DNA of 64,000 bases, from assembly GCA_937944145.1 (NCBI GenBank), contig CALDZK010000004.1, positions 186,001 through 250,000 on the forward strand. The letters run 5' to 3'. This DNA comes from an uncultured Candidatus Altimarinota bacterium. Its GTDB lineage: Bacteria > Patescibacteriota > Gracilibacteria > BD1-5 > UBA6164. How positions within the stretch are numbered: the stretch's first letter is position 1; each line of letters opens with the position of its first letter. Under the pieces are notes generated by a model. It saw only the letters and a list, made by a program, of their open reading frames with translations. It was not told the origin of the DNA and ran no database searches. Below, one piece after another: positions 1 to 64,000 of the stretch. The translations under genes were made by a program, and so were the position numbers.

Positions 1-155
1 CTTGTAGCTCTTGCAGTTTTACTGTCTGGTAAGAGATCGGGATGTTCTATTATCTCATCTTTTATAGTTTTATGTAGGTCATAGTTTTGATTATTGACAA
101 AATAAAAAAAACAACTACATACAGCGATTCCTATGAGAGTAACAAATAACTTCAT
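1..155 (-). CDS. Partial hypothetical protein with N-terminal membrane anchor
   Basis: The 5' end of a minus-strand gene that runs off the window: ATG at 155, about 51 codons visible, no stop. The N terminus is strongly hydrophobic (residues 1-20) and looks like a signal anchor or lipoprotein-like signal with two Cys (C13, C15). The following soluble part reads EHPDLLPDSKTARA. It starts 10 nt after the khpB stop, so the two are probably co-transcribed. I do not recognise the family from this fragment; function unknown. Confidence 0.6.
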   Translation of the reverse strand, partial: MKLFVTLIGIAVCSCFFYFVNNQNYDLHKTIKDEIIEHPDLLPDSKTARAT

Positions 156-164
156 ACACTTTGA

Positions 165-653
165 TTATATATCATCTCCATCGATATCGATGGTCATTTT
201 TTGATCTTTCTTGCAGAGATGAATTCTTCTCTCAGCTCCTTCACCAACACTTTTAGTATAGACGCTTTCTGCTTGTTCTCCGACATAAGAATGTACTTTT
301 TTTCTCTCGTATGCTGTAAAAAATGGAAGAGTGATTTCTTTTCCCGATTGTTGAACGTACTGGATTTTTGACTTGATGTAGGTGTAGAGTTTTTCCTCTT
401 TTTGTTTCATATAGTCGTTTATCTCTAGGTGTATGATGATATTTTCACCTATCTTTTTCCCGATAACGAGCTTGAGGAGTGACTTTAGTACTTCTATATT
501 TTTCCCATGTGGACCGATGAGAATACTCGAGTCTTCACTTTGTATTTCTATAAGATAGATCTTTTCGGCTTCTTCTTGTATAAGTAGGTTACTATAATCT
601 ACTTTTAGGAGGTCAAAGAAGCTTGTTGCTATGTCTTGTATTTGTTGTTGCAT
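165..653 (-). CDS. khpB: KhpB/Jag-type RNA-binding protein (KH + R3H)
   Basis: 162 aa. A KH domain carries the IGPHGKN loop at residues about 46-52, and a C-terminal R3H domain contains the Arg-x3-His signature (ERKKVHSYVGE, about residues 115-125). This is the domain pair of KhpB (Jag/SpoIIIJ-associated protein), a cytoplasmic single-stranded RNA-binding regulator of mRNA stability and cell elongation in other bacteria. The Jag_N domain present in many homologues is absent, as in short CPR versions. In many genomes jag follows yidC. Here infB lies divergently upstream and an unknown membrane-anchored protein follows. Confidence 0.85.
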   Translation of the reverse strand: MQQQIQDIATSFFDLLKVDYSNLLIQEEAEKIYLIEIQSEDSSILIGPHGKNIEVLKSLLKLVIGKKIGENIIIHLEINDYMKQKEEKLYTYIKSKIQYVQQSGKEITLPFFTAYERKKVHSYVGEQAESVYTKSVGEGAERRIHLCKKDQKMTIDIDGDDI

Positions 654-809
654 TACATCTCAAAAGCAAATAAAAATTTCCATCAGACTAACGAGTTTTT
701 AGGTTTTTACAAGTTTTTCATGGAAGGGACGTTTTTTTTGACAATGAAGCAAAAAAACTTATATTGGGGGCTATATTTTTAATTTCTTCAAAAAGGACAT
801 TTTTCGCTT

Positions 810-3116
810 ATGATAACGAAGGTAGATGACTATTATTCTCAGCTGCAAAAATCTGATAATGACTCTGGTGCAGCAAAAAAGAAAGTAGTTATAAAAAAGA
901 AAATCAAACTCAAGGCTAAACCAGTAGTAAAAAAACCACAAGCACCAGTAGAGCTAGTGAGAGAAGACTCAAAACAGCAAGATAATACTCCTGATAAGAT
1001 ACCAGAGAAAAAACCTACATATCAGGTTATTTCTAGTACTCCTGTTTCTTGAAACAATACAAGTACTACTGTGAGATCAGTTGGCTCACAGTCTTCTTCT
1101 GATGATAAAAAACCTCTTGTGAAGTTCAAGGCTGGTTTTTGAAAAGCAGCAGGAAAGATATCTGCTCCATCAGCAAACAAGGATACTAACTCAGCAGCAT
1201 CTAAAAGAAAGCCAAAACTTTCTCCATACCATAAGTCTCGCAAACACAAATGAGGATATGATGATGATGGTTTTGTAAGGTCTAACAAGATAAAAAACAA
1301 GAAAAAACAAGAAAAAAATATAGAAGATATCAAACAACAGCTTATCGATCGTACCGGAGAAACTATCGTAGTCCCAGAAGTCCTTTCTCTCAAAGAATTT
1401 TCAGAAAAGATAGGGGTAGCGCTCCCAAAGCTCATCGCAGAGTTCATGAAAAATGGACTTATGGTAAATATGAATTCCCCAGTAGATTTTGATACTGCTT
1501 GTATTATTGCGGAAGCATTTGAAGTCACTCTTAAAAAAGACGATTCAGCAGGAGTTGGAATAGATGAAATTCTCTCGGGAGATATATCTGAGTTCCTCAA
1601 AGAAGATGATACCTCATCTCTCGAGTCTAGGCCTCCGGTTATCAGTATTATGGGGCATGTAGATCATGGAAAAACTTCCCTGTTAGACCATATTCGTAAG
1701 GAAAAAGTCGCAGAAGGAGAGGCTGGAGGAATCACTCAGAGTATCTGAGCTTACCAAGTCGAGTATGAAAATCAAAAAATTACTTTTCTTGATACTCCAG
1801 GGCATGAGGCATTTACAGTAATGCGTTCGAGAGGAGCGAAGTCTACGGATATCGCTATTCTTGTAGTAGCTGCTGATGAGTGAGTAAAACCTCAAACACT
1901 TGAGAGTATCTCTCACGCAAAAGAGGCTGGTATTCCTGTGATTGTGGCTATCAATAAGATGGATAAAGAAGGAGCAAATCCTGATCATGTAAAAGGGCAG
2001 CTCTCAGAACAGGGGCTTACTCCAGAGGATTGGGGAGGAGACACTCCTATGGTTCCTGTTTCAGCTTTGACAGGATTTGGGATAGATTCACTTCTTGAGA
2101 TTATACTTCTTGTATCAGAGATACAGGAACTCAAGGCAAATCCAAATAGACAAGCAGTAGGAACGGTTCTTGAGTCGCATCTTGATACACAACTCGGTCC
2201 TGTTGCAACGGTTCTTATAAATACAGGAACTATCAATAAATGAGATAATATAGTTTGTAATGATTCATATGGAAAAGCCAAAGTTATAAAAGATTATACC
2301 TCAAAAGCTATAAAACTCTGAATTCCAGGAGACCCTCTTCTTATAGTATGATTAGACAAAGTTGCAAATGGGGGAGATATAATTCAAGTTGTAAGTAGTG
2401 GAGAATCAGCGAGAACAAAGGCTATGGCATATAGAGAGGCTCTAAGAAACCAACAAACACTGAAATCATCACAGATAGATCTACTCATGATGAAAATAAA
2501 ATCAGGAAAGCTCAAGCAACTTAAGGTGGTTCTTAAATCAGATACCAACGGAAGTCTCGAAGCAATAAAAAATAGCCTCCTAAAACTTTCAACAGAAGAA
2601 ACAACAGTGTCAATTATTCACTCAGGTGTAGGAAATGTAACCGAGGGAGATATACTGATGTGTGAATGAAGTGAAGCAATACTGATAGGATTTTGAGTTG
2701 ATATTGTTCCTAGTGCAAAAAATATCCTCGAAGAATCAGGGGTAGAATTTATCGAGAGTCGTATTATCTATCATATAACTGAGAGAGTAGAAAAAATAGT
2801 AACCGGGATGCTTGATCCAAAAGAAGAAGAAATTATTCTTGGGAGTCCAAAGGTTGGGGGTATATTTTATACCTCTTCTAAATTCATGATCCTAGGATTG
2901 ATTCTCGGGGAAGATCAAAAAATAGAAAATCATACAAAAGTTCGTGTGATACGTGGGGATTCTGTTATTGGAAAATGAGAGATACTTTCCCTCAAACAGT
3001 GAGTTGAAGAAGTAAAATCCGTAGAAGGGCCGGTAGAATGTGGAATTAAGTTTTCGGGAGATATGCAACCTCAAGAAAAAGATATCCTCGAAGTATATAA
3101 AATAGAAATACATTAG
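810..3116 (+). CDS. infB: Translation initiation factor IF-2
   Basis: 768 aa when about a dozen in-frame TGA are read as Gly; stop TAG. Recruits fMet-tRNA to the 30S subunit and drives subunit joining with GTP hydrolysis. A Lys-rich low-complexity N region (1-160) is followed by an IF2_N-like helical region. The G domain shows G1 GHVDHGKTS (about residue 281), G3 DTPGHEAF and G4 NKMD, then domains II-IV. TGA sits at the conserved Gly after GGITQSI, as in the consensus GGITQHIGAY. Under the standard code the gene would shatter into at least six pieces, so it is a clear witness of the recoded UGA. Upstream 654-809 is the divergent promoter region with khpB. Confidence 0.97.
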
Positions 3117-3139
3117 TTTATATTCTAAATTTTCTTAGC

Positions 3140-3532
3140 ATGTCGATTTTAGATTGAATTTGATTTTTTGAGAGTTTATCGCAAGAAGACAGAACACATT
3201 TGTCGTATTTTTGTCAAAAGAAACATATAGCTTCCTGAGAACAACTCTTTGCCCAATGAGATGACCCCAATGCGTTTTATATTGTTGTTTCAGGATCATT
3301 TACTGTTTTGAAAGAAGAATCTGGTAATACTATACAGCTTGGACCAGTACTTCCGGGGGATATCCTCTGAGAGATGGCTCTCTTTTGAGAAAACACTGTA
3401 AGAAATGCAACAGTTACTGCTGCAGGTGACTCATCAGTGATTACGATACTTGATTTTAGTATCAAAGAACTAACGAAGAAAAATCCAGAAATTCTTGAAA
3501 GAATACAAAAAATAGTTGAGAGTCGAGTCTAA
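3140..3532 (+). CDS. Cyclic nucleotide-binding (CAP_ED) fold protein
   Basis: 130 aa, ATG to TAA, five in-frame TGA. Essentially a single cNMP-binding beta-roll: FYIVVSGSFTVL followed by a phosphate-binding-cassette-like PGDILGEMALF, in which the glycine before Glu is TGA-encoded. There is no DNA-binding helix-turn-helix and no membrane segment, so it is a stand-alone sensor domain or a partner of another protein rather than a CRP-type regulator. It starts 23 nt after infB and lies before infA, so it appears co-transcribed with translation genes. The ligand is unknown; the conserved Arg of cAMP-binding cassettes is not obvious. Confidence 0.8.
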
Positions 3533-3642
3533 GAAATCCCTTGTTTTCGGGAACAAGACAAAAAGTAAAAAAACATTTGCAAAATATTTTTTTATCAATA
3601 AAATTCCCGAGCTTTTTTAAAGAAAAACACCCGTAAACACCC

Positions 3643-3936
3643 ATGTCAAAGGAAGATAAAATAGAGGTTGAGTGAAAAATAATTAAGGCTCTCCCTAGTT
3701 TGGTTTTTGAAGTTCAATTACCAGATGATTTTTGATGAGGTATTGTTCAGGGGTACCTGAGTGGAAAAATGAGAAACAATTATATCAAATTGATAGAAGG
3801 GGATCTGGTTACTATTGAGCTCAGTCCTTATGATCTTTCAAAAGGAAGAATTACATTCCGTGGAAGTAAACAAGCTTTTCAAGAAGCTGCTGCTGCAAGA
3901 GAAAATAATAGATCAGGAAAAGGAAAAAAAGGATAA
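3643..3936 (+). CDS. infA: Translation initiation factor IF-1
   Basis: 97 aa OB-fold protein that blocks the 30S A site during initiation. The family core is clear: [16 protein letters not shown] and [19 protein letters not shown]. It is longer than the usual 72 aa because of a short insertion with consecutive TGA-encoded Gly (PDDFGGG) and a basic Gly/Lys/Arg-rich tail of about 22 residues. It heads the classical infA-rpmJ-rpsM-rpsK-rpsD-rpoA-rplQ order. Confidence 0.95.
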
Positions 3937-3994
3937 TTAAAGAAGACTCCATATAAAAGATAATAATTTATATACTTAAAAGAAGAGAATAATT

Positions 3995-4120
3995 ATGAAA
4001 GTTAGACCATCAGCAAAAAAAATCTGTCAAAACTGTAAGGTAGTTATTAGAAGATTTAAAGGAAAAAGATGTGTAAGAGTTATATGCTCTGACCCAAAGC
4101 ACAAACAAAGACAAGGATAA
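3995..4120 (+). CDS. rpmJ: 50S ribosomal protein L36 (bL36)
   Basis: 41 aa, too short for most gene callers. [20 protein letters not shown] is the typical bL36 start, with the zinc-binding Cys/His set (C11, C14, C27 or C31, H36). Placed between infA and rpsM as in most bacteria. Confidence 0.95.
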
Positions 4121-4150
4121 TTTAATTTTATATATTTTACTACATATTTC

Positions 4151-4519
4151 ATGGCTGTTAGAATCGCTGGAGTAGTACTTCCATCTGGGAAGCACGCAGA
4201 TATAGCTCTCACATATATATACGGTATCGGAAGAACAACCGCACAAGCTGTCCTCCAAACCACAAAAATAGAACCAACAAGGAAGATAGATGAACTTTCT
4301 GAAACAGAACTTGATCTTATCAGAGATGAGATCAAAAATCATATGGTAGAAGGTGACCTCAGAAGATTTGTTTCAGGGAATATAAAGAGACTTCAGGAGA
4401 TTAGATGTTATAGAGGTATCAGACATCAAAAGAGACTCCCAGTTAGAGGTCAAAGTACCAAAACAAATGCAAGAACAAGAAAAGGGAAATCAGTGGCTAT
4501 AGCCGGAAAGAAAAAATAA
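4151..4519 (+). CDS. rpsM: 30S ribosomal protein S13 (uS13)
   Basis: 122 aa, no in-frame TGA. Shows [12 protein letters not shown], the helix-two-turn-helix segment with [10 protein letters not shown], and the basic tail [13 protein letters not shown] that contacts P-site tRNA and the subunit bridge. Starts 30 nt after rpmJ and is followed by rpsK. Confidence 0.97.
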
Positions 4520-4542
4520 TTATTTATAAATAATATACTGTC

Positions 4543-4989
4543 ATGACAGAAACAACTGCAACAGAAAAAAAACCAGTAGAAGTAACAACTACTACTGATA
4601 CTCCTGTGGTAAAGAGAAAAAGTAAGAAAACAAGAAGAGTAGTACAGAAATGACAAGCTCATATACTTGCTTCATTCAACAATACTATTGTTACAATCAC
4701 TGATATGGATGGAAATACTCTCAGCTGGGCAACTGGTGGAAGTGCTGGTTTCAAAGGGGCGAGAGAATCAACTCCATACGCAGCGCAAATCACTTCGGAG
4801 CAAGCTGTAGAAAAAGCAAAAACACTCCACGGACTCGAAGAAGTTGATGTATACGTAAAAGGTATAGGAGTTGGGAGAGAACAAGCTATTAGAGGACTTA
4901 TATCTGGTGGAGTTGAGCTCAGAGCAATATTTGATATTACTCCTGTTCCTCATAATGGATGTAAAAAGAAAAAAGTGAGAAGAATGTAA
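4543..4989 (+). CDS. rpsK: 30S ribosomal protein S11 (uS11)
   Basis: 148 aa including an N-terminal Thr/Lys-rich extension of about 30 residues. The conserved core begins at [20 protein letters not shown] (Gly encoded by TGA) and ends with [13 protein letters not shown]. Starting at 4543 rather than at the internal ATG at 4705 is required to include the start of the S11 fold. Lies between rpsM and rpsD. Confidence 0.96.
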
Positions 4990-5062
4990 TTCTAGCGTGG
5001 CTCAACACAAAATAGAAACAACAGTTCATTCATAAATATTGATAACTTAATTAAAACGACTT

Positions 5063-5686
5063 ATGCGTTACACTTGACCAAAGAAAAAACTCTGTAGAAG
5101 AGAGGGGGTAAACCTCTTTGGAACAGAAAAATATGATCTAGATAAAGGAAAAAGAGCTCCTCTCAGAGGGAGAAAAGGGAGTGAGTTTGGAACTCAACTC
5201 AGGAAAAAACAACTTGCTAAAAGGATGTTTGGACTTAGTGAGAAACAATTTCTTTCGTATTTTAAAAAAGCTCAAAAATCTGGAGCAACTGGAACAACAT
5301 GAGAAAAGATGCTCAGACTTCTAGAACTCAGACTCGATAATGTTGTGTTTAGGTCAGGGTTTGCTAGAACGAGAATGCAATCAAGGCAATTTGTAAGTCA
5401 TGCTCACTTTACTCTTAATGGAGTAAAAGTAACGATTCCTTCTATATCTCTGAAGGTAGGAGATGTGATTGAACTCAGAGCGAAACTCAAAGAAAGTCCA
5501 CTCTATAAATCTCTTCTCGAAGAACTCGAAGAATTTGCAAAAGACTCAAAAGGAAAAATCTCTAGTGCTAAATGGATAGATGTAGATATAAAAAATCTCA
5601 AAATTACCGTTACAGCTCTTCCAGAAAAAGATGATTTCGAACAGATTATCGATATTCAAAAAATTGTTGAATTCTACTCTAAGTAA
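5063..5686 (+). CDS. rpsD: 30S ribosomal protein S4 (uS4)
   Basis: 207 aa, primary 16S-binding assembly protein. RYTGPKKKLCRREG at the N terminus (only one Cys left of the zinc-type Cys set), and the S4 domain with LELRLDNVVFRSGFA and RQFVSHAHFTLNG. In-frame TGA at codon 5 (YTGPK) and codon 80 encode conserved or tolerated Gly. The true start lies at 5063, upstream of the longest TGA-free stretch. Confidence 0.96.
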
Positions 5687-5730
5687 TTCACTTTTCTTCA
5701 TAAATATAATACTTCTTTTAAACTCGAAAT

Positions 5731-6711
5731 ATGCACATTCTTCACAACATCGTAGGAGTTCCAAAAATAACTCAACAAGATACTGATACACATACTTCTG
5801 TTTTTAGTATTTCTCCTCTACCGAGATGATACGGAGTAACTCTATGAAATTCACTCAGAAGAGTAGCACTTTCTTCTATTCCAGGAACGAAAATAACAGG
5901 AATAAAAGTAAAATGAGTAGAACATGAATACTCAACTCTTCCAGGGATCAAAGATAGTGTTATAGATGTAATGCTTAATCTCAAAGGTCTTATTATAGAT
6001 AAAAAAGACGAAGGGATAGAGTGGATGAAACTCACAAAAAATAAGTCAGGTGTAGTGACTGCATCAGACATAAAAACACCAGCAGGTGTTACGGTTTTGA
6101 ACCCAGATATGTATATAACAGAAATAGATCAAGATAAACTCGAACTAGATATAGATATCCGTATCGAAAAAAACGTAGGATATCATTCTATTGAGGATCT
6201 CAAAGCAAAAGAAGAAGATGTAAATGTACTTCTTATCGATGCAAACTTCTCTCCAGTACTCAACGTAAAATACGATATTAGTTCTACGAGAGTTGGAGAT
6301 AACACAAATCTTGATCAGCTCGAGATGACTATTGCTACAACAGGAATCATTACTCCAGTAGAAGCATTTAAATTCTCAGGTGCAATGCTTACTTCTTATT
6401 TTTCTCTTTTCAATGAAGAAGCGCTTCAGGTAGAAGGAAACTTTATAGGAGATGTAAAAGACCTCATCAGTAGAGAAAAAGAAGAAGTAAAAGAAGAACT
6501 CGAAAAAGAAACTTATACACCAATTGAGATTATGGGGCTGTCTCCTCGTACATTGAACGCACTGATAAATGGAAATATTCTTTCTATAGAACAGCTGACA
6601 AAATGTACAGAGACAAAACTCTCCTCGATAAAGGGATTTGGAAAGAAGGCAATGACTGAAATAAGACAATCTCTCAGTGAAAGAGGACTCAAGCTTCTCG
6701 GAGACGACTAA
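5731..6711 (+). CDS. rpoA: DNA-directed RNA polymerase subunit alpha
   Basis: 326 aa. The N-terminal dimerisation and assembly domain includes GYGVTLGNSLRRVALSSIPG (two TGA-encoded Gly at conserved positions). The C-terminal domain (about 250-326) has the helix-hairpin-helix LSSIKGFGKKAMTEIRQSL that binds UP elements and activators. Between rpsD and rplQ as usual. Confidence 0.97.
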
Positions 6712-6743
6712 AACAATTTATTTATTATTTTATAGACCAGGCA

Positions 6744-7106
6744 ATGAGACATAATGTAAAAAAACATCTCAAGTTCAATAGAAAAGACTTCCAACATAGA
6801 AAATCTATGCAAAGAAATCTTCTTACGTCATTTTTTCTCCACAAAGGAATAAAGACAACAGAGAAGAAAGCAAAATCTATTGTCCCAATGATTGATAAGC
6901 TGATAAACACTGCAAATACGAGAGACGAGATGAATGCTATTAGATATGTGATGGAGTACCTCTTTACAAAAGATGCATCTCTGGAACTTTTCAAAAACGT
7001 TGCTCCAAAATACAAAGGAAAGAAAACAAGTGGTTTTACGAGAATTGTTCCTATCAAATACAGAGATGGAGACAACGCAAAACTCGTATTACTCGAACTC
7101 GTATAA
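6744..7106 (+). CDS. rplQ: 50S ribosomal protein L17 (bL17)
   Basis: 120 aa. MRHNVKKHLKFNRKDFQHRK matches the L17 start and TRIVPIKYRDGDNAKLVLLEL its end. Near the peptide exit tunnel. Follows rpoA by 32 nt. Confidence 0.96.
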   Translation: MRHNVKKHLKFNRKDFQHRKSMQRNLLTSFFLHKGIKTTEKKAKSIVPMIDKLINTANTRDEMNAIRYVMEYLFTKDASLELFKNVAPKYKGKKTSGFTRIVPIKYRDGDNAKLVLLELV

Positions 7107-7133
7107 TTTATATATAGAAAGACAAAAGATACT

Positions 7134-7565
7134 ATGAAAACTATAATGCCAAAACAGATACAAGGACAAGAAAGAAAATGGTACGTCATTGACGCTACTG
7201 GACTTACTCTTGGAAGACTTGCTACCGTTATTGCAACAACTATCAGGGGAAAAAATAAGGCAGATTTTGCTCCACATGTAGACAATGGGGATTATGTTAT
7301 TGTTCTCAACTGTGATAAATTTGCAGTGAGTGGAAACAAGATGGCAGATAAAATGTATTATAAACATACAGGATATCTTGGTGGACTCAAAGAAACTCCA
7401 CTCGAGAAACTTCTTGTGAAAAAACCATCAAAACCGATGGAGGATGCAGTTTCTGGAATGCTTCCAAAAAATAAACTCAGAAAATCAATGATGATGAGAC
7501 TCAAATGTTTCACAGGAAGTGAGCATACATTTGCAGCACAAAAACCAACAGAGCTTACACTATAA
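7134..7565 (+). CDS. rplM: 50S ribosomal protein L13 (uL13)
   Basis: 143 aa. Contains WYVIDATGLTLGRLATVIA, the KHTGYLGGLKE motif, and GMLPKNKLRKSMMMRLKCF. Binds 23S domains early in assembly. Pairs with rpsI 16 nt downstream, the conserved rplM-rpsI couple. Met6 would be an alternative start but shortens the conserved N terminus very little. Confidence 0.96.
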   Translation: MKTIMPKQIQGQERKWYVIDATGLTLGRLATVIATTIRGKNKADFAPHVDNGDYVIVLNCDKFAVSGNKMADKMYYKHTGYLGGLKETPLEKLLVKKPSKPMEDAVSGMLPKNKLRKSMMMRLKCFTGSEHTFAAQKPTELTL

Positions 7566-7581
7566 TTTATAATTTCAAAAG

Positions 7582-7974
7582 ATGGCAGGTACATATACAT
7601 ATACTATCGGAAGAAGAAAAACTGCTTCTGCACAAGTAAGAATTTTTGAAGGAAAAGGAGATTCAAAGATCAATGACAGAAAAGCAGGGGAATATATAAT
7701 GAGATCAGACTTGTTTGACACTCTCTATACTCCTCTTAAACTTTGTAAGATGAAGGATGCTGTATACTTTGAAGCAAAAGTTTCAGGCTCTGGGCAATCA
7801 GCTCAGGCAGATGCAATAGCTCATGGTATCGCTCGTGCTCTTGCTGCAAAAGATGAAGGACACAAAACAGTTCTCAAAGCTGCAGGACTCCTGACTCGTG
7901 ATGCGAGAAAGGTCGAGAGAAAGAAACCAGGAAGACACAAAGCGAGAAAGGGAATGCAATGGTCAAAACGTTAA
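7582..7974 (+). CDS. rpsI: 30S ribosomal protein S9 (uS9)
   Basis: 130 aa. TIGRRKTASAQVRIFEGKGD at the start, GQADAIAHGIARAL in the middle, and the C-terminal tail RKKPGRHKARKGMQWSKR, which reaches the P site (normally ends SKR, as here). Confidence 0.97.
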   Translation: MAGTYTYTIGRRKTASAQVRIFEGKGDSKINDRKAGEYIMRSDLFDTLYTPLKLCKMKDAVYFEAKVSGSGQSAQADAIAHGIARALAAKDEGHKTVLKAAGLLTRDARKVERKKPGRHKARKGMQWSKR

Positions 7975-8010
7975 TACACTGAGAAAATTTAATTATATTA
8001 TATTTAGAAA

Positions 8011-8433
8011 ATGCCTACTTTAAACCAACTTGTTAGAAAGTGAAGACAAGACAAGACAAAGAAAAGTAAATCACCTGCACTCCAGGTTATCAAAAACTCT
8101 CTCAAAAGAGGAGCTATCAGCGAACTCAAAAAAGGAGCAAGTATGAAGAGAGGAGTATGTACAAAAGTAAGTACTATGACTCCAAAAAAACCGAACTCTG
8201 CCCTCAGAAAAGTTGCAAAGGTAAGACTGACAAACGGGTATGAAGTAAATGCATATATCGGTGGGGAAGGTCATAACCTCCAAGAACACTCGGTAGTTGC
8301 CATCAGAGGAGGAAGAGTAAAAGATCTTCCAGGGGTAAGATACCATGTAGTAAGAGGAGTACTTGATTGTGAAGGAGTGAAAGATAGGAAACAAGGGAGA
8401 TCACTCTATGGAGCTAAAAAACCTAAAAGTTAG
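8011..8433 (+). CDS. rpsL: 30S ribosomal protein S12 (uS12)
   Basis: 140 aa decoding-centre protein. [10 protein letters not shown] (Gly is TGA), then a segment of about 16 residues after SPALQ that short S12 proteins lack, then [20 protein letters not shown]. The streptomycin-related Lys in TPKKPNS and the [13 protein letters not shown] loop (Asp that is beta-methylthiolated in other bacteria) are present. The true start is 8011; the stretch beginning at 8143 misses the N terminus. Confidence 0.96.
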
Positions 8434-8755
8434 AAGAAACTTATAAACATCGAATTCCGTCGTTAGATTCTCTTTCGCTCGAATGCTTATTATTCATAAG
8501 CTTATCTCGACTCAAGAGAATCTGCCTCGGACTTCTTGTTTCTAAATTCTTCCAAAAGTATTGTGTTACTTCCTGAGAAGTCAAGACTACGATAAGTAGA
8601 TATTCTACGATTTCATCGGAACATCAAGTCAATGAGGCTTGATTATCCGACAGAGTTGTATGAATAACTCAATATATATTTCCGGAGTAAGCCCGGCAAT
8701 TGCTGAAATTTTACGTGAAATATATACTATTTTAATTGCTAACATATAATACAAT
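8434..8755 (+). other. 322-nt rpsL-rpsG spacer with several strong hairpins
   Basis: No convincing ORF with UGA=Gly. Inverted repeats: AGATTCTCTT (8465) with AAGAGAATCT (8514), a perfect 10-bp stem enclosing GCTTAT/ATAAGC; GACTTCT (8530) with AGAAGTC (8576); GTAGA/TCTAC around 8597-8609; ATCAAG/CTTGAT around 8622-8643; GAGTT/AACTC around 8653-8670; CCGG/CCGG around 8682-8696. It may be a structured intercistronic leader for rpsG, an unassigned small RNA, or a cluster of palindromic elements. Strand given as + because of the flanking operon. Confidence 0.4.
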
Positions 8756-9199
8756 ATGTCAGATAAAAAAGAAACATCATCAAGTGATATGATAGACAAG
8801 TTCACAAACTATGTGATGCTTGATGGGAAAAAGAGTGTTGCACTCAAGATAATGGATGATACCTTTGAGCAAATAAAAGCTAAAGGACAAAAAGACCCAA
8901 AATCTATCTTTTTCAAAGCTCTTGAAAATATTATGCCAAAGATAGAAGTAAGACCAAAAAGAGTTGGTGGTTCTATATTTCAAGTACCACAAGAAGTAAA
9001 AGCAAAGAGACAACTTTTCCTTGCTGCAAAATGGATTATAGCTTCTGCAAGAAGTAAAAAAGGAGCGTCTTTCTCTAGATTTCTTGCAAACGAACTCATA
9101 GAAGCTGCAAACGAATCAGGAAATGCATTTAAGAAAAAACTCGATGTGTACAAGATGGCAGAGGCAAACAAAGCATTTGCTCGTTTCGCTAGAAGATAA
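8756..9199 (+). CDS. rpsG: 30S ribosomal protein S7 (uS7)
   Basis: 147 aa primary binder of the 16S 3' domain. Shows KFTNYVMLDGKKSVALKIM, the KALENIMPKIEVRPKRVGG motif, QVPQEV, and the C-terminal ANKAFARFARR. Its first residues are more variable than usual. Separated from rpsL by the structured spacer; no fusA follows. Confidence 0.95.
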   Translation: MSDKKETSSSDMIDKFTNYVMLDGKKSVALKIMDDTFEQIKAKGQKDPKSIFFKALENIMPKIEVRPKRVGGSIFQVPQEVKAKRQLFLAAKWIIASARSKKGASFSRFLANELIEAANESGNAFKKKLDVYKMAEANKAFARFARR

Positions 9200-9220
9200 A
9201 TTTCTTTGTATTTTGCACTC

Positions 9221-9280
9221 AGATTTCTAAAATTCACTCACCGTATTAATACATACGGCTCGCTAAAATTTTAAAAATCT
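9221..9280. repeat. Palindrome between rpsG and rpmA
   Basis: AGATTT (9221-9226) pairs with AAATCT (9275-9280), and an inner hairpin CCGTAT/ATACGG sits at 9241-9258. Lies about 20 nt after the rpsG stop. It could act as an mRNA-stabilising or weak termination structure; there is no clean T-run. Confidence 0.4.
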
Positions 9281-9336
9281 TTGCACAAACTACTTTGAAA
9301 TTACCACTACTAAAAAATATTATTTAAAAAAGAACT

Positions 9337-9609
9337 ATGGCTCACAAAAAAGCTCAATGATCCACCAATAATGGACGTGATTCCAATGCCAAACGTCTCT
9401 GAGTAAAAGTATTTGGAGACCAACCAGTAAAATCTGGAGGAATCATCATAAGACAAAAAGGAAATAAATACTGGCCAGCAGAAAATGTTTCTCAAGGTCA
9501 TGATTTTACACTCTTTGCTACTAAAGAAGGAAAGGTAAAATTCTTTGAAAAAAAGAGAACAAGATTTGATGGAAGAGTATACAAAGAGACCTACGTAAGC
9601 GTAGTGTAG
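9337..9609 (+). CDS. rpmA: 50S ribosomal protein L27 (bL27)
   Basis: 90 aa. [20 protein letters not shown] corresponds to the usual MAHKKGxGSTxNGRDSxxK start; two Gly are TGA-encoded. The N-terminal tail reaches the peptidyl-transferase centre, and no cleavable N-terminal extension of the Firmicutes type is present. rplU is not adjacent. Followed by a palindromic element and tRNA-Thr. Confidence 0.95.
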
Positions 9610-9629
9610 TAAAAAGATATATTATGATT

Positions 9630-9712
9630 GTGTCATCCCGCACTTGTTGCGGGATCTCTCCAAAGGATGAATACATTCTTGGAAAGATCCTGAACTAAGT
9701 TTAGGATGACAC
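9630..9712. repeat. Palindromic element, closing stem with internal hairpins
   Basis: GTGTCATCC at the left end pairs perfectly (9 bp) with GGATGACAC at the right end. Inside are CCCGCA..TGCGGG, a CCAA..TTGG hairpin, and TCCTGAACT/AGTTTAGGA. The layout (outer stem plus three inner hairpins) matches the elements at 31032-31130 and 46547-46642 although the sequence differs. Sits between rpmA and tRNA-Thr. Confidence 0.7.
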
Positions 9713-9721
9713 TTTTTGTTT

Positions 9722-9797
9722 GCCACTATAGCTCAGCTGGTAGAGCGTTCCCATGGTAAGGGAGAGGTCATGGGTTCAAGTCCCATTAGTGGCTCCA
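9722..9797 (+). tRNA. tRNA-Thr (anticodon GGT)
   Basis: Cloverleaf fits fully: acceptor GCCACTA/TAGTGGC, D arm GCTC..GAGC, anticodon stem TTCCC/GGGAG with loop ATGGTAA (GGT anticodon reads ACC and ACT), T arm ATGGG TTCAAGT CCCAT. The 3' CCA is encoded. Confidence 0.97.
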
Positions 9798-9801
9798 GTA
9801 A

Positions 9802-9842
9802 GAAATTCTCGTGTTACCGTCAGGTGATAGGAGAATTTTTTA
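9802..9842 (+). terminator. Rho-independent terminator after tRNA-Thr
   Basis: AAATTCTC pairs with GAGAATTT across a partly paired loop, followed by a T-run. Ends the rpmA/tRNA transcript. Confidence 0.75.
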
Positions 9843-9958
9843 GTTTGTAGTTATGGGACTTGAAGTGATGATTTTTACACATACAGCTTAGCTTAGAATA
9901 AATTGACAAATAAATTATTTTAATTAAAGTAATATTTATTATGTATTAAATTATTGTT

Positions 9959-10489
9959 ATGAATGTACAGGATAAAATAAATAAACTTTCGGATGATATA
10001 GTTAAACTAACAACGACTTCTGCACTTGATATTATTGAATTGATGAAAAGTGGTCAAAAAGATAAAGTAGATAAAATTGTTGCGTTTTGAGAACAATTAA
10101 AAGAAAAATTTTGAGAAGTTTTCGAAGAATTTGTATTAGATCAAGATAATCAAAGAAAACTTACAGAGTATGCGGATACTCTCTTTCAGATGCGAGAGAT
10201 TAATAATAAAGAAGATTATCAAAAAGTAGTATTTGCTCTGTATATATCAAACTCATCTAAGGAAGTTTCTACCGTTCTTGGAAATGTTTTGGATTGGAGT
10301 ATGAATTTTAACCAACTTGTTTCAGAGTACGTAGATTATGTATTTCTTAGAGATTATTTTTCTGATCATCCAGAACTCGTTGCCTTTTATGAAAAAGAAA
10401 TATCACTATTTGGTGAAGAGCGTGATACGAGAAGACAGATAGTAGAAAAGGTCTTTCACACTTTTAAACAGAGATTTTCTTTCGCATAA
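9959..10489 (+). CDS. Hypothetical alpha-helical protein
   Basis: 176 aa with two in-frame TGA near residues 44 and 52. Predominantly charged and helical with no signal peptide, membrane segment or motif I recognise. Preceded by an AT-rich stretch with TTGACA at 9903. Ends 9 nt before the next gene, so the two probably form an operon. AT-richer codon choice (many TTA Leu) than the ribosomal genes suggests an accessory origin. Function unknown. Confidence 0.75.
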
Positions 10490-10498
10490 TTTTTTGTC

Positions 10499-11548
10499 AT
10501 GAATACAACTTCTTCTCATTCTCGTAACGAGATCCCGTTCGCTTTTGGGATGGATTATGTTGTGAGTAAAGAAGATAATAAGATTTATTGTTTGGAAATA
10601 AATACGGGAGATGCTTTTTATTTAGAACGTCCTGGATCTTGATGATATTATCAATTAGAAAGAGGAGAGTTTTCGTGAACTATCAAGAACATATTGATAG
10701 GAATCACTCATAAACCATACCCTAATAAACTCTTTCAATTAACAAAACGAAAATCAGATCAACTACTATTTATTCCTAGAGAACATTGCCCAGAAACTTT
10801 GGTGTTAGATAAAAATGATTTCTCTGTTTTTGGGGAGAAGGATCAGTCTAGGTTAGAAATAGAGAAACGACTTATGAAAAAACGTTTACTTATAGGAAAA
10901 ACTGATACTGGTTTTCAAGGGAGAGGGACCTCTCTTATCACTACAGAGGAGTTTTTAGAGGATAGTAAAAGTCTTTCAAAAGCATTACAGTGAAATCTCT
11001 TTGATAATACTGTATTTGCAATGAGTAATATGTCGATTTTAGGCTATTTATGGCTGACCTCACAACTCGGAAATATGTCCTGATTTGATGTGAGTGATGA
11101 TACAATTATGTGATATACTTATAATTTTATGAGGGAAGCATATGGAGGGTATTTATTGGTATATTTTTTATGACATATATATCTGCCAAAGCATTTTTAT
11201 AACAAAAATGATAAGATTATTCTCCAAGAATATATTTTTCCTAAATCAGCAGACTTATGACCAGTAGATAGACCTGCATGCATGAGACATTTGATTCATG
11301 GCAAATATAACATAGAAACACAAGAGATTACTAGTACGATAAATACCTTTGCTCAACGTTTATGAGACGTCGTGAACCCAGACAATCTTGAACATAAATC
11401 TGGAATCATTAATTATTCATCGAGAGGAACGCAGGTGGTACATGCAAGTACAGCAGAAAAAGAGCAGGCACAAAAACTTACTCATAAAATCATTCACAAT
11501 ATCTTTTCAGAAGTATATCCTACTAAGGAGAAAAAAGCTTCGGATTAA
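10499..11548 (+). CDS. Hypothetical protein
   Basis: 349 aa with about nine TGA-encoded Gly; stop TAA inside the terminator hairpin. The N-terminal part (DYVVSKEDNKIYCLEINTG) and a later KTDTGFQGRGTS resemble strands and Gly-rich loops of ATP-grasp enzymes, but I cannot place a complete catalytic set, so this is only a weak hint. No transmembrane segment is obvious. Translationally close to the preceding 176-aa gene. Confidence 0.7.
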
Positions 11549-11562
11549 TCCGAAGCTTTTTA
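11531..11562 (+). terminator. Strong terminator overlapping gene end
   Basis: AAAAAGCTTCGGAT / ATCCGAAGCTTTTT, a perfect 14-bp stem with a short AA-type loop, A-run on the left and T-run on the right. The stop codon of the 349-aa gene lies within it. Could also serve the convergent minus genes. Confidence 0.9.
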
Positions 11563-11576
11563 GTATAATTATATCT

Positions 11577-11798
11577 TTATCTTTTTAACCTCTTAGGTAC
11601 TTTTAGTTCAGGGTTTTCTTTGTATATTTCTGGAAGAGTGTCCAGGTATTTTGACGGAGAGAGTACAAAATCTATAAATCTGTTTTGCTTTTGTATATCT
11701 GAGACTATCTGAGTGATGTTATCTATCAGCGTATCAAAAGAACAAGGATATTCCTCTGGTTTTTTCGTATACGAAGTTTCTTCCCTATATTTTTCCAT
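11577..11798 (-). CDS. Hypothetical small protein
   Basis: 73 aa, charged, no recognised domain (contains FIDFVLSPSKYLD). Its ATG overlaps the TAA of the upstream minus gene in a TAATG arrangement, which implies translational coupling. Convergent with the 349-aa gene and separated from it by the shared hairpin. Confidence 0.65.
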   Translation of the reverse strand: MEKYREETSYTKKPEEYPCSFDTLIDNITQIVSDIQKQNRFIDFVLSPSKYLDTLPEIYKENPELKVPKRLKR

Positions 11799-12019
11799 TA
11801 TACAGTACCTTTATATGTACTTTTTTCATTGGCTCTCTTCAGGGCCTCAGTGATAGTTGCAATCATTGCAGTATCTCTATCTAATTCTTTTGCTACTACT
11901 TTCTCAGTGGGAGAGAGTATCTCTGATGTTTGTGAGCTAAAATCATACGTCAATACTCTGCAAGGAGCATCTTCTATACTTTTACCTGTACTTGGACAAA
12001 ACTCTACTCATTCACACAT
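11798..12019 (-). CDS. Hypothetical small protein
   Basis: 73 aa read from ATG at 12019 with one TGA at codon 4 (MCEGVEFCPS); stop TAA overlaps the next ATG. Three Cys occur in the first 20 residues (C2, C8, C20) but with no zinc-finger spacing. Expressed from a good minus-strand promoter at 12056-12083. Function unknown. Confidence 0.6.
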
Positions 12020-12055
12020 AAAAAACTATTATTAAAAATATATATTAATGATAGG

Positions 12056-12083
12056 ATTGTATGAATAAAATATATACTGTCAA
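12056..12083 (-). promoter_or_regulatory. Sigma70-type promoter for the two small minus genes
   Basis: On the minus strand TTGACA, a 16-nt spacer and TACAAT, about 40 nt upstream of the ATG at 12019. Confidence 0.6.
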
Positions 12084-12115
12084 AATAAAGTTTGATATAT
12101 AGAACTTTATATATC

Positions 12116-13396
12116 TTATTGAATATATACGAGTCTATTTTCGATACTTTCTACACTTTTTTCTGACTCTCCTAGTCCTACTTTTTGATACCCAGCTCTT
12201 TGGTATGATTTTTGAAGAGGGATATTTGTAGTGCTCGTATCTATACACATAACGGATTTTGGGAATGTATCCCTGTAGTATATCATACAAGTATGTACAA
12301 AAGGAGTCGCGATTCTCTGACCTCGAAAATCAGGATATATACGAATGGCATTTGTATGGAGATTACTAGCGTTATCCTGGAGTGTCTTATGTGCCATAGG
12401 ATCCTGTATTTCTTGTATTTTTGGAGCCGTACATGGACGCCCCCACCATATCCCAGCGAGTTTTCACTCTGAGCTTACGAGGGAAAAGAAATACCTCCCA
12501 GGAGCTTCGTACCATTTTTGAATTTTTTCTCTGTGTGTAAATCTCTTTTTGTCCCCAGTATTTTTCTGTATTGCTGTATCTGAGCTGTCCTGAGAATACT
12601 CTATAAGCTCAGAGACATGAGTGTGATTGATTCAAAGATATATCTGAAAATTTTTCAGGTTTCCGAGTTTTAGAGAAGTTCCAAATGGAGGAATATTTTT
12701 TAGTATACTTTTGCTTGATTCTTGGAGGATATCTTCAGAAGTCTGGATATCCTCCACATAGGAGATATCAAAGAATTTTCATGCTATAGGGAAGAGTCGA
12801 AAACTTGTCTGACTACAGTAGGTGTTAATCGCATCAGTGAGTTCGTATTCTCCTCGAGGACTAGGTTGGAGATCATCTATGAGATCAAGTATCTCTGGAC
12901 CAAACTTATAGACTCAGAGATTTGCGAGATTTCCGATATAGTTTTCCGGTTTCTCTATGACCTCTATAGCATCTCCGTTATCCTTTTGGTGAAATATCCC
13001 GTACTTTTCTGGGGATTCTACTTCGCGTACCAGACACCCGTATCCATCGTAGTCTATCAGTTTGCTGATATCTCTATCTTCGAAAATAGTATCAGCGTAA
13101 AATACAAATACTTCCTCACTACTTTTTATACCTTCCAGAGCTCCACCGGTTCATTTTTTGTCTCCTTGTATATGGTAAGTAATAGGAGTTCCACAGTAAC
13201 TCTCTCCAAATACTTCACGAAACATTTCCTGCTTATAGTTTACGATCAGGATGATCTCTGATACGTGACTATGTATTTGTTCGAAAAAATACTCTACTAT
13301 AGATTTTCCACGGATCTGTATCAGTGGTTTTGGGGTAGTATCAGTGATGGGTTTGAGTCTGGTTCCACGACCAGCTGCGAGGATGATGGCTTTCAT
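12116..13396 (-). CDS. Sugar-phosphate nucleotidyltransferase fused to GNAT acetyltransferase
   Basis: 426 aa in one open frame with seven TGA-Gly; no TAA or TAG interrupts it. Residues 1-235 form a nucleotidyltransferase ([18 protein letters not shown] with the G-x-G-T/S-R-x(4)-P signature, then [16 protein letters not shown], the metal-binding FYADTIF and EVIEKP). Residues about 260-426 resemble a GNAT N-acyltransferase, with [16 protein letters not shown] as acetyl-CoA pyrophosphate loop and [10 protein letters not shown] near the end. The architecture suggests one protein that activates a sugar-1-phosphate and acylates an amine, by analogy with bifunctional GlmU but with unrelated acyltransferase chemistry. 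Substrate unknown. Confidence 0.85.
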
Positions 13397-13406
13397 GTGT
13401 ATTCAA

Positions 13407-13444
13407 TAAAAAAAGTTTCTTCTATTGTAAGAAGAAACTTTTTG
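13407..13444 (-). terminator. Terminator (minus strand)
   Basis: AAAGTTTCTTCT / AGAAGAAACTTT with T-runs on both strands; placed just after the broken gene at 13466-14016 as read on minus. Confidence 0.8.
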
Positions 13445-13465
13445 AGGGCAAAAGTATTCACCATA

Positions 13466-14016
13466 CTATGTTCCTTGTCATGTTCTTATATACACATCAG
13501 AATAGTTTTTGATAGTTACTTTCTCATCAGGGTCTTGGGAAGTTGTGTATGAAATAATATTTCGAAAAGATTCATATATAAGTTCTAGTCATACAGCAGT
13601 AGGTGTTCATTCTTTACAATGAATCTGTTTTCCTTGTTCTATGCAGTCATAACTTTCTTCTATTATCGCATAATAAGGATTTGTTCGTATCTTTGCATTA
13701 TTGTAAATATCTCTTTCTAAGGTCATATGAGTAATATTTTCTTCATTAATTAGAGGCATACTCTGTCATTTTATTACTCAGAATTGATCTGCGAGTATAT
13801 TTGCTAGATCTCAAGTAGATTCGATTTTTATTTCCCCTCTTGATATGACTCCTTTGGGAGATCTGATTCATTGGTACATGTTATGAGTGTGTATGTGTCT
13901 GCACTTATTCCTACACACACATCTTTTATTTTAAGAATATCAACTTCTTCAGCATTTACTGAATTAATTCAAGACAGTAGTAGGCTACCAACTAATGCGA
14001 TTCATTTTGTATCCAT
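13466..14016 (-). pseudogene. Frameshifted gene for a probable exported protein
   Basis: Two overlapping minus-strand frames look like parts of one protein. Frame 1 (14016-13828, ATG to TAA) gives a short signal-peptide-like start, GIALVGSLLLSGINSVNA, followed by a Cys-containing segment. Frame 2 (open from about 13944, first ATG 13879, stop TAG 13466) continues with ordinary coding content (GDLANILADQF, LERDIYNNAKIRTNPYYAII). Joining them needs a -1 shift (or +2) between about 13940 and 13830. It could be a real frameshift, a sequencing error, or two overlapping genes. Confidence 0.55.
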
Positions 14017-14182
14017 GATTTTTTATTATTTATGTAATTTGAATATAATATAAATTATTATTATTTTTTGTCAAATTATATTTCTTTATATCATATATAG
14101 ATACAGTTTTTTCCTTGATATCGAGCCAAAAAACTGTATATTTATATCCATATAATTTATTTCTTTTTTGCTCTATTAACAC

Positions 14183-16753
14183 ATGCCTGAAAACGATAAT
14201 AATCTCAACATCAATGATGATAACGATAGCAATGAAAGTGGAGAAAATACTCTTCCAATTCCAGAATGAATATCATATCAGTGAGACTCTGCGAGAAGTA
14301 TCTCTGATGAGATGGAAACCTGTTATCTTGATTATGCGATGAGTGTTATTGTTTCTAGAGCATTGCCAGATATACGCGATGGTTTCAAACCCGTTCATAG
14401 ACGTATACTCTACTCTATGCACGAACAGGGACTCAGACCAAGTGCAAAGTTTAGAAAATCAGCGACAGTAGTTGGGGATGTTCTCGGGAAGTACCATCCT
14501 CACGGTGATACTTCTGTATATGAAGCTATGGTTCGTATGGCTCAGGATTTTTCACTCAGATATCCACTGGTAAATGGTCAGGGGAATTTTGGTTCTATGG
14601 ATGGTGATGGAGCAGCAGCATATAGATATACAGAGGCAAAGATGACGAAGCTTGCTGAGTATATGCTTAGTGATATAGAGAAAAAAACCGTAGATTATCG
14701 TGATAATTTTGATACCACGAGACAAGAGCCGACGGTTATGCCGACACGTATACCGAATCTACTTATGAATGGTGTGATGGGAATCGCTGTTGGTATGGCC
14801 ACCAACATCCCTCCACATAATCTGACAGAACTTATCAATGCTATTCAATTTATGTTGAGTTCTGATAATGTGGAAGATGTTACAATAGAAGACCTGATGG
14901 AACATGTTACTGGTCCTGATTTTCCTACAGGTGGAATTATTTATGATAAAGAAGCAATTTTGACAGCCTACTCTACTGGTCGTGGATCGGTGATTATGAG
15001 AGGGGTTGCATCTATTGAAGAAAATAAAAAAGGAAGAAAGTACATAAATATATCAGAAGTTCCTTTCGCAACCAATAAGACCACATTTATAGAAAAAATG
15101 GCTGGACTGGTAAGGGATAAGAAAATAGTTGGTATTTCAGATATACGTGATGAGTCAAATAAGGATGGAGTGAGGATTATTATAGAACTAAAAAAAGATA
15201 GTTTTCCTAAAAAAGTTCTAAATCAACTCTATAAACTTACACAGCTTCAGACCAGTTTTGGGTTCAATATGATTGGTCTTGGTGAAAGATGAATGCAACC
15301 AAAGCTCTATAACCTCAAAGAACTTTTAGTAGCATTTATAGACCATAGAAACGAAGTTGTAGTTAGAAGAACTCAATATGAACTTCAAGTAGCAGAAGCG
15401 AGAGCGCATATACTCGAAGGACTCAAAAAAGCGCTCGACCATATAGATGAAATCATAAAAACAATTAGAGCCAGTGAGACAAAAGATGATGCAAAGAATA
15501 ATTTGATGAGTAAGTGGGATTTTTCTGCACTGCAGGCTGACGCGATTCTCGAGATGAGACTCCAAAAACTCGCAGGTCTTGAGAGAAAGAAAATAGAAGA
15601 CGAACTCAAAGAAAAGCATCTTCTTATCGCAGATCTCAAAGATATCCTTGCAAAACCTGAGAGAATTATCGCGATAATAAATGAGGAGCTGAGTGAAGTA
15701 AGAAATGTTTTTGGAGACGAGAGAAGAACTCAAGTAAATGCTGGAAAAGTAGGTGAGTTTAACGCAAAAGATACTATACCAAATGAAGATGTTGTCATCG
15801 TCTATACAAAAAATTCTTATGTAAAAAGAGTGAAATCAAACTCTTTTAGAACACAAAGAAGAGGAGGAAAAGGAATCACCACAGCAACCAAAGAAGATGA
15901 TGAAATTTATCTCGTAGTACCGACACAAAATCATAGTGATCTACTCTTTTTTACGACCCAAGGACGTGTGTTTACGATTCCAGCCTATGAGATACCAGAA
16001 ACGACGAGAATTGCAAAATGACAACCTATAGTCAATCTTCTCAATCTCCAAAAAGGTGAGGAAATCGCTGCCATCATGGATATCACCAGAGAACAGAAAA
16101 AATATCTTTTCTTTGTTAGTCAAAAAGGAATCGTGAAGAAACTCGAGATGGACCAAGTAAAAAATATCAGAGCAAATGGACTCAAAGTTGTTGGAGTCAA
16201 GGAGGGAGATGATCTCAAATGGGTAAAAACTACTTCGGGGAATGATTCTATATTTATAGCGACACATGAAGGAAAGGCTATACAGTTCAGCGAAGATGAC
16301 GTTCGTCCGATGTGAAGGTCTGCAGCTGGTGTGAGAGGAATCAACCTCAAGGCAAACGACAATGTTATAGAAGTCGCCATAGTCGGAGAAGAAAATAAAT
16401 TTGTGTTTATCGCAACAGAAAATGGTCTAGGGAAAATCACAGATATAGAAGAATATAGAAATCAAAAAAGAGGTGGAGCGGGAGTAAAAGCGATGGCTGT
16501 GACCTCAAAAACAGGAAAGCTTGTTTCTGCGAAGATCCTTACAGAAGAGGATAAAAAAGAAAGTGACGTGATCCTGATTAGTAAGTCAGGACAAACTATC
16601 AGAATCAACCTCAAAGGAGTGCGTATTACTTCCAGAGTAACACAATGAGTGATACTGACCAAACTCAAAAACAAATCAGATATGATCGTCAGAGCCTCGG
16701 TAATACGTGAATGAGAAGATGATGATAGTGCCGAGGTAACTACCAAAAAATAA
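14183..16753 (+). CDS. gyrA: DNA gyrase subunit A
   Basis: 856 aa. Acidic N-terminal extension of about 40 residues, then the breakage-reunion domain: [39 protein letters not shown], and the catalytic Tyr149 in [12 protein letters not shown] coiled-coil tower follows, then the C-terminal beta-pinwheel with a GyrA-box-like segment (QRRGGKGI). The stop at 16753 is followed by a terminator. gyrB is not nearby. Confidence 0.97.
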
Positions 16754-16757
16754 GAAA

Positions 16758-16790
16758 TAAAAAACTCTCGCATGCGAGAGTTTTTTATTT
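16758..16790 (+). terminator. Terminator after gyrA, shared with convergent gene
   Basis: AACTCTCGCA / TGCGAGAGTT perfect stem followed by TTTTTTATTT on plus and an A-rich left side. The stop of the convergent minus gene lies inside it. Confidence 0.9.
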
Positions 16791-18809
16791 CCCTAGACGA
16801 TCAAGGAATTTTCCTATTTGAAATCAGCTTGCGAGTTTCTCGTTTTCTCAGACAAACGTCTGACGAAATATACTTCCTATATAACTCTCGTTTCGAAGAA
16901 TACTGACATCGTTTGTATTTGCCAGAAGATTATCTCACTTGTTGATACGTCTCATAAGTGGAACAATCAACTTGAGGTTTTGTTTTTCTCCGCGGAGACT
17001 CTCTATCTCATTTTTTTGGGCTTCGGGGAGTTCTTCATTTATAGAGTCGAGTATGGTATAGAGAAATAGTGAGAGTTCATTTGGAGAGACGTAGTCAGAA
17101 TCAGACATATCAAAACCAGAACTGACAGAGGTTGATTGTATTCCCGTAAATATACGTTCTCTATAATCCCAAAATTCTTCTAAATTTAGTACGGTAAGAG
17201 CTTTTCTAAAGTCTATAAAGTTCCTTAGAGCTTCTTTGGATTCTGAGATGATATCTTGTTCTTCTGGAGTGATTTTAGATATTTCTTCTGAACTAAATCC
17301 TGCCTGTTGTAGTTCATCTTTGGTTTCTTTATAACTCCATTCTTTTTGTATTTCTTGCTCTATATTAGTATTTTTTTCAGTGTCCTGGTTGTTGTTTTCA
17401 GTTTCTTGCTGAAGTTTTTGTTCGGCTCTGTATTTTTTTGCGGATTTGGAGTTTTTTTGTAATGCCCTGAGTTTGGTAGTGTCTCGGAACACAGAATCTG
17501 TTTTGAGTTCAGATATTTTTATCCCGAGATTTTTCATCATCTTGAGAGTATGTCATCTGGTTTTAGGATCATTATAGTTATTTCCATACTCGTTTATGAA
17601 TTTTATATATTCGTTTTTTCCGAGTCTCGAGATTGCATTATGGATTCTTGTATCATTGAGTGTGTTTGCATGAATATTTTTTACCAGACTGTAACCATGT
17701 TTCTCTATAGCATAGGCTGATAGATCTGCATTATTATGGAGAGTTGTGAGCAGTCAAAAGTTTCAAATGTTTCCATCAATAATTACCTTTACTTGATAGT
17801 CTAATTCTTTTACATCAGCATATAGTATGTAAGAATTTACGATTTCTGCCTCTTTTTTTCAGAGCTTTCCACTTCCGTATTTTTCTATCTCTTTTACTAT
17901 TTTAGAGACCTTTGATTGTAGGGTTTTGATTTGTTTTTGTGCTGACTCTATAAGTTCTTTGGGAAAATACTTTTCTAAAAAAGCTCTATCTTCTATGTAC
18001 TCTTGTGGGAGTGTCTTGATAAGGTCTTTTGGCTGTATTTTTTTGTCTTGGATGATACTTTCTATTATATCTGGACTTCCTTCGATATTTTTAAATACTT
18101 TTCTCAGCATTGTATGGTACTCATTTTCTGGGAAGTTTTTCTCTTGAATTCCTGAAATGATGATTCCTATATTTTCCCTAGAAAAATTATCGTGATGCTC
18201 ATTAGCGATAACATCTATAATAGTTTCATTGCTTTGGAGTCATTTTTGAAACTCGGAACTCAGGAGAGCCTGTAATATCTTTGGGGCTCCCATAAGAGCA
18301 ACATCAATTTTTCTATAAGCTCAAATTATTTTTTGAGACTGACCAGATGATTCTAAATATGAAAGGTATTCAGAGGCTATTTTAGCGTCCATAGTGGCTA
18401 TATCATGATCTGAGTATTTACTAAATTCTTTATTTTTTTCTCAGTTTTCACCCATATGTATATCCCTCAAGTCCTGTACTTCATCTTCAATAATTTTGAC
18501 TTCACTTTCAGACATACTCCCATCACTGAGAGTTTCACTATCTTCTCATGAAAGTTCTTTTCTAAACTCTTCTAGAGAAGAACCTGTTTCATGTCTGAGT
18601 TTTCTGAGTGAGGCTATAGTACTCAGGCGAACTTCTTCGTATTCTTTTTTGAGTTGTTCTTTTTGTATCCCTATACTTTCAGAACTACGAAAGATTCTTT
18701 TTGATTCTTCTAGAGCTTTTTGCGTCCTTTGTTTTATTTCGTCAGAACTCTGGGACTCTTTGACTTCTTTTGCAAGAAAATCCTGATTATGTCATGGAAT
18801 AAGTGCCAT
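16785..18809 (-). CDS. Large coiled-coil protein, shorter paralogue
   Basis: 674 aa in one frame with about fifteen TGA-Gly; ATG at 18809, stop TAA at 16785. No signal peptide or membrane segment; long Glu/Lys/Gln-rich helices throughout. It is a paralogue of the protein encoded at 18879-21770. Both begin with an EVKES motif within the first 20 residues, share EVRL-T-SL and a DE-x-QD-x(3)-IH segment, and both have ITPEEQ (residue 513 here) followed by a xYRxx helix and a similar C-terminal IG-x-F-x-QT. I do not recognise the family; likely a cytoplasmic structural or scaffolding protein. Confidence 0.8.
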
Positions 18810-18878
18810 GGAGACCTAGAAAAATATATATAGTATAAAAATACCATATTTTTCAGATTTTCACAAATTATGATATTT

Positions 18879-21770
18879 TTATACACTGAGGGCTTGTTTT
18901 ATGATACTTGTTTGAAATATAGTACCACCTATGATTGATTTTTCTCTGAGTAGTGCTGTAAACTTGTCCTCTCCGAGACTATTAAATGTTTTATCTTGTG
19001 AATTGAGATTTCAGGATTCGCTAAAATTACGTAATTCAGAAGTAAGAAGTTCTTGGGATGGAGAATCAGTGCTCAGCACTACTTCGTCTTGTAATCCATT
19101 TATTATTTTTGCGACATTATTTCCAAATTTTAGGAGTTCTTCTTCCCTGAGAGAATCATCATATATATTTATATTCATATCATTCATCGCGATACATAGC
19201 TCTTGTCTGTATTCCCACACTCCTAACATATTTAACTCCTTACAAAAATCATATCATTTTATAATATTTTTTCATACTTCAGGATTTTTTTCTATGAGCT
19301 CCTGCTCTTCGGGGGTGATAGATATATATTCTCATGTGGGGGAGAGAATCGCAGGAGATTCGTTATATATCGTTATTTCTGTTTGCTCTCCAGAGTACTT
19401 ACTAAGAATTTCTTCTCAGGAGTTGTTTTTCTTTTGTTCTAGGCTTTTGGGAGCAAGAGGCACTTGCTCTTCCCAGTTTTCGCCATAGTTTTCTACCATA
19501 GCCGTTTCATAGCTCGCGCGTGCTGCGATGATCTGCTTATCCCAGTTCGGGGATTCATATTTTTTATTGTTTTTTTGTATTTCCTTTTCAGCTAATGTAG
19601 TGAGACTGTCCCAGTCTTTGTTTTTTATGAGTTTTTTTCGTGTGTCTGACTGATCTTGTATATCTTGTATTTTTGTCTCAAACTTTTTCTGTATTTCTAT
19701 TCATATATCTGTTTTTTGAAAATCTTTTATACTTTGAGATACATTTCAAAATCATTCAGAGAATTCTTCTTTTTCCTGAGGCATCTCTTGTTCAAAAGGA
19801 AACGCTTGAGACTCTTCTGACTTATACTTACTTATTCCTTCGGCATATAGTTTAGAAATTTCTGCTAGCGCTATAGAGTCTTTTTCTACAACTACAAGAT
19901 GTGACTCATCTGACTGTATATCATCTGAGATCTTTTGGAGTCTTTGTTCTTCACTAGATAACAGATTTTCAAGAGTTTTTTTGTCTATTCCATATTTTTC
20001 TAGTTCCTCTTCTATACCTTTTAATTGTAAAAAGTCTGACTCACGCATAGAACCTTGCATGATAGATGTTCTTTGACGTTGGAGTTCTTCTATATGTTTT
20101 TTAGTACTTTCGAGCTTTATAGAACCTATTTTTACTTCTTTAGTAACCGTATCAAAAATGGCTCTAGACTTCGAAAGAGAAGACTCTAACTGGAGACCTT
20201 TTATGCTGTTTACAGAATCAAGGAGAGATAGAGCTTGTTTATTATTGATGAGGATTGCCTTCTCAGGATGAGTGTGATTAAAATGAGTGATCATTCTTTT
20301 GAGTTTATCACCGAGTTCTTCTACTGATATTCCTTGGTTTGTTTTTGCATCTATAAAAGTATGAATTTCTTCTTGTATATGTGGAGCATCTTTGAAAATA
20401 GGTTGGATATTTTTTATTATTTCTTTTTTGAGTTGTTGAGTTTTTTCTTGAAATATCCTACGTCTTTCTTGGAGTATAGTGTTTTTTAACTCAGGGTTTT
20501 TAAGATGAGTTATGTTTGTATCTTCACTAGAAGATAGTATATTTTCCCTGATTTTTGTGATATGGAGTATAGATCATGCAGTTGGAATATCTTTTCACAC
20601 TCTTTCTCCCATATCTGGTCTTGAGCGAGATACTTCTTTATATGACATCATATATGAGTCGAGATCTTCGATTTTGTATCCTCCTCTTCCAGCTTGTAAA
20701 AGCCTTCAAAATAAACTAGTCATTGATTCACTAAAACAATCGTAGAATTTATTATTTTTAAAAATACCTACATCTACAAGTTTGTCTTTTGCGTCTTTTA
20801 CATAGGAGTCGTTTGATGTCGATAGGAGGGTACTAATATCCTCTACCCTGTTTCCAAGAATCTTTGATATATTTATTTTAAATCCAAGTTTATCATTATC
20901 ATTGACATCATAAACACTATTTATAAAACTTGCCAGAGATTTTGGATCTATTGTTTCTCCATTTTTTACGCTATTTTCAAAGTCATTTTTCTTTACAGTA
21001 TAGTTTCCTCATTTTTCTTTGTTATATCCTAGCAAGATACCACTTTCTCGTGAGAATCCTTTTTTGCTAGTTCCAGTTCCATAAATAGTATCTATAAGTC
21101 CTTCTTGGTAGGTATTATACTGTCCTTGACTTGAAACTTGGGAAAGTTTCATATCATCGTCTATCGAGTCTGAAAACCAGGATCCTATTTGATTGACTGT
21201 GTTTCCTGCACTTTCTAACCAACTGTCTTCACTCGTTCCAACTTCTGTGACGAGATGAGTGCTTATATCGATATCTTTGAAAGTAGTATAATTTTCTTGT
21301 GTGAGTGAGAGCATTTTTTTTGCTTGAGAGGGTGATAATTCTCAGAGTTTTATACCACTCTCTTTTCAGTATACTTCCTCTAGAGTTTTCTTTGTTTCCT
21401 GTTTTTGAGCACGATGTATGTTTTTTACGTCTTGAAATTCCTGATCTATGACATCGAGCTCTTCATTTGTTATCTCTCCTTCCCTGAGGTCTATAGGTTG
21501 GGCATCTAGTCATGCACGTAAGTCTTTACGTAGATCTCCTAAAAGTGAACTCGTAGAAAACCTCTCTTCTTTGAGTGACCCAAAAGTTGCCAGACGAACA
21601 TCTTCACACTCTTTTCTTATGGTATTTGCCTTGTCTTTATATCCTTTTTGCTCCATCATAGAACATATCTTTTCAGTTTCTTGAAGGATTTTTTGGGTTT
21701 TATTTCTGTTTTCTTCGCTCGTTGAAGCTGATTCTTTCACTTCTCGTTGGATGTAGGAATTTTCATTCAT
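18879..21770 (-). CDS. Large coiled-coil protein, longer paralogue
   Basis: 963 aa, ATG at 21770 (a second in-frame ATG lies 4 codons on), stop TAA. Highly charged helical protein; predicted coiled coil especially at about 520-680 (KKHIEELQRQR.., EELEKYGIDKKTLENLL). A region around residues 150-240 contains Ser/Gly-rich sequence (GNTVNQIGSWFSDS). It shares N- and C-terminal homology blocks with the downstream 674-aa paralogue, and the extra length is in the centre. The two genes are 69 nt apart and probably co-transcribed. Function unknown. Confidence 0.8.
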
Positions 21771-21968
21771 TTCCAGACTTCGTTACTTGCAAAATAGAAT
21801 ATCTATTATTAAAATAACATATTTTCAAGATTTAGACGAGAATTATTTATTTACAAATATGCTTTTTATTTTATATTAAAAAACAATAGATTCTTGAATT
21901 ACAGAAAATATCTTTATAATAAGTTTCCAGAAATCTTAAAAAATTTTAAGAATTAATTACAATAACAT

Positions 21969-23879
21969 ATGAAACTCACAAGTGCTGAGATCAGACAAAA
22001 ATACCTGAAATTTTTTGAATCAAAGTGACATGCTATTGTCCCTTCGGCATCACTTATCCCAGAAAACGATCCAACAACTCTTTTTACTGGATCAGGAATG
22101 CAACCAATGGTGCCATACTTGCTCGGAGAAAAACACCCTCTGGGGACACGCATCGTCGATAGCCAGAAGGCTTTTCGTGCTGCAGATATAGAAGATATAG
22201 GAGACAATAGACATACGACATTTTTTGAAATGCTTGGAAACTGGTCACTGGGAGATTATTTCAAATGAGAACAGATCAATTGGATCTGGGATTTTTATGT
22301 CAATGAACTCGGTCTCAATCCTCAAAAGATTTATATATCCGTCTATAGAGGAAATGAAAAGTTTGGTATTCCTCGTGATGATGAGGCTGTTTCTATGTGG
22401 AAAGAAAAATTCTCATGAGTTGGAATAGAGGCTCAAGCAGTCGATATAGCAGAAGAGAAATGAATGCAGGGAGGAAGGATATTTTACTACAATGAAAAAG
22501 AAAACTGGTGGAGTAGAGCAGGAGTGCCAGAAAATATGCCAGTTTGAGAGCCATGAGGTCCAGATAGTGAGATGTTTTGGGATTTTTGAGAAGAGCTGTG
22601 ACTGCACGCAGCATCTGAATACTCAGATCAACCCTGTCATCCAGCATGCGACTGTGGGAGGTTTCTCGAGTTTGCCAACAATGTATTTATGCAATATAAA
22701 AAAACAGAGGATGGATTTGAAGAACTCGAAAATAAAAACATAGATTTTGGTGGAGGACTCGAGAGGATCGCTGTAGCACTGACTGATACACCAGATGTAT
22801 TCACGGGAGATTTATTTGATAGTGTGAGATCAAAAATAGAAGAATTCTCAGGAAAAACATATGGGGCAGATGAGAAAGAAACCAAAGCATTTCGTGTCAT
22901 CATGGATCACTTGAGAGTAGTAGTATTTCTCATCGCTGATGGAGCCAGTCCATCCAATAAAGACCAAGGGTATTTTACTAGAAGAATGCTCAGAAGAGCT
23001 ATCAGGTACGCAAGAGATCTGGGGATAGAGTCTGGTCTATCGGTGGAGGCTGCAAAGGGAGCCATAGAAGAATACAAAGATCAGTATCCAGAACTAGAAG
23101 AAAAAAGAGATATTATTCTCTCAGAAATTGAAGCTGAGGAAAAACAGTTTCTGACGACGCTTGAAAAATGACTTAAGGAATTTGAAAAACTCCTCAAGGG
23201 ATTTAAAATAGCATTTGAAAGAACAGGGAAAAAAGTAGAAACTATTGCTGGAGCAAAAGCATTTAAACTCTATGATACTTATTGATTTCCTATAGAACTT
23301 ACAGAAGACTTAGCTACTGAACATGGACTGAGTGTGGATAGGCAGTGATTTGAAAAAGCATTTGAAGATCACAAGGCCCTCTCAAGAAAAGGAGCAGAGC
23401 AAAAATTCAAATGAGGTCTTGCAGATGACTCTGTTGCTACTACAGAGCTTCATACAGCGACTCATTTACTTCTTGCTGGACTTAGAAAAGTCCTCTGAGA
23501 TCATGTATTTCAAAAAGGATCAAATATCACAGCAGAACGTCTTCGTTTTGATTTTTCTCATGACGTCAAAGTCACTCGTGAAGAGCTCGATGAGGTAGAG
23601 GCGTTCGTTAATCATGCCATACAAACAAATATGAAGGTCAGTATAGAAGAGATGGCTAAACAAGCTGCTATGGACGCTGGAGTAGTCGGAAGTTTTTGGG
23701 AAAAATACCCAGACATAGTAAAAGTTTATACTATGAAGAGTGAGGAAGAAGTATTTTCCATCGAACTCTGTGGAGGCCCACACGTAGAACAGTCCGAGTG
23801 AATGGGAAAGTTCAAGATAAAAAAAGAAGAGGCTAGTAGTCGCTGAGTCAGGAGAATAAAAGCCGTGCTACAAAAGTAG
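21969..23879 (+). CDS. alaS: Alanyl-tRNA synthetase (short form)
   Basis: 636 aa; standard AlaRS is about 875. The class II catalytic domain is complete: [29 protein letters not shown] with Gly codons as TGA, and GGGLERIA. The editing domain zinc site is present as HTATHLL and CGGPHVEQS. The protein ends directly after RIKAVLQK, so the C-terminal C-Ala/oligomerisation domain is missing. Missing C-Ala is known for some organellar and reduced AlaRS. Monocistronic, 198 nt after the coiled-coil gene start on the opposite strand. Confidence 0.95.
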
Positions 23880-23887
23880 TTTTGGAG

Positions 23888-24010
23888 CTAGGAGTTTTCT
23901 GCGAGTATGTCAGATCAGAGTATTTCTGAAACAGCATTCCAGAAACTTGCTTCGGTTCCGATAATATCTTGTTTTACATCTGGGATGCAGTAAGGATCTA
24001 GTTTTTCCAT
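23888..24010 (-). CDS. Possible small protein
   Basis: 40-codon frame from ATG 24010 to TAG 23888 with one TGA. Codon choice (GGA, ACC, GAA, GCA) looks coding and it fits the gap between alaS and the YvcK gene, but no homology, promoter or ribosome site supports it. Could equally be an alaS 3' remnant on the wrong strand. Confidence 0.35.
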
Positions 24011-24084
24011 GTGTTATAAGTGGTTACATGATATAATATACAAATATATTGTAACACATAAAAATAATATTTGTCAAATAAATA

Positions 24085-25089
24085 ATGATTAATAAAAAAA
24101 ATATCACAGTAATCTGAGGATGATCAGGAACTTTTAATGTTCTCTATGGTCTTAAAACTCTCAAAATGAGAGAAGATTTACATCTCTCAGCAATTATTGC
24201 AATGACTGATAGTGGAGGAACTACGGGACGTATTCGTGACGAATATGGAACACTTCCTCCAGGAGATATTCGTCGTGGTATAGCAGCACTTGCAAAGGAT
24301 ACGGGAATGGTTAGAAGTCTTTTTGAGTACAAGTTTGATGAAGAGGGAGTTATTGGAGGAAATAAAATAGGAAATATCCTCCTCACGGCACTCGGGGATA
24401 TAAAGTGAAGTTTTGAAGCAGGTCTGGATGCGGCATGTAAGATGTTTGAGGTTCAGGGAAAAGTTATTCCCGTAACTCTCGAGGATGTGCACCTAGGAGT
24501 ACGTATGGAGGATGGAGCAGAAGTTATCGGAGAAAAAAACATAGACGTCAGTGCTACCAACCCTGGAGAAAAAACACACAATGCAAACCAAAATGTATCA
24601 GAAGCGTTTCTTGTTGGAGGAGAGGGAAACCTCAACCCTAGAGCAAAAAAAGCAATCCTAGAATCAGACTATATTATTCTCGGGCCTGGAGATTTTTATA
24701 CCTCTATTATACCAAATCTTCTTTCAAAATGAATGAAGGAAGCTCTGAGTAAAACAGATGCAAAAATCATTTATGTGTGCAACATCATGGCAGATAGAGG
24801 GGAGACAACGACCTATGAACTGACGGATTTCATAGACAATATCGAAAAATACGCAGGGGAAGTGATAGACTACGTAATCGTTAACTCTGGTCATATAGGT
24901 GACGAAGCTGTAGAAAAGTATAAAACAGAGGAATGAAAAAAACCCGTAAAACTTAAGCCAGAAACAGATTTTTCTGCTAAAAAATACACGGTACTTGAGA
25001 GGGATCTCGTAAATCACAGTGATCTCGTTCGCCATGCTCCGACCAAGATGGCAGGGGTGATAGAGGAATTTATAGAGGATAGGATATAA
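24085..25089 (+). CDS. YvcK/CofD-like protein
   Basis: 334 aa. The Rossmann-like start NITVIGGGSGTFNVLYGL (two Gly by TGA), then MTDSGGTTGRIRDEYG, LPPGDIRRGIAAL, DYIILGPGDFYTSIIPNLL and NIMADRGETT are hallmarks of the YvcK family. In Bacillus this is a UDP-sugar-binding factor for growth on gluconeogenic carbon and cell-wall homeostasis. CofD itself uses 2-phospholactate, but F420 biosynthesis is not suggested here. whiA and rapZ neighbours are absent. Confidence 0.88.
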
Positions 25090-25092
25090 ACT

Positions 25093-25830
25093 TTATTCAA
25101 ATTCAACAGTACAAATTACTTTTTTGTCTCAGTCTTTTGTTGGTACTACGAGGTTATCAAAATCTATAGGGTTTTTATTATCGTGTCCTTTGAGTCTCCC
25201 AAGAAAATCAAAACGAGTTTCTCAGTCTATAGATTTCTCTCTTGGAATCTCTGGGTCATCTGTACTCATTAGCACATATTCTCCGTTTGCGAGTTCTCTT
25301 ATCACTAAATCTCCATCATGGTTATCGGTCATAAGGACTCCTTGGGTATGTTCTAATTCATGATGGAGAGCGTGTGCTTGTACTCAGGTGTAAGTTTGTT
25401 TTATAGGTTCTCACTCAATACTGAGTCCTTCAAATGTAATATTATCAGGTCTGTATTTTTCTACCCACATTCCTACAATGTCACCATCTCAAGAATTTCC
25501 TTGATACAGATTTATACCAGCGCACCCATCAATTCTTAAAAACTCTCAATGACTAGAGATGATTTTAGGATTTATAATAACAGTTGGGGTTTCGGAGATG
25601 CGTTTGAAGTTATCATCAGCTACTATCCCTAGTATGATGCTTGGATAGATATCGAGTCACGCAAAGTTCTGGGGAGAGAACCCCAGGTATTGCTCTTTTA
25701 TACACTCATCAGTCAGAGTCTTGATGAGTTTTTGGATTTCAGATGTACGTATATCGTCTTGGCCTAAATCAGAGGAAACCGTTCTGAGGACATTGGGATC
25801 TCGAAATATGCTACTTATATATGGTTTCAT
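25093..25830 (-). CDS. Divergent peptide deformylase-like protein
   Basis: 245 aa. The metal site is recognisable: DGCAGIN corresponds to the EGCLS motif and LHHELEHTQG to QHExxH, which together supply Cys and two His ligands plus the catalytic Glu. Motif 1 (GxGxAAxQ) is not recognisable. Long for a deformylase (usually 150-200 aa). It is the last gene of recR / 60-aa protein / this gene with 3-15 nt spacing. It may deformylate nascent peptides or be a specialised paralogue. Confidence 0.65.
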
Positions 25831-25833
25831 AGT

Positions 25834-26016
25834 TTAAAATACATCATCTAATTTTTCTTCGAGTTTTTCTACTTCTTTTTGTCTTTCTCGTTTTTCTTTT
25901 TCCGTAAAATTCTCAGCTAGTTTCTGAGCTTTTTGGTAGTTTTCCTGCATTTTTTTGAGTTGTTTTTTTGTAACTCTGGCAGTTCACCTAGATGGAGGAG
26001 AAAATTCAGATGGCAT
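25834..26016 (-). CDS. Small highly charged coiled-coil protein
   Basis: 60 aa: N-terminal PSEFSPPSRGT then an uninterrupted Lys/Glu-rich helix (about 17-58). Begins 15 nt after recR and stops 3 nt before the next start, so it belongs to the recR operon. No recognised family. Confidence 0.7.
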
Positions 26017-26031
26017 AATAACGGTCTTATA

Positions 26032-26640
26032 TTATATTTCCCTACGCTCTCGAATAGCACTTACAAGAGAGAGATTATCAGCGTACTCTATATACCCAGA
26101 GCTGATTCCACGACTCAGTCTCGTTATAGTAACTTTATATTTTATTTTTCTTTTTTCTATTTCTTCTGTGAGAAAAGAAGTTGTTGCTTCTCATTCTATG
26201 TTGGGATTGGTAGCGATGATGAGTTCGAGTTTGTTTTCGGAATTGTCTATTCTCTCAAAGAGTTTTGAGAAGTTCAGATCACCAACAAACACCCCATTTA
26301 TAGGAGATATTGCTCCACCGAGTATATGGTATACTCCGTTGTATCCTCCTGATTGCTCTATAGTGAGCATATCTAGGTATTCTTCGACGATACAGAGAGT
26401 ACTCGTATCTCTGGTCCTGTCACTACATATACTACACTCTTGTTTTCCTGCGTCTGTGATAGCTCCACAGGTATCACAGATACTCGTATTTTCTTTGATA
26501 TCTGCGATATTTTGACGAAAGTCTTTGAGATAATTCTCATTTGCAGATAAGAGAAAAAAAGCGAGCTTGGTAGCACGGTTTTCTCCGATTCATGGCAGGA
26601 GTGCGATATTTTGGATAAGACGTTTGAGGGCTTCTGGCAC
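26032..26640 (-). CDS. recR: Recombination protein RecR
   Basis: 202 aa (typical 198-200). Helix-hairpin-helix LLPGIGENRATKLAF (first Gly TGA), zinc finger CDTCG...CSIC, and Toprim domain with CIVEEYLDMLTIE and HILGGAISP. Acts with RecO/RecF in loading RecA at gaps. Start is GTG at 26640: the reading frame upstream has no ATG, and this start gives the canonical (M/V)PEALKRLIQ N terminus. Confidence 0.92.
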
Positions 26641-26752
26641 TATAATAATTCTTAGTTTGTACTTTCTGGTTCTTAGTATCAGATTGTAGAAGAAAAAAGA
26701 TAATTTGCAAAAAATATCTTTTTAGATATAAATTTAAGGATGAATTAATAAA

Positions 26753-27442
26753 ATGTCAATAATGTTTTGAGAGCAACATAAGAACTGATGGAGAAAATTT
26801 GAGTCTGTGCCTGAAAGGGATTTAGTACAGCAAGAGATTTATAAGGTTTTGTTACCACATATTTATAGCTTCCAGAATCGAGTATGAAAATGTTTAGATG
26901 TATGATGTTGAGCTTGATTGTTTACAGCCGAGATTGCTAATATATTACGTGATTTTGAAGTATACTGAATTGATAAGCTATATCCTTTCGACGATCAAAT
27001 AGGACAGCAGTATATTTCATACAAACAATGAAATATAGATCAATGACTACCTTATGTTGATAGAGAATTCTCTTTATGTATATCTAAGTTTGTATTGATG
27101 TATCTTCAAGATTTACAACATCATTTTAAGGAAGTTTCCAGAGTTTTATCGGATGAATGAGAATATATCTTAGTTACTTTCAATCCTGAATATACGTTAC
27201 AAAAGCAGATACAACTTCACAAAAATAATGTAACTTATGGAGATGTCGTAGAACATGAAATATTAGGAGCAGGCTTGAAGGTTAAGATTATATTACATTC
27301 TCCTGATGACTATATAGATGCAATAGAAAGAGCTTGAATGACCCTCGTAGAAGAGGAAAAAATTATGTCTCCTAATCCAAGATTTGATTTTGCAGCACGA
27401 TTTCCGTTTGCTAGTATTATGAGACTTCGCAAACAAGATTAG
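26753..27442 (+). CDS. SAM-dependent methyltransferase (class I)
   Basis: 229 aa with an unusually high number (more than ten) of TGA-Gly. Motif I is KCLDVGCGAGLFTAEIANIL (about 45-64), followed by an acidic residue at the end of beta-2 (YGID), and the FSLCISKFVLMYLQD motif IV-like region. Substrate unknown. Codons are AT-richer (TTA, ATA, AGA) than neighbours. First gene of an AT-rich three-gene cassette inserted between recR and ftsL. Confidence 0.85.
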
Positions 27443-27507
27443 TATATATTTGCAATAACAATGAAATTATATACTATATGATTAACTATTTACATAATTA
27501 TTATTTT

Positions 27508-27858
27508 ATGAATAAAGTAGAAAGTAACTTTTCTGGGTTACAAATTCCTTCTTGAGGTATTTATAAAGTGAATATGGTGAGAAGTATCGAGAACATACAT
27601 TGAAAGACTGTGCTTTTCTCAGGTACTGAAACAGTAGAGGTTTCCCGTGTATCAGATACAGAGGTAGATTTCAAGACTATTACATGAGTTAATTCATGAA
27701 ATACATTTCAACTTTCTATAGAGGATTTTTCAAGATTTTTTGAGCAGATCGAATGACCAAAAGAAGAAGATATGAATCCATGGTCAGATATGACTAATAA
27801 TACGAGATTTAGTGCTGCAGAAGTCCTACAAATGCAGAGAGATTCTAAAAATTGGTAG
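27508..27858 (+). CDS. Hypothetical protein
   Basis: 116 aa with six TGA-Gly. Starts SGGIYKVNMVRSIENIHGK and has beta-rich character in the first 60 residues (KTVLFSGTETVEVS), then a helix and a polar tail; no motif recognised. Lies 2 nt before the ADP-ribosyltransferase-like gene, so it is a candidate partner or immunity protein for it (inference from position only). Confidence 0.65.
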
Positions 27859-27860
27859 TT

Positions 27861-28523
27861 ATGTCTTTTTTTGAGTTAGATCGTTTCTTGTCTCAGGATG
27901 TCAATGAGTTAAGTGAGAAGGTGTCTCATTATTATACACCAACAAGTTTTTGATCTGTGCTATCTGAGATAAGATCTCAATGAGGAAGGATATTAGAGAT
28001 TCCTCAGGGTATTACTCCGTATTATTTTGGTGGGAATCAAGAACCTATGGATGTCTCTGAGTCCATTGAACGTGTTTCTGGTTTTACTCATATAATCTTA
28101 TATCACGGTACGAGTTCTGTTCATAAAACTAGAATTGAAACAGAAGGGATTTTACCAAGGGATGTTACTGGAGAAGAGCATTTTGATTATTCGAAAAAGG
28201 AAATAGACTTTCCAGACTCTGTCTACTTCTGACAATTAAAATTTTTTGGGAATATATTTGATAATGTCTGTAATCATGCGATACAGACAAGTACAAGAAA
28301 ATGATGACATCCTCTTATTGTACGAGGAATTTTAGATATTAACTCTTTGAGATCTGATGAGGATTTATCCAAGATAGAATCCCAAAATGGTTTAGAAAGT
28401 CTTTTGAAGGGAGGGGTTGCTCGAATAGTCGGAAAGTACGATGGACCAATGGAGTTTTTTGGATTCCCTTGAGTTACACAGGAAACTGACATACATGTGA
28501 AGTCTTTTGGTGGGAGGTTTTAG
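27861..28523 (+). CDS. ADP-ribosyltransferase-fold (ART-like) protein
   Basis: 220 aa. Residues about 78-99 read HIILYHGTSSVHKTRIETEG, the beta-strand plus HGT motif and following helix typical of ART-fold enzymes (PARP/DarT/KptA type, first residue of the H-Y-E triad). Downstream DSVYFGQ could supply the Tyr strand and a later Glu (QETDIHV) the third position. It may be a toxin, an RNA 2'-phosphotransferase relative or a host-modification enzyme. The stop overlaps the convergent ftsL-like gene by 4 nt. Confidence 0.55.
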
Positions 28524-28885
28524 TTGTTATACACATACTGTACTCCTTCTCGTATCACGAGAAAATCAGGATCATCTATATCTACCATATTTTCTACGTC
28601 TCCACTCTCGAGGATGGTATCGAGACTCTGGAGTTCTGCTATTTTGACGTTGAGTTTTTCAAGTTCTACTTGGAGCTCTCTTTTGTCTTTTTCGAGTTCT
28701 CTGATATTGAATCATTTTGTTGCATTGACGTTGAGTATCCATACATAGTACAGTAGGAGGCTCGAGATAATACATACTATAAATATATAGGTCGAGGTAA
28801 AACCAAGTTGTACTTTTTCTTTCTCTTTTTTTCTTTTCGAAAAAAAGAAGCTTTGTGGTTGTTTGAGGTGTACTTTTGGGTTCAC
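28520..28885 (-). CDS. FtsL/DivIC-like septal protein
   Basis: 121 aa: basic cytoplasmic N terminus (about 35 residues), one membrane helix (YIFIVCIISSLLLYYVWIL), then a coiled coil (RELEKDKRELQVELEKLN) and a short tail. Topology and position directly after rsmH match the division protein FtsL, which bridges FtsB and FtsQ. Sequence is too variable to separate from FtsB/DivIC. GTG start at 28885, because an in-frame TAA lies just upstream and no ATG is available. Confidence 0.7.
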
Positions 28886-28923
28886 GGAGACAGTGTAGTT
28901 TTAGAAAATAATGTAGGGGTTCC

Positions 28924-28981
28924 CTGGATTTGTTACAAGAATCTCACGGCTTTAGTATGAGATTCCTAAAACCAATTCAGG
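28924..28981. repeat. Palindrome between rsmH and ftsL-like gene
   Basis: Outer CTGGATT/AATTCAG (one mismatch) and a perfect inner hairpin GAATCTCA/TGAGATTC (28940-28965). May modulate read-through from rsmH into the division gene. Confidence 0.45.
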
Positions 28982-28987
28982 AAGGTT

Positions 28988-29941
<954 letters not shown>

Positions 29942-30252
29942 TTTTGTGTCCAATCGTTAAAAAAATGTTAATATCTAGTTTTTTATGGCTTATATTAAGT
30001 AAACCTTAAGATAGTTTTATTGTTTTTCATTCTTATGTCAAACATATGTCTAAATAAACAACTAGACAAAAACGAAAAATAATTTTTGTGTATTTTGCAA
30101 TAAAAAATTAGAGTTTTTAACATTTTATTTACAGAGTAAATAATAGAGCGAAAGTATATAAAGTGAGTATATATAATTTTGTAGTATTTTTTCTTGATAT
30201 CTGTAAAATATTACTAAAATAGTAATGTTTTAATATTTACCTACATAGTAAC
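29942..30252. other. Divergent intergenic region rsmH / suf operon
   Basis: 311 nt, very AT-rich, no ORF. Apart from the suf promoter/operator near its right end it holds poly-A/T stretches and possible minus promoters for rsmH; I see no conserved RNA structure. Confidence 0.5.
30194..30226 (+). promoter_or_regulatory. suf promoter with overlapping palindromic operator
   Basis: TTGATA (30194), 15-nt spacer, TAAAAT (30215). The -10 lies inside a perfect palindrome ATTACTA-AAA-TAGTAAT (30210-30226). The arrangement would let a dimeric repressor block the -10; the Rrf2-type gene at the end of the operon is the obvious candidate (inference). Confidence 0.5.
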
Positions 30253-31032
30253 GTGATACAAATACAAAACTTAGAAGTTCAAGCAGGAGAAAAAGATATA
30301 CTCAAATGAGTGAGTCTTGATTTTGAGCTTTGAAAAAATTATTGTCTCCTGGGAAAAAATGGAAGTGGGAAATCAACACTCTCAAGTGTTCTTATGGGGC
30401 ACCCGAAATACGAAGTCACAGGAGGAGCAATAACTATCTCTAGCCCTCACCCCACCCCTCTCCCAAAAGGAGAAGGAGAAGCTGCAGATCTCTTGGAGAT
30501 GGAACCAGACGAGAGAAGCCAGTCAGGTATATTTCTCAGTTTTCAAAATATTCCTGAGATAAAGGGAGTGAAGTTGAGTGAATACCTCAGAACTATTTTT
30601 AACATCTCTGAAAAAGGAAAAAATGAGGAATTTAAAGAACTCTCTCCATTTCTCTTTAAGAGGTTTGTGAAAAAACACTTAGAAGAGCTCCATATAGATG
30701 AAAAGTTTCTTGATAGAGATCTGAACGTATGATTTAGTGGAGGAGAAAAGAGAAAAATAGAAATACTCCAGATGAAACTTATAGGACCAAAATACATTAT
30801 TTTGGATGAAATAGATAGTGGATTGGATCTGGATGCGTTCAAAACAGTTGCGACTATGCTGCAATCTATAAGTAGTGAAAATAATTCTATTATTATTATT
30901 ACGCATTACTTTACGATACTCGAGTATATCGATGTCGATAGAGTCTTTGTGATGAAGGATGGGAATATAGTAAAAGAGGGAGGAAAAGAACTTGCTGACC
31001 AAATTAGTCAGGAAGGGTTTGGAGAAATATAG
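30253..31032 (+). CDS. sufC: FeS assembly ATPase SufC
   Basis: 259 aa ABC-type ATPase of the SufBCD scaffold. Walker A GKNGSGKS at 34-41, FLSFQ Q-loop, signature GFSGGEKRK (Gly TGA), Walker B YIILDEIDSGLD, H-loop ITHY. Start is GTG 30253; no in-frame ATG upstream. Where other SufC proteins have a short turn before DLLEMEPDER, this one carries an extra Pro/Gly-rich stretch SPHPTPLPKGEGEA encoded by a palindrome-family sequence. Stop TAG abuts the element at 31032. Confidence 0.95.
30443..30489 (+). repeat. Palindrome-family sequence inserted in-frame in sufC
   Basis: GCCCTCACCCCACCCCTCTC with a CTCC/GGAG hairpin, closely similar to the left halves of the copies at 31032 and 34899. Encodes SPHPTPLPKGEGEA within SufC. 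The right-hand GAGGGC end of the full element is not present here. Confidence 0.7.
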
Positions 31033-31130
31033 CCCTCACCCTAACCCTCTCCCATTGGGAGAGGGTATGAGTTAAAATAATGAAATATTGTAGCTTCATT
31101 TCTCCCTTTGGGAGAAACTAGAATGAGGGC
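31032..31130. repeat. Palindromic element, full copy between sufC and sufB
   Basis: 99 nt. Outer GCCCTCA (31032) pairs with TGAGGGC (31124). Internal hairpins: ACCCTCTCCC/GGGAGAGGGT, AATGAA/TTCATT and TTCTCCC/GGGAGAA. Begins at the last base of the sufC stop codon. Its left half is the sequence found inside sufC and sufS. Confidence 0.8.
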
Positions 31131-31191
31131 AACACAATAGAAAATAAATACAAAAAATCTCTCACGAGTTTGAGAGAAGTATGTTCTTAAT

Positions 31192-31225
31192 AAAAAAAAG
31201 CTATCCTCACATCATGAGGACAGCA
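31192..31225 (-). terminator. Terminator for the 62-aa minus gene
   Basis: On minus: GCTGTCCTCA / TGAGGATAGC (one mismatch) followed by eight T. Confirms transcription of the small membrane-protein gene leftward. Confidence 0.8.
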
Positions 31226-31233
31226 AAAACTTT

Positions 31234-31422
31234 TTACGGCAATAATGCTGAAATAATAGTGTTTGTTTTTAGGAATATTTTAAGGAGTATTCCAAAAACA
31301 GTCAGTATTATCAACAATTTTAGTGTTCTCTCTATTTCCTCAGAAAAGAAGAAAATCAGCACTATTGCTATTATGAGTAATGTATCTACACCCATATTTA
31401 CCTCTTTGTCTACTAATTTCAT
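31234..31422 (-). CDS. Small membrane protein
   Basis: 62 aa from ATG 31422: two hydrophobic helices (VDTLLIIAIVLIFFF and LKLLIILTVFGILLKIFL). The frame is open further upstream to an ATG at 31566, but that would overlap the sufB start antisense; the hydrophobic stretch just upstream leaves the exact start uncertain. A strong terminator follows. Nested antisense between sufC and sufB. Function unknown. Confidence 0.55.
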   Translation of the reverse strand: MKLVDKEVNMGVDTLLIIAIVLIFFFSEEIERTLKLLIILTVFGILLKIFLKTNTIISALLP

Positions 31423-31513
31423 AGGCTTCTCTGGATTAAGAGAATTATTTAACCTAAAAACAAGTAGTCTTACTATACAACAAAATAAAAATTTTACAAA
31501 TAATTTATAAATT

Positions 31514-32917
31514 ATGTCAACTTCTACCGTAACCGTCGAAAACACTTGGGACTTCTCAGATGACATTGCCTACAAAGGTGATGCGATTCAGGGAATTAAT
31601 GAAACAGTGGTGAGAGAGATCTCTACTGCAAATGAGGAACCAAGCTGGATGCTGGAGAAACGTCTGGAGGCACTCAAGCTCTATGAAGCACGTCCTATGC
31701 CAAATTGGGGTCCAGATCTCTCAGATCTTGATCTCCAGTCTATCTATTATTTCCGTAGACCAGAAGGTGCCGGAGATAATAAATCATGGGATGATGTTCC
31801 TGATGAGATAAAAAATACTTTTGATAAACTCGGAATCCCCGAAGCAGAGAAACATGCTCTTGCAGGAGTCGGAGCGCAGTATGATAGTGAAACAGTATAT
31901 CATAGTCTGAAAGAAGAAATTGCAGAGCAATGAGTTATTTTTGATGATCTCTCAAATGCTCTGAAGAACCCTGAATATGAAAAAATTATCAAGAAACACT
32001 TTGCTAAGTCTATCCCACTCAATGATCATAAGTTTAGTGCTCTCCACTATGCGGTTTGGTCTGGAGGAACATTTCTTTATGTACCAAAAGGGGTAAAGGT
32101 CTCTGAGCCACTGCAATCATATTTTCGTATGAATGTGAAAAAAGGAGGACAATTTGAACATACGATGATTATCGTAGAAGATGGTGCAGAAGCGCACTAT
32201 ATAGAATGATGTTCTGCCCCAAAATATGATGAGAACTCACTGCACGCATGAGGAGTAGAGATATTTGTCGGAAAAAATGCGACGATGAGATATAGTTCAG
32301 TAGAAAACTGGTCACTCGATACCTATAACCTCAATACCAAAAGAGCAATAGTAGAAGAATCAGGATATATGGAATGGGTCGGTGGAAATATGGGAAGTAA
32401 CACGACTATGCTTTATCCATGTAGTGTTCTCAAGGGAGACAACTCTAGAGCTGATCATCTCGGAATTGCCTTTGCCAATGCAGGACAAAACCAAGATACA
32501 GGAGCGAAAATAATCCATATAGGAAAAAATACTTCGAGTTCAGTAGTGTCAAAATCTATCTCCAAGGCAGGAGGGCTCTCGACCTATAGAGGACTGATTG
32601 ATATAAAACCAAGTGCTACGGGAAGTGTTACCAAGATAGAGTGTGACGCTCTTCTTCTCGATGATAAATCAGGATCTGATACGATACCAGATATTCGTTG
32701 TGGAAATACTGAATCTATAGTAGCTCACGAAGCAAGTGCCGGAAAGATAAACGAAGACGACCTCTTTTATCTCCAATCCAGAGGTATCTGAGAGGAGGAA
32801 GCTGCAGCGATGATTGTAAATGGATTTATTTCACCGATAGTGAAGGAGTTACCTCTTGAGTATGCGAGCGAGATGAATGTGCTTATTTCCATGGAAATGG
32901 AATGAAGTATTGGATAA
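31514..32917 (+). CDS. sufB: FeS assembly scaffold SufB
   Basis: 467 aa. Ends of the family are clear: [62 protein letters not shown] (Gly TGA, Cys conserved), and the C-terminal [20 protein letters not shown] with [14 protein letters not shown]. Beta-helix scaffold on which the cluster is built with SufC/SufD. Followed by an overlapping small gene. Confidence 0.97.
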
Positions 32918-33255
32918 CATATTTTCTTTTTCTATCAATACTTATAGGTGGTACTTTTTGATATCCGTTTTTTCTAAATTTTTCTATTAATATTAGTTTT
33001 TTATATACATCTTATAAAATAGAACGTTTAGAATGAGTTGAGATTTATGATAAATATATTAGTGTTGAGGGTTGAAGTTGAATGTACTGTAACTTTCATT
33101 ATCTATTAAATTGAGAATTAAGTAATAAAATTAAGAAAGATATAAGTGGTTCCTTTGCAAGTAAGTCTTATTTGCGTGATAAAGAATTATATATATCAAC
33201 TTGAAAAAACTGTGAGTATTATTATTGAAAAGGAACATATTATCGTAACAGTTAA
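32902..33255 (+). CDS. Small membrane-anchored protein in the suf operon
   Basis: 117 aa, ATG overlaps the last 16 nt of sufB in another frame. One N-terminal hydrophobic helix (about residues 3-35, [20 protein letters not shown]), then a polar domain rich in Tyr, Lys and Gly with three Cys. Much AT-richer than its suf neighbours. It ends 3 nt before the A-type carrier gene, so it is translated from the suf mRNA. Not a known Suf component. Confidence 0.65.
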
Positions 33256-33258
33256 GAA

Positions 33259-33654
33259 ATGCTAACACTCGACAAAAAAACAGTAACCGAATTTGAATCT
33301 GAGGGAATACAAAAACTCAAGGTTTTTTTCTATGAGGCTGGATGTAGTGGAACCAAGATAAATATGGAAACAGAGTTTGAGGTCACGGATGATATTGAGC
33401 AACTCGAAGCAGATTATGCATTTGCACTCTATGTTCCAAAGAGTGATAAAGAACACTTAGAACACGCGAGAATAACCAGAGTTGTCGTTGCAGATCATAC
33501 AGGAATAGAAAAAACGAGATATGTATTTAGTAGTGACGAGGTAGAAGACCGATGTGGCTGTGGAACGAGTTTTGCTTTTGAGAAACCAGCTCCAGTGATA
33601 GACCTAGAAAAACTCAAAAAAATGAGAGAAAATTTTATAAAAAATAAAAAATAA
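33259..33654 (+). CDS. A-type FeS carrier (SufA/IscA/HesB family)
   Basis: 131 aa. Conserved Cys in YEAGCSGTKI and the C-terminal CGCGTSF pair are the three cluster ligands of A-type carriers. Longer than usual (about 107-120) by a C-terminal helix. Delivers clusters to apo-proteins. Located inside the suf operon. Confidence 0.88.
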   Translation: MLTLDKKTVTEFESEGIQKLKVFFYEAGCSGTKINMETEFEVTDDIEQLEADYAFALYVPKSDKEHLEHARITRVVVADHTGIEKTRYVFSSDEVEDRCGCGTSFAFEKPAPVIDLEKLKKMRENFIKNKK

Positions 33655-33656
33655 TT

Positions 33657-34334
33657 ATGAACCTAACAGAAAACAAACTCTATACGAGTACAGACTTACA
33701 AGCAGAAATTCATATAGCTGATAGTGTTTCAGTGATGATACATGATGAGGCTGATATCCTTACAAAAGTAACTTTTGGAAAATGAGCTTCACTCAAATAT
33801 TTTGGGTATTTTCAAACAGAAAGTAAGCTCAATAAACTCTTTCACATAAATGGAGAAGAAAATAATTGTGAGGTATATGCGCTCCTAAGTTCAAAAGGAG
33901 AAAATATTACTGCAAAAATAGAAGGGAGACTCGAGAGCTCTGGGAGTAAGCTCAATATGCATATTGTCAGTTTTGTTTCTGATGGATGATTGATTGACCT
34001 TGATGGTATTGTAAATATCACCGAAGGGATAGAAAAAGTAGAAGGATACCTAACAGAAGAAAATATATTTGTCGGGCAAAGTGGAAAGGTGAGAGGACTT
34101 CCAACACTGCTCGTACATAGTGATGATGTAAAAGCAGCACATGCCTGTAATATGGAGAGAATCAGTGACGATAAGCTGTTCTACCTTCGTAGTCGTGGAC
34201 TGCCAAGAGAAGATGCTACCGTACTAATGCTCGAGAGTTATATCGCAAAAGTATTTGGAGATCTAGAAGAGGTAAACGAAGAACTCTACACGAATATAAA
34301 AGAAAGAATTTTAGAAAGGATAAAACACAAGTAG
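33657..34334 (+). CDS. sufD: FeS assembly protein SufD (short)
   Basis: 225 aa, about half the usual SufD length. The C-terminal beta-helix end is characteristic: HSDDVKAAHACNMERISDDK and LFYLRSRGLPREDATVLMLE. The N-terminal helical part is reduced. Functions as the SufB partner. Starts 2 nt after the A-type gene and stops 2 nt before sufS. Confidence 0.85.
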
Positions 34335-34336
34335 AT

Positions 34337-35644
34337 ATGTCTATAAAAAAAGGTTTCCCCATATTCCAAACGCATCCAGGTCTGATATATCTGGATAGTA
34401 CGGCTACCAGTCAAAAACCATCACATGTTATAGATGGAGTAGCTGAGTATTTGTCATCGAGTTACGCAAATATTCATAGGGGAAGTTACGATATATCAGA
34501 ACAATCAGAAAAACTGTATGTTGAAAGTAAGGAAATAGTAGCAAAGAACATAGGAGCAGAAAACTGGAGAGAGATTATTTATACTGCAAATTCTACTTAT
34601 GCACTCAACCTCCTCGCTCAGAGTATCTGGAGAACGTGAATCTTAAAAAAATGAGACAAAGTTCTAGTGAGTATCGTCGAACATCATGCAAACGTGGTTC
34701 CATGGTTGATTCTCAAAGAAGACTATGGGATAGAGGTAGAGTATATAGAAATCAATGATGACTATACTCTCGATATGGATGATCTATCTCAGAGGCTTGA
34801 TGATAAGGTAAAGATTGTTTCTCTGGCCCATGTGAGCAATACTACAGGGCAGATTTTTGATTTGGAGAAGGTGAATAAGTTATTGGATGAGAAATACAGC
34901 CCTCACCCTACCCCTCTCCCAGAGGGAGAAGGAAAAACTGCAGTTTCTCACCTCATTTCAGGAGAGACTGATTGAAGACAATGACAGAAAAGGCCACTCT
35001 TTATTGTAGACGGATCTCAGAGTGTTCCTCATTTTGCTGTAGATGTGAAAAAGATAGGATGTGACGCGATGTTTTTTACAGGGCACAAGGTATTTGCAGA
35101 TAGTGGTATAGGAGTACTTTGGGCAAAAGAAGAATTATTAAATGAACTTAAGCCTATTTTTTCAGGATGAGGAGCTATTGGGAGAGTAGAGCAAGAATCA
35201 TTCACACATTCTACTACACTTCCAGATAAATTTGAACCAGGAACTCCAAATCTGTCAGGAGCTGTCAGTTTACTGAAGGCATTTGAGTATATAGAATCTA
35301 TAGGAGGATATGAAAAACTTGAAAAAATAGAACAAGAATTGGTTGATTATACACTGGAAAAATTAGAAAATACTCCAGATATACAACTGATTGGTGGGAA
35401 GGATAAAAATACCCGTGTTGGAGTATTTACCTTTTATGTTCCTGCAGTACATAGTTTTGATATATCTGATTATCTGGCTGATAATAACATATGTGTTCGT
35501 GCAGGGCAACACTGTGCTGAACCATTTATGGAACACGAGGGGCAACATCATACATGTCGTATGAGTTTGCATATTTATAACACGACAGAAGATATAGATA
35601 AGTTTTTTGAGGTACTTAGCAATGCAATTAATGATTTGAGATAA
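34337..35644 (+). CDS. sufS: Cysteine desulfurase SufS
   Basis: 435 aa PLP enzyme (usual about 405-415). LDSTATSQKP start, SIVEHHANVVPW, LAHVSNTTGQ, IVDGSQSVPH, PLP lysine in FTGHKVFADSGIG, catalytic Cys in RAGQHCAEPF. An extra segment of about 30 residues (SPHPTPLPEGEG and following) lies between KLLDEK and RPLFIVDG and is encoded by a palindrome-family sequence. The stop TAA overlaps the sufU ATG (TAATG). Confidence 0.96.
34899..34975 (+). repeat. Palindrome-family sequence inserted in-frame in sufS
   Basis: GCCCTCACCCTACCCCTCTC plus CTCCC/GGGAG hairpin, then a TCTC..GAGA hairpin near 34945-34966. Nearly the same left half as in sufC and at 31032. Encodes SPHPTPLPEGEGKTAVS within the desulfurase, in the same frame as in sufC. 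Confidence 0.7.
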
Positions 35645-36045
35645 TGTTTAACGAAACCATAACATTTTACTCAAAAACACCACCAAATAAAGGAGTACTT
35701 CCAGAATTTGATGTGTCTTTTTGGGAAGAAAATCGTACTTGTGGGGATGATCTGAAAGTGTACATAAAACTTGAAGGAAATGTTATAAAAGACTGGTCAT
35801 TTCAGGGAGATACAGCGATTATAACAACAGCATGTGCGAGTATATTTGGAGAGAGTATTATTGGGTTAGAGGCCGAGGAAGTATTTGAATTTGGATACAG
35901 TTATATAGAAGAACTGATAGAAGCTCCAGTATCTGATAGACGCAAGCAAGCAAGTGTCCTCGGGCTTCTCACGACACGAAACGCGCTTCATAAGTATTTA
36001 TGAAATGGGAGAAAAGATGTATTTGATACAGTATTACATATTTAA
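35644..36045 (+). CDS. sufU: SufU/IscU-type scaffold or sulfur-transfer protein
   Basis: 133 aa. TCGDDLKVYIK (Cys 1), TTACASIFGESI (Cys 2 region) and RRKQASVLGLLTTRNALHKY. The last motif usually reads RxKCAxLxW, so the third Cys ligand appears to be replaced (KQAS). It may still accept sulfur from SufS or be a degenerate scaffold. Last structural gene of the operon. Confidence 0.85.
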
Positions 36046-36099
36046 AAAAATCCTTATACTCCCTGTCTTGTAAAGAGAGGGGGGAGGTGAGTTGATGGT

Positions 36100-36495
36100 A
36101 TGATAAAACTCTCAAAAACAGGAGATTATGCACTCAAGGCTATATGTTATATAGCAGATAAACAGGAACTCGTGCATATAAAAGATATTTCTCTAGATCA
36201 GGATATTAGCGAAGCTCTTCTGAGACGTATTATTGCGAATTTAGAAAAAGCACATATCCTGCAAACTACAAAGGGAAGAAATGGTGGTGTAGCGTTAGCA
36301 AAAAAACCATATCAGATATCGGTATATGATATACTCGAAGCAGTGGGAGAAGAACTTGGACTGACTGATTGTACCAAGGATATTTACTGTGATAAAAAAT
36401 CTGAGTGTTATACGACAGATGTGATGGGGAGTTTACAGAGGGGATTTAATAGTCTTCTCAAACTCAATACACTAGATAAGATTATTAAAAAATAA
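36100..36495 (+). CDS. Rrf2/IscR-family transcription regulator
   Basis: 131 aa. Winged helix at the N terminus (KTGDYALKAICYIA, LLRRIIANLEKAHILQTTKG with wing RNGGVALAK) and a Cys cluster DCTKDIYCDKKSECY, the spacing expected for [2Fe-2S] binding as in IscR/SufR. Sits 54 nt after sufU, so it probably senses cluster status and controls the operon. An unusually strong GGGGAGGTGA precedes the start by about 10 nt and lies in a CTCCC/GGGAG hairpin that could mask it. Confidence 0.92.
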   Translation: MIKLSKTGDYALKAICYIADKQELVHIKDISLDQDISEALLRRIIANLEKAHILQTTKGRNGGVALAKKPYQISVYDILEAVGEELGLTDCTKDIYCDKKSECYTTDVMGSLQRGFNSLLKLNTLDKIIKK

Positions 36496-36618
36496 ATTTA
36501 TATCTTTTTTAACTAAAAAGTATCAAAAAACTTTATCCCAAGCTTGGGGTAAAAAAATTTAAATATATAGTTTTCTCGACTGTATACTACCGTTTTGGCT
36601 TCTTTAGTGGATCTTCGT

Positions 36619-36652
36619 TTAAAAAGCCCTTCTAAATAGAAGAGCTTTTTTG
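36619..36652 (-). terminator. Terminator after rplA
   Basis: AAAGCCCTTCT / AGAAGAGCTTT with flanking A- and T-runs, directly after the rplA stop as read on minus; may also stop suf read-through. Confidence 0.8.
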
Positions 36653-36663
36653 ATATTTTCTAA

Positions 36664-37359
36664 TTACGCTTTATCTGCGTCCATATCTATTCTGATACCA
36701 GGACCCATAGCGTTACACACTACTACAGAGTTGATATATTTCCCCTTTGCTCCAGTAGGTTTTACATCCTGGATAGTCTGTAGGAAAGATTCGAGATTTT
36801 GTTTGAGTTTATCTTTTCCAAAAGAGAGTTTTCCAAAGATAGAGTGAACATTTCCTTGTTTGTCTGTTTTGAATTCAAATTTCCCACCAGCGATTTCTGT
36901 AACAACAGCTACGAGATCTTCACCAACCGTTCCTGTTTTAGGATTTGGCATCAGTCCTTTTGGTCCGAGGACTCTTGCAATTTTCCCGAGGTGTCTCATC
37001 ATAGATGGAGTAGCAACACAGACATCAAAGTCGAGTGCTACTTTTCCAGACTCTATATCTGCGATAAGATCTTCACCACCAGCTACTTTTGCACCTGCTT
37101 TTTTGAGATCTGCTGCTGATACGCTATCAGAGAAAGCACAGATGTTTGGGACTTTCCCTGTTCCGTTTGGAAGCGTTGCAGTCGTTCTAATCATTTGATC
37201 TTGATGTTTTGGGTCAAGATTGAGATTAAAATGAATTTCTACTGTAGGGTCAAACTTTACCGTATTTGTTTGTTCGAGCAGCTCTACTGCTTCGTCCACT
37301 GAGTAGCTCATTCCTTCTTTGAGGAACTCTTGAGCTTTTCTATATTTTTTACCTGCCAT
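36664..37359 (-). CDS. rplA: 50S ribosomal protein L1 (uL1)
   Basis: 231 aa, no in-frame TGA. KYRKAQEFLKEGMSYSVDEA, HFNLNLDPKHQDQMIR, LPNGTGK, and the RNA-binding GPKGLMPNPKTGTV loop. L1-stalk protein and, in other bacteria, translational repressor of its own operon. rplK is not upstream; a 23S-like fragment is divergent instead. Confidence 0.97.
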   Translation of the reverse strand: MAGKKYRKAQEFLKEGMSYSVDEAVELLEQTNTVKFDPTVEIHFNLNLDPKHQDQMIRTTATLPNGTGKVPNICAFSDSVSAADLKKAGAKVAGGEDLIADIESGKVALDFDVCVATPSMMRHLGKIARVLGPKGLMPNPKTGTVGEDLVAVVTEIAGGKFEFKTDKQGNVHSIFGKLSFGKDKLKQNLESFLQTIQDVKPTGAKGKYINSVVVCNAMGPGIRIDMDADKA

Positions 37360-37472
37360 AAATATATTTTTAAAAATTAAAAGGTGGTAGCGAGTACGGC
37401 AGTACTCTTCCTTTAAAAGGCTTATGAATTATATGGAAAAATTTAATTTTGCAAGAAAAAAATTATACTATA

Positions 37473-37507
37473 TTGACAGAATATATTTCATATATGTAGT
37501 ATATAAT
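37473..37507 (+). promoter_or_regulatory. Promoter-like sequence before the 23S-like RNA
   Basis: TTGACA (37473) and TATAAT (37502) are perfect boxes but 23 nt apart; TAGTAT at 37498 gives a 19-nt spacer. Plausible start of transcription near 37514. Confidence 0.45.
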
Positions 37508-37513
37508 GTGTAA

Positions 37514-37710
37514 AACATGATACTATGAAGTATTCATGTACCGACGAAGGACGTAATACGCTGCGATAAGCGTTGGGGAGCTGCGAATAAGCTTTGATCC
37601 AGCGATTTCCGAATGGGGAAACCCAGCAACCCTATAATCAGGGAATTATTGCTATCTCAAGATAGATGGGAATTTACACATAACTTTTGTAGGAGGAAAC
37701 TCCTACTTTT
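37514..37710 (+). ncRNA. Stand-alone fragment related to the 5' domain of 23S rRNA
   Basis: From about 37536 the plus strand matches bacterial 23S domain I (E. coli about nt 50-200): CCGACGAAGGACG, CTGCGATAAGCGT and CGATTTCCGAATGGGGAAAC, ending with a degenerate GGGAATTTACACAT where 23S has GGGAACTGAAACAT. The universal GGTGGATGCC 5' end is absent, and the rest of 23S does not follow. Instead a local hairpin (CATGA.TACT/AGTA.TCATG) precedes and a strong terminator closes it. Either an rRNA remnant or a small RNA using an rRNA fold. Confidence 0.7.
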
Positions 37711-37714
37711 TTAT
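37687..37714 (+). terminator. Terminator of the 23S-like RNA
   Basis: GTAGGAG GAAA CTCCTAC followed by TTTTTTATTTT; the right edge overlaps the yidD stop on minus. Confidence 0.85.
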
Positions 37715-37950
37715 TTTCCCACTGGATCATACCCTCCTTTATTCCATGGCATACATCGACATATCCTGCGTATTCACATGATTAAGCCTTTGAGGGCTCA
37801 TTTTTTTGTAATTGCTTCTTTGGTATAATCACTACAACTTGGTATGTGTTTACAGTAGGGAGGTCTATCCATCGACTTTGCCCAGATACTGTGGTCTGGA
37901 GAGAGGTAGTGCTGGTAGAGATCGATGAGTTTTAGGAGAAGTTTTTTCAT
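37711..37950 (-). CDS. yidD: Membrane protein insertion efficiency factor YidD
   Basis: 79 aa, found only with UGA=Gly. KLIDLYQHYLSPD, YCKHIPSCSDYTKEAI and the GLIMGIRRICRCMPW-N-GGYDPVG end are the YidD (DUF37) hallmarks with the conserved Cys. Peripheral membrane protein acting with YidC. Its usual partners rnpA and yidC are not adjacent. Confidence 0.92.
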
Positions 37951-38003
37951 ATTTTCTAAAAATAATTACACTATAGAGCATATATATTTTTAGTTCAAAG
38001 ACA

Positions 38004-38600
38004 ATGATCGCATATATCTCTGGGAAAATACTCGATATCTCAGAAAACTCTGTACTTATCATGCCTCACAGTGGTGTTGGCTATGAAATAGCTATCAATG
38101 AACTGACCTATAGTAAAATAGCAACTCAGGAAGATGTCGATCTTTACCTCTACCATCATATATCAGAAGCGACTCAAGCTCTATATGGATTTGTAGAGAG
38201 AGAAGAAAAAAAAGTATTTCTCGAACTGATAAAAATATCTGGAATAGGAGGAAAAGTCGCACTCTCTATACTGTCTTTAGGAATAGACTATATCATCCAA
38301 GCTGTACAAAACGAGGACAAAGCAGCAGTAGAGCAGATAAAGGGAATCGGGAAAAAGATGGCAGAGAAAATCATCCTCGAACTCAAGGATAAAGACTTTA
38401 TCAAAACAGCTCTTGTAGGCACTCCAAAAACAAGTACAGTCCAGACACAACTCCCACCATCACTGATTGAAAATATCAAATCAACTCTGACAAATATGGG
38501 ATACAGACCAAGAGATATAGACAGAGTTCTCACACAAATTCCGAGTGATATAGACAGCCCTGAGGCTATTCTATCGTATATGATAAAAGAACTCAGTTAG
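38004..38600 (+). CDS. ruvA: Holliday junction DNA helicase subunit RuvA
   Basis: 198 aa. OB domain with MIAYISGKI and GVGYEI, HVx-like HHISEATQALYGF, two helix-hairpin-helix motifs (KISGIGGKVALSIL and IKGIGKKMAEKIILEL), and the C-terminal domain III that contacts RuvB. ruvB is not adjacent; tyrA follows by 1 nt. Confidence 0.96.
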   Translation: MIAYISGKILDISENSVLIMPHSGVGYEIAINELTYSKIATQEDVDLYLYHHISEATQALYGFVEREEKKVFLELIKISGIGGKVALSILSLGIDYIIQAVQNEDKAAVEQIKGIGKKMAEKIILELKDKDFIKTALVGTPKTSTVQTQLPPSLIENIKSTLTNMGYRPRDIDRVLTQIPSDIDSPEAILSYMIKELS

Positions 38601-38601
38601 T

Positions 38602-39345
38602 ATGAAACCAAGTCTTTGAGTATTTTGATTCGGACAATTTATGGAGTTTTTTACTCCATATATGTTGGAGTATTTTGATGTACAAGTCTATGATAGAACG
38701 GGAAAAAATACAAAAATTATAGATGTATGAGCTAGGGGTGTACCTTTAGAGCAGGCAGCTGCTTGTGATTTTGTACTGCTTGGGTATCCAGCGTGATATA
38801 TAGAACCATTGGTAAAAGATATATCTTCCTTCGTGCAACCAGGAGTCGTAGTTTTTGATATTTGCTCTGTGAAAACTCCTGCAGTAGAAGCTATGCTAGG
38901 ATACTTACCAAAGAACTGCCATATCATAGGAACACATCCTATTTTTTGACCTCAGAGTGGAAAAAATGGAATTACATGACTGAAAATGACATTCTCAAAT
39001 ATTCGTTCAGATACACAAGTATTTGCAGACTTTATGTCACTATTTCGAGACAATATGAACTTGCAGGTTTTTGAAATGACTGCTCAGGAACATGATAGAC
39101 AAATGGCTTATATCCAGTGAATAACGCATTTTATTTGAAGAGCTATTACGGAACTAAGTATTCCAAATTCTCCTATAGCTACAGAATCATATCTGCATTT
39201 ACAAGAGGTGGGAGAAATGGTCTGATCGGACTCAGAAGCATTGTTTCTTTCTATTCAGAAAGATAATCCCTTCACAGAAGATATACGTGCTACGCTGATG
39301 AAAGAATTGGGATGACTGCAAAAACTTATACAAGATAATAGTTAA
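38602..39345 (+). CDS. tyrA: Prephenate/arogenate dehydrogenase-like protein
   Basis: 247 aa, nine TGA-Gly. NAD(P)-binding start SLGVFGFGQFM (Gly-x-Gly-x2 with TGA codons), DICSVKTPAVEAM, GTHPIFGPQSG (the HPxFGP substrate loop) and a helical C-terminal dimerisation domain. Converts prephenate or arogenate during tyrosine synthesis. No other aromatic genes are in the window, so the pathway context is unclear; it may recycle an imported precursor. Confidence 0.85.
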
Positions 39346-39351
39346 ATTTTT

Positions 39352-40368
39352 ATGAATATCTCTATACTCGCATCAGTTTGATGTCAAAACCTGGGGGATG
39401 AGCTCATTCTCAAAAACGAGATACAGCTCCTACGTGAGAGGTACGGTCAAGATACAGTTTTTCGTGTCTTTAGTTATGATCCCCAAAATCCTTTTTTAAA
39501 GGATGAGTATGTCTCGTATAGAGAGTATTTTCCTGTTGGTATAAAAGACATCAGTAATCTCGGAAGAAATATTAAAAATGCTGCAAGTTTTTTTGTGACA
39601 CTTATGTGGTCTGATCTGATAGTTATCTGAGGATGAGGGCTCTTTTATGAAACAGAGGTGCAGTCTACTCGTAGTCCACTCGATCTGTGGGTGTATCGTA
39701 TGAAGTGGATCAGGGTACTCCAAAAACCAGTGTTATTTTTCGGAGTGGGGATAGATGTACAGACTGAGTTAGAAATAAAAAAAATACAAAAGATATTTTC
39801 TTATAAAAAAGCAGAGATCACGGTACGTGATATGCAGAGTTTCTTTATTCTCAACGAACTGGGTATCTCTGCAGAAGTGATAGACGACCCTGTTTTTATA
39901 GACCATGATTCTGAGTCGAAGTGACAGATACTGTTGATCCAATCAGTCAAAGATTTTTCTCCGAAAAATCTCCCAAAATACTCCCTGCTTGGACAACGTG
40001 TAGGAGTTGCACTCAGACAGGGGTATATGACGCACGCGAAGAGCCCAGAACTTGAGATACTCATGATCGAAGAGTTTCTGTCTCTTTTAGAAGAAAAATG
40101 AGCTCATATCGTACTGCTGCCACATAGTTTTCACCAGAGTGACAGCAAGGCAAATGATTATGTATTTTTAGAAAAATTCCTAAAAGAATCAAGAGAGATA
40201 AAGACTACTATGGCAGAGGTCTATGAAGTGTATACGGGAAAACAAATAGATATCTGTATTGCGATGCGACTCCACTCTATCATCCTATCTTATGTGTATG
40301 GTATACAGATCATCGCACTGTCCTATAGTCAAAAAACTGATCAAGTGTTAAAAAAACTCTCAAAATAG
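39352..40368 (+). CDS. Polysaccharide pyruvyltransferase-family protein (CsaB-like)
   Basis: 338 aa. GCQNLGDELILKNEI at the start, VIGGGGLFYE, ITVRDMQSFFILNELGI, AMRLHSIILSYVYGI and IALSYSQKTDQVL match the family that adds pyruvate to cell-wall polysaccharides and so anchors SLH-domain surface proteins. Six nt after tyrA. Confidence 0.85.
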
Positions 40369-40386
40369 ATTTGAGAGTTTTTATTT
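40352..40386 (+). terminator. Terminator at the end of the ruvA-tyrA-csaB-like operon
   Basis: AAACTCTCAAA / TTTGAGAGTTT with T-run; the stop TAG lies in the loop. Confidence 0.85.
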
Positions 40387-40401
40387 TTCAAAAGGATGTT
40401 T

Positions 40402-40995
40402 TTATCCACACTCTGGATTCGACCCTGGATTCCCGTTTATTACTATTAGGGCTGTAGTGCTACTTGCTGCTCCTCAACTGAGAGTACATGCTCCACTATT
40501 TTCACTTGTTATACTTCCTCCAGCGAGGTCTGTAGAGAGTGTATCGAGAGAAAGTCATGTTTCAAATCTGATATCGTCTGTTCACCCATCTCCAGGTGCT
40601 TTTTTTGTAGTGTTTCCTTCATTTTCAAATGCTGTTGATATCTCATAGGCCCCAAACTCTATACCATTTTCATCGTCTCCTGCAGTGTAGGCATATCCAC
40701 AGTCACCTCCACCGTTACATGTTTGTCCATGTTTTTGATCAGTTGGAAGTCTCTTGATATATGTATTTGTTTTGTCTACAAATTCACTTGCATATGGATA
40801 CTCAGAATCATCTTGGTATACTTGTTCGACAGCACCTTTGAGAGCATCTACATCTCTAATTCTAGTAGTGTCTCTTGCTTTTTGTATTTGACTCGTATAT
40901 ACCGTAACTGCACCAGTAGCGAGGATACCAATGATTGTTATTACTACGAGGAGTTCGATCAGTGTGAACCCAGTTTTCTTTTGTGTGTGTAACAT
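40402..40995 (-). CDS. Type IV pilin-like / pseudopilin protein
   Basis: 197 aa. Short basic leader MLHTQKKTG cut before FTLIELLVVITIIGILAT, the class III prepilin signal with Glu5. The globular part has Cys pairs (TCNGGGDCG; CTLS; ECG end). Three TGA-Gly near the C terminus, so the true stop is TAA at 40402. Surface fibre subunit assembled by a PilBCD-type machine not present in this window. Confidence 0.9.
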
Positions 40996-41224
40996 AGAAA
41001 GATTAAATTATGTAACTAAATATATAATACTCTTTTATTATAGCATTTTTTGCAGAGGTTTAAAAATATGGCAAGGTATTTTTACTTGATAAAACTGTAT
41101 TTACTTTTTTGGCTATGTTTTATTATTTGGGATTTTCTCCCAAAAATAGCGTGGTCGTTTATTTGGAGAAATAGTTTTTTTCTATATAATCGGGCCGTTT
41201 ATTATTTGTTATACTAAAAAACAT

Positions 41225-42529
41225 ATGAAAGTAACGAGAAAAGACCTCCCGAAATCTATCGTAGAACTCATGATAGAGGCAGATACTGCTGAGGTTGCAA
41301 AACAGAGAAAAAAAGTATTTTCTACTCTGAGAGAAAAAGGAGAGGTAAAATGATTTCGTAAGGGAGCAAATATCCCAGACGAAGTTCTGGAAAAGAACTA
41401 CGGATCTGACTATATCAGTCAAATGACGATAGAATATGCTATTGATATCCTCTATAGAGAGGCTCTCAAAAAAGAGAAACTCATGCCTGTGGCACAAGGA
41501 GAGATCCAAGAAATAGTCTCTCAGTCTCCACTTCAGATCAGGATGCATATAGAAGTACTTCCGGAAGTGACTATCGGAGCAGGGTATAAAAAAATCAAAC
41601 TCAAAAAACAAAAACTCAGTGTGAGTGCGACCGAGATACAAGCAGCTCTTGATGATATTCAGACTCGTTTTACGCACTTTCATGATGTAGAAGACACAAA
41701 GAAAAAAGCAGCTATGGGAGACAAACTCACGATAGATACAGACGGACATGATAGCAAAGGAAACCTTATGGAATCTACTTCTATGAGAGACTATCCACTC
41801 GTTCTTGGTTCAAACATGCTCGTCCCAGGTTTTGAAGAATGACTTGTTGGGGTGACCTTGGGAGAAGAAAAAGAACTTGATATAACATTTCCAAAAGACT
41901 ATCACAATGCTGACTTTGCTGGAAAAAAGACTAAATTCAAAGTAACCGTGAAGAAGTTTGAACATGCACATAAACCGGAGTTTACGACAGAGTTTATCAA
42001 ACAACTCAGAGGAAAAGACCTCGATCTCAAAGGATTTAAAGAACTCATAAAAGAAGAACTCCTCGAGACAAAGACTATGAACGCACAGATGGATCAGGAA
42101 ATGCAACTCATAGATGAGCTTCTAAAGGTTACAAAAATAGACGTAGGGGACAAAATTCTCGCACAACAAATGGAAAAAGTATACGCAGAGATAAAAGAAA
42201 ATATCACCAAAGATGGAATCAAGATAGAGCATTATCTCGAATCACTCAAGCTGACAGAAGAAGAGTACAAGGAAAAAAATGTACAACCTACAGCTCTCAA
42301 GAGACTCCAGTGAGAACTTATACTCCATAAACTTCAAGAACAAGAAAAAGTAGAGATCTCAGAAAAAGATATGGAAGCAGAAATCAAAAAAGTCATGGCA
42401 CGTTTTGAATCTGAGGATGTACTCGAGAGGCTCAAGGAACTCTACGTTCCTGGAAACAAATACTACGAAGAACTCAAAATGCGTATGATATATAGAAAAC
42501 TTATAGATAGCTTTTTCACTTGAGAATAA
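41225..42529 (+). CDS. tig: Trigger factor
   Basis: 434 aa. Ribosome-binding loop VKGFRKGANIP (Gly TGA), PPIase/FKBP domain (MGDKLTIDTDG..., VPGFEEGLVGVTLGEEKELD), and long C-terminal chaperone arms. Binds near the tunnel exit at L23. Monocistronic; clpP/clpX are not adjacent. Confidence 0.95.
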
Positions 42530-42624
42530 AAAAGTATTTGGGATTTATTATTTGATTGCTTAAAGATTTTGTTTATTCTGTTCATAAGCTTAGGCTAATA
42601 TTTATTTTTATTATGTATATATGT

Positions 42625-43203
42625 ATGAAAAAGTTATGTATTGTTCTACTGGCACTCTCTAGTTTTATACTTGCGAGTTGTGGTGGTACTCCTGCGAGTC
42701 AGGATGCAGTCCCTGTATCTACTGATCTGCCTGCAGAGCAAGCAGTAGTAGAAGAAGTTCTCTCTCCAGAAGCTCAAGCAGCATATGACGCTGAACAGGC
42801 AATCGCTCAAGAGGCAGAAGCTCAATTGGCAGAAGAATTAGAATGAGTAGAACTCACATCAGTTGCTTCTGGGAGTTTTGTTTGAATTGCGCCAGGACAT
42901 AACGCTGATGGTGCAGTAACGATAAGTGAAAATGGAGACAATCTCGTTATTGATCTTGATAGTTCTTTTGTTTCTGATGAAGGACCAGATCTCTATGTTA
43001 TTTTGACGCAAGAACAGACTCTCACATGAGCTGATCCTGTACAACTAGATACTTCAAAAATCATTCGTGTTGCTCCACTTGTAAGTCTGACAGGAGAACA
43101 GAAATATGAAATATCAAAAGCTGACTTTGAATCTCATGGGTATGCAGTAGCTATCTGGTGTAATGAGTTTAATGTTGTTTTTGGTGCAGCGACTCTCAAC
43201 TAA
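42625..43203 (+). CDS. DM13-domain lipoprotein
   Basis: 192 aa from the second ATG (an upstream in-frame ATG lies 12 nt earlier). Lipoprotein signal LALSSFILASC with Cys at about residue 18, an Ala/Glu-rich linker (about 30-75), then a DM13-type domain: ASGSFVGIAPGHNADGAV, GPDLYVIL, and the conserved AIWCNEFNVVFGAA end containing the single domain Cys. DM13 domains are thought to take part in extracellular redox or assembly. Anchored to the outer face of the membrane. Confidence 0.85.
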
Positions 43204-43222
43204 AGACTCGTTTTTAGTAGTA

Positions 43223-43273
43223 GATCATAAAATAAAAAGAATCCTAAAATAGGATTCTTTTTATTTTATGATC
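43223..43273. terminator. Bidirectional terminator, perfect 23-bp palindrome
   Basis: GATCATAAAATAAAAAGAAT and its exact complement flank a 5-nt loop region; A- and T-runs are inside the stem so it works for both convergent genes. The O-methyltransferase stop is at 43261-43263, inside it. Confidence 0.9.
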
Positions 43274-43809
43274 ATCATGATGCCATCGTCTTCATCGATA
43301 GGAAGGATGTTGTAGGTGAGTTTTTGCTCATCTACATAGATATAGAGATCCTCCATTTTATGACGAAATTTTATTACATCATCGATAACGATGATACCTC
43401 ATTCTTCGAGTTTATCCCACGCGAGCTCGAGAAATACTTTGCTACGTTTTTTGAGACCATCTATAAATATAAAGTCATATTTTTGATCAAGTGTAGGGAT
43501 GATATCTCGAGCGTCTCCGTGATAAGCTTGTATAGTTTTTTCTGTTTTGGCTTGTTTGAAGTTCTCTAGGGCTGCCTTATGTGCAACTTCAGAAAAATCG
43601 ATAGTCGTTATATGTCCTCACCACTCTTCGAGTTCGCAAGCAAAATGTATTGTCGAGTATCCGTTTGCTGTCCCGATTTCTAGCATATTTTTCACCTTTT
43701 TCTTTCGGATTATTCCTCTGAGAAAGCAGGCATTTTCTAGAGTGATATTTGGAATATTATTGACTATTCCATATTTTTTGAGTTTTGCGAGAAACGGTAT
43801 ACGATCCAT
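43261..43809 (-). CDS. O-methyltransferase (family 3, SAM-dependent)
   Basis: 182 aa. NMLEIGTANGYSTIHFA is motif I, TTIDFSEVAHKAA holds the acidic SAM-ribose residue, YDFIFIDGLKKR is the metal/catalytic region and IVIDDVI follows. Resembles catechol/caffeoyl-CoA-type small O-methyltransferases. Two TGA-Gly. Substrate unknown. Confidence 0.85.
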
Positions 43810-43947
43810 AGTTATTTTATGTTAGGTGATATGAGACTTATACTACGATATTTTCTATATTTGTAAAAAAATCAAACAAAAAGTTTGCCTTTTGCGGAGT
43901 CGTTCTATATAATGAGCTTGTTTTTATTACATCTTTATATTTATCTT

Positions 43948-44304
43948 ATGAAAAATATCCTAAAGGCTTCTATTGCAGCTCTTGTTGTTGCACAAACTGA
44001 GTTGGCAAGCGCTGCTATCAACTTTGGAGGAAGCAACGTTCAAGAAGGACTCAGAGGTTCTGGTGATACAGCTGATGGTGCTGTTCAGTCTCTTATCACT
44101 AACGCTATTGGATTTCTCTACCTCGTAGCTGTAGTATTTGCTCTTTGGGGAGGATTTAATATCCTGACTGCTGGAGGAGATGAAGAAAAAGTGAAAAAAG
44201 GGAAAACTATCTTGATCCAAGCTGCTCTTGGTCTCGTGGTTATCTGGCTCGCAAGTTCAATCATTACTTGGATCGTTACAAGAATCCTCGTAAACGCTGC
44301 ATAA
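43948..44304 (+). CDS. T4SS-type pilin-like membrane protein (VirB2/TrbC fold)
   Basis: 118 aa. Signal peptide MKNILKASIAALVVAQTELA-SAA, then a Gly-rich start and two hydrophobic helices (IGFLYLVAVVFALWGGFNIL and ILIQAALGLVVIWLASSIITW) separated by a charged loop GDEEKVKKGK, typical of VirB2/TrbC-like pilins common in CPR genomes. Start chosen at 43948 to place the signal peptide first. Stand-alone, high-expression look with its own terminator. Confidence 0.75.
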   Translation: MKNILKASIAALVVAQTELASAAINFGGSNVQEGLRGSGDTADGAVQSLITNAIGFLYLVAVVFALWGGFNILTAGGDEEKVKKGKTILIQAALGLVVIWLASSIITWIVTRILVNAA

Positions 44305-44316
44305 TTCGTACGTCAT

Positions 44317-44353
44317 TAAAAAACCTTCCTAAATTTAGGAAGGTTTTTTAAAT
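44317..44353. terminator. Terminator after pilin-like gene, bidirectional
   Basis: AAAAAACCTTCCTAAA / TTTAGGAAGGTTTTTT, near-perfect stem with T-runs on both strands. Confidence 0.9.
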
Positions 44354-44366
44354 ATACTTGAGAGTT

Positions 44367-44597
44367 TTAGAAATCGAAGTCTTCGCTTTCATTGTCTTTA
44401 CTCGGTTCGTGGAGTATACCATATACTCCATATCCAATAAGTGCTCCTGTCCCTATAGATGCCAGAGCAAGGAGATAGGTATTTTTTACCCAGATGAGGA
44501 CATATGCTTGTCCTGCAGAGACCATGTTCTCAATTACGAGTATAGATGCTAGGAGTACTCCAACGAGTAGAAGTGTCATGTGAAAATTTATTTTCAT
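44367..44597 (-). CDS. Small two-helix membrane protein
   Basis: 76 aa; helices LLLVGVLLASILVIENMV and LLALASIGTGALIGYGVYGI, acidic C-terminal tail. No TGA codons. Follows the 95-aa gene on minus. Function unknown. Confidence 0.7.
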   Translation of the reverse strand: MKINFHMTLLLVGVLLASILVIENMVSAGQAYVLIWVKNTYLLALASIGTGALIGYGVYGILHEPSKDNESEDFDF

Positions 44598-44657
44598 GCT
44601 TTTGTTTTTATAAGTATCTGTTTTTGATTATAGGGTGAGGGGGAGTTTTTTCAAATT

Positions 44658-44945
44658 TTAATTAAGCGTATCGAGGATTCTAAGATATTGATTGAGGGTA
44701 GATTTTAGTTGTATAGTTAGCAGTTGATGATGTTTTTTTGTTCTTTTACTCCTTGTAACTAATTGTATAGATTTTTGTACTTCTATTTCTTTTATTACTT
44801 GATGGATATCAGATTGTATTTCATCTCTGAACTTTTGAGGATTACCTCTCAGAGTCGTTACTCTTTTTTGTATTAAAATACTAGACTCCTTGGAGAGTCC
44901 AATAGGTGCTTGGATGTATTCCCATCCTTCTTTGTATTTTCTCAT
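44658..44945 (-). CDS. Hypothetical helical protein
   Basis: 95 aa, basic and helical, Gln/Lys/Leu-rich (IHQVIKEIEVQKSIQLVTRS). No motif recognised. Probably co-transcribed with the membrane protein 60 nt downstream. Confidence 0.6.
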   Translation of the reverse strand: MRKYKEGWEYIQAPIGLSKESSILIQKRVTTLRGNPQKFRDEIQSDIHQVIKEIEVQKSIQLVTRSKRTKKHHQLLTIQLKSTLNQYLRILDTLN

Positions 44946-45082
44946 ATCTTGTATGTATATCTAAAAAATATTATATATTTATACTCATAAATTTATTTTA
45001 TGTCAAATTAATAGCTTCTTCTTTACTTTCAGAGCTATTTTCTTAGAATTATTTCACTTAGGTATTTATAAAAAGTGACCTC

Positions 45083-48000
45083 ATGTATAACCATCAAGAA
45101 ATAGAAAAAAAATGGCAAAATTATTGGCAAGAGCATAATACTTTTAAGACAAGTAATACTTCACTCAAACCAAAATACTATGTTCTGGATATGTTTCCAT
45201 ATCCAAGTGGGGCTGGTCTCCATGTAGGGCATCCAGAGGGATACACAGCAAACGATATTGTAGCGAGACACAAGCACGCAACAGGACACAATGTCCTCCA
45301 TCCTATGGGATGGGACGCTTTTGGTTTGCCTGCAGAAAACTACGCAATAAAGACCGGAACACACCCGAGAATCACCACTGATGAAAATATTGCGACTTTT
45401 AAATGTCAGATACAATCACTGGGATTTTCCTATGATTGGGAGAGAGAAATAGACACTACGGATCCAAAGTATTTCCAGTGGACGCAGTGGATTTTTCTCA
45501 AACTTTTTGAGCAAGGATTGGCTTATGAGCAAGATCTTCCTATCAATTATTGTCCGAGTTGTAAAACGGGACTTGCAAATGAAGAGGTTCTAGGAGATTT
45601 TAGTTGTGAGAGATGTGGAACCACGGTAGAAAAGAAAAAGATTCGTCAGTGGGTTCTTGCTATTACTAAGTATGCAGAGAGACTTCTGGCAGATGTAGAT
45701 GATCTCGATTGGCCAGAGGGAATCAAGGATATGCAAAGAAACTGGATCGGAAAGAGCGAGGGATGTGAGTTTGAGCTCAAAAAAGTAGATGATGCAAAAA
45801 AATCAATACGTGTATACACAACCCGTGTTGATACAGTTTTTGGTATGACCTATTGTGTCATCGCTCCTGATCATCCACATGTACAAGATTTTATAGAAGA
45901 TTCTCACAGAACAGAATGTGACACATATATAGACAAAGCAAATCATGAATCTGACCAAGACAGAACAGCAGATGACAAAGAAAAAACGGGAGTTTTTACA
46001 GGGAGCTATATGATCAACCCGTATAACGGAGAAGAAGTACCTCTCTGGATAGCAGACTATGTCCTTGGAAACTATGGAACTGGAGCTGTTATGGCTGTAC
46101 CGGCTCATGATGAGAGGGACTGGGAGTTTGCGAAGAAGTATGGTATCGAGATAAAATGTGTAATCGAGACTGAGTATGCTACTCGACCTGTAAACTGAGT
46201 TACTTTTTGAAGTTCTCCTCAAAGTTTTTGAAAATATTGTGAACAACTCGATTCTCTTCCTCCATTTCTTTCTTCTAAATCGGAAGGAGCTAGAGTAGTC
46301 AATTCTTGAAAATATAATTGATTAAATATAAAGGAAGCTCAGAAGAAGTTTACCAAACTCGCAGAAGAAAAATGATTTGGACATAAAAAAGTGAACTACA
46401 AACTCCGTGACTGGCTCTTTTCTCGTCAGAGATACTGGGGAGAACCAATTCCACTTATCCACTTAGAGAGAGATGGTGTGAGAGCGTTACCGAGAATTAC
46501 ATCACTGAGTGACAGTATGGAGAGTTGAAGAGCGTATGTGCTAAAAAGTCCCCCTCCTAACCCCCCCCTAGCAGGGGAGGGACAATCTGTATGAGAAGAT
46601 GTAGCTACTTCTCTCCTGTCAGGGGGAGATAGAGAGGGGACTGACTCTCGAACTCTCTGCTCCAAATGACAAACAAAATCCCTCGTAATAGACGGAAAAA
46701 TAGTCTCAAAGATATACTCAGGAATCTATACAGATATCATTTGCGATTATGACCTGCCTCTCGAACTCCCACAAGTAGATGAATACCAACCAGCAGGAGA
46801 TGGAACATCACCACTTACAAAAGTAGATGATTTTGTACAAGTATCACTCGCAGACAACCTGATAGGAAAAAGAGAAACCAATACTATGCCTCAATGGGGA
46901 GGAAGCTGTTGGTATTACCTTAGATTTATGGATAATAAAAATCCAGATGATTTGGTGGGGAGAACCATCGAAAATTATTGGGGAAGTGTAGATAGTTATG
47001 TAGGAGGTGCAGAACATGCTGTTCTTCACTTGCTCTATGCACGTTTTTGGCATAAGTTCTTATTTGATATAGGAGTGGTTTCTACTACAGAACCATTTTA
47101 TAGACTCAGAAATCAGGGGATGATTCTCGGGATGAGTTATAGAAATAGTAAATGAAAACTCATAGCAAGTGATATGGTTGAAGAAAAAGCAGGAAAGTAT
47201 ATAGATACAGAAACAGGTGAGGAACTCGAAAAAATACCTGCAAAGATGAGTAAATCACTCAAAAATGTTATCAATCCTGATGAAATTGTTTCTCAGTATG
47301 GAGCTGACACCCTTAGACTCTATGAGATGTATATGGCTGATTTCAAAGATGCAGCTCCATGGGATACTACAGCTATTGTTGGAGTGAGAAGACTCCTAGA
47401 TAAAGTATATAAACTCTTTATAGAAGAAAATGGAAAACAGTCAGACAACGACGATGAAGCGATGAAGACGATTCATAAAGCTACTAAAAAAATAGGAGAA
47501 GATATAGAAAACTATAAATTCAACACAGCTATCGCGCAACTGATGATCTGTATGAATACGGGAGAACCTACTGATACTGAGAAAAAAACTCAGTGGAGGA
47601 GTATGTTTATCAGACTGCTACACCCATTTGCTCCACATATGGCAGAGGAGTGTTGGGAAAAAATAGCATCCCCAACACAGCAATATGATAAGATATATTT
47701 TGCTACTGGAAACACTGCAAAGATCGAAAGAGCACAGAAGCTCCTCTCACAAATCAATCCAGATGCAATTATAGAAAAGTATAGCGGTATCATCGATGTA
47801 GAAGAAACAGCGCAGACACCACTTGCATGTGCTCTTCAGAAGCTCGAAGTATACAAATCAAAAGATATTGATGCTCCTATAGCAGTTGCAGATACAGCTG
47901 TATATTTCGAAAATGCAGATTTCGACTTTGAACCTACAAAGGTAAAGAGAACGGCACTAGAACTTGCTGGAAAAAAGGAATCAGATCTATCAGTCGAAGA

Positions 48001-48553
48001 AGTTGCGGAGCTAATGATAGGCTACTATCAACAAAAAGCTCAAGAGGCAGGTGGAAGTCTCGAGTATTACTATATAGATAGTTGGGCTGTTTTATATCCA
48101 AATGGAGAAATAAAGACCTTTGAATATAGGAGAGAGTACACACTGACAGATGAGAGGCAAGGAGAGCTGAAACCATATTTTCCTATGGCTAGTCTCTATA
48201 TATCAAAATACACAGGAAAAAGATTACACGAATCAACAGATGAAGATTTCTTTGTAGAATTTGCAGGGCAGAGCGAGGCTCTAAAAGAATTATTTTGATA
48301 CCAAGATGCTTCGGTATTTTTTGCTCCATGGCCAGAGTATGATGAAAACTTGGTTGTTGATAATGAAATCACTATCGGAGTACAGGTCCTTGGAAAACTC
48401 AGAGGAGAGATCATGATAGCAGTAGATGAGTCAAAAGACAGCGTACTGCAAAAAGCAAAAACCAATGAAAATGTTGCGAAGTGGCTTGAAGGGAAGCAAC
48501 TCGTAAAAGAGATATATGTACCAGGGAAGATTGTTAATTTAGTGGTAAAATAA
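45083..48553 (+). CDS. leuS: Leucyl-tRNA synthetase with HAM1-like insertion
   Basis: 1156 aa versus about 820-880 usually. Class Ia signatures: [12 protein letters not shown] (HVGH 47-50), zinc-binding CPSC..CERCG, CP1 editing [43 protein letters not shown] at 721-725, and the end [20 protein letters not shown]. Extra length: residues about 489-520 encoded by a palindromic element, a TGA-dense stretch near 372-402, and residues about 866-1071 forming an NTP-pyrophosphatase-like domain between the anticodon-binding helices and the C-terminal part. One continuous frame with no TAA or TAG. Confidence 0.95.
46547..46642 (+). repeat. Palindromic element inserted in-frame in leuS
   Basis: 96 nt (exactly 32 codons). 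AGTCCCC (46547) pairs perfectly with GGGGACT (46636). Inner hairpins: CCCCC..GGGGAGG, GAGAAG/CTTCTC and TCTCC/GGGGAGA. Same closing-stem plus three-hairpin plan as 31032-31130. Encodes [17 protein letters not shown] and further residues, the same SP-P-P-GEG style as in sufC and sufS. Confidence 0.8.
47680..48297 (+). other. HAM1/RdgB-like NTP pyrophosphatase domain inside leuS
   Basis: About 205 codons. [19 protein letters not shown] matches the RdgB/HAM1 start (ATGN-x2-K-x2-E/R). [16 protein letters not shown] matches the EET..T..A..K helix region, and [12 protein letters not shown] matches the catalytic PxxADDSGL strand with the second Asp changed to Thr. The FGYDPIF motif is replaced by [10 protein letters not shown]. 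Flanking LeuRS sequence (MAEECWEKI before, [10 protein letters not shown] after) would be contiguous without it. Confidence 0.75.
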
Positions 48554-48558
48554 TATCT

Positions 48559-49065
48559 ATGTTCTGACTCTCCCTTGCATTTTTTGCTTCTCAAATCCTC
48601 GCAGGTATAGCGATCATCGCAGATATCTGCAGTTTTCAGTTCAAGGAACGTAAAAAGATCATTGTCTTTTTTATGATTGCAGCCAGTTGTATCGCTCTTC
48701 ATTATTTTCTTCTCGAGAGATATGTGGCTTCGGGGATTATCTCGATAGGGATTATTCGATTCTTTGTTGCCTATCATAGTACCTGGAAATACTGGAAATA
48801 TATATTTATAGGATTATTTTCAGCTGTAACGATCTTGTTTTACAAGGACTATTATGATATACTCATACTTTTTGCTATGAGTCTCTCTACTATTGCTTCT
48901 TTCCGAAAAGACGATCACTCTCTGAGGCTCTTTATGATATGAGGAACACTGACCACTATTGCTTATAACTTCTTGATATTTTCACCTGTATGAGTTTTGC
49001 TCGAGGCTATATTCTTAGGGAGTAATCTGGTTGGATACTACCGTCACTATATTCGTAAAAAATAA
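48559..49065 (+). CDS. YgjV-like inner membrane protein
   Basis: 168 aa with five TGA-Gly, about five membrane helices; SLAFFASQILAGIAIIADIC at the start, ISIGIIRFFVAYH, and LLEAIFLGSNLVGYYRHYIR at the end match the YgjV-type membrane family (no assigned function). Six nt after leuS, so co-transcribed. Confidence 0.75.
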
Positions 49066-49096
49066 AAAGACTGAATTAATCAGTCTTTTTATTTTT
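49063..49096. terminator. Terminator, convergent
   Basis: AAAAAGACTGA / TCAGTCTTTTT with T-run on both strands; contains the ends of the YgjV-like and zinc-ribbon genes. Confidence 0.9.
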
Positions 49097-49621
49097 GTAT
49101 GAATGTTTTTTGCTCTTATGCTTTTTGTCTTCTTGCTTGGTGCTACAGTAGGGGCATACTTTCCAGTTTTCACGTATTTCTTTCTTACATTTGCTACATT
49201 GATTTCTGAGATCTTTTTTACAATTGGGACAGATAACAAAATCAGGTTCTATCTCAGTTCCACAGTCGGGACATTCTGATTTTTCGAGTACTTTTTGTTG
49301 CTCGTTTTTTTGTTCGATGATATGAGAGAGGATATTGAGATTTTCTTCGACTTCGAGATAGTATTTTTCAAATATCGTTCTACTGGGGCGAATCAGGAGA
49401 TAGAGGAATACTCCTAGTGGAGTAAATATTACCACTATTAAAATAGAAAGTATCTGGAGCAAGAGGTTGTCAGTTCTGTTGGAGATATCTTTTATCACCC
49501 ATACGATCACAGCTATCCATATCACAAAAAAATACACAACAGCAAATTTCAACACTGATTCTATAGTGATACTCTCCCACATAAAGCTCATGAATTGGGT
49601 ATTTGCAAATAGGTCTGTCAT
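49076..49621 (-). CDS. Membrane protein with zinc-ribbon domain
   Basis: 181 aa. Two membrane helices (FAVVYFFVIWIAVIVWVI and LLQILSILIVVIFTPLGVFL, residues about 26-75), a coiled linker, then a double zinc ribbon: CPDCG...CPNCKK and CSKCKK...CPYC, and a Lys-rich tail. No TGA codons. Follows trmD by 13 nt. Function unknown; the topology resembles PLDc_N-type phage-shock or sensor proteins with added ribbons. Confidence 0.75.
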   Translation of the reverse strand: MTDLFANTQFMSFMWESITIESVLKFAVVYFFVIWIAVIVWVIKDISNRTDNLLLQILSILIVVIFTPLGVFLYLLIRPSRTIFEKYYLEVEENLNILSHIIEQKNEQQKVLEKSECPDCGTEIEPDFVICPNCKKDLRNQCSKCKKEIRENWKVCPYCSTKQEDKKHKSKKHSYKNKKTD

Positions 49622-49634
49622 GTTTTTCTTGGTA

Positions 49635-50282
49635 TTAGGATAGATGGTCGTGTTTCCACTTTTCTATGGCTTGGTGATTTCCAGAAGTGAGTATATCTGG
49701 TACTTTTTTTCACATAAATTCTCTCGGACGAGTATATAGAGGATACTCTTTTTGTCTACCGAGTTTTTGAGAAAAACTCTCTTCCTGTAGAGACTCAGGA
49801 TTGCCCAGTACTCAGGGAATATGTCTAACGACACTATCTATAAATACGCTTGCAGCGATTTCTCCACTGGTCAGTATGTATTCTCCGATACTGATTTCTC
49901 GGTCTACATATATATCTATGATTCTCTGATCGATTCACTCGTAGTGCCCACAGATGATGATGCATTCTTGTACTTGTGCGTGTTTTTCGGTGGCTTCTTG
50001 AGTGAGGATCTTTCCTCTCGGAGACATATAGTATACAGGAACCTTATTTCAAATTATGGTAAATACATGCTCTATTGCTCTGCTCAGTGGTTCTGGGGAC
50101 AGGACCTGTCAGTGCATCCCATAAGCCTTGTCATCTACATGCTGAAAATTCTTATCACTAAAATCACCCAGTTTATAAAACTCGAGAGAAAACAGTTTTT
50201 TGTCTCTTGCTCTTTTCATCATCGAGCTATCGAAGTATGACTCAAATGATTCGGGAAATATAGTAATGATATGAAATTTCAT
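49635..50282 (-). CDS. trmD: tRNA (guanine-N1-)-methyltransferase TrmD
   Basis: 215 aa. [20 protein letters not shown] start, [13 protein letters not shown] (Gly TGA), [32 protein letters not shown] and the trefoil-knot [11 protein letters not shown] are diagnostic. Makes m1G37 and prevents frameshifting. Start at 50282 by the canonical N terminus; the longer frame upstream reads through the palindromic element. rimM, rpsP and rplS are not adjacent. Confidence 0.96.
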
Positions 50283-50290
50283 AGAACTGT

Positions 50291-50400
50291 GTCGTACCTG
50301 CGAATGCAGGTATCTCTTAAACAGAGATATCAGATTATTCGCACAAAAGTAAAATATATGTAGCATCAGATTCCGGTATTTCTTTGAAAACCGGAATGAC
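50291..50400. repeat. Palindromic element between gmk and trmD
   Basis: Outer GTCGT/ATGAC (one G-U). Inner hairpins ACCTGC/GCAGGT, ATCTCT/AGAGAT, and ATTCCGGT/ACCGGAAT at the right. Same overall plan as the other elements with a longer unpaired middle. It occupies the trmD 5' untranslated region. Confidence 0.6.
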
Positions 50401-50403
50401 AAA

Positions 50404-50976
50404 TTATTCTTTAACTACTCCTAGCACTTTTTGGAGAATCTCTTCAGGAGACTGTGTAGCATCTATGATATGGTCGCAGTATTTGTGTGCTTGTTCACGT
50501 TCAAACGAACTACTTTCTATACGATTTGCTATATCCTCAGGTTTTCCCTCAGGATTTCTCTCGTAGAAACGACGCTGCATCTCATGGTTTGGGACATCCA
50601 GAAAGAAAGAAGTATAGTTCTCTCTAAAGTCAGGATGGTTTTTTATGAGTTGTTTGAGTCCTTTGGTGTCTATTTCTTTGATCATGATTTTTCATGCTGC
50701 GAGCCCCTGTTCTACTTCTGATTTTTTTGTGCCATAGTAGGCAACTTTGTGGTTGATTTCGTATTCCAAGAAATCATTTTGTGAGATGCCATGCTCGAAT
50801 TCTTCCTTGGTGATAAACCAGTAAATATCTCCATCGACCTCTCCAGGACGCATGTCTCTGGTGACGTAAGATTTGAGAAACTCTAGGCTTTGTTCTCCTT
50901 GTTGTTCTAGATTTTTCCTGAGAGTTCCTTTTCCCCCTCAGGAGACTCACATAATGAAGTAGAGATGTCAGGTCAC
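50404..50976 (-). CDS. gmk: Guanylate kinase
   Basis: 190 aa. P-loop IMGVSGGGKGTLRK (three Gly by TGA), SYVTRDMRPGEVDGDIYWFI (GMP-binding Ser/Arg region), FLEYEINHKVAYYGT, and the lid/C terminus with ANRIESSSFERE. Phosphorylates GMP to GDP. Start taken as GTG 50976, giving 10 residues before the P-loop strand; ATG 50952 would begin directly at the P-loop and is less likely. Confidence 0.9.
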
Positions 50977-51106
50977 GGTATATATATGTCATGAAGTATA
51001 TGAGCATATTATAGCAAAAAATACATAAAATCCTAGTCTATATAAGTATGTTTTATATATTGAATATATTTATTAAAATTTATAATAAAAAAAGTCAAAA
51101 AAATTT

Positions 51107-51134
51107 TTGACAAATACATATTTTTTCATAATAT
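51107..51134 (+). promoter_or_regulatory. Promoter of the 580-nt structured RNA
   Basis: Consensus TTGACA (51107-51112), 16-nt spacer, TAATAT (51129-51134); predicted start near 51141. Surroundings are A/T-rich with an AAAAATTTTT-like upstream tract. Confidence 0.7.
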
Positions 51135-51140
51135 CCTGTA

Positions 51141-51720
51141 ACCAAATTTAGATTTCAGATTTGAGAGGTAGGGAGGAAATATACCTCTCATCTAACTGAG
51201 ATCTTGTATGTGGGATCAGTGGAAAATTTTTGGGAGGAAACTTCCACTGATCCCTTTGGAGAAAAGAATTTATATCAAGGTCCTTACCTGCTACAGGACC
51301 TTGGCCAGGGGAGTACGCCTCCAGCCCATTCCACCTGGCACTTTTTCCCTCTAGTATATTTATTTTAGGTATTAGAGGGCCTCATGGGAAGGGGCGAATT
51401 TTTCCTAGGAGGTGAGTTTAGGTAGGTTTCTAATCCATTCCTACCTTCGAAGAGCCTACCCCCTCTCAACAATTCGTTGAGGCTCTTCGTAAAATTCCCT
51501 CAGGTATGTCCAGGTTCGCCGCATCTCCTGGGTGCCTGAGGGAGAGCAGGAAATGATAGGAAAAAAGTGGCCTCCTCGTACCACTTCCTATTCATTTCCT
51601 GCTCACTGATTTTTCTCCGAGTAAAATTAATTTACTTGGAGAGGAAAAGAGAACACAGGTATGGCGTTTCTCTTGATCTCATCATTATAAAAAGCACCCT
51701 GCATTTGCAGGGCTTTTTTG
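51141..51720 (+). ncRNA. Large multi-hairpin structured RNA of unknown family
   Basis: No ORF, but a near-continuous run of strong hairpins. Left arms start at 51162 (9 bp, loop with GGGAGGAAA), 51212 (13 bp, loop again GGGAGGAAA), 51276 (9 bp), 51304 (6 bp), 51348 (7 bp), 51421 (6 bp), 51448 (10 bp), 51497 (8 bp plus inner 5 bp), 51544 (13+6+5 bp, loop CCTCCTCGTA), 51615 (11 bp) and 51647 (8 bp), then terminator CCCTGC/GCAGGG with T-run. Local GC is higher than its surroundings. I see none of the conserved cores of RNase P RNA, tmRNA, SRP RNA or 6S. Confidence 0.75.
51692..51720 (+). terminator. Terminator of the large structured RNA
   Basis: AAAGCACCCTGC ATTT GCAGGGCTTTTTT: CCCTGC/GCAGGG stem followed by a T-run. 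Confidence 0.88.
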
Positions 51721-51739
51721 TGCTTCTAAAAATATAAAC

Positions 51740-51766
51740 TTGATTTTTGTAGGGAATATGTATAGT
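51740..51766 (+). promoter_or_regulatory. Promoter of the second structured RNA
   Basis: TTGATT (51740), 15-nt spacer, TATAGT (51761); starts 20 nt after the previous terminator. Confidence 0.55.
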
Positions 51767-51772
51767 ATGAGG

Positions 51773-52034
51773 CTTAAGAATTTTTGGAAAGTTACCCGTG
51801 AGTGAGTGGTGATAGAGTGTTTCTCTCCCTATAGTAATCTCTATTGCCACTCACTCGAACTTTCATTAGTTCAAAAATAAAAACATAATAATATGAATTT
51901 AAAGGTATCTTTTTCTCCTCCCTGGTACCTTTGAACCTAGAGTAATTCTAGGGATGACATATTCTAAGATGACCATTTATGGTTTGTTTTAGATATGTTA
52001 CTAACTTGCCGGTCTTTATGACCGGCTTTTTTTT
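51773..52034 (+). ncRNA. Second structured RNA
   Basis: Long arm: GAAAGTT (51787)/AACTTTC (51858), then GAGTGAGTGG (51800)/CCACTCACTC (51847), then ATAGAG (51812)/CTCTAT (51839). Next AAAGGTA (51901)/TACCTTT (51926), CCTAGA (51936)/TCTAGG (51947), and a terminator GCCGGTC/GACCGGC with eight T. About 260 nt, no ORF. The long first arm is 6S-like in style but too short; family unknown. Confidence 0.65.
52006..52034 (+). terminator. Terminator of the second structured RNA
   Basis: GCCGGTC TTTAT GACCGGC TTTTTTTT. Confidence 0.92.
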
Positions 52035-52058
52035 ATATCTCTTATTTCATACCTTTAT

Positions 52059-52330
52059 AATTATAAGTATCTCTGTCAAAAGTATGATTGGAGGATATAA
52101 AACGTTTTGTTAGTTCTTGAGGGTTTGCAGCTCTCTGTTACGTAACTTTTAGCTAAATACCCCAGGGCACTATCTCTTGACTCTTAGAGTCAATTCACCT
52201 TGAGTTACGCAAAAGCTTTAAGGGACTTCGTACCCTTAAAAATCCTTGAAGCTATGGTTTGGTATTGCATTTATACCACTATGCTTGTGAGGTACGATTT
52301 GTAGTTTTGTTTCTTGCTTTGTAAAAGTTC
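52059..52330. other. Third structured intergenic stretch, orientation unclear
   Basis: No ORF. CGTAACT (52141) pairs with AGTTACG (52203) and encloses TTGACTC-TTA-GAGTCAA (52177-52193); then TTTAAGGG (52217)/CCCTTAAA (52233) and TGGTAT (52260)/ATACCA (52273). No clear terminator on either strand. It may be a third RNA gene or the 3' untranslated region of the minus gene that stops at 52381. Confidence 0.45.
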
Positions 52331-52380
52331 TTTTTGATATCTGTATTTATTATTGTATCACCTTCAACTCCAATTTTACT

Positions 52381-53028
52381 TTACTCTTCTTTTATTTCTA
52401 ACTCAGATACTATTGTCTGTACAGCCTCAAAAGTTTCTTTGGAAAATCATAATACATTAATATTATCATCTATTCACTTTACACTATTTGCATCAAATAG
52501 AAAGCTTATCCATTTTTCTTCTTTCGTGGTAACTATGTTATTAGGTATAGGTCTTTGAGTAGAAGGATTTACAGGAATTCACATTATTGAAACTCCTGCT
52601 CAAAAAGTAACTCCACTTCACCAACTTACAGATCAACCTCAATTTCATGATACAGTTACTCTAGTTTCTTCTATTCTTTTTTGTGGTATTAAACAAAGAT
52701 GTTTATATCAATTGTTAATTAAGTTTAAATTCTTTGATATATTATTGTTATATGGTTGAAACTTCTCCACACATTCTAATATTTTTCAATTAAGTAATTG
52801 TACTGATTTTTTAAAGTCTTTCTTGGAATTTCTCATAGGAAAATTTCATTTTTGCCCCTTATATTTCCATGCATAATCTAGTATAGATTTTATATTTCAA
52901 TAAAAATCCTTTAAATCTAATATTAAATTATCTGGAATTTCTTTCTTTTCTAAGAGAGCATAATACTCGCCTTCAATTTGATTTAATAATCCTTGGTTTC
53001 TTTTGATTAGTAAAAATATATCTCTCAT
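52381..53028 (-). CDS. Hypothetical accessory protein
   Basis: 215 aa with thirteen TGA-Gly. Helical N-terminal half (NQGLLNQIEGEYYALLEK), a Gly-rich beta-like middle (SWGSGVTFGAGVSIMGIPVN) and a C-terminal half with TKEEKWISFLFDAN. The middle-to-end pattern recalls a widespread family of roughly 200-residue uncharacterised accessory proteins, but I cannot name it. Codon use is AT-rich (TTA Leu). Lies beside the structured-RNA block. Confidence 0.7.
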
Positions 53029-53048
53029 ATTAATTCTTTCTTAATAAA

Positions 53049-53076
53049 TAAAAAACCACCCTCTCGGGTGGCTAGT
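53049..53076 (-). terminator. Terminator after dnaK
   Basis: On minus GCCACCCGAGAGGGTGG then TTTTTT; follows the dnaK stop. Confidence 0.9.
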
Positions 53077-53079
53077 GCT

Positions 53080-54969
53080 CTACTTTTCTACTTCTCCTTC
53101 CTGCACATCATCATCTTTTTTATCCTCAGTTTGTCCCTCCTCAGTTGGTGCTCACTCAGGAGCTCCTTCTTGAGAATAAACTTTTTGTCCTACTTGCATA
53201 AGTGCGTCTTGGAGTTCTTTTGATGGTGCTTCAAAATCATCTTTTGATGCGTCAGCTTTTCCAAGTACTTCTTTTACAGCTGTTATTTTGTCTTCGAGGA
53301 GTTTTTTGTCTTCGTCAGATACCTTGTCAGCGTTGTCTCTCATCATCTTTTCAGCTTGAGCGACTGCAGAGTCTGCCCCATTACGAGCATTCACTGCTTC
53401 TTTTTTCTTGCTGTCTTCTTCTTTCTTTTCTTCTGCTTCTTTTACGAGTTTATCTACTTCTGCTTCGTCCATACCTGTTGATCCTTGGATCGTGATATGT
53501 TGCTCTTTTCCGGTTCCTTTGTCTTTTGCTGTTACTTTCAGGATACCATTTGCATCGATATCAAAGCTTACTTCTATTTGTGGTACACCTCTTGGAGCAG
53601 GAGCAACTCAGTCGAGCATAAATCTTCCGAGAGATTTGTTGTCAGCTGCCATTTCTCTTTCTCCTTGGAGTACGTGTATTTCTACCGATGGTTGATTATC
53701 CACAGCTGTTGAAAACGTTTCTGTTTTATTTGCAGGAATCGTTGTATTTCTGGTAATCATTGGAGTTCTAACAGCTCCCATAGTCTCTATACCAAGAGTG
53801 AGTGGAGTAACGTCGAGGAGTAATACATCAGTCACGTCTCATCCGATAATACCTGCTTGGATAGCAGCTCCCATTGCGACAGCTTCATCTGGGTTAATAC
53901 CTGTATTTGGTTTTCTCCCGAAGAATGCTTCTACTTTTGAAACTACGAGAGGGATTCTCGTAGAACCACCGACAAGGAGTACTTGATCGAGATCTGAGGC
54001 TTTCATACCTGCGTCTTTGAGGACTTCTTTACATGGTTTGAGAGATTTTTCTACATAGTCTCCGATGAGTTCTTCGAACTTGGTTCTACTGAGTGTCATC
54101 ATGAGGTTTTTTGGTCCAGAGCTATCAACAGTAATATATGGAAGGTTGATATCGTATTCACTGGTTGCTGAGAGTTCTTTTTTTGCTTTTTCAGCTTCAT
54201 CACGGACTCTTTGGAGTGCCATAGGGTCGTTATGAAGATCTACAGCTTGATCTTTTTTGAACTCTTCTATAATCCATTCAGTAATGATTTGGTCAAAGTC
54301 GTCACCACCGAGATGTGTATCACCATTAGTAGCAAGTACCTCAAATGTTCCTTCTTCTGAAAGTTCGAGAATAGAGATATCAAACGTACCACCACCGAGA
54401 TCGTATACTGCTATCTTTTCATTTTTTCCTTTTCCAGCTCCATAAGCAAGTGCTGCAGCAGTTGGTTCGTTTACGATTCTTTTTACTTCGAGACCAGCGA
54501 TTTTCCCAGCATTTATAGTGGCTTGCCTTTGGTCGTCATTAAAATACGCAGGAACCGTGATAACAGCCTCACTTACAGCTGAACCTAAGAATTTTTCTGC
54601 ATCTTCTTTGAGTTTCATCAGAACGTGTGCCCCGATCTCTTCTGGTCTGACATCTTTTCCATCAAATTTTATAAGTGCAGCACCATCTTTTCCTTTTACG
54701 ACTTCGTATGGAGCATTTTTTATTTCATTTTTTACTTCATCAAATTTACGTCCGATAAATCTCTTTGCAGAGAATATGGTTCCAGCAGGGTTGGTTATCG
54801 CTTGTCTTTTAGCTGGAGTACCGACGATGATACTTCCATCTTTATGAGCAACAATAGAAGGAGTGGTTCTATTTCCTTCTGCATTTGGAATAATCTTTGC
54901 CTCACCTCATTCCATAAAAGCTACAGCCGAGTTGGTTGTACCAAGGTCAATTCCTATAATTTTTCACAT
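53080..54969 (-). CDS. dnaK: Chaperone DnaK (Hsp70)
   Basis: 629 aa. [20 protein letters not shown] (Gly2 and the last Gly by TGA), [43 protein letters not shown], substrate domain with [14 protein letters not shown] and LLQGERE-type LQGEREMA, then lid and a Gly/Glu-rich tail. Start ATG-TGA at 54969. Controlled by the CIRCE element about 90 nt upstream; grpE and dnaJ are not adjacent. Confidence 0.97.
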
Positions 54970-55060
54970 AATAAATAATAATTAATTGTAATATATTTTT
55001 GGGTCGCAAAAAGCGACGTATGAATATTTTATACAATCATTATTTGAAGTCAAATCTTTT

Positions 55061-55087
55061 TTAGCACTTTTTTGTATTATGTGCTAA
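55061..55087 (-). promoter_or_regulatory. CIRCE operator (HrcA site) upstream of dnaK
   Basis: TTAGCAC-N13-GTGCTAA, 27 nt in total, equals the CIRCE consensus TTAGCACTC-N9-GAGTGCTAA with the innermost arm bases changed. A TTGACT / TAAAAT-type promoter follows on minus before dnaK. Predicts an HrcA repressor elsewhere in the genome. Confidence 0.8.
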
Positions 55088-55095
55088 TATGAATA

Positions 55096-56163
55096 TTATT
55101 TTCCTTCTAATTGTGTTCTTCGTGTCTCGGGAGTGAGTCTTTTGGAGATATATTTTGTAACTATATTATTGGTATTAATCGTTCCTAAAGCTCTTGCAGA
55201 GATATAGGCAATGGTAGTTCCTACGATTGCATTTGCATGTGAAGCGAGGAAATCTACGATATCTTTTATAAAGTAGTTATTTATCCACTGTAGTGCTTCG
55301 ACTCATTCGGTTCTACCCATAGATGCTGCACTCAGTGACAAAAGAAGATAAAAGAAAGCTTTTCTATTTCGAGCTTGTTCTTTTATAAAATCTAGGGTTT
55401 CTACCTCTGGTGTTACTGTCAAACTAGAAATCGCGACTCATTCTTCGGCAGTAGTAAAAGGAGATCATGTTTGATGTGCGAACTCAACAAATTTTTTATC
55501 ATAGTAATCTTCGAGGGTATTTATTATTTCTACAACAAAAGAAATATTACTACTAGATACCGTATCGTTATAATTTTCTACCTGTGTTACATGTTTTATA
55601 GCTTTTCTAAAAATCGTTTTATAGTATCTATTCTGTTCATTATCTTCGAGACAGTAGGGTGAATTATCTCACCAATTTTTACATACCTCCGTAAAACAGT
55701 TAAAACAAGGACCTTCCTCTCAGCGAATGATGTTGGAGGATAAAAGTATCATTGCTAGGTATATATATCTTAGTTCTCTTTGGCATTTTTTTGTTCTTTC
55801 AGGATCTTTTATACAACCTTTTATTTCTCAGCTAGTATACAACATGTTACATGTACCTCTTAAAATATCTCCTTTTTGGGAAAGTCAGAGTATGATATTG
55901 TCAGCTTTTGCTTTACTAGAAATATCTTCTATTTTCCCAGTTGAGTACTTATACGCTGATAATATAGTAGTGAACAAACCAGCATACACAACTCACTCAG
56001 AGAGAGACTCGGAAGGAATATCTCTAATATCTACTCCCACATTATCTAATATATACTCGACCATTATCCCAACTCATATAGAGGGCAAGAGAATTTGGTA
56101 CTCATGGGGTTTGCGTAGCTTATTTCAAATATTTTTTATTTTTTCTGAAAGAGTAGATTTCAT
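55096..56163 (-). CDS. Hypothetical Cys-rich protein
   Basis: 355 aa in one frame with ten TGA-Gly (ATG 56163, TAA 55096). A hydrophobic segment near the N terminus (YQILLPSIGVGIMVEYIL). Cys cluster around residues 118-185: GTCN, GCIK, KKCQ, then CFNCFTEVCK and YCLED. Two moderately hydrophobic helices near the C terminus. Cys spacing could bind a metal/FeS cluster or form disulfides. Divergent from dnaK's promoter region downstream. Family not recognised. Confidence 0.7.
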
Positions 56164-56285
56164 AAAGATTTTTTTGACATATTTATTTATATTAATAATC
56201 AAAAATATAAAAAAGTCAATAATTTATTTGCAACTGAGAAAACTATATGATATTCTATATTTATATAGGTATTATAAATAGATAT

Positions 56286-56567
56286 ATGACAGGTACAGGA
56301 GAAATAACATATGATGAAAATATAGAAAACCCTTCTCTAGGTGGAGGAGAGCTACTACAACACGCTCAAAAATTAGAAGCGCAATCTCCTGAGATTACCG
56401 AGGAAGTTGATAAAATCGAGGCAGAAGTACGTACTTTTATACTTGGTATTCCTCTCCCATGAGCTATTTTTAAACCAGGTATGCAGATAGAAGAGCTTCA
56501 AAAAATGAGAGACCAAGCAGCCAATGATAATGATCCATCACTGATACAAGAAAAAAAATCAGCCTAA
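56286..56567 (+). CDS. Small hypothetical protein
   Basis: 93 aa, acidic and helical (EEVDKIEAEVRTFILG), one TGA-Gly, ends KKSA. A longer start at 56247 would add a hydrophobic leader (IFYIYIGII) but has no better support. Convergent with carB over a shared terminator. Function unknown. Confidence 0.6.
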
Positions 56568-56583
56568 AGGCTGATTTTTTTAT
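56549..56583. terminator. Bidirectional terminator
   Basis: AAAAAAATCAGCC TAAA GGCTGATTTTTTT; serves the 93-aa gene and carB. Confidence 0.92.
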
Positions 56584-59500
56584 TTCTTTGTGATTTCGGA
56601 GTAACTCAGTATATCTAGTTGTCCTTTTCTTTTCATATATTCTAAACTCTCGATAAAGAGTTTTGCAACTTTTATATTATTTATCAGACTCGTTCCAGCA
56701 TCTACTGCAGTTCTACGGAGCATATATCCATCATGTTCTTCTTCTTTTATATCTTTGGGAGAAGGAGTATTTACCAGGAGTTCTATATGTTTATCTTCGA
56801 GAAGTGTTATTGCATTTTTGTGTTTATTTTCACTGAGTTTAGCTATTTCTTTGGTCTTGTATCCATGTTTTTTGAAGAACTTATGTGTTCCAATTGTTGC
56901 ATATACTTTGTATCCAAGCATATAAAGTAATTCCATACTTTCGAGAAACTCAACTTTGTCTTCGGTACTCCCCAGACTCACGAGAATAGTTTTTTTAGGA
57001 ATCTTTACACCAACAGATATTATAGCTGAGAGAAAGGCTTCGTGTATATTGGTTCCTATACATCCGACTTCTCAGGTAGAGGCCATTTCTATTCCGAGTT
57101 TCGGGTCAGCTCCCTTAAGTCTATGAAACGAGAACTGAGGAGCTTTTACCCCGACATAATCCAGATCAAGAGTATTATAATCCCCTGATATATCTTCTCC
57201 AATAATGGCCTTGGTAGCTATTTCTATAAAGTTGTATCCTGTGGTTTTTGAAACAAATGGAAAACTACGACTGGCTCTGACATTACACTCTATCACTTTG
57301 ATAGAGTTTTCTTTTGCGAGAAATTGTATATTGAAAGGACCGGTGATATCTAGTTCCTTTATCACCTGTTTGGCTATTTTTTTGATTCTTCTAATGGTTT
57401 CTATATAGAGTTTTTGAGCTGGAAGTACTACAGTGGCATCTCCTGAATGAACCCCAGCATTTTCTACATGTTCGGTGATTGCATATATTTTGAGTTCACC
57501 TCCTTGAGCTACTCCATCTATTTCTATTTCTTTGGCTCACATTTCAAACTTCGAGATAACTGATGGATGATCTGACGATATATGAGCTACTTTTTCTAGG
57601 AACTTTTTGAGTTGTTTTTCACTCGCGCACACTCGCATATTTGCCCCAGAGAGGACATAGGATGGACGAATAATTACAGGGTATCCGTGTTTTTTTCAGA
57701 ACTTGAGTGCTTCTTTACTGCTTGTGAGCTCTGCCCAGAGAGGTTGCCCGACTCATATAGAATCTAGGAGGGAAGAGAACTTGTTTCTGTCTTCTGCTTT
57801 GTCAATATTTTCAGGAGTGGTTCCCAGTACACGTACTCCAGCAGCTTTGAGATCATTTGCGAGATTATTGGCTATTTGTCATCCCATAGAGACAATCACC
57901 CCGAGAGGTTTTTCGAGCTCGTATACATCGAGTACTTTCTCGAGACTGATTTCATCAAAATACAACCCATCAGAGCTATCAAAATCTGTCGATACAGTTT
58001 CTGGGTTGAAGTTTATCATGATGGTTTCATATCCTTCTTTTTTGAGAGTCGTTAGAGCACTCACGCTACACCAGTCAAATTCGACACTACATCCTATTCT
58101 GTAACTTCCTGATCCGAGTACTATCACTTTTTTCTTCTTTCTACTAGGAATTCTATCATGACTGTTTCCATGATAGCTTGAGTACATATAATTTGTATAA
58201 CTTGGGAATTCTCAGGCGAGTGTATCTATCTTTTTGATACTTGGAATGATATTATGCTTGAGACGATATTTTCGTACGTATGACTCTTCTCAGTGTATGA
58301 GTTTTGCGATACAGGTATCTGAAAACCCTTGTTTTTTTGCAGTATGTATGAGGCTTTTGTCTTTTACAAAGAGTTTTCCTATTTGGTTTTTTTTGAGAGA
58401 TAAGCGTGTTTTGACGATATTGAGGATTTTTTCCAGAAAGAAAGTATCTATGAGAGTTTTCTTGTGGATGTGTTCTATAGATTTCCCCTTTATAAAGGCT
58501 CTAGCTATAGCAAATATTCTTTTAGGAGTTGCGTAATCTAGATCTGTCTCTTTGAAATCGAGTTCATTGAGATTTCCAACAACTCCATGCATTCCTATGT
58601 CGAGGTTTCTGAGAGCTTTTTGGAGTATTTCTTCTATACTTCTTCCTATAGCCATGACTTCTCCGACAGATTTCATCTCTGAACCGAGTTTGTGATCTAC
58701 TTTTTCGAATTTATCGAGATCCCATCTTGGGATTTTACATACGACATAATCCAGACTTGGCTCAAAAAACGCACTTGTTTTTTTGGTGACAGAGTTTTGT
58801 ATCTCATCCAGATTGTAGCCAAGACCTATTTTTGCAGCGACATATGCGAGGGGATACCCTGTTACTTTTGATGCGAGAGCACTTGAACGAGAGAGACGAG
58901 CATTTACCTCTATAACTCTATACTGACAGGAGTTTGGATCGTAAGCAAATTGTATGTTACACTCTCCCACTACTCAGAGATGCCTGATAGTTCTCAGAGC
59001 TACGTCACGCATGATTTGGTGATCAGTATTTGAGAGAGTCTGACTCGGAGCAATGACGATACTCTCACCTGTATGAATACCCATCGGATCAAAGTTCTCC
59101 ATATTACAGACTGTGATACAGTTATCAGCAGCATCTCTGACTACTTCATATTCGAGTTCTTTCCATCCTTTGAGGCTTTCGTCTATAATCACTTGAGAAG
59201 AGTAGGAAAAAGACTTTTTGAGGAGAGTTTTGAGTTCGTTTTTGTTTTCAGCAAATCAGCTTCCGAGTCCTCAGAGTGCAAATGCTGCACGTACGAGCAC
59301 AGGAAAACCTATATCCTCAGCTACTTTTAGAGCTTGTTTTTCGTTGTCGGCTGTCTTACTATTTGCGTAGAGGACTCCTATTTTATCGAGTTCAGTATTA
59401 AACTTTTTTCTATCCTCAGTGATTTCGATGGTATGTGTTGGTGTTCCAAGCACTTTGATACCATGTCTTTCTAATACTCATGATTTTTGTAACTCTAGAC

Positions 59501-59789
59501 CACAGTTGAGAGCTGTCTGGCCTCCAAAAGATAACATGATTCCATCAGGTTTTTCTTTTTTTATCACCTCTTCTACAAATTCTGGTGTTACCGGGAGATA
59601 GTATATCTCATCTGCGAAACCAGGATCTGTTTGTACGGTTGCGATGTTTGGATTTATGAGTACGGTTTTTATTCACTCTTCTTTACAGGCCTTGATTGCT
59701 TGGGATCATGAGTAATCGAACTCTCAGGCTTCTCCTATTTTTAGAGCTCCAGAACCAAGTATAATTATTTTTTTGAATGTTTTTTTCAT
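56580..59789 (-). CDS. carB: Carbamoyl-phosphate synthase large subunit
   Basis: 1069 aa (typical 1060-1080). Two ATP-grasp halves: first with [20 protein letters not shown] and [20 protein letters not shown], second with [20 protein letters not shown] and [20 protein letters not shown]; allosteric MGS-like domain at the C terminus ([16 protein letters not shown]). Makes carbamoyl phosphate for pyrimidines/arginine. Starts 9 nt after carA. Confidence 0.97.
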
Positions 59790-59798
59790 GGTGTAGTT

Positions 59799-60869
59799 TT
59801 ATAGACTGTTGATAAAGTTCTGAAATAAATACTGCGCGTCGTTTGGACCAGGAGAACTCTCTGGATGAAACTGGACACTTCGAGCATTTTTTCTGGTAAA
59901 TTTGATTCCTTCATTGGTGTTATCATTTATATTGTGAAACCGGGGCTTTATACTAGAAGGAAGCGATGTTTCGTCTATAGCAAAAGAGTGGTTTTGAGAC
60001 GTGATGATACATTTTCCTGTTTCTAGGTCTTTACATGGCTGATTCTGACCCCTATGCCCGTAGGGAAGTTTGTAGGTTTTTGCTCCTGCAGCGAGAGCGA
60101 GGAGTTGATTTCCGAGACATATCCCCAAAATAGGAATATTTTTTCTCAGGGCTTTTTTGATTTCTGTAATAGTTTCTGTATAGAGGGCTGGATCACCAGG
60201 TCCGTTAGATATAAAGATACCGTCAAACTCATCTATGTCATTCATAAATGGATGATTTCCTGGAACACGGATAATCGTCGTATCAAACTGTAGTAAATTA
60301 CGAATAATGTTATTTTTTACCCCCATGTCTACGAGGTAGATTTTTTTAGAACCATCTCCATATGTTTGTTTTTCTTGGTAACAGACCTGATAAGAGAGGA
60401 GATCTGTGTTTGGATCATGAAAGGGAAGAGTGTTTTTGCTTCCTATTTCTATTTTTCCCAATATACATCCTGCTTCTCTGATTTTTTGTGTGAGATACCT
60501 GGTATCTATGCCGGTGATAGCAGGTATTTTATGATGCTTGAGAAAATCACTGAGAGACATATCTCACTCGTGATGATTGTAGTTTTCACTGTATTGAGAT
60601 ACTATGAGAGCTGCTATATGTACTGTATCTGATTCGAAGTATTTTTTGAGTCAAAAAATATCCTCTTTGGTGAAATCAGGAACTCCATAATTTCATAAAA
60701 GAGGATAGGTACATACAAGAATTTGAGATTTGTATGAGGGGTCGGTGAGTGTTTCTGGATATCAGGTCATTCAGGTATTGAATACTACTTCTCCAGTAGT
60801 GTTGCCTTCGTATCAGAAACTTTCTCCAGTTATGGTTTCTCCGTCAGGGAGTATGAGTTTTGCGAGCAT
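59799..60869 (-). CDS. carA: Carbamoyl-phosphate synthase small subunit
   Basis: 356 aa. N domain (LILPDGETITGESFGYEG, MTGYPETLTDPSY), and the class I glutamine amidotransferase with FISNGPGDP, catalytic Cys in GICLGNQLLALA, and VQFHPESSPGP (His/Glu). Ten TGA-Gly in the N-terminal third. Hydrolyses Gln and channels ammonia to CarB. Confidence 0.97.
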
Positions 60870-60905
60870 AGTTATGTAGGGAGTTATGTATGTAAATAAT
60901 TTTGG

Positions 60906-60940
60906 GCAAAAAAAAGAACTAGTCGATGACTAGCTCTTCA
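60906..60940 (-). terminator. Terminator after rplT
   Basis: On minus AGAGCTAGTC/GACTAGTTCT followed by eight T; overlaps the last codons of rplT. Confidence 0.88.
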
Positions 60941-61277
60941 CAAATGAAACGACTTTTTTGAATACCTCTGGATTTGCTATTGCGAGGTTTGAAAGTACTT
61001 TTCTGTTGAGTTTTACTTTTTTTGTATACATATCTCCGATCAGTTTTGAGTATGTAGTGCCATTTGTTCTTGCTGCAGTATTGATTCTTGCATTCCAGAG
61101 TCTTCTAAAATTCCTTTTTTTGAGTCTTCTTCCTATATATGCGTTGAGTCCTGCTTTCATCCAAGCATTTTTTGCTCTACTAAAAACTCTAGAATTGAGC
61201 ATTCTAAAACCTTTTGTGGCTTTTATCATTTTCTTGTGCCTTTTCTTTGTCATTACGGCTCTTTTTACTCTTACCAT
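60930..61277 (-). CDS. rplT: 50S ribosomal protein L20 (bL20)
   Basis: 115 aa, no TGA. MVRVKRAVMTKKRHKKMIK (usual start MxRVKRGVxxxxRHKK), ARNAWMKAG-like AKNAWMKAGLNAYIGRR, INTAARTNGTTYSKLI. Assembly protein, and in E. coli a translational repressor of rpmI-rplT. Third gene of infC-rpmI-rplT. Confidence 0.97.
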   Translation of the reverse strand: MVRVKRAVMTKKRHKKMIKATKGFRMLNSRVFSRAKNAWMKAGLNAYIGRRLKKRNFRRLWNARINTAARTNGTTYSKLIGDMYTKKVKLNRKVLSNLAIANPEVFKKVVSFVKS

Positions 61278-61318
61278 TGGTTTGGGTATTAATTATATAA
61301 GGTCTTTATAATAGGGAA

Positions 61319-61513
61319 CTATCCGTGAGGAAGTTGTCTTGCTATTTTTTTTGCTTCAGCCTCACTTACTACGAGACCATATTTGTTTCTTCCTTTTGCT
61401 TTTTTACTTTTATCCATGAGTAGATGTCTTTTACAAGCTTTTCCTAACTTGAACTTTCCAGTTCCTGTTATTTTTACTCTTTTCTTTACTCCACTTCTTG
61501 TTTTCAATGTCAT
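61319..61513 (-). CDS. rpmI: 50S ribosomal protein L35 (bL35)
   Basis: 64 aa. LKTRSGVKKRVKITGTGKFK and the HLLMDKSKKAKGRNK core are bL35; second gene of infC-rpmI-rplT. Confidence 0.96.
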   Translation of the reverse strand: MTLKTRSGVKKRVKITGTGKFKLGKACKRHLLMDKSKKAKGRNKYGLVVSEAEAKKIARQLPHG

Positions 61514-61535
61514 AATAGTATATATTACAATTAAA

Positions 61536-62048
61536 TTATTTTTTTGGTTTTAACATGACGTTAAACATATTTCCACTTCTTCTTACTTCTCCATCAGCTT
61601 TGTATATGTCTTCTAGAGATGTTACAAAACTTTTCATTTTTTCCATTGCGAGATCTCCGTAGTGGTTTTCTCTTCCTCTGAGCATCAGACTGATTTTGAG
61701 AGCATGTCATCCTTCTGCAAATTTTTCTGCCTGTTTTCTTTTTACTTCTAGGTCATGATCTCAAATCTTAAACGTGATACGTAGTGTTTTGAGTTCAGGA
61801 GCTCTTCATTTTTGTTTGTTTTTTTGATCTTGTTTTTTTTGTCTGTAGAGAAATTTCCCATAGTCAAGAATCTTTACTATAGTGATATCCCCATTTTTTC
61901 CCATTTCCATGAGATCAAGTCATTCTGCCGAAGCCTTTAGGCGAGCATCTGACAGAGACATCTCTCCGAGATTTCCATCTTCGTCTGATATAAGCTGTAT
62001 TTTATTAGCTCTTATATCATTATTTAATACTCTTTTCTTCTCTTTCAT
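61536..62048 (-). CDS. infC: Translation initiation factor IF-3
   Basis: 170 aa, found only with UGA=Gly. LNNDIRANKIQLISDEDGN, VKILDYGKFLYRQKKQ, ELKTLRITFKIGDHDLEVKRKQAEKF with TGA-Gly, and the C-terminal EVRRSGNMFNVMLKP. ATG start, whereas many bacteria use AUU here for autoregulation. Followed by rpmI and rplT; rpsT is 15 nt upstream. Confidence 0.96.
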
Positions 62049-62063
62049 TTATAAAGTTATAAT

Positions 62064-62375
62064 TTAAGCCTTCTTCGTGTCGAGTTCTTTCATCATTTTT
62101 ACAAAATGAGATTTTTTTCTCGAACCGTTGTTGAGGTGAATTATATTCTTTTTTATGAGTTTATCAATAATAGATTGTAGCCCTGATTTGATATTTTTCC
62201 CATCTTTGTCACTTTTACTAAAATATACTTCTTTTGCTGCTTTTAGGTCCCCTGCTTTTATTGCTTTTTCAAAAGCAACTCTTGCTTCTCTATAAAGAGC
62301 TTTAAAGTGACTGTTTCTTGCGTTTTTCTTTACATTTTGTCTGAGTTGTTTCTTTGCTGATTTTATAATTGGCAT
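62064..62375 (-). CDS. rpsT: 30S ribosomal protein S20 (bS20)
   Basis: 103 aa helical bundle. MPIIKSAKKQLRQNVKKNAR matches the S20 start; longer than the usual 85-90 aa by an inserted segment and a basic tail. Directly upstream of infC on minus, which is not its usual place; 115 nt separate it from pheT. Confidence 0.93.
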   Translation of the reverse strand: MPIIKSAKKQLRQNVKKNARNSHFKALYREARVAFEKAIKAGDLKAAKEVYFSKSDKDGKNIKSGLQSIIDKLIKKNIIHLNNGSRKKSHFVKMMKELDTKKA

Positions 62376-62490
62376 CTTCTCGCTGTATGAAAAAATAGTA
62401 AAATATTGCCTCAGAAAGGCTCGCTTATCCTTATTAATAGTAGAATTAGCTGTCGGATTATATAGAAAAGATATAGAGAGTCAAAACTTT

Positions 62491-64000
62491 TTATCTCAAT
62501 TTTCCTCCTTTTTTCTCCACCTTGCTTACTATGTTTTTTATGAGTTCATTTTTTACCGTGTCGTCGAGTGTTTTTTCCAGTGATCAAAAGCATACTTTGT
62601 AGCTAAAACTTCTTTGTCCTGGGAGTTTTTCTTCGTTTTCATAGATGTCAAAGAGTTCTACTTTTTGGATAATACTTGGGTCTGTTTTTTCAATAGCTGT
62701 TTGTATGTCTTTTGCTTTTATGTTCTTATCTGCTACAAAGTTGATGTCGAAATTGTTTTCTTGAAAGCTTGATATTTCATGTGCTTTTATGGTGATAAAG
62801 CTGGAGGATTCTATCTGTGTGGTGTTGAGGGTAAAGAAACCGATCCTTTGTTTTATACCAAAGTGTTGAGCTACGAGAGGATGTATCTCTCCAACTATTC
62901 CAACTTGTTTTCCTTTGATGACGAGTTTTGCAGTTCTTTCAGGATGCGCGTAGGAAGGTATATTTTCTATGATATCAAAGTGGTATTTATCGATAGATAG
63001 GGTATTGCAGATGTCTGCTAGTAGTGCCTGAGTACTATAAAACATATTATCGCTGTCTCAGGTAACGACTCCCGAGAGTTCGTAATTTTCTATTATATCT
63101 CCTGATGATTGAAGTTCAAATACTTTCCCCACCTCAAACAGTGAGAGATCTTTATATTCTCTGATATTGTTTTCAAGAGAGAGCAGTAGATTTGGTATGA
63201 GGCTCGGTCTCATGTGCGTGATCTCTTCACTCAGAGCATTTCTGAGGCCTATGAGTCACTCAGTAGTAGATCTGCATTTTTCCATAAGCCCCTGACTCAC
63301 AAAAGAATAATTGTACATGTCATAGAATCAACGAGCGACAAGAAAGTTTCTCACTTGTTTTTTTATGTTATAGCCTGGAGTCTGAGTTATAGCTCCGAGG
63401 TTAATTCTAGGAACAGTTGTTTGTATTTTATCATAGCCATCTATCCTTGCGATCTCCTCTGCGATATCTGCTTTTGTAGTAAGGTCTTTTCTCCAGAGGG
63501 GGATAATAAGGGTGTCCTTTTGTTTTTTTATCCCCAGAGTATTGAGAATATGTACTACCTGAGACTCAGAGTAGCTTTGTCCTATGAGGTTATTTATATA
63601 ATCTAAATCGAACTCTATAGTAGTTTGAAGACCTGGCTGTGCGTATATATCTGTAAAAGACTCAAGCTTGAGTTCTGGGAGGTGTTTTTCGAGCTCTGCA
63701 ATTATGAGGGATGGGCCTCTATCACAAGTCATATGAACTATATCTTTTTCAAATACGTTGAGTGCGTCGGTACGTATACCGAGCCTTTTTCCTGTTTTTC
63801 TTACAACTGCTTGGTCAAACCATGCAGATTCTATGATGATGTTTTTTGTAGTATCATCTACGGCTGAGTGTTTTCCTCCGATGATTCCTCCTAGAGCAAT
63901 GACTCCTGAGTCATCTGCTATGGCTATATCTTCTTTTGAGAGTTTGTATGTTTTGTCATTAAGTCCTGTGAATTCTTCTCCATCTTGACAGAAGCGAATA
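62491..64000 (-). CDS. pheT: Phenylalanyl-tRNA synthetase beta subunit (partial, 5' end missing)
   Basis: 502 codons visible, stop TAA at 62491. B3/4 editing-domain end (DDSGVIALGGIIGGKHSAV), B5 domain (LGIKKQKDTLIIPLWRKDLTT, EEIARIDGYDKIQTTVP), catalytic-like core (ALSEEITHMRPSLIPNLLLS), and the C-terminal ferredoxin-fold anticodon-binding domain that looks complete, ending EKKGGKLR. Four TGA-Gly. pheS would lie upstream outside the window. Confidence 0.96.

Follow-up and report, generated by a model that had tools for sequence, protein, structure and literature searches.

The window, by which we mean the whole stretch of 64,000 nucleotides that was analysed (from an uncultured Candidatus Altimarinota bacterium, contig CALDZK010000004.1, positions 186,001 to 250,000), carries two suf genes whose frames are open under genetic code 25 only, in which TGA is read as glycine, as at SufC residues 19, 27 and 160. 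A short palindromic sequence accompanies them three times, and the features are the following:

30253..31032, plus strand: sufC, with a GTG start and 259 residues under code 25; it matches solved SufC (E 2e-51) and the ABC_tran family
30442..30486, plus strand: inserted palindromic unit with one hairpin, translated as SPHPTPLPKGEGEAA, SufC residues 64-78
30444..30464, plus strand: left arm of the sufC insert, CCCTCACCCCACCCCTCTCCC, the reverse complement of BoxC/TM_ECO type A except in the N3 loop
31031..31130, plus strand: free two-ended copy, with a left hairpin, an inverted right hairpin and the outer stem GCCCTCA/TGAGGGC
34337..35644, plus strand: sufS, cysteine desulfurase, under code 25 (Aminotran_5, E 1.4e-109)
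34898..34978, plus strand: sufS insert of about 27 residues, SPHPTPLPEGEGKTAVSHLISGETDGR

The unit within sufC, 45 nt of DNA running AGCCCTCACCCC...GCTGCA (AGC...GCA), brings a net gain of 13 residues with respect to the nearest empty relative. The sequence-only reading of this DNA had proposed that a palindrome-family stretch is translated inside sufC, where it would replace a short turn, and that it is nearly identical to the left half of the free element downstream; the stretch is indeed there, the frame runs open through it under code 25, and the two left arms (30444-30464 and 31033-31053), separated by some 544 nt, are equal at 19 of 21 bases when compared by eye. When 46 nt are compared, the copy in sufC equals the free one at 31 positions, and at 41 positions the copy in sufS (34898), which that reading had not mentioned and which is its closest relative. 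As for the turn, in an AlphaFold2 model a strand at residues 54-62 is followed at the insert by coil (63-77, with block-mean pLDDT of 63-65), and in the alignment to solved SufC chains the insert falls at a position that agrees with this coil, which together support its predicted location in a surface turn. Its presence in the SufC protein is to be presumed from the open frame.

At E 0.001 the SufC search gave matches in all 60 genomes, the weak ones of which may be other ABC proteins; 30 loci were fetched and 27 of them aligned after a motif filter, the three that the filter missed being left out. The turn is empty in 23 of these 27 Gracilibacteria SufC and filled in four, belonging to the genome studied here (G000), its sister G001, G004 and G020. 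The same peptide was also sought in more distant SufC and was absent from all 25 other sequences of a second alignment (A2), so that the insertion proposed by the sequence-only reading stands. The closest named relatives of this SufC are Candidatus Gracilibacteria assemblies, and in the sister genome sufC carries an insert of the same family in the same turn, with its left arm in another phase and with the tail GGAGAAGGAGAAGCTRCA of the one-hairpin unit, which our sufC copy also has. That the stretch might simply be ancestral SufC sequence, with no insertion at all, would agree with the peptide being in frame and with the related one in the sister genome, but it is refuted by the empty relatives, and the same DNA recurs in unrelated genes and in three phases; we therefore give this explanation practically no credit, and consider both the insertion and the frame of its translation to be well supported. 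The SufC of G004 (L064) and G020 (L047) hold, in the same turn, inserts of unrelated sequence, about 31 residues long in the first and about 9 in the second, each with inverted ends of its own (ACAGGACACC...GGTGTCCTGT and ACCGGT...ACCGGT); insertions have recurred in this turn of SufC. No clear target-site duplication was found at the SufC junctions, nor at those of RecG described below.

The first bases of the free copy finish the TAG stop of sufC (31030-31032), and the copy folds as two hairpins closed by the outer stem (z -6.70, with none of 200 shuffles as good); it has terminal inverted repeats, as MITEs and TIR transposons do. The sufC copy folds as a single strand no better than shuffles (z -0.04), with seven of nine stem positions paired against nine of nine in the free copy, and thus the decay that the sequence-only reading had suggested holds at the level of DNA. 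The loss of a right end, which it had also supposed, finds no support here: the usual tail is kept and the one-hairpin form is the commonest, 118 of the 134 copies listed in the genomes compared having no detectable inverted partner downstream. The sufS copy likewise folds no better than shuffles (z -0.57); the matches of relatives to SufS split at 187 and 213-220, and this insert reads like a degraded two-ended copy.

Three places in the window match the 21-mer pattern of the left arm with at most three mismatches (one in sufC, one at its stop codon, one in sufS), whereas 100 dinucleotide shuffles of the window gave 0.00 matches on average. The whole genome has seven copies, one at the sufC stop and six inside genes, these being sufC, sufS, SOD, ileS, a methyltransferase gene of RsmB/F type and one of RNase R type. 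The copies within genes use all three phases, and are read as SPHPxPLP or PHPNPLL in sufC, sufS, SOD and the RNase R type, as ALTPPLSQEERE in ileS and as PSPHPSPKERGS in the RsmB/F type. A control with the reversed pattern gave 2 and 1 matches in this genome, which look explained, as far as reasoning goes, by the fact that the CACCCC variant is nearly mirror-symmetric. Three of the seven copies lie within 4.5 kb of suf genes (30442-34978), and this cluster, in which those of sufC and sufS are the most alike, suggests local copying. Two further observations concern the other hosts: the ileS insertion is found at the same place in G000 (L005, about 1501) and in G017 (L025, about 993), which belong to different genera, and it may be old, recurrent or transferred; and the RsmB/F-type gene (L006, 652-1737, on C13 of the same genome) has, besides the palindrome, a second odd stretch, GTGFRIFPGGDNVSKTDPATSAGGQEKE, possibly an insert that belongs to a different repeat family.

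Among the 60 genomes, 30 (this one included) have a match to the palindrome, and the matches listed comprise 134 distinct copies in about 30 genomes. Inside open reading frames of at least 150 residues there are 120 of the 134, of which 113 are in sense and 7 in antisense orientation; since most of a bacterial genome is coding, the proportion within frames proves little by itself, and the telling part is the bias of orientation and phase. Within the copies listed, all 47 sense copies of T-type, in which TAA would stop phase 0, use phase 2, while those of C-type are in phase 0 in 51, in phase 2 in 10 and in phase 1 in 4. A Pfam family was recognized in 45 of 50 host proteins scanned, mostly housekeeping, and the hosts include MetRS, CysRS, PheRS beta, LigA, UvrD, RNase R, RecG, RecQ, TrmU, ThiI and DNA polymerase III subunits. 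Hop elements are a form of translational bypassing, and this possibility was set aside, given that in-frame stops are avoided and that phase 0 is used by T-type copies in none of the 47 sense cases. In one 645-residue frame with no Pfam match (L328, G011:C51), three copies follow each other at exactly 150 nt, and so the palindrome can join a tandem protein repeat.

The motif itself is an old acquaintance. The left end of the free copy is the reverse complement of TM_ECO type A, CCCTCACCCTAACCCTCTCCC-N3-GGGAGAGGG (Table 1 and section 16 of PMC4666352), and at 31033-31065, on the minus strand and compared by eye, the free copy reads CCCTCTCCC-AAT-GGGAGAGGG-TTA-GGGTGAGGG, in agreement with the BoxC/TM_ECO pattern CCCTCNCCC N3-6 GGGNGAGGG N3 GGGNGAGGG (either strand, one mismatch allowed), from which the sufC copy deviates in its stem. 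The structure computed here is hairpin folding, triplex formation being a property reported for BoxC/TM_ECO. The paired arm strings are found in the literature (PMC4666352; PMC2869309), while the insert peptide or a single DNA string gave no useful match there. According to the accessible text of Holder et al. (2015, PMC4666352), there are 3610 TM_ECO copies across 262 proteobacterial genomes, those of E. coli K-12 being always intergenic, the motif is linked to instability, and no mobility genes, transposase or integrase are reported near the copies. The enterobacterial BoxC/PIT/TM_ECO repeats thus share with ours the sequence and the occurrence of inverted paired copies (PMC4666352), but differ in that they are intergenic and, in the same accessible text, have no mobility genes, whereas the copies of Gracilibacteria lie mostly in genes (6 of 7 in our genome), are translated, and are tied to DUF559, as described below.

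Other families of protein-coding palindromes are also comparable. The Rickettsia palindromic elements (RPE) are likewise short palindromes inserted in frame and open through in unrelated genes, a likeness that we draw from descriptions of RPE; they differ in length (about 150 bp reported) and host, and no nuclease partner is mentioned in the portions available (PMC10969869; PMC3733652). The GTAG/CGTC REPs, and REPtrons with RAYT, offer similar hairpins in size, dimers, and locations in some repair genes, and a repeat of this class, moved by a Y1 (IS200/IS605-like) tyrosine transposase as is thought for GTAG REPs, would account for the size, the hairpin, the dimers of opposite orientation, the sites in repair and tRNA-synthetase genes and the stop codons donated by the ends (PMC3733652, in part); G000 and G001 indeed have one Y1 match each. 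Against this, the GTAG tag precedes the arm in 2 of the 134 copies listed (the left side being examined), and Y1 is absent at E 0.001 from 7 of the 11 genomes with at least five copies (G004, G011, G013, G017, G035, G049 and G057), all 11 of which have DUF559, and consequently we find this origin very unlikely.

DUF559 came up through the hosts, since in RecG of G012 and G019 and in TrmU of G013 a DUF559 domain lies in frame between flanking palindromes. The family search gave 99 matches in 36 of the 60 genomes, of which 88 loci were used, the other 11 being partial or at contig ends, with one short flank. At each locus the left 200 nt were compared by alignment with the right 200 nt in reverse complement, and at a score of at least 20 the flanks match as terminal inverted repeats, as in MITEs and TIR transposons, in 67 of the 88 loci, against 87 of 880 cross-genome pairs and 15 of 168 distant pseudo-sites of the same loci (compared by Fisher tests); the signal is absent at the remaining 21, and flanks in direct orientation reach that score in 29 of the 88, as expected of palindromes. 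A copy of the CCCTCACCC type stands at a flank in 15 of the 88 loci, against 5 of 219 pseudo-sites, so that the tie of this exact sub-family to DUF559 rests on a minority; its orientation is nevertheless uniform, with 10 of 10 left copies in sense and 8 of 8 right copies inverted, all 18 pointing inward. The other loci have different palindromes, such as CCCCCTTGA..AAGGGGG, or none, and the single DUF559 of our own genome (on C10), whose inverted flanks score only 10, ends early.

Palindromes and DUF559 also go together in number. Element and DUF559 counts in the 60 genomes are correlated (Spearman 0.55, with P-values that are optimistic because the genomes are related), and DUF559 is present in 25 of the 30 genomes with elements, against 11 of the 30 without them; the five remaining element-bearing genomes have no DUF559 match. 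An alternative here is passive spread, in which new copies of triplex-forming palindromes would arise through slippage during replication, through template switching or through local gene conversion, with no dedicated enzyme, and DUF559 would be found close to them because only tolerant loops allow either to persist. Such copying would suit the clustering of the suf copies and the resemblance of those in sufC and sufS, as well as the instability and the lack of neighbouring transposase or integrase in the account of Holder et al. cited above. It does not foresee, however, that the palindromes should be the two inverted ends of an inserted DUF559 unit in several host genes, nor the inward orientation and the excess of matching inverted flanks, for which reason we judge it rather improbable.

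If DUF559 is counted as embedded where the frame stays open for 60 residues or more on each side of it, the unit is embedded in frame in 26 of the 88 loci, splitting RecG, TrmU, MiaB, RecQ, TsaD, RarA/MgsA, RsmB/F, an aminoacyl-tRNA synthetase and other genes. Pfam domains of the host are recognized on both sides in TrmU of G012, G013, G040 and G044, in MiaB of G037, G054 and G055, in RecG of many genomes and in the other hosts just named; RecG proteins that lack the unit match the G035 protein in two parts, with the break at about 337 and 517, and RecG of G003, of the same genus, is empty. At the protein level the palindromes form the two ends of the embedded unit, as in SPHPNPLPKGEG (left) and PLPLGEVRGGQ (right). 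The nuclease domain matches 3hrl (E 1.7e-18), the solved relative of DUF559/YcjD, and an alignment of 81 of the 88 loci, from which the shorter ones were dropped, shows the conserved D, E, D and H residues preserved in all 26 embedded copies and in at least 54 of the 55 free ones. In the literature found, no description places DUF559/YcjD, which has this nuclease domain in common with our unit, in an element with palindromic ends, and no link between DUF559 and palindromes or BoxC mobility appeared, an absence that is weak since subscription papers were largely outside the search. In a LeuRS-type frame of another genome (L412, G007:C3), a NUDIX domain and a DUF559 domain are apparently both inserted in frame.

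The same sites recur across genera in RecG (10 genomes), TrmU (4) and MiaB (3), which brings the unit close to inteins with EDxHD homing endonucleases, where a nuclease domain is likewise in frame in conserved genes and at recurrent sites. Homing proper, in which DUF559 would cut the empty alleles of conserved genes and recombination repair would follow, the palindromes serving expression or stability only, would explain those shared sites, the conserved housekeeping hosts and the intact nuclease residues, and a DUF559 gene has in fact been called an EDxHD homing endonuclease (PMC9403480, in its accessible part). What it does not explain is that the ends at one site come from different palindrome families in different genomes, and that solo ends are spread to many unrelated sites; we regard this explanation as unlikely. 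The recurrent sites may instead be permissive loops, without targeting. Unlike inteins, moreover, the unit has palindromes as ends and would be kept in the protein: a Hint/intein family was found neither in 20 DUF559 proteins at E 1e-4 nor in 7 at E 1e-3, and the sequences of the copies within genes give no sign of RNA or protein splicing.

With these alternatives considered, the sufC insert is probably the solo and decaying end of a DUF559-encoding, palindrome-ended family of mobile elements of BoxC/TM type, with the nuclease as the proposed mover, and the free copy at 31031-31130 is best read as a two-ended member that is not autonomous. The complete element would consist of (i) a left palindromic hairpin; (ii) the DUF559 domain (EDxHD/Vsr-like), some 70-100 nt from the start of that hairpin; (iii) and finally, a palindrome of the same kind in inverted orientation. 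Shorter forms would have arisen with the two ends joined without the nuclease, in about 80-100 nt (the free copy and, degraded, the sufS insert), as well as single ends of about 45 nt, such as that of sufC. These elements insert into genes, and the copies that survive there lie in loops, in sense orientation and in a phase free of stops, and are presumably translated as a linker rich in Pro, Gly and Glu; the sufC copy, once inserted, has been decaying at the DNA level while its frame was kept. We infer from sequence comparison that DUF559 moves the element, and also the manner of cutting, which would take place at or beside the hairpins and would mobilize complete copies as well as, acting in trans, the short forms.

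Outside Gracilibacteria, a sample of 10 plasmid DUF559 loci, out of 36 records found, includes five (two of Pseudanabaena, two of Deinococcus and one of Sphingomonas) whose inverted flanks score 40-61, above the highest three cross-pair controls listed, while the other five do not exceed the controls. In P. galeata the DUF559 unit lies inside one annotated CDS of 4,866 nt, beside an MmeI-type methyltransferase domain, so that embedding in frame also occurs outside code 25. In E. coli K-12, a BoxC/TM copy is located about 165 nt behind the 3′ end of ycjD (DUF559), and a second hairpin overlaps that end, although as one locus this is only suggestive; the inverted-flank alignment obtained at ycjD (score 21) was spurious and we draw no support from it. 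A wider proposal, which we hold tentatively and at somewhat less than an even chance, is that DUF559 would be the mobilizing nuclease of a widespread and unrecognized class of tiny elements with triplex-forming palindromes as ends (BoxC/TM and sister families), translated inside housekeeping genes like inteins without splicing, of which the BoxC of E. coli would be solo ends and ycjD a domesticated or stranded nuclease.

The BoxC/TM repeats of E. coli have been known since the 1990s with no route of spreading assigned to them and no mobility genes nearby in the accessible account (PMC4666352). A nuclease gene with palindromes of the same kind as inverted ends makes this question testable, and a family of elements ended in this way around DUF559 could explain the spread of the repeat. 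It would also add, beside Rickettsia and the REPs, a further case of palindromes that code for protein, this time in bacteria whose genetic code is altered, and it suggests a way in which proteins might acquire new linkers and even whole nuclease domains. At another level, the palindrome with its hairpin is found in at least 120 stretches of IMG/VR viral contigs, and viruses are a possible vehicle for it between hosts.

Follow-up and report, generated by a model that had tools for sequence, protein, structure and literature searches.

What is a dense row of hairpins, 580 nt long, doing in a CPR genome, and where did it come from? The locus lies in a window of 64,000 nt (C4:186001-250000) from a CPR genome of 1.18 Mb in 18 contigs; all coordinates below are positions in this window unless another contig is named. 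TGA is read as glycine in the owner's genes, gmk alone holding four such codons, and the owner is a tiny and probably host-dependent bacterium.

Genomic setting and structure of the RNA

The RNA is placed between gmk and a gene that adjoins dnaK (Table 1), and an ORF scan of the roughly 1.4 kb between them found no credible ORF. A coding explanation for 51141-51720 itself was dropped, because both a credible ORF (with TGA as glycine) and a Pfam match were absent. The upstream neighbours of gmk differ among the relatives inspected by synteny comparison, and a DNA search for homologues of the 580-nt RNA found none in the genus, in the order (77 genomes), in phages or in plasmids, the short order-wide matches being either AT-rich or within a dispersed repeat. 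One copy of this repeat lies at 52110-52255; contig C7 of the owner has it too, and so do many genomes of the family. As a separate observation, a leucyl-tRNA synthetase-like ORF (45083-48553) appears by eye to carry a Ham1/ITPase-like insert in its C-terminal half. An Rfam scan of 165 kb more of the genome, beyond the window, returned tRNAs and RNase P only.

Table 1. Positions of the RNA features, their parts and the flanking genes in the window
Feature	Position	Strand	Basis or remark
23S rRNA domain-I-like segment	37542-37625 (RNA about 37528-37712)	+	RF02541 positions 48-178
gmk	50404-50976	minus	Flanks the RNA locus
Promoter-like TTGACA-16-TAATAT	51107-51134	+	Consensus scan, 10/12 matches
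580-nt non-coding RNA, about 12 hairpins	51141-51720	+	Folding z-score, hairpin density
Hairpin 1, loop GGGAGGAAATA, SD-like	51162-51190	+	Sequence, hairpin scan
Hairpin 2, 13-bp perfect stem, loop AATTTTTGGGAGGAAAC, SD-like	51212-51254	+	Hairpin scan
Hairpins 3-7	51275-51446	+	No relatives found
Hairpin 8, loop ACCCCCTCTCAACAATTCGTTG	51448-51489	+	Hairpin scan
Hairpins 9-10, EcpR1 module (SL1 and SL2)	51494-51608	+	RF02500
SL1, loop UUCGCCGCAUCU (Hyphomicrobiales: UCCGCCGCAUCU)	51495-51541	+	11/12 loop positions as in the Hyphomicrobiales majority
SL2, loop motif GGCCUCCUCGUACC	51544-51604	+	Identical to Phyllobacteriaceae-type EcpR1
Hairpin 11	51610-51646	+	Hairpin scan
Intrinsic terminator CCCTGCATTTGCAGGG-CTTTTTT	51697-51719	+	Sequence scan
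Second structured RNA, own terminator 52008-52034	51780-52036	+	z = -9.5 over 51735-52080
Gene without assigned product, next to dnaK	52381-53028	minus	Flanks the RNA locus on the other side

The minimum free energy (MFE) of 51141-51720 is -244.6 kcal/mol, whereas dinucleotide shuffles give -168.2 +/- 6.6 (z = -11.6) and none of 100 folds as stably; the opposite strand is nearly equal in structure, as expected for hairpins. A genome-wide scan counted seven perfect stems of at least 10 bp per 600 nt here and four at the next best place, so that this is the most hairpin-dense stretch in the 1.18-Mb genome. The earlier note was therefore right that a CPR genome here holds a long, autonomous-looking and extremely structured RNA that is non-coding. 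The longest stem is the near-perfect hairpin of about 23 bp at 51544-51604. The MFE fold is chiefly a row of local hairpins. The same note had bounded the RNA by a consensus promoter and a clean terminator, and both are predicted here: terminators in the region are clearly commoner than in shuffled sequence, whereas promoter-like sites are only moderately so (seven found and 3.9 expected), and the promoter at 51107-51134 is for this reason only plausible. The sequence just upstream of the RNA has a GC content of 15%, and the flanks are AT-rich.

An EcpR1 module within the hairpin array

EcpR1 has been described as a cell-cycle-controlling sRNA of the Rhizobiales, and its members are recognised by an SL1 core (C16-G36) that is identical in all of them and by an SL2 that follows directly after SL1. 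Although the earlier note had placed the RNA in no recognised family, Rfam matches 51494-51608 to RF02500 (Atu_C6/EcpR1) with 84.3 bits, against a gathering score of 60. The match goes beyond fold, because both conserved EcpR1 loops are there in sequence, as AGGUUCGCCGCAUCUCCUG in SL1 and as AGUGGCCUCCUCGUACC in SL2. An independent covariance model, for which 55 Hyphomicrobiales EcpR1 sequences were aligned and the window copy was left out, gave a single match in the whole CPR genome (51490-51615, 85.3 bits, E = 1e-15), and this score falls inside the range of 83-119 bits that Hyphomicrobiales members reach under the same model. The Rfam hit to a known RNA that the earlier note had named as refuting its reading is thereby present for 115 of the 580 nt; hairpins 1-8 have sub-threshold matches only in Rfam.

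When it is aligned with the Hyphomicrobiales sequences, the window copy forms a standard pair at each of the 23 consensus pairs, those of SL2 included; in nine of the 23, both bases differ from the pair that is commonest in Hyphomicrobiales. Agreement with the commonest Hyphomicrobiales base is found at 26 of 46 paired positions and at 11 of 12 positions of the SL1 loop. Across the alignment, which was fitted to the model and so favours the structure, 98.3% of cells are paired and 0/500 shuffles reach the observed covariation. The covariation that had been proposed as a check is accordingly strong in the EcpR1 part, the sole part with homologues. Stems rewritten with fold and loops kept look like the result of selection on a working RNA.

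The SL1 core of the window copy differs from EcpR1 by a single C-to-U change in an otherwise invariant loop. The same U occurs in a Hoeflea MAG (L168), in which the SL2 motif is not recognisable. The SL2 in the window is of the GUACC type found in Mesorhizobium, Aquibium, Nitratireductor and genera like them. It is also with this group that the module as a whole is most identical, at about 63%.

By its sequence and fold, then, the segment 51494-51608 is an EcpR1-family module. It shares with EcpR1/SmelC291/Atu_C6 (RF02500) a GC-rich SL1 loop, a variable SL2 stem with a UCCUCG loop, the tandem order and spacing of SL1 and SL2, the trailing U tract and an in-range covariance score. The whole RNA is not filed as an EcpR1 gene, because EcpR1 is a free gene with a 101-142-nt transcript, promoter and terminator of its own, whereas the window copy forms hairpins 9-10 of a 580-nt array, with another hairpin and then the terminator at 51697 after it and the best promoter-like site about 390 nt upstream of it. 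A further reason is that EcpR1 is hosted by Hyphomicrobiales and typically sits near divK-pleD/rpmG, whereas this RNA belongs to a code-25 CPR bacterium and has gmk and dnaK nearby instead.

Distribution and probable source of the module

A scan with AGGTNCGCCGCATCTCCTG over one genome per species found at least 119 stretches, and among the 80 matches listed nearly all belong to Hyphomicrobiales or their alphaproteobacterial relatives. The one clear outsider among those listed, Lachnospiraceae JC7, was rejected as a chance match to the SL1 motif without SL2. Neither 45 other genomes of the owner's family nor 379 others of its phylum have RF02500, and the SL1 14-mer CGCCGCATCTCCTG occurs once elsewhere in the class (353 genomes), in an unrelated context. 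Since no relative among those searched has the module, its simplest account looks like horizontal capture from Hyphomicrobiales. The other hairpins gave scattered, chance-level matches to 45 Hyphomicrobiales genomes, none of them consistent.

EcpR1 is also found on viral sequence. One contig (IMGVR 3300033233_000697, here L339) carries a complete EcpR1 at 893-1012, scoring 78.8 bits with Rfam and 91.4 bits in a separate search, between an ORF in the terminase position, which ends at 891, and a portal gene of Mu type, which starts at 1027. Another (L341, 5170-5284) has an SL1-like hairpin with the exact EcpR1 loop at 33.8 bits, its E-value being too good as the contig was picked for the motif; a long stem follows, and the SL2 loop is missing. 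Phages could be vectors of the EcpR1 module or fellow users of it. On a further contig (L388:4994-5035), a 12-bp perfect hairpin with the loop TTCGCCGCATCT lies antisense to the end of a phage N6-methylase-like gene; its loop in the sense direction is the complement of the EcpR1 loop, a possible decoy known from this one case.

Two further structured RNAs in the window

A second structured RNA follows downstream of the 580-nt RNA, and in Rfam it has sub-threshold matches only. Its loops are TTTCTCTCCCTATAG and TTTTTCTCCTCCCT, the latter anti-SD-like. Among the alphaproteobacterial sRNAs with anti-Shine-Dalgarno loops are alpha-r14/NfeR1 and the cuckoo RNAs; hairpin B of the second RNA, with the C-rich loop CTCCTCCC, resembles these, a resemblance only and without an Rfam match. 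Hairpins 1-2 of the 580-nt RNA display GGGAGGAAA, and CCTCCT/CTCCTCCC is displayed by hairpin 10 as well as by the second RNA. The TCCTCCC of the second RNA is perfectly complementary over 7 nt to the GGGAGGA that hairpins 1 and 2 carry in their loops, which suggests loop-loop pairing between the two RNAs.

Some 14 kb upstream, the window holds a free-standing piece that resembles domain I of 23S rRNA, in the gap between ORFs 36664-37359 and 38004-38600 (rplA-like and ruvA-like by eye), with a hairpin-T6 terminator read from the sequence at its 3' side (about 37688-37712). Over 84 nt, the piece is 92.9% identical to Rhizobium/Pararhizobium 23S, compared with 78% to E. coli 23S and 72-77% to the 23S of the owner's family; it is the sole piece from that 23S region found in the assembly. 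In many Rhizobiales, the 23S is cut near helix 9, giving a 5.8S-like RNA, and the likeness stops near this helix, about where alphaproteobacterial sequences diverge after GGGGAAACCCA. The piece is possibly a second host-derived RNA mimic.

Candidate targets in the owner and in Hyphomicrobiales

In S. meliloti, loop 1 of EcpR1 represses gcrA and dnaA by pairing (PMC4414408). In the owner genome, dnaA is present and gcrA is absent, and the SL1 loop has no complement longer than 9 nt outside the locus, a length that 300/300 shuffled loops at least equal. Among 1004 translation-initiation regions (TIRs) of the owner, eight form predicted duplexes with the window loop at -12 kcal/mol or better, against 16.7 for shuffled loops, and a few reach -15 kcal/mol. 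SD sites are scarce as well: GGAGG or AGGAG precedes fewer than 1% of 597 first-ATG starts, as judged with E. coli as the positive control (17 starts only), Hyphomicrobiales fragments being unfit for this, since at high GC the first ATG is an unreliable guide to the start. Eight members of the family (L280-L287) end their 16S with GGACTATCTCCTTA, where GGATCACCTCCTT is usual, and thus have a variant anti-SD tail; the owner's 16S was not found in the assembly.

Among Hyphomicrobiales, 13 of 21 gcrA loci have an exact site of the ATGCGGCGGA/GTGCGGCGGA type, which lies about 100-113 nt before the start. With this gcrA leader site, the window loop is predicted to pair at about -17.2 kcal/mol, which 1-5 of 200 shuffled loops equal, and with the Tianweitania gcrA site GCGGCGAAC it is predicted to pair better than the EcpR1 loop itself. 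The corresponding test for dnaA was weak and not significant (a median of 15 in 100 shuffled loops did as well), and SL1 is constant even where no gcrA site can be recognised. These pairing predictions show the owner to be a poor source of targets and the gcrA leaders of Hyphomicrobiales to be a good predicted fit.

Origin and possible role of the RNA

We propose, with a confidence that is evenly balanced, that the 580-nt RNA is a composite antisense RNA, built as a hairpin array, whose complete EcpR1 module was taken over from Hyphomicrobiales. The 23S-like RNA of Hyphomicrobiales type in the same window and the phage contig that carries EcpR1 also speak for it. Most likely, as in EcpR1, stable stems would hold short single-stranded loops exposed for pairing, and by inference from EcpR1 these loops would base-pair with the 5' regions of mRNAs, leading to a translation block or decay. 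Selection may further have kept the loops because they pair with mRNAs in a partner cell from the Hyphomicrobiales, such as that of gcrA at its leader, by which the partner's cell cycle would be slowed. We favour this direction with a lower confidence, well below even, because the SL1 loop is retained in an owner that has neither gcrA nor an extended complementary site. The transcription, antisense action, host direction and delivery of the 580-nt RNA are inferences, and we know of no route by which RNA would leave a CPR cell and enter another bacterium. Several points weigh against the proposal: the constancy of SL1 may be due to something other than gcrA, such as a protein, possibly one that the CPR cell has as well; pairing may need no more than seeds of 7-9 nt, and the owner's own genome does offer these; the dnaA pairing test is weak; and the other hairpins have no consistent Hyphomicrobiales match.

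The most probable alternative is one in which an EcpR1 of Hyphomicrobiales origin has been domesticated and acts in trans on the CPR bacterium's own mRNAs, through short seeds or protein binding. We consider this a serious candidate but a doubtful one. It would be the usual mode of action of an sRNA, and it fits the promoter-like and terminator sites of the RNA's own, the compensatory changes that keep the pairs and the few TIRs of its own that reach -15 kcal/mol, yet it has to contend with an SL1 loop that finds no complement beyond 9 nt, with strong TIR duplexes fewer than for shuffled loops, with SD motifs before so few starts and with the missing gcrA.

The module might also be a relic, acquired by accident, for example through a phage shared with Hyphomicrobiales, and left unused within an unrelated hairpin array. 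A phage contig with EcpR1 does exist (L339), but 20 of 46 paired positions have changed while 23 of 23 pairs and nearly all loop letters are kept; as neutral drift would break both pairs and loops, we hold this reading to be improbable.

More improbable still is the kinship that the earlier note had proposed with large ornate RNAs, under which the RNA would found a new family of the OLE/GOLLD/ROOL kind, its EcpR1 likeness being secondary. It is like those RNAs in length and stability (PMC12286853), and kissing contacts would be possible between the SD-like loops of hairpins 1-2 and the anti-SD-like loops of hairpin 10 and of the second RNA. Unlike them, it folds chiefly into local hairpins and lacks homologues in which a covarying multi-branched core or conserved inter-subunit contacts could be seen (none by DNA search of 77 genomes from the order), and the covariance models of OLE, GOLLD and ROOL gave no match at gathering score or at E<=10, so that the kinship is unsupported. 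An assembly chimera or Hyphomicrobiales contamination is scarcely credible, for although the genome is a MAG and the loops are of Hyphomicrobiales type, the match is confined to loops and structure, the stems, AT-rich flanks and neighbours with TGA as glycine are those of the CPR genome, and none of the other Hyphomicrobiales fragments examined matches the genome at the DNA level.

Implications for the owner and its possible partner

If the composite RNA did capture its module from Hyphomicrobiales, an RNA regulator would have been transferred across phyla into an owner with another genetic code and few SD sites, which would be a rare case. Parts of the RNA hint at having moved from a likely partner. 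A broader reading, which we consider unlikely, is that the CPR bacterium lives on Hyphomicrobiales as an episymbiont or predator and encodes RNA effectors that mimic its host, and that phages of the same hosts captured EcpR1 independently; the array with its EcpR1 module, together with the mimic of the 5' (5.8S-like) part of 23S, would then interfere with the cell cycle and the ribosomes of the host. Should the loops serve a partner rather than the owner, this would point to RNA-mediated manipulation between bacteria. To our knowledge, the hosts of most Gracilibacteria-like CPR bacteria have yet to be named, and the presence of two Hyphomicrobiales-type RNAs in one window makes Hyphomicrobiales a testable host candidate.
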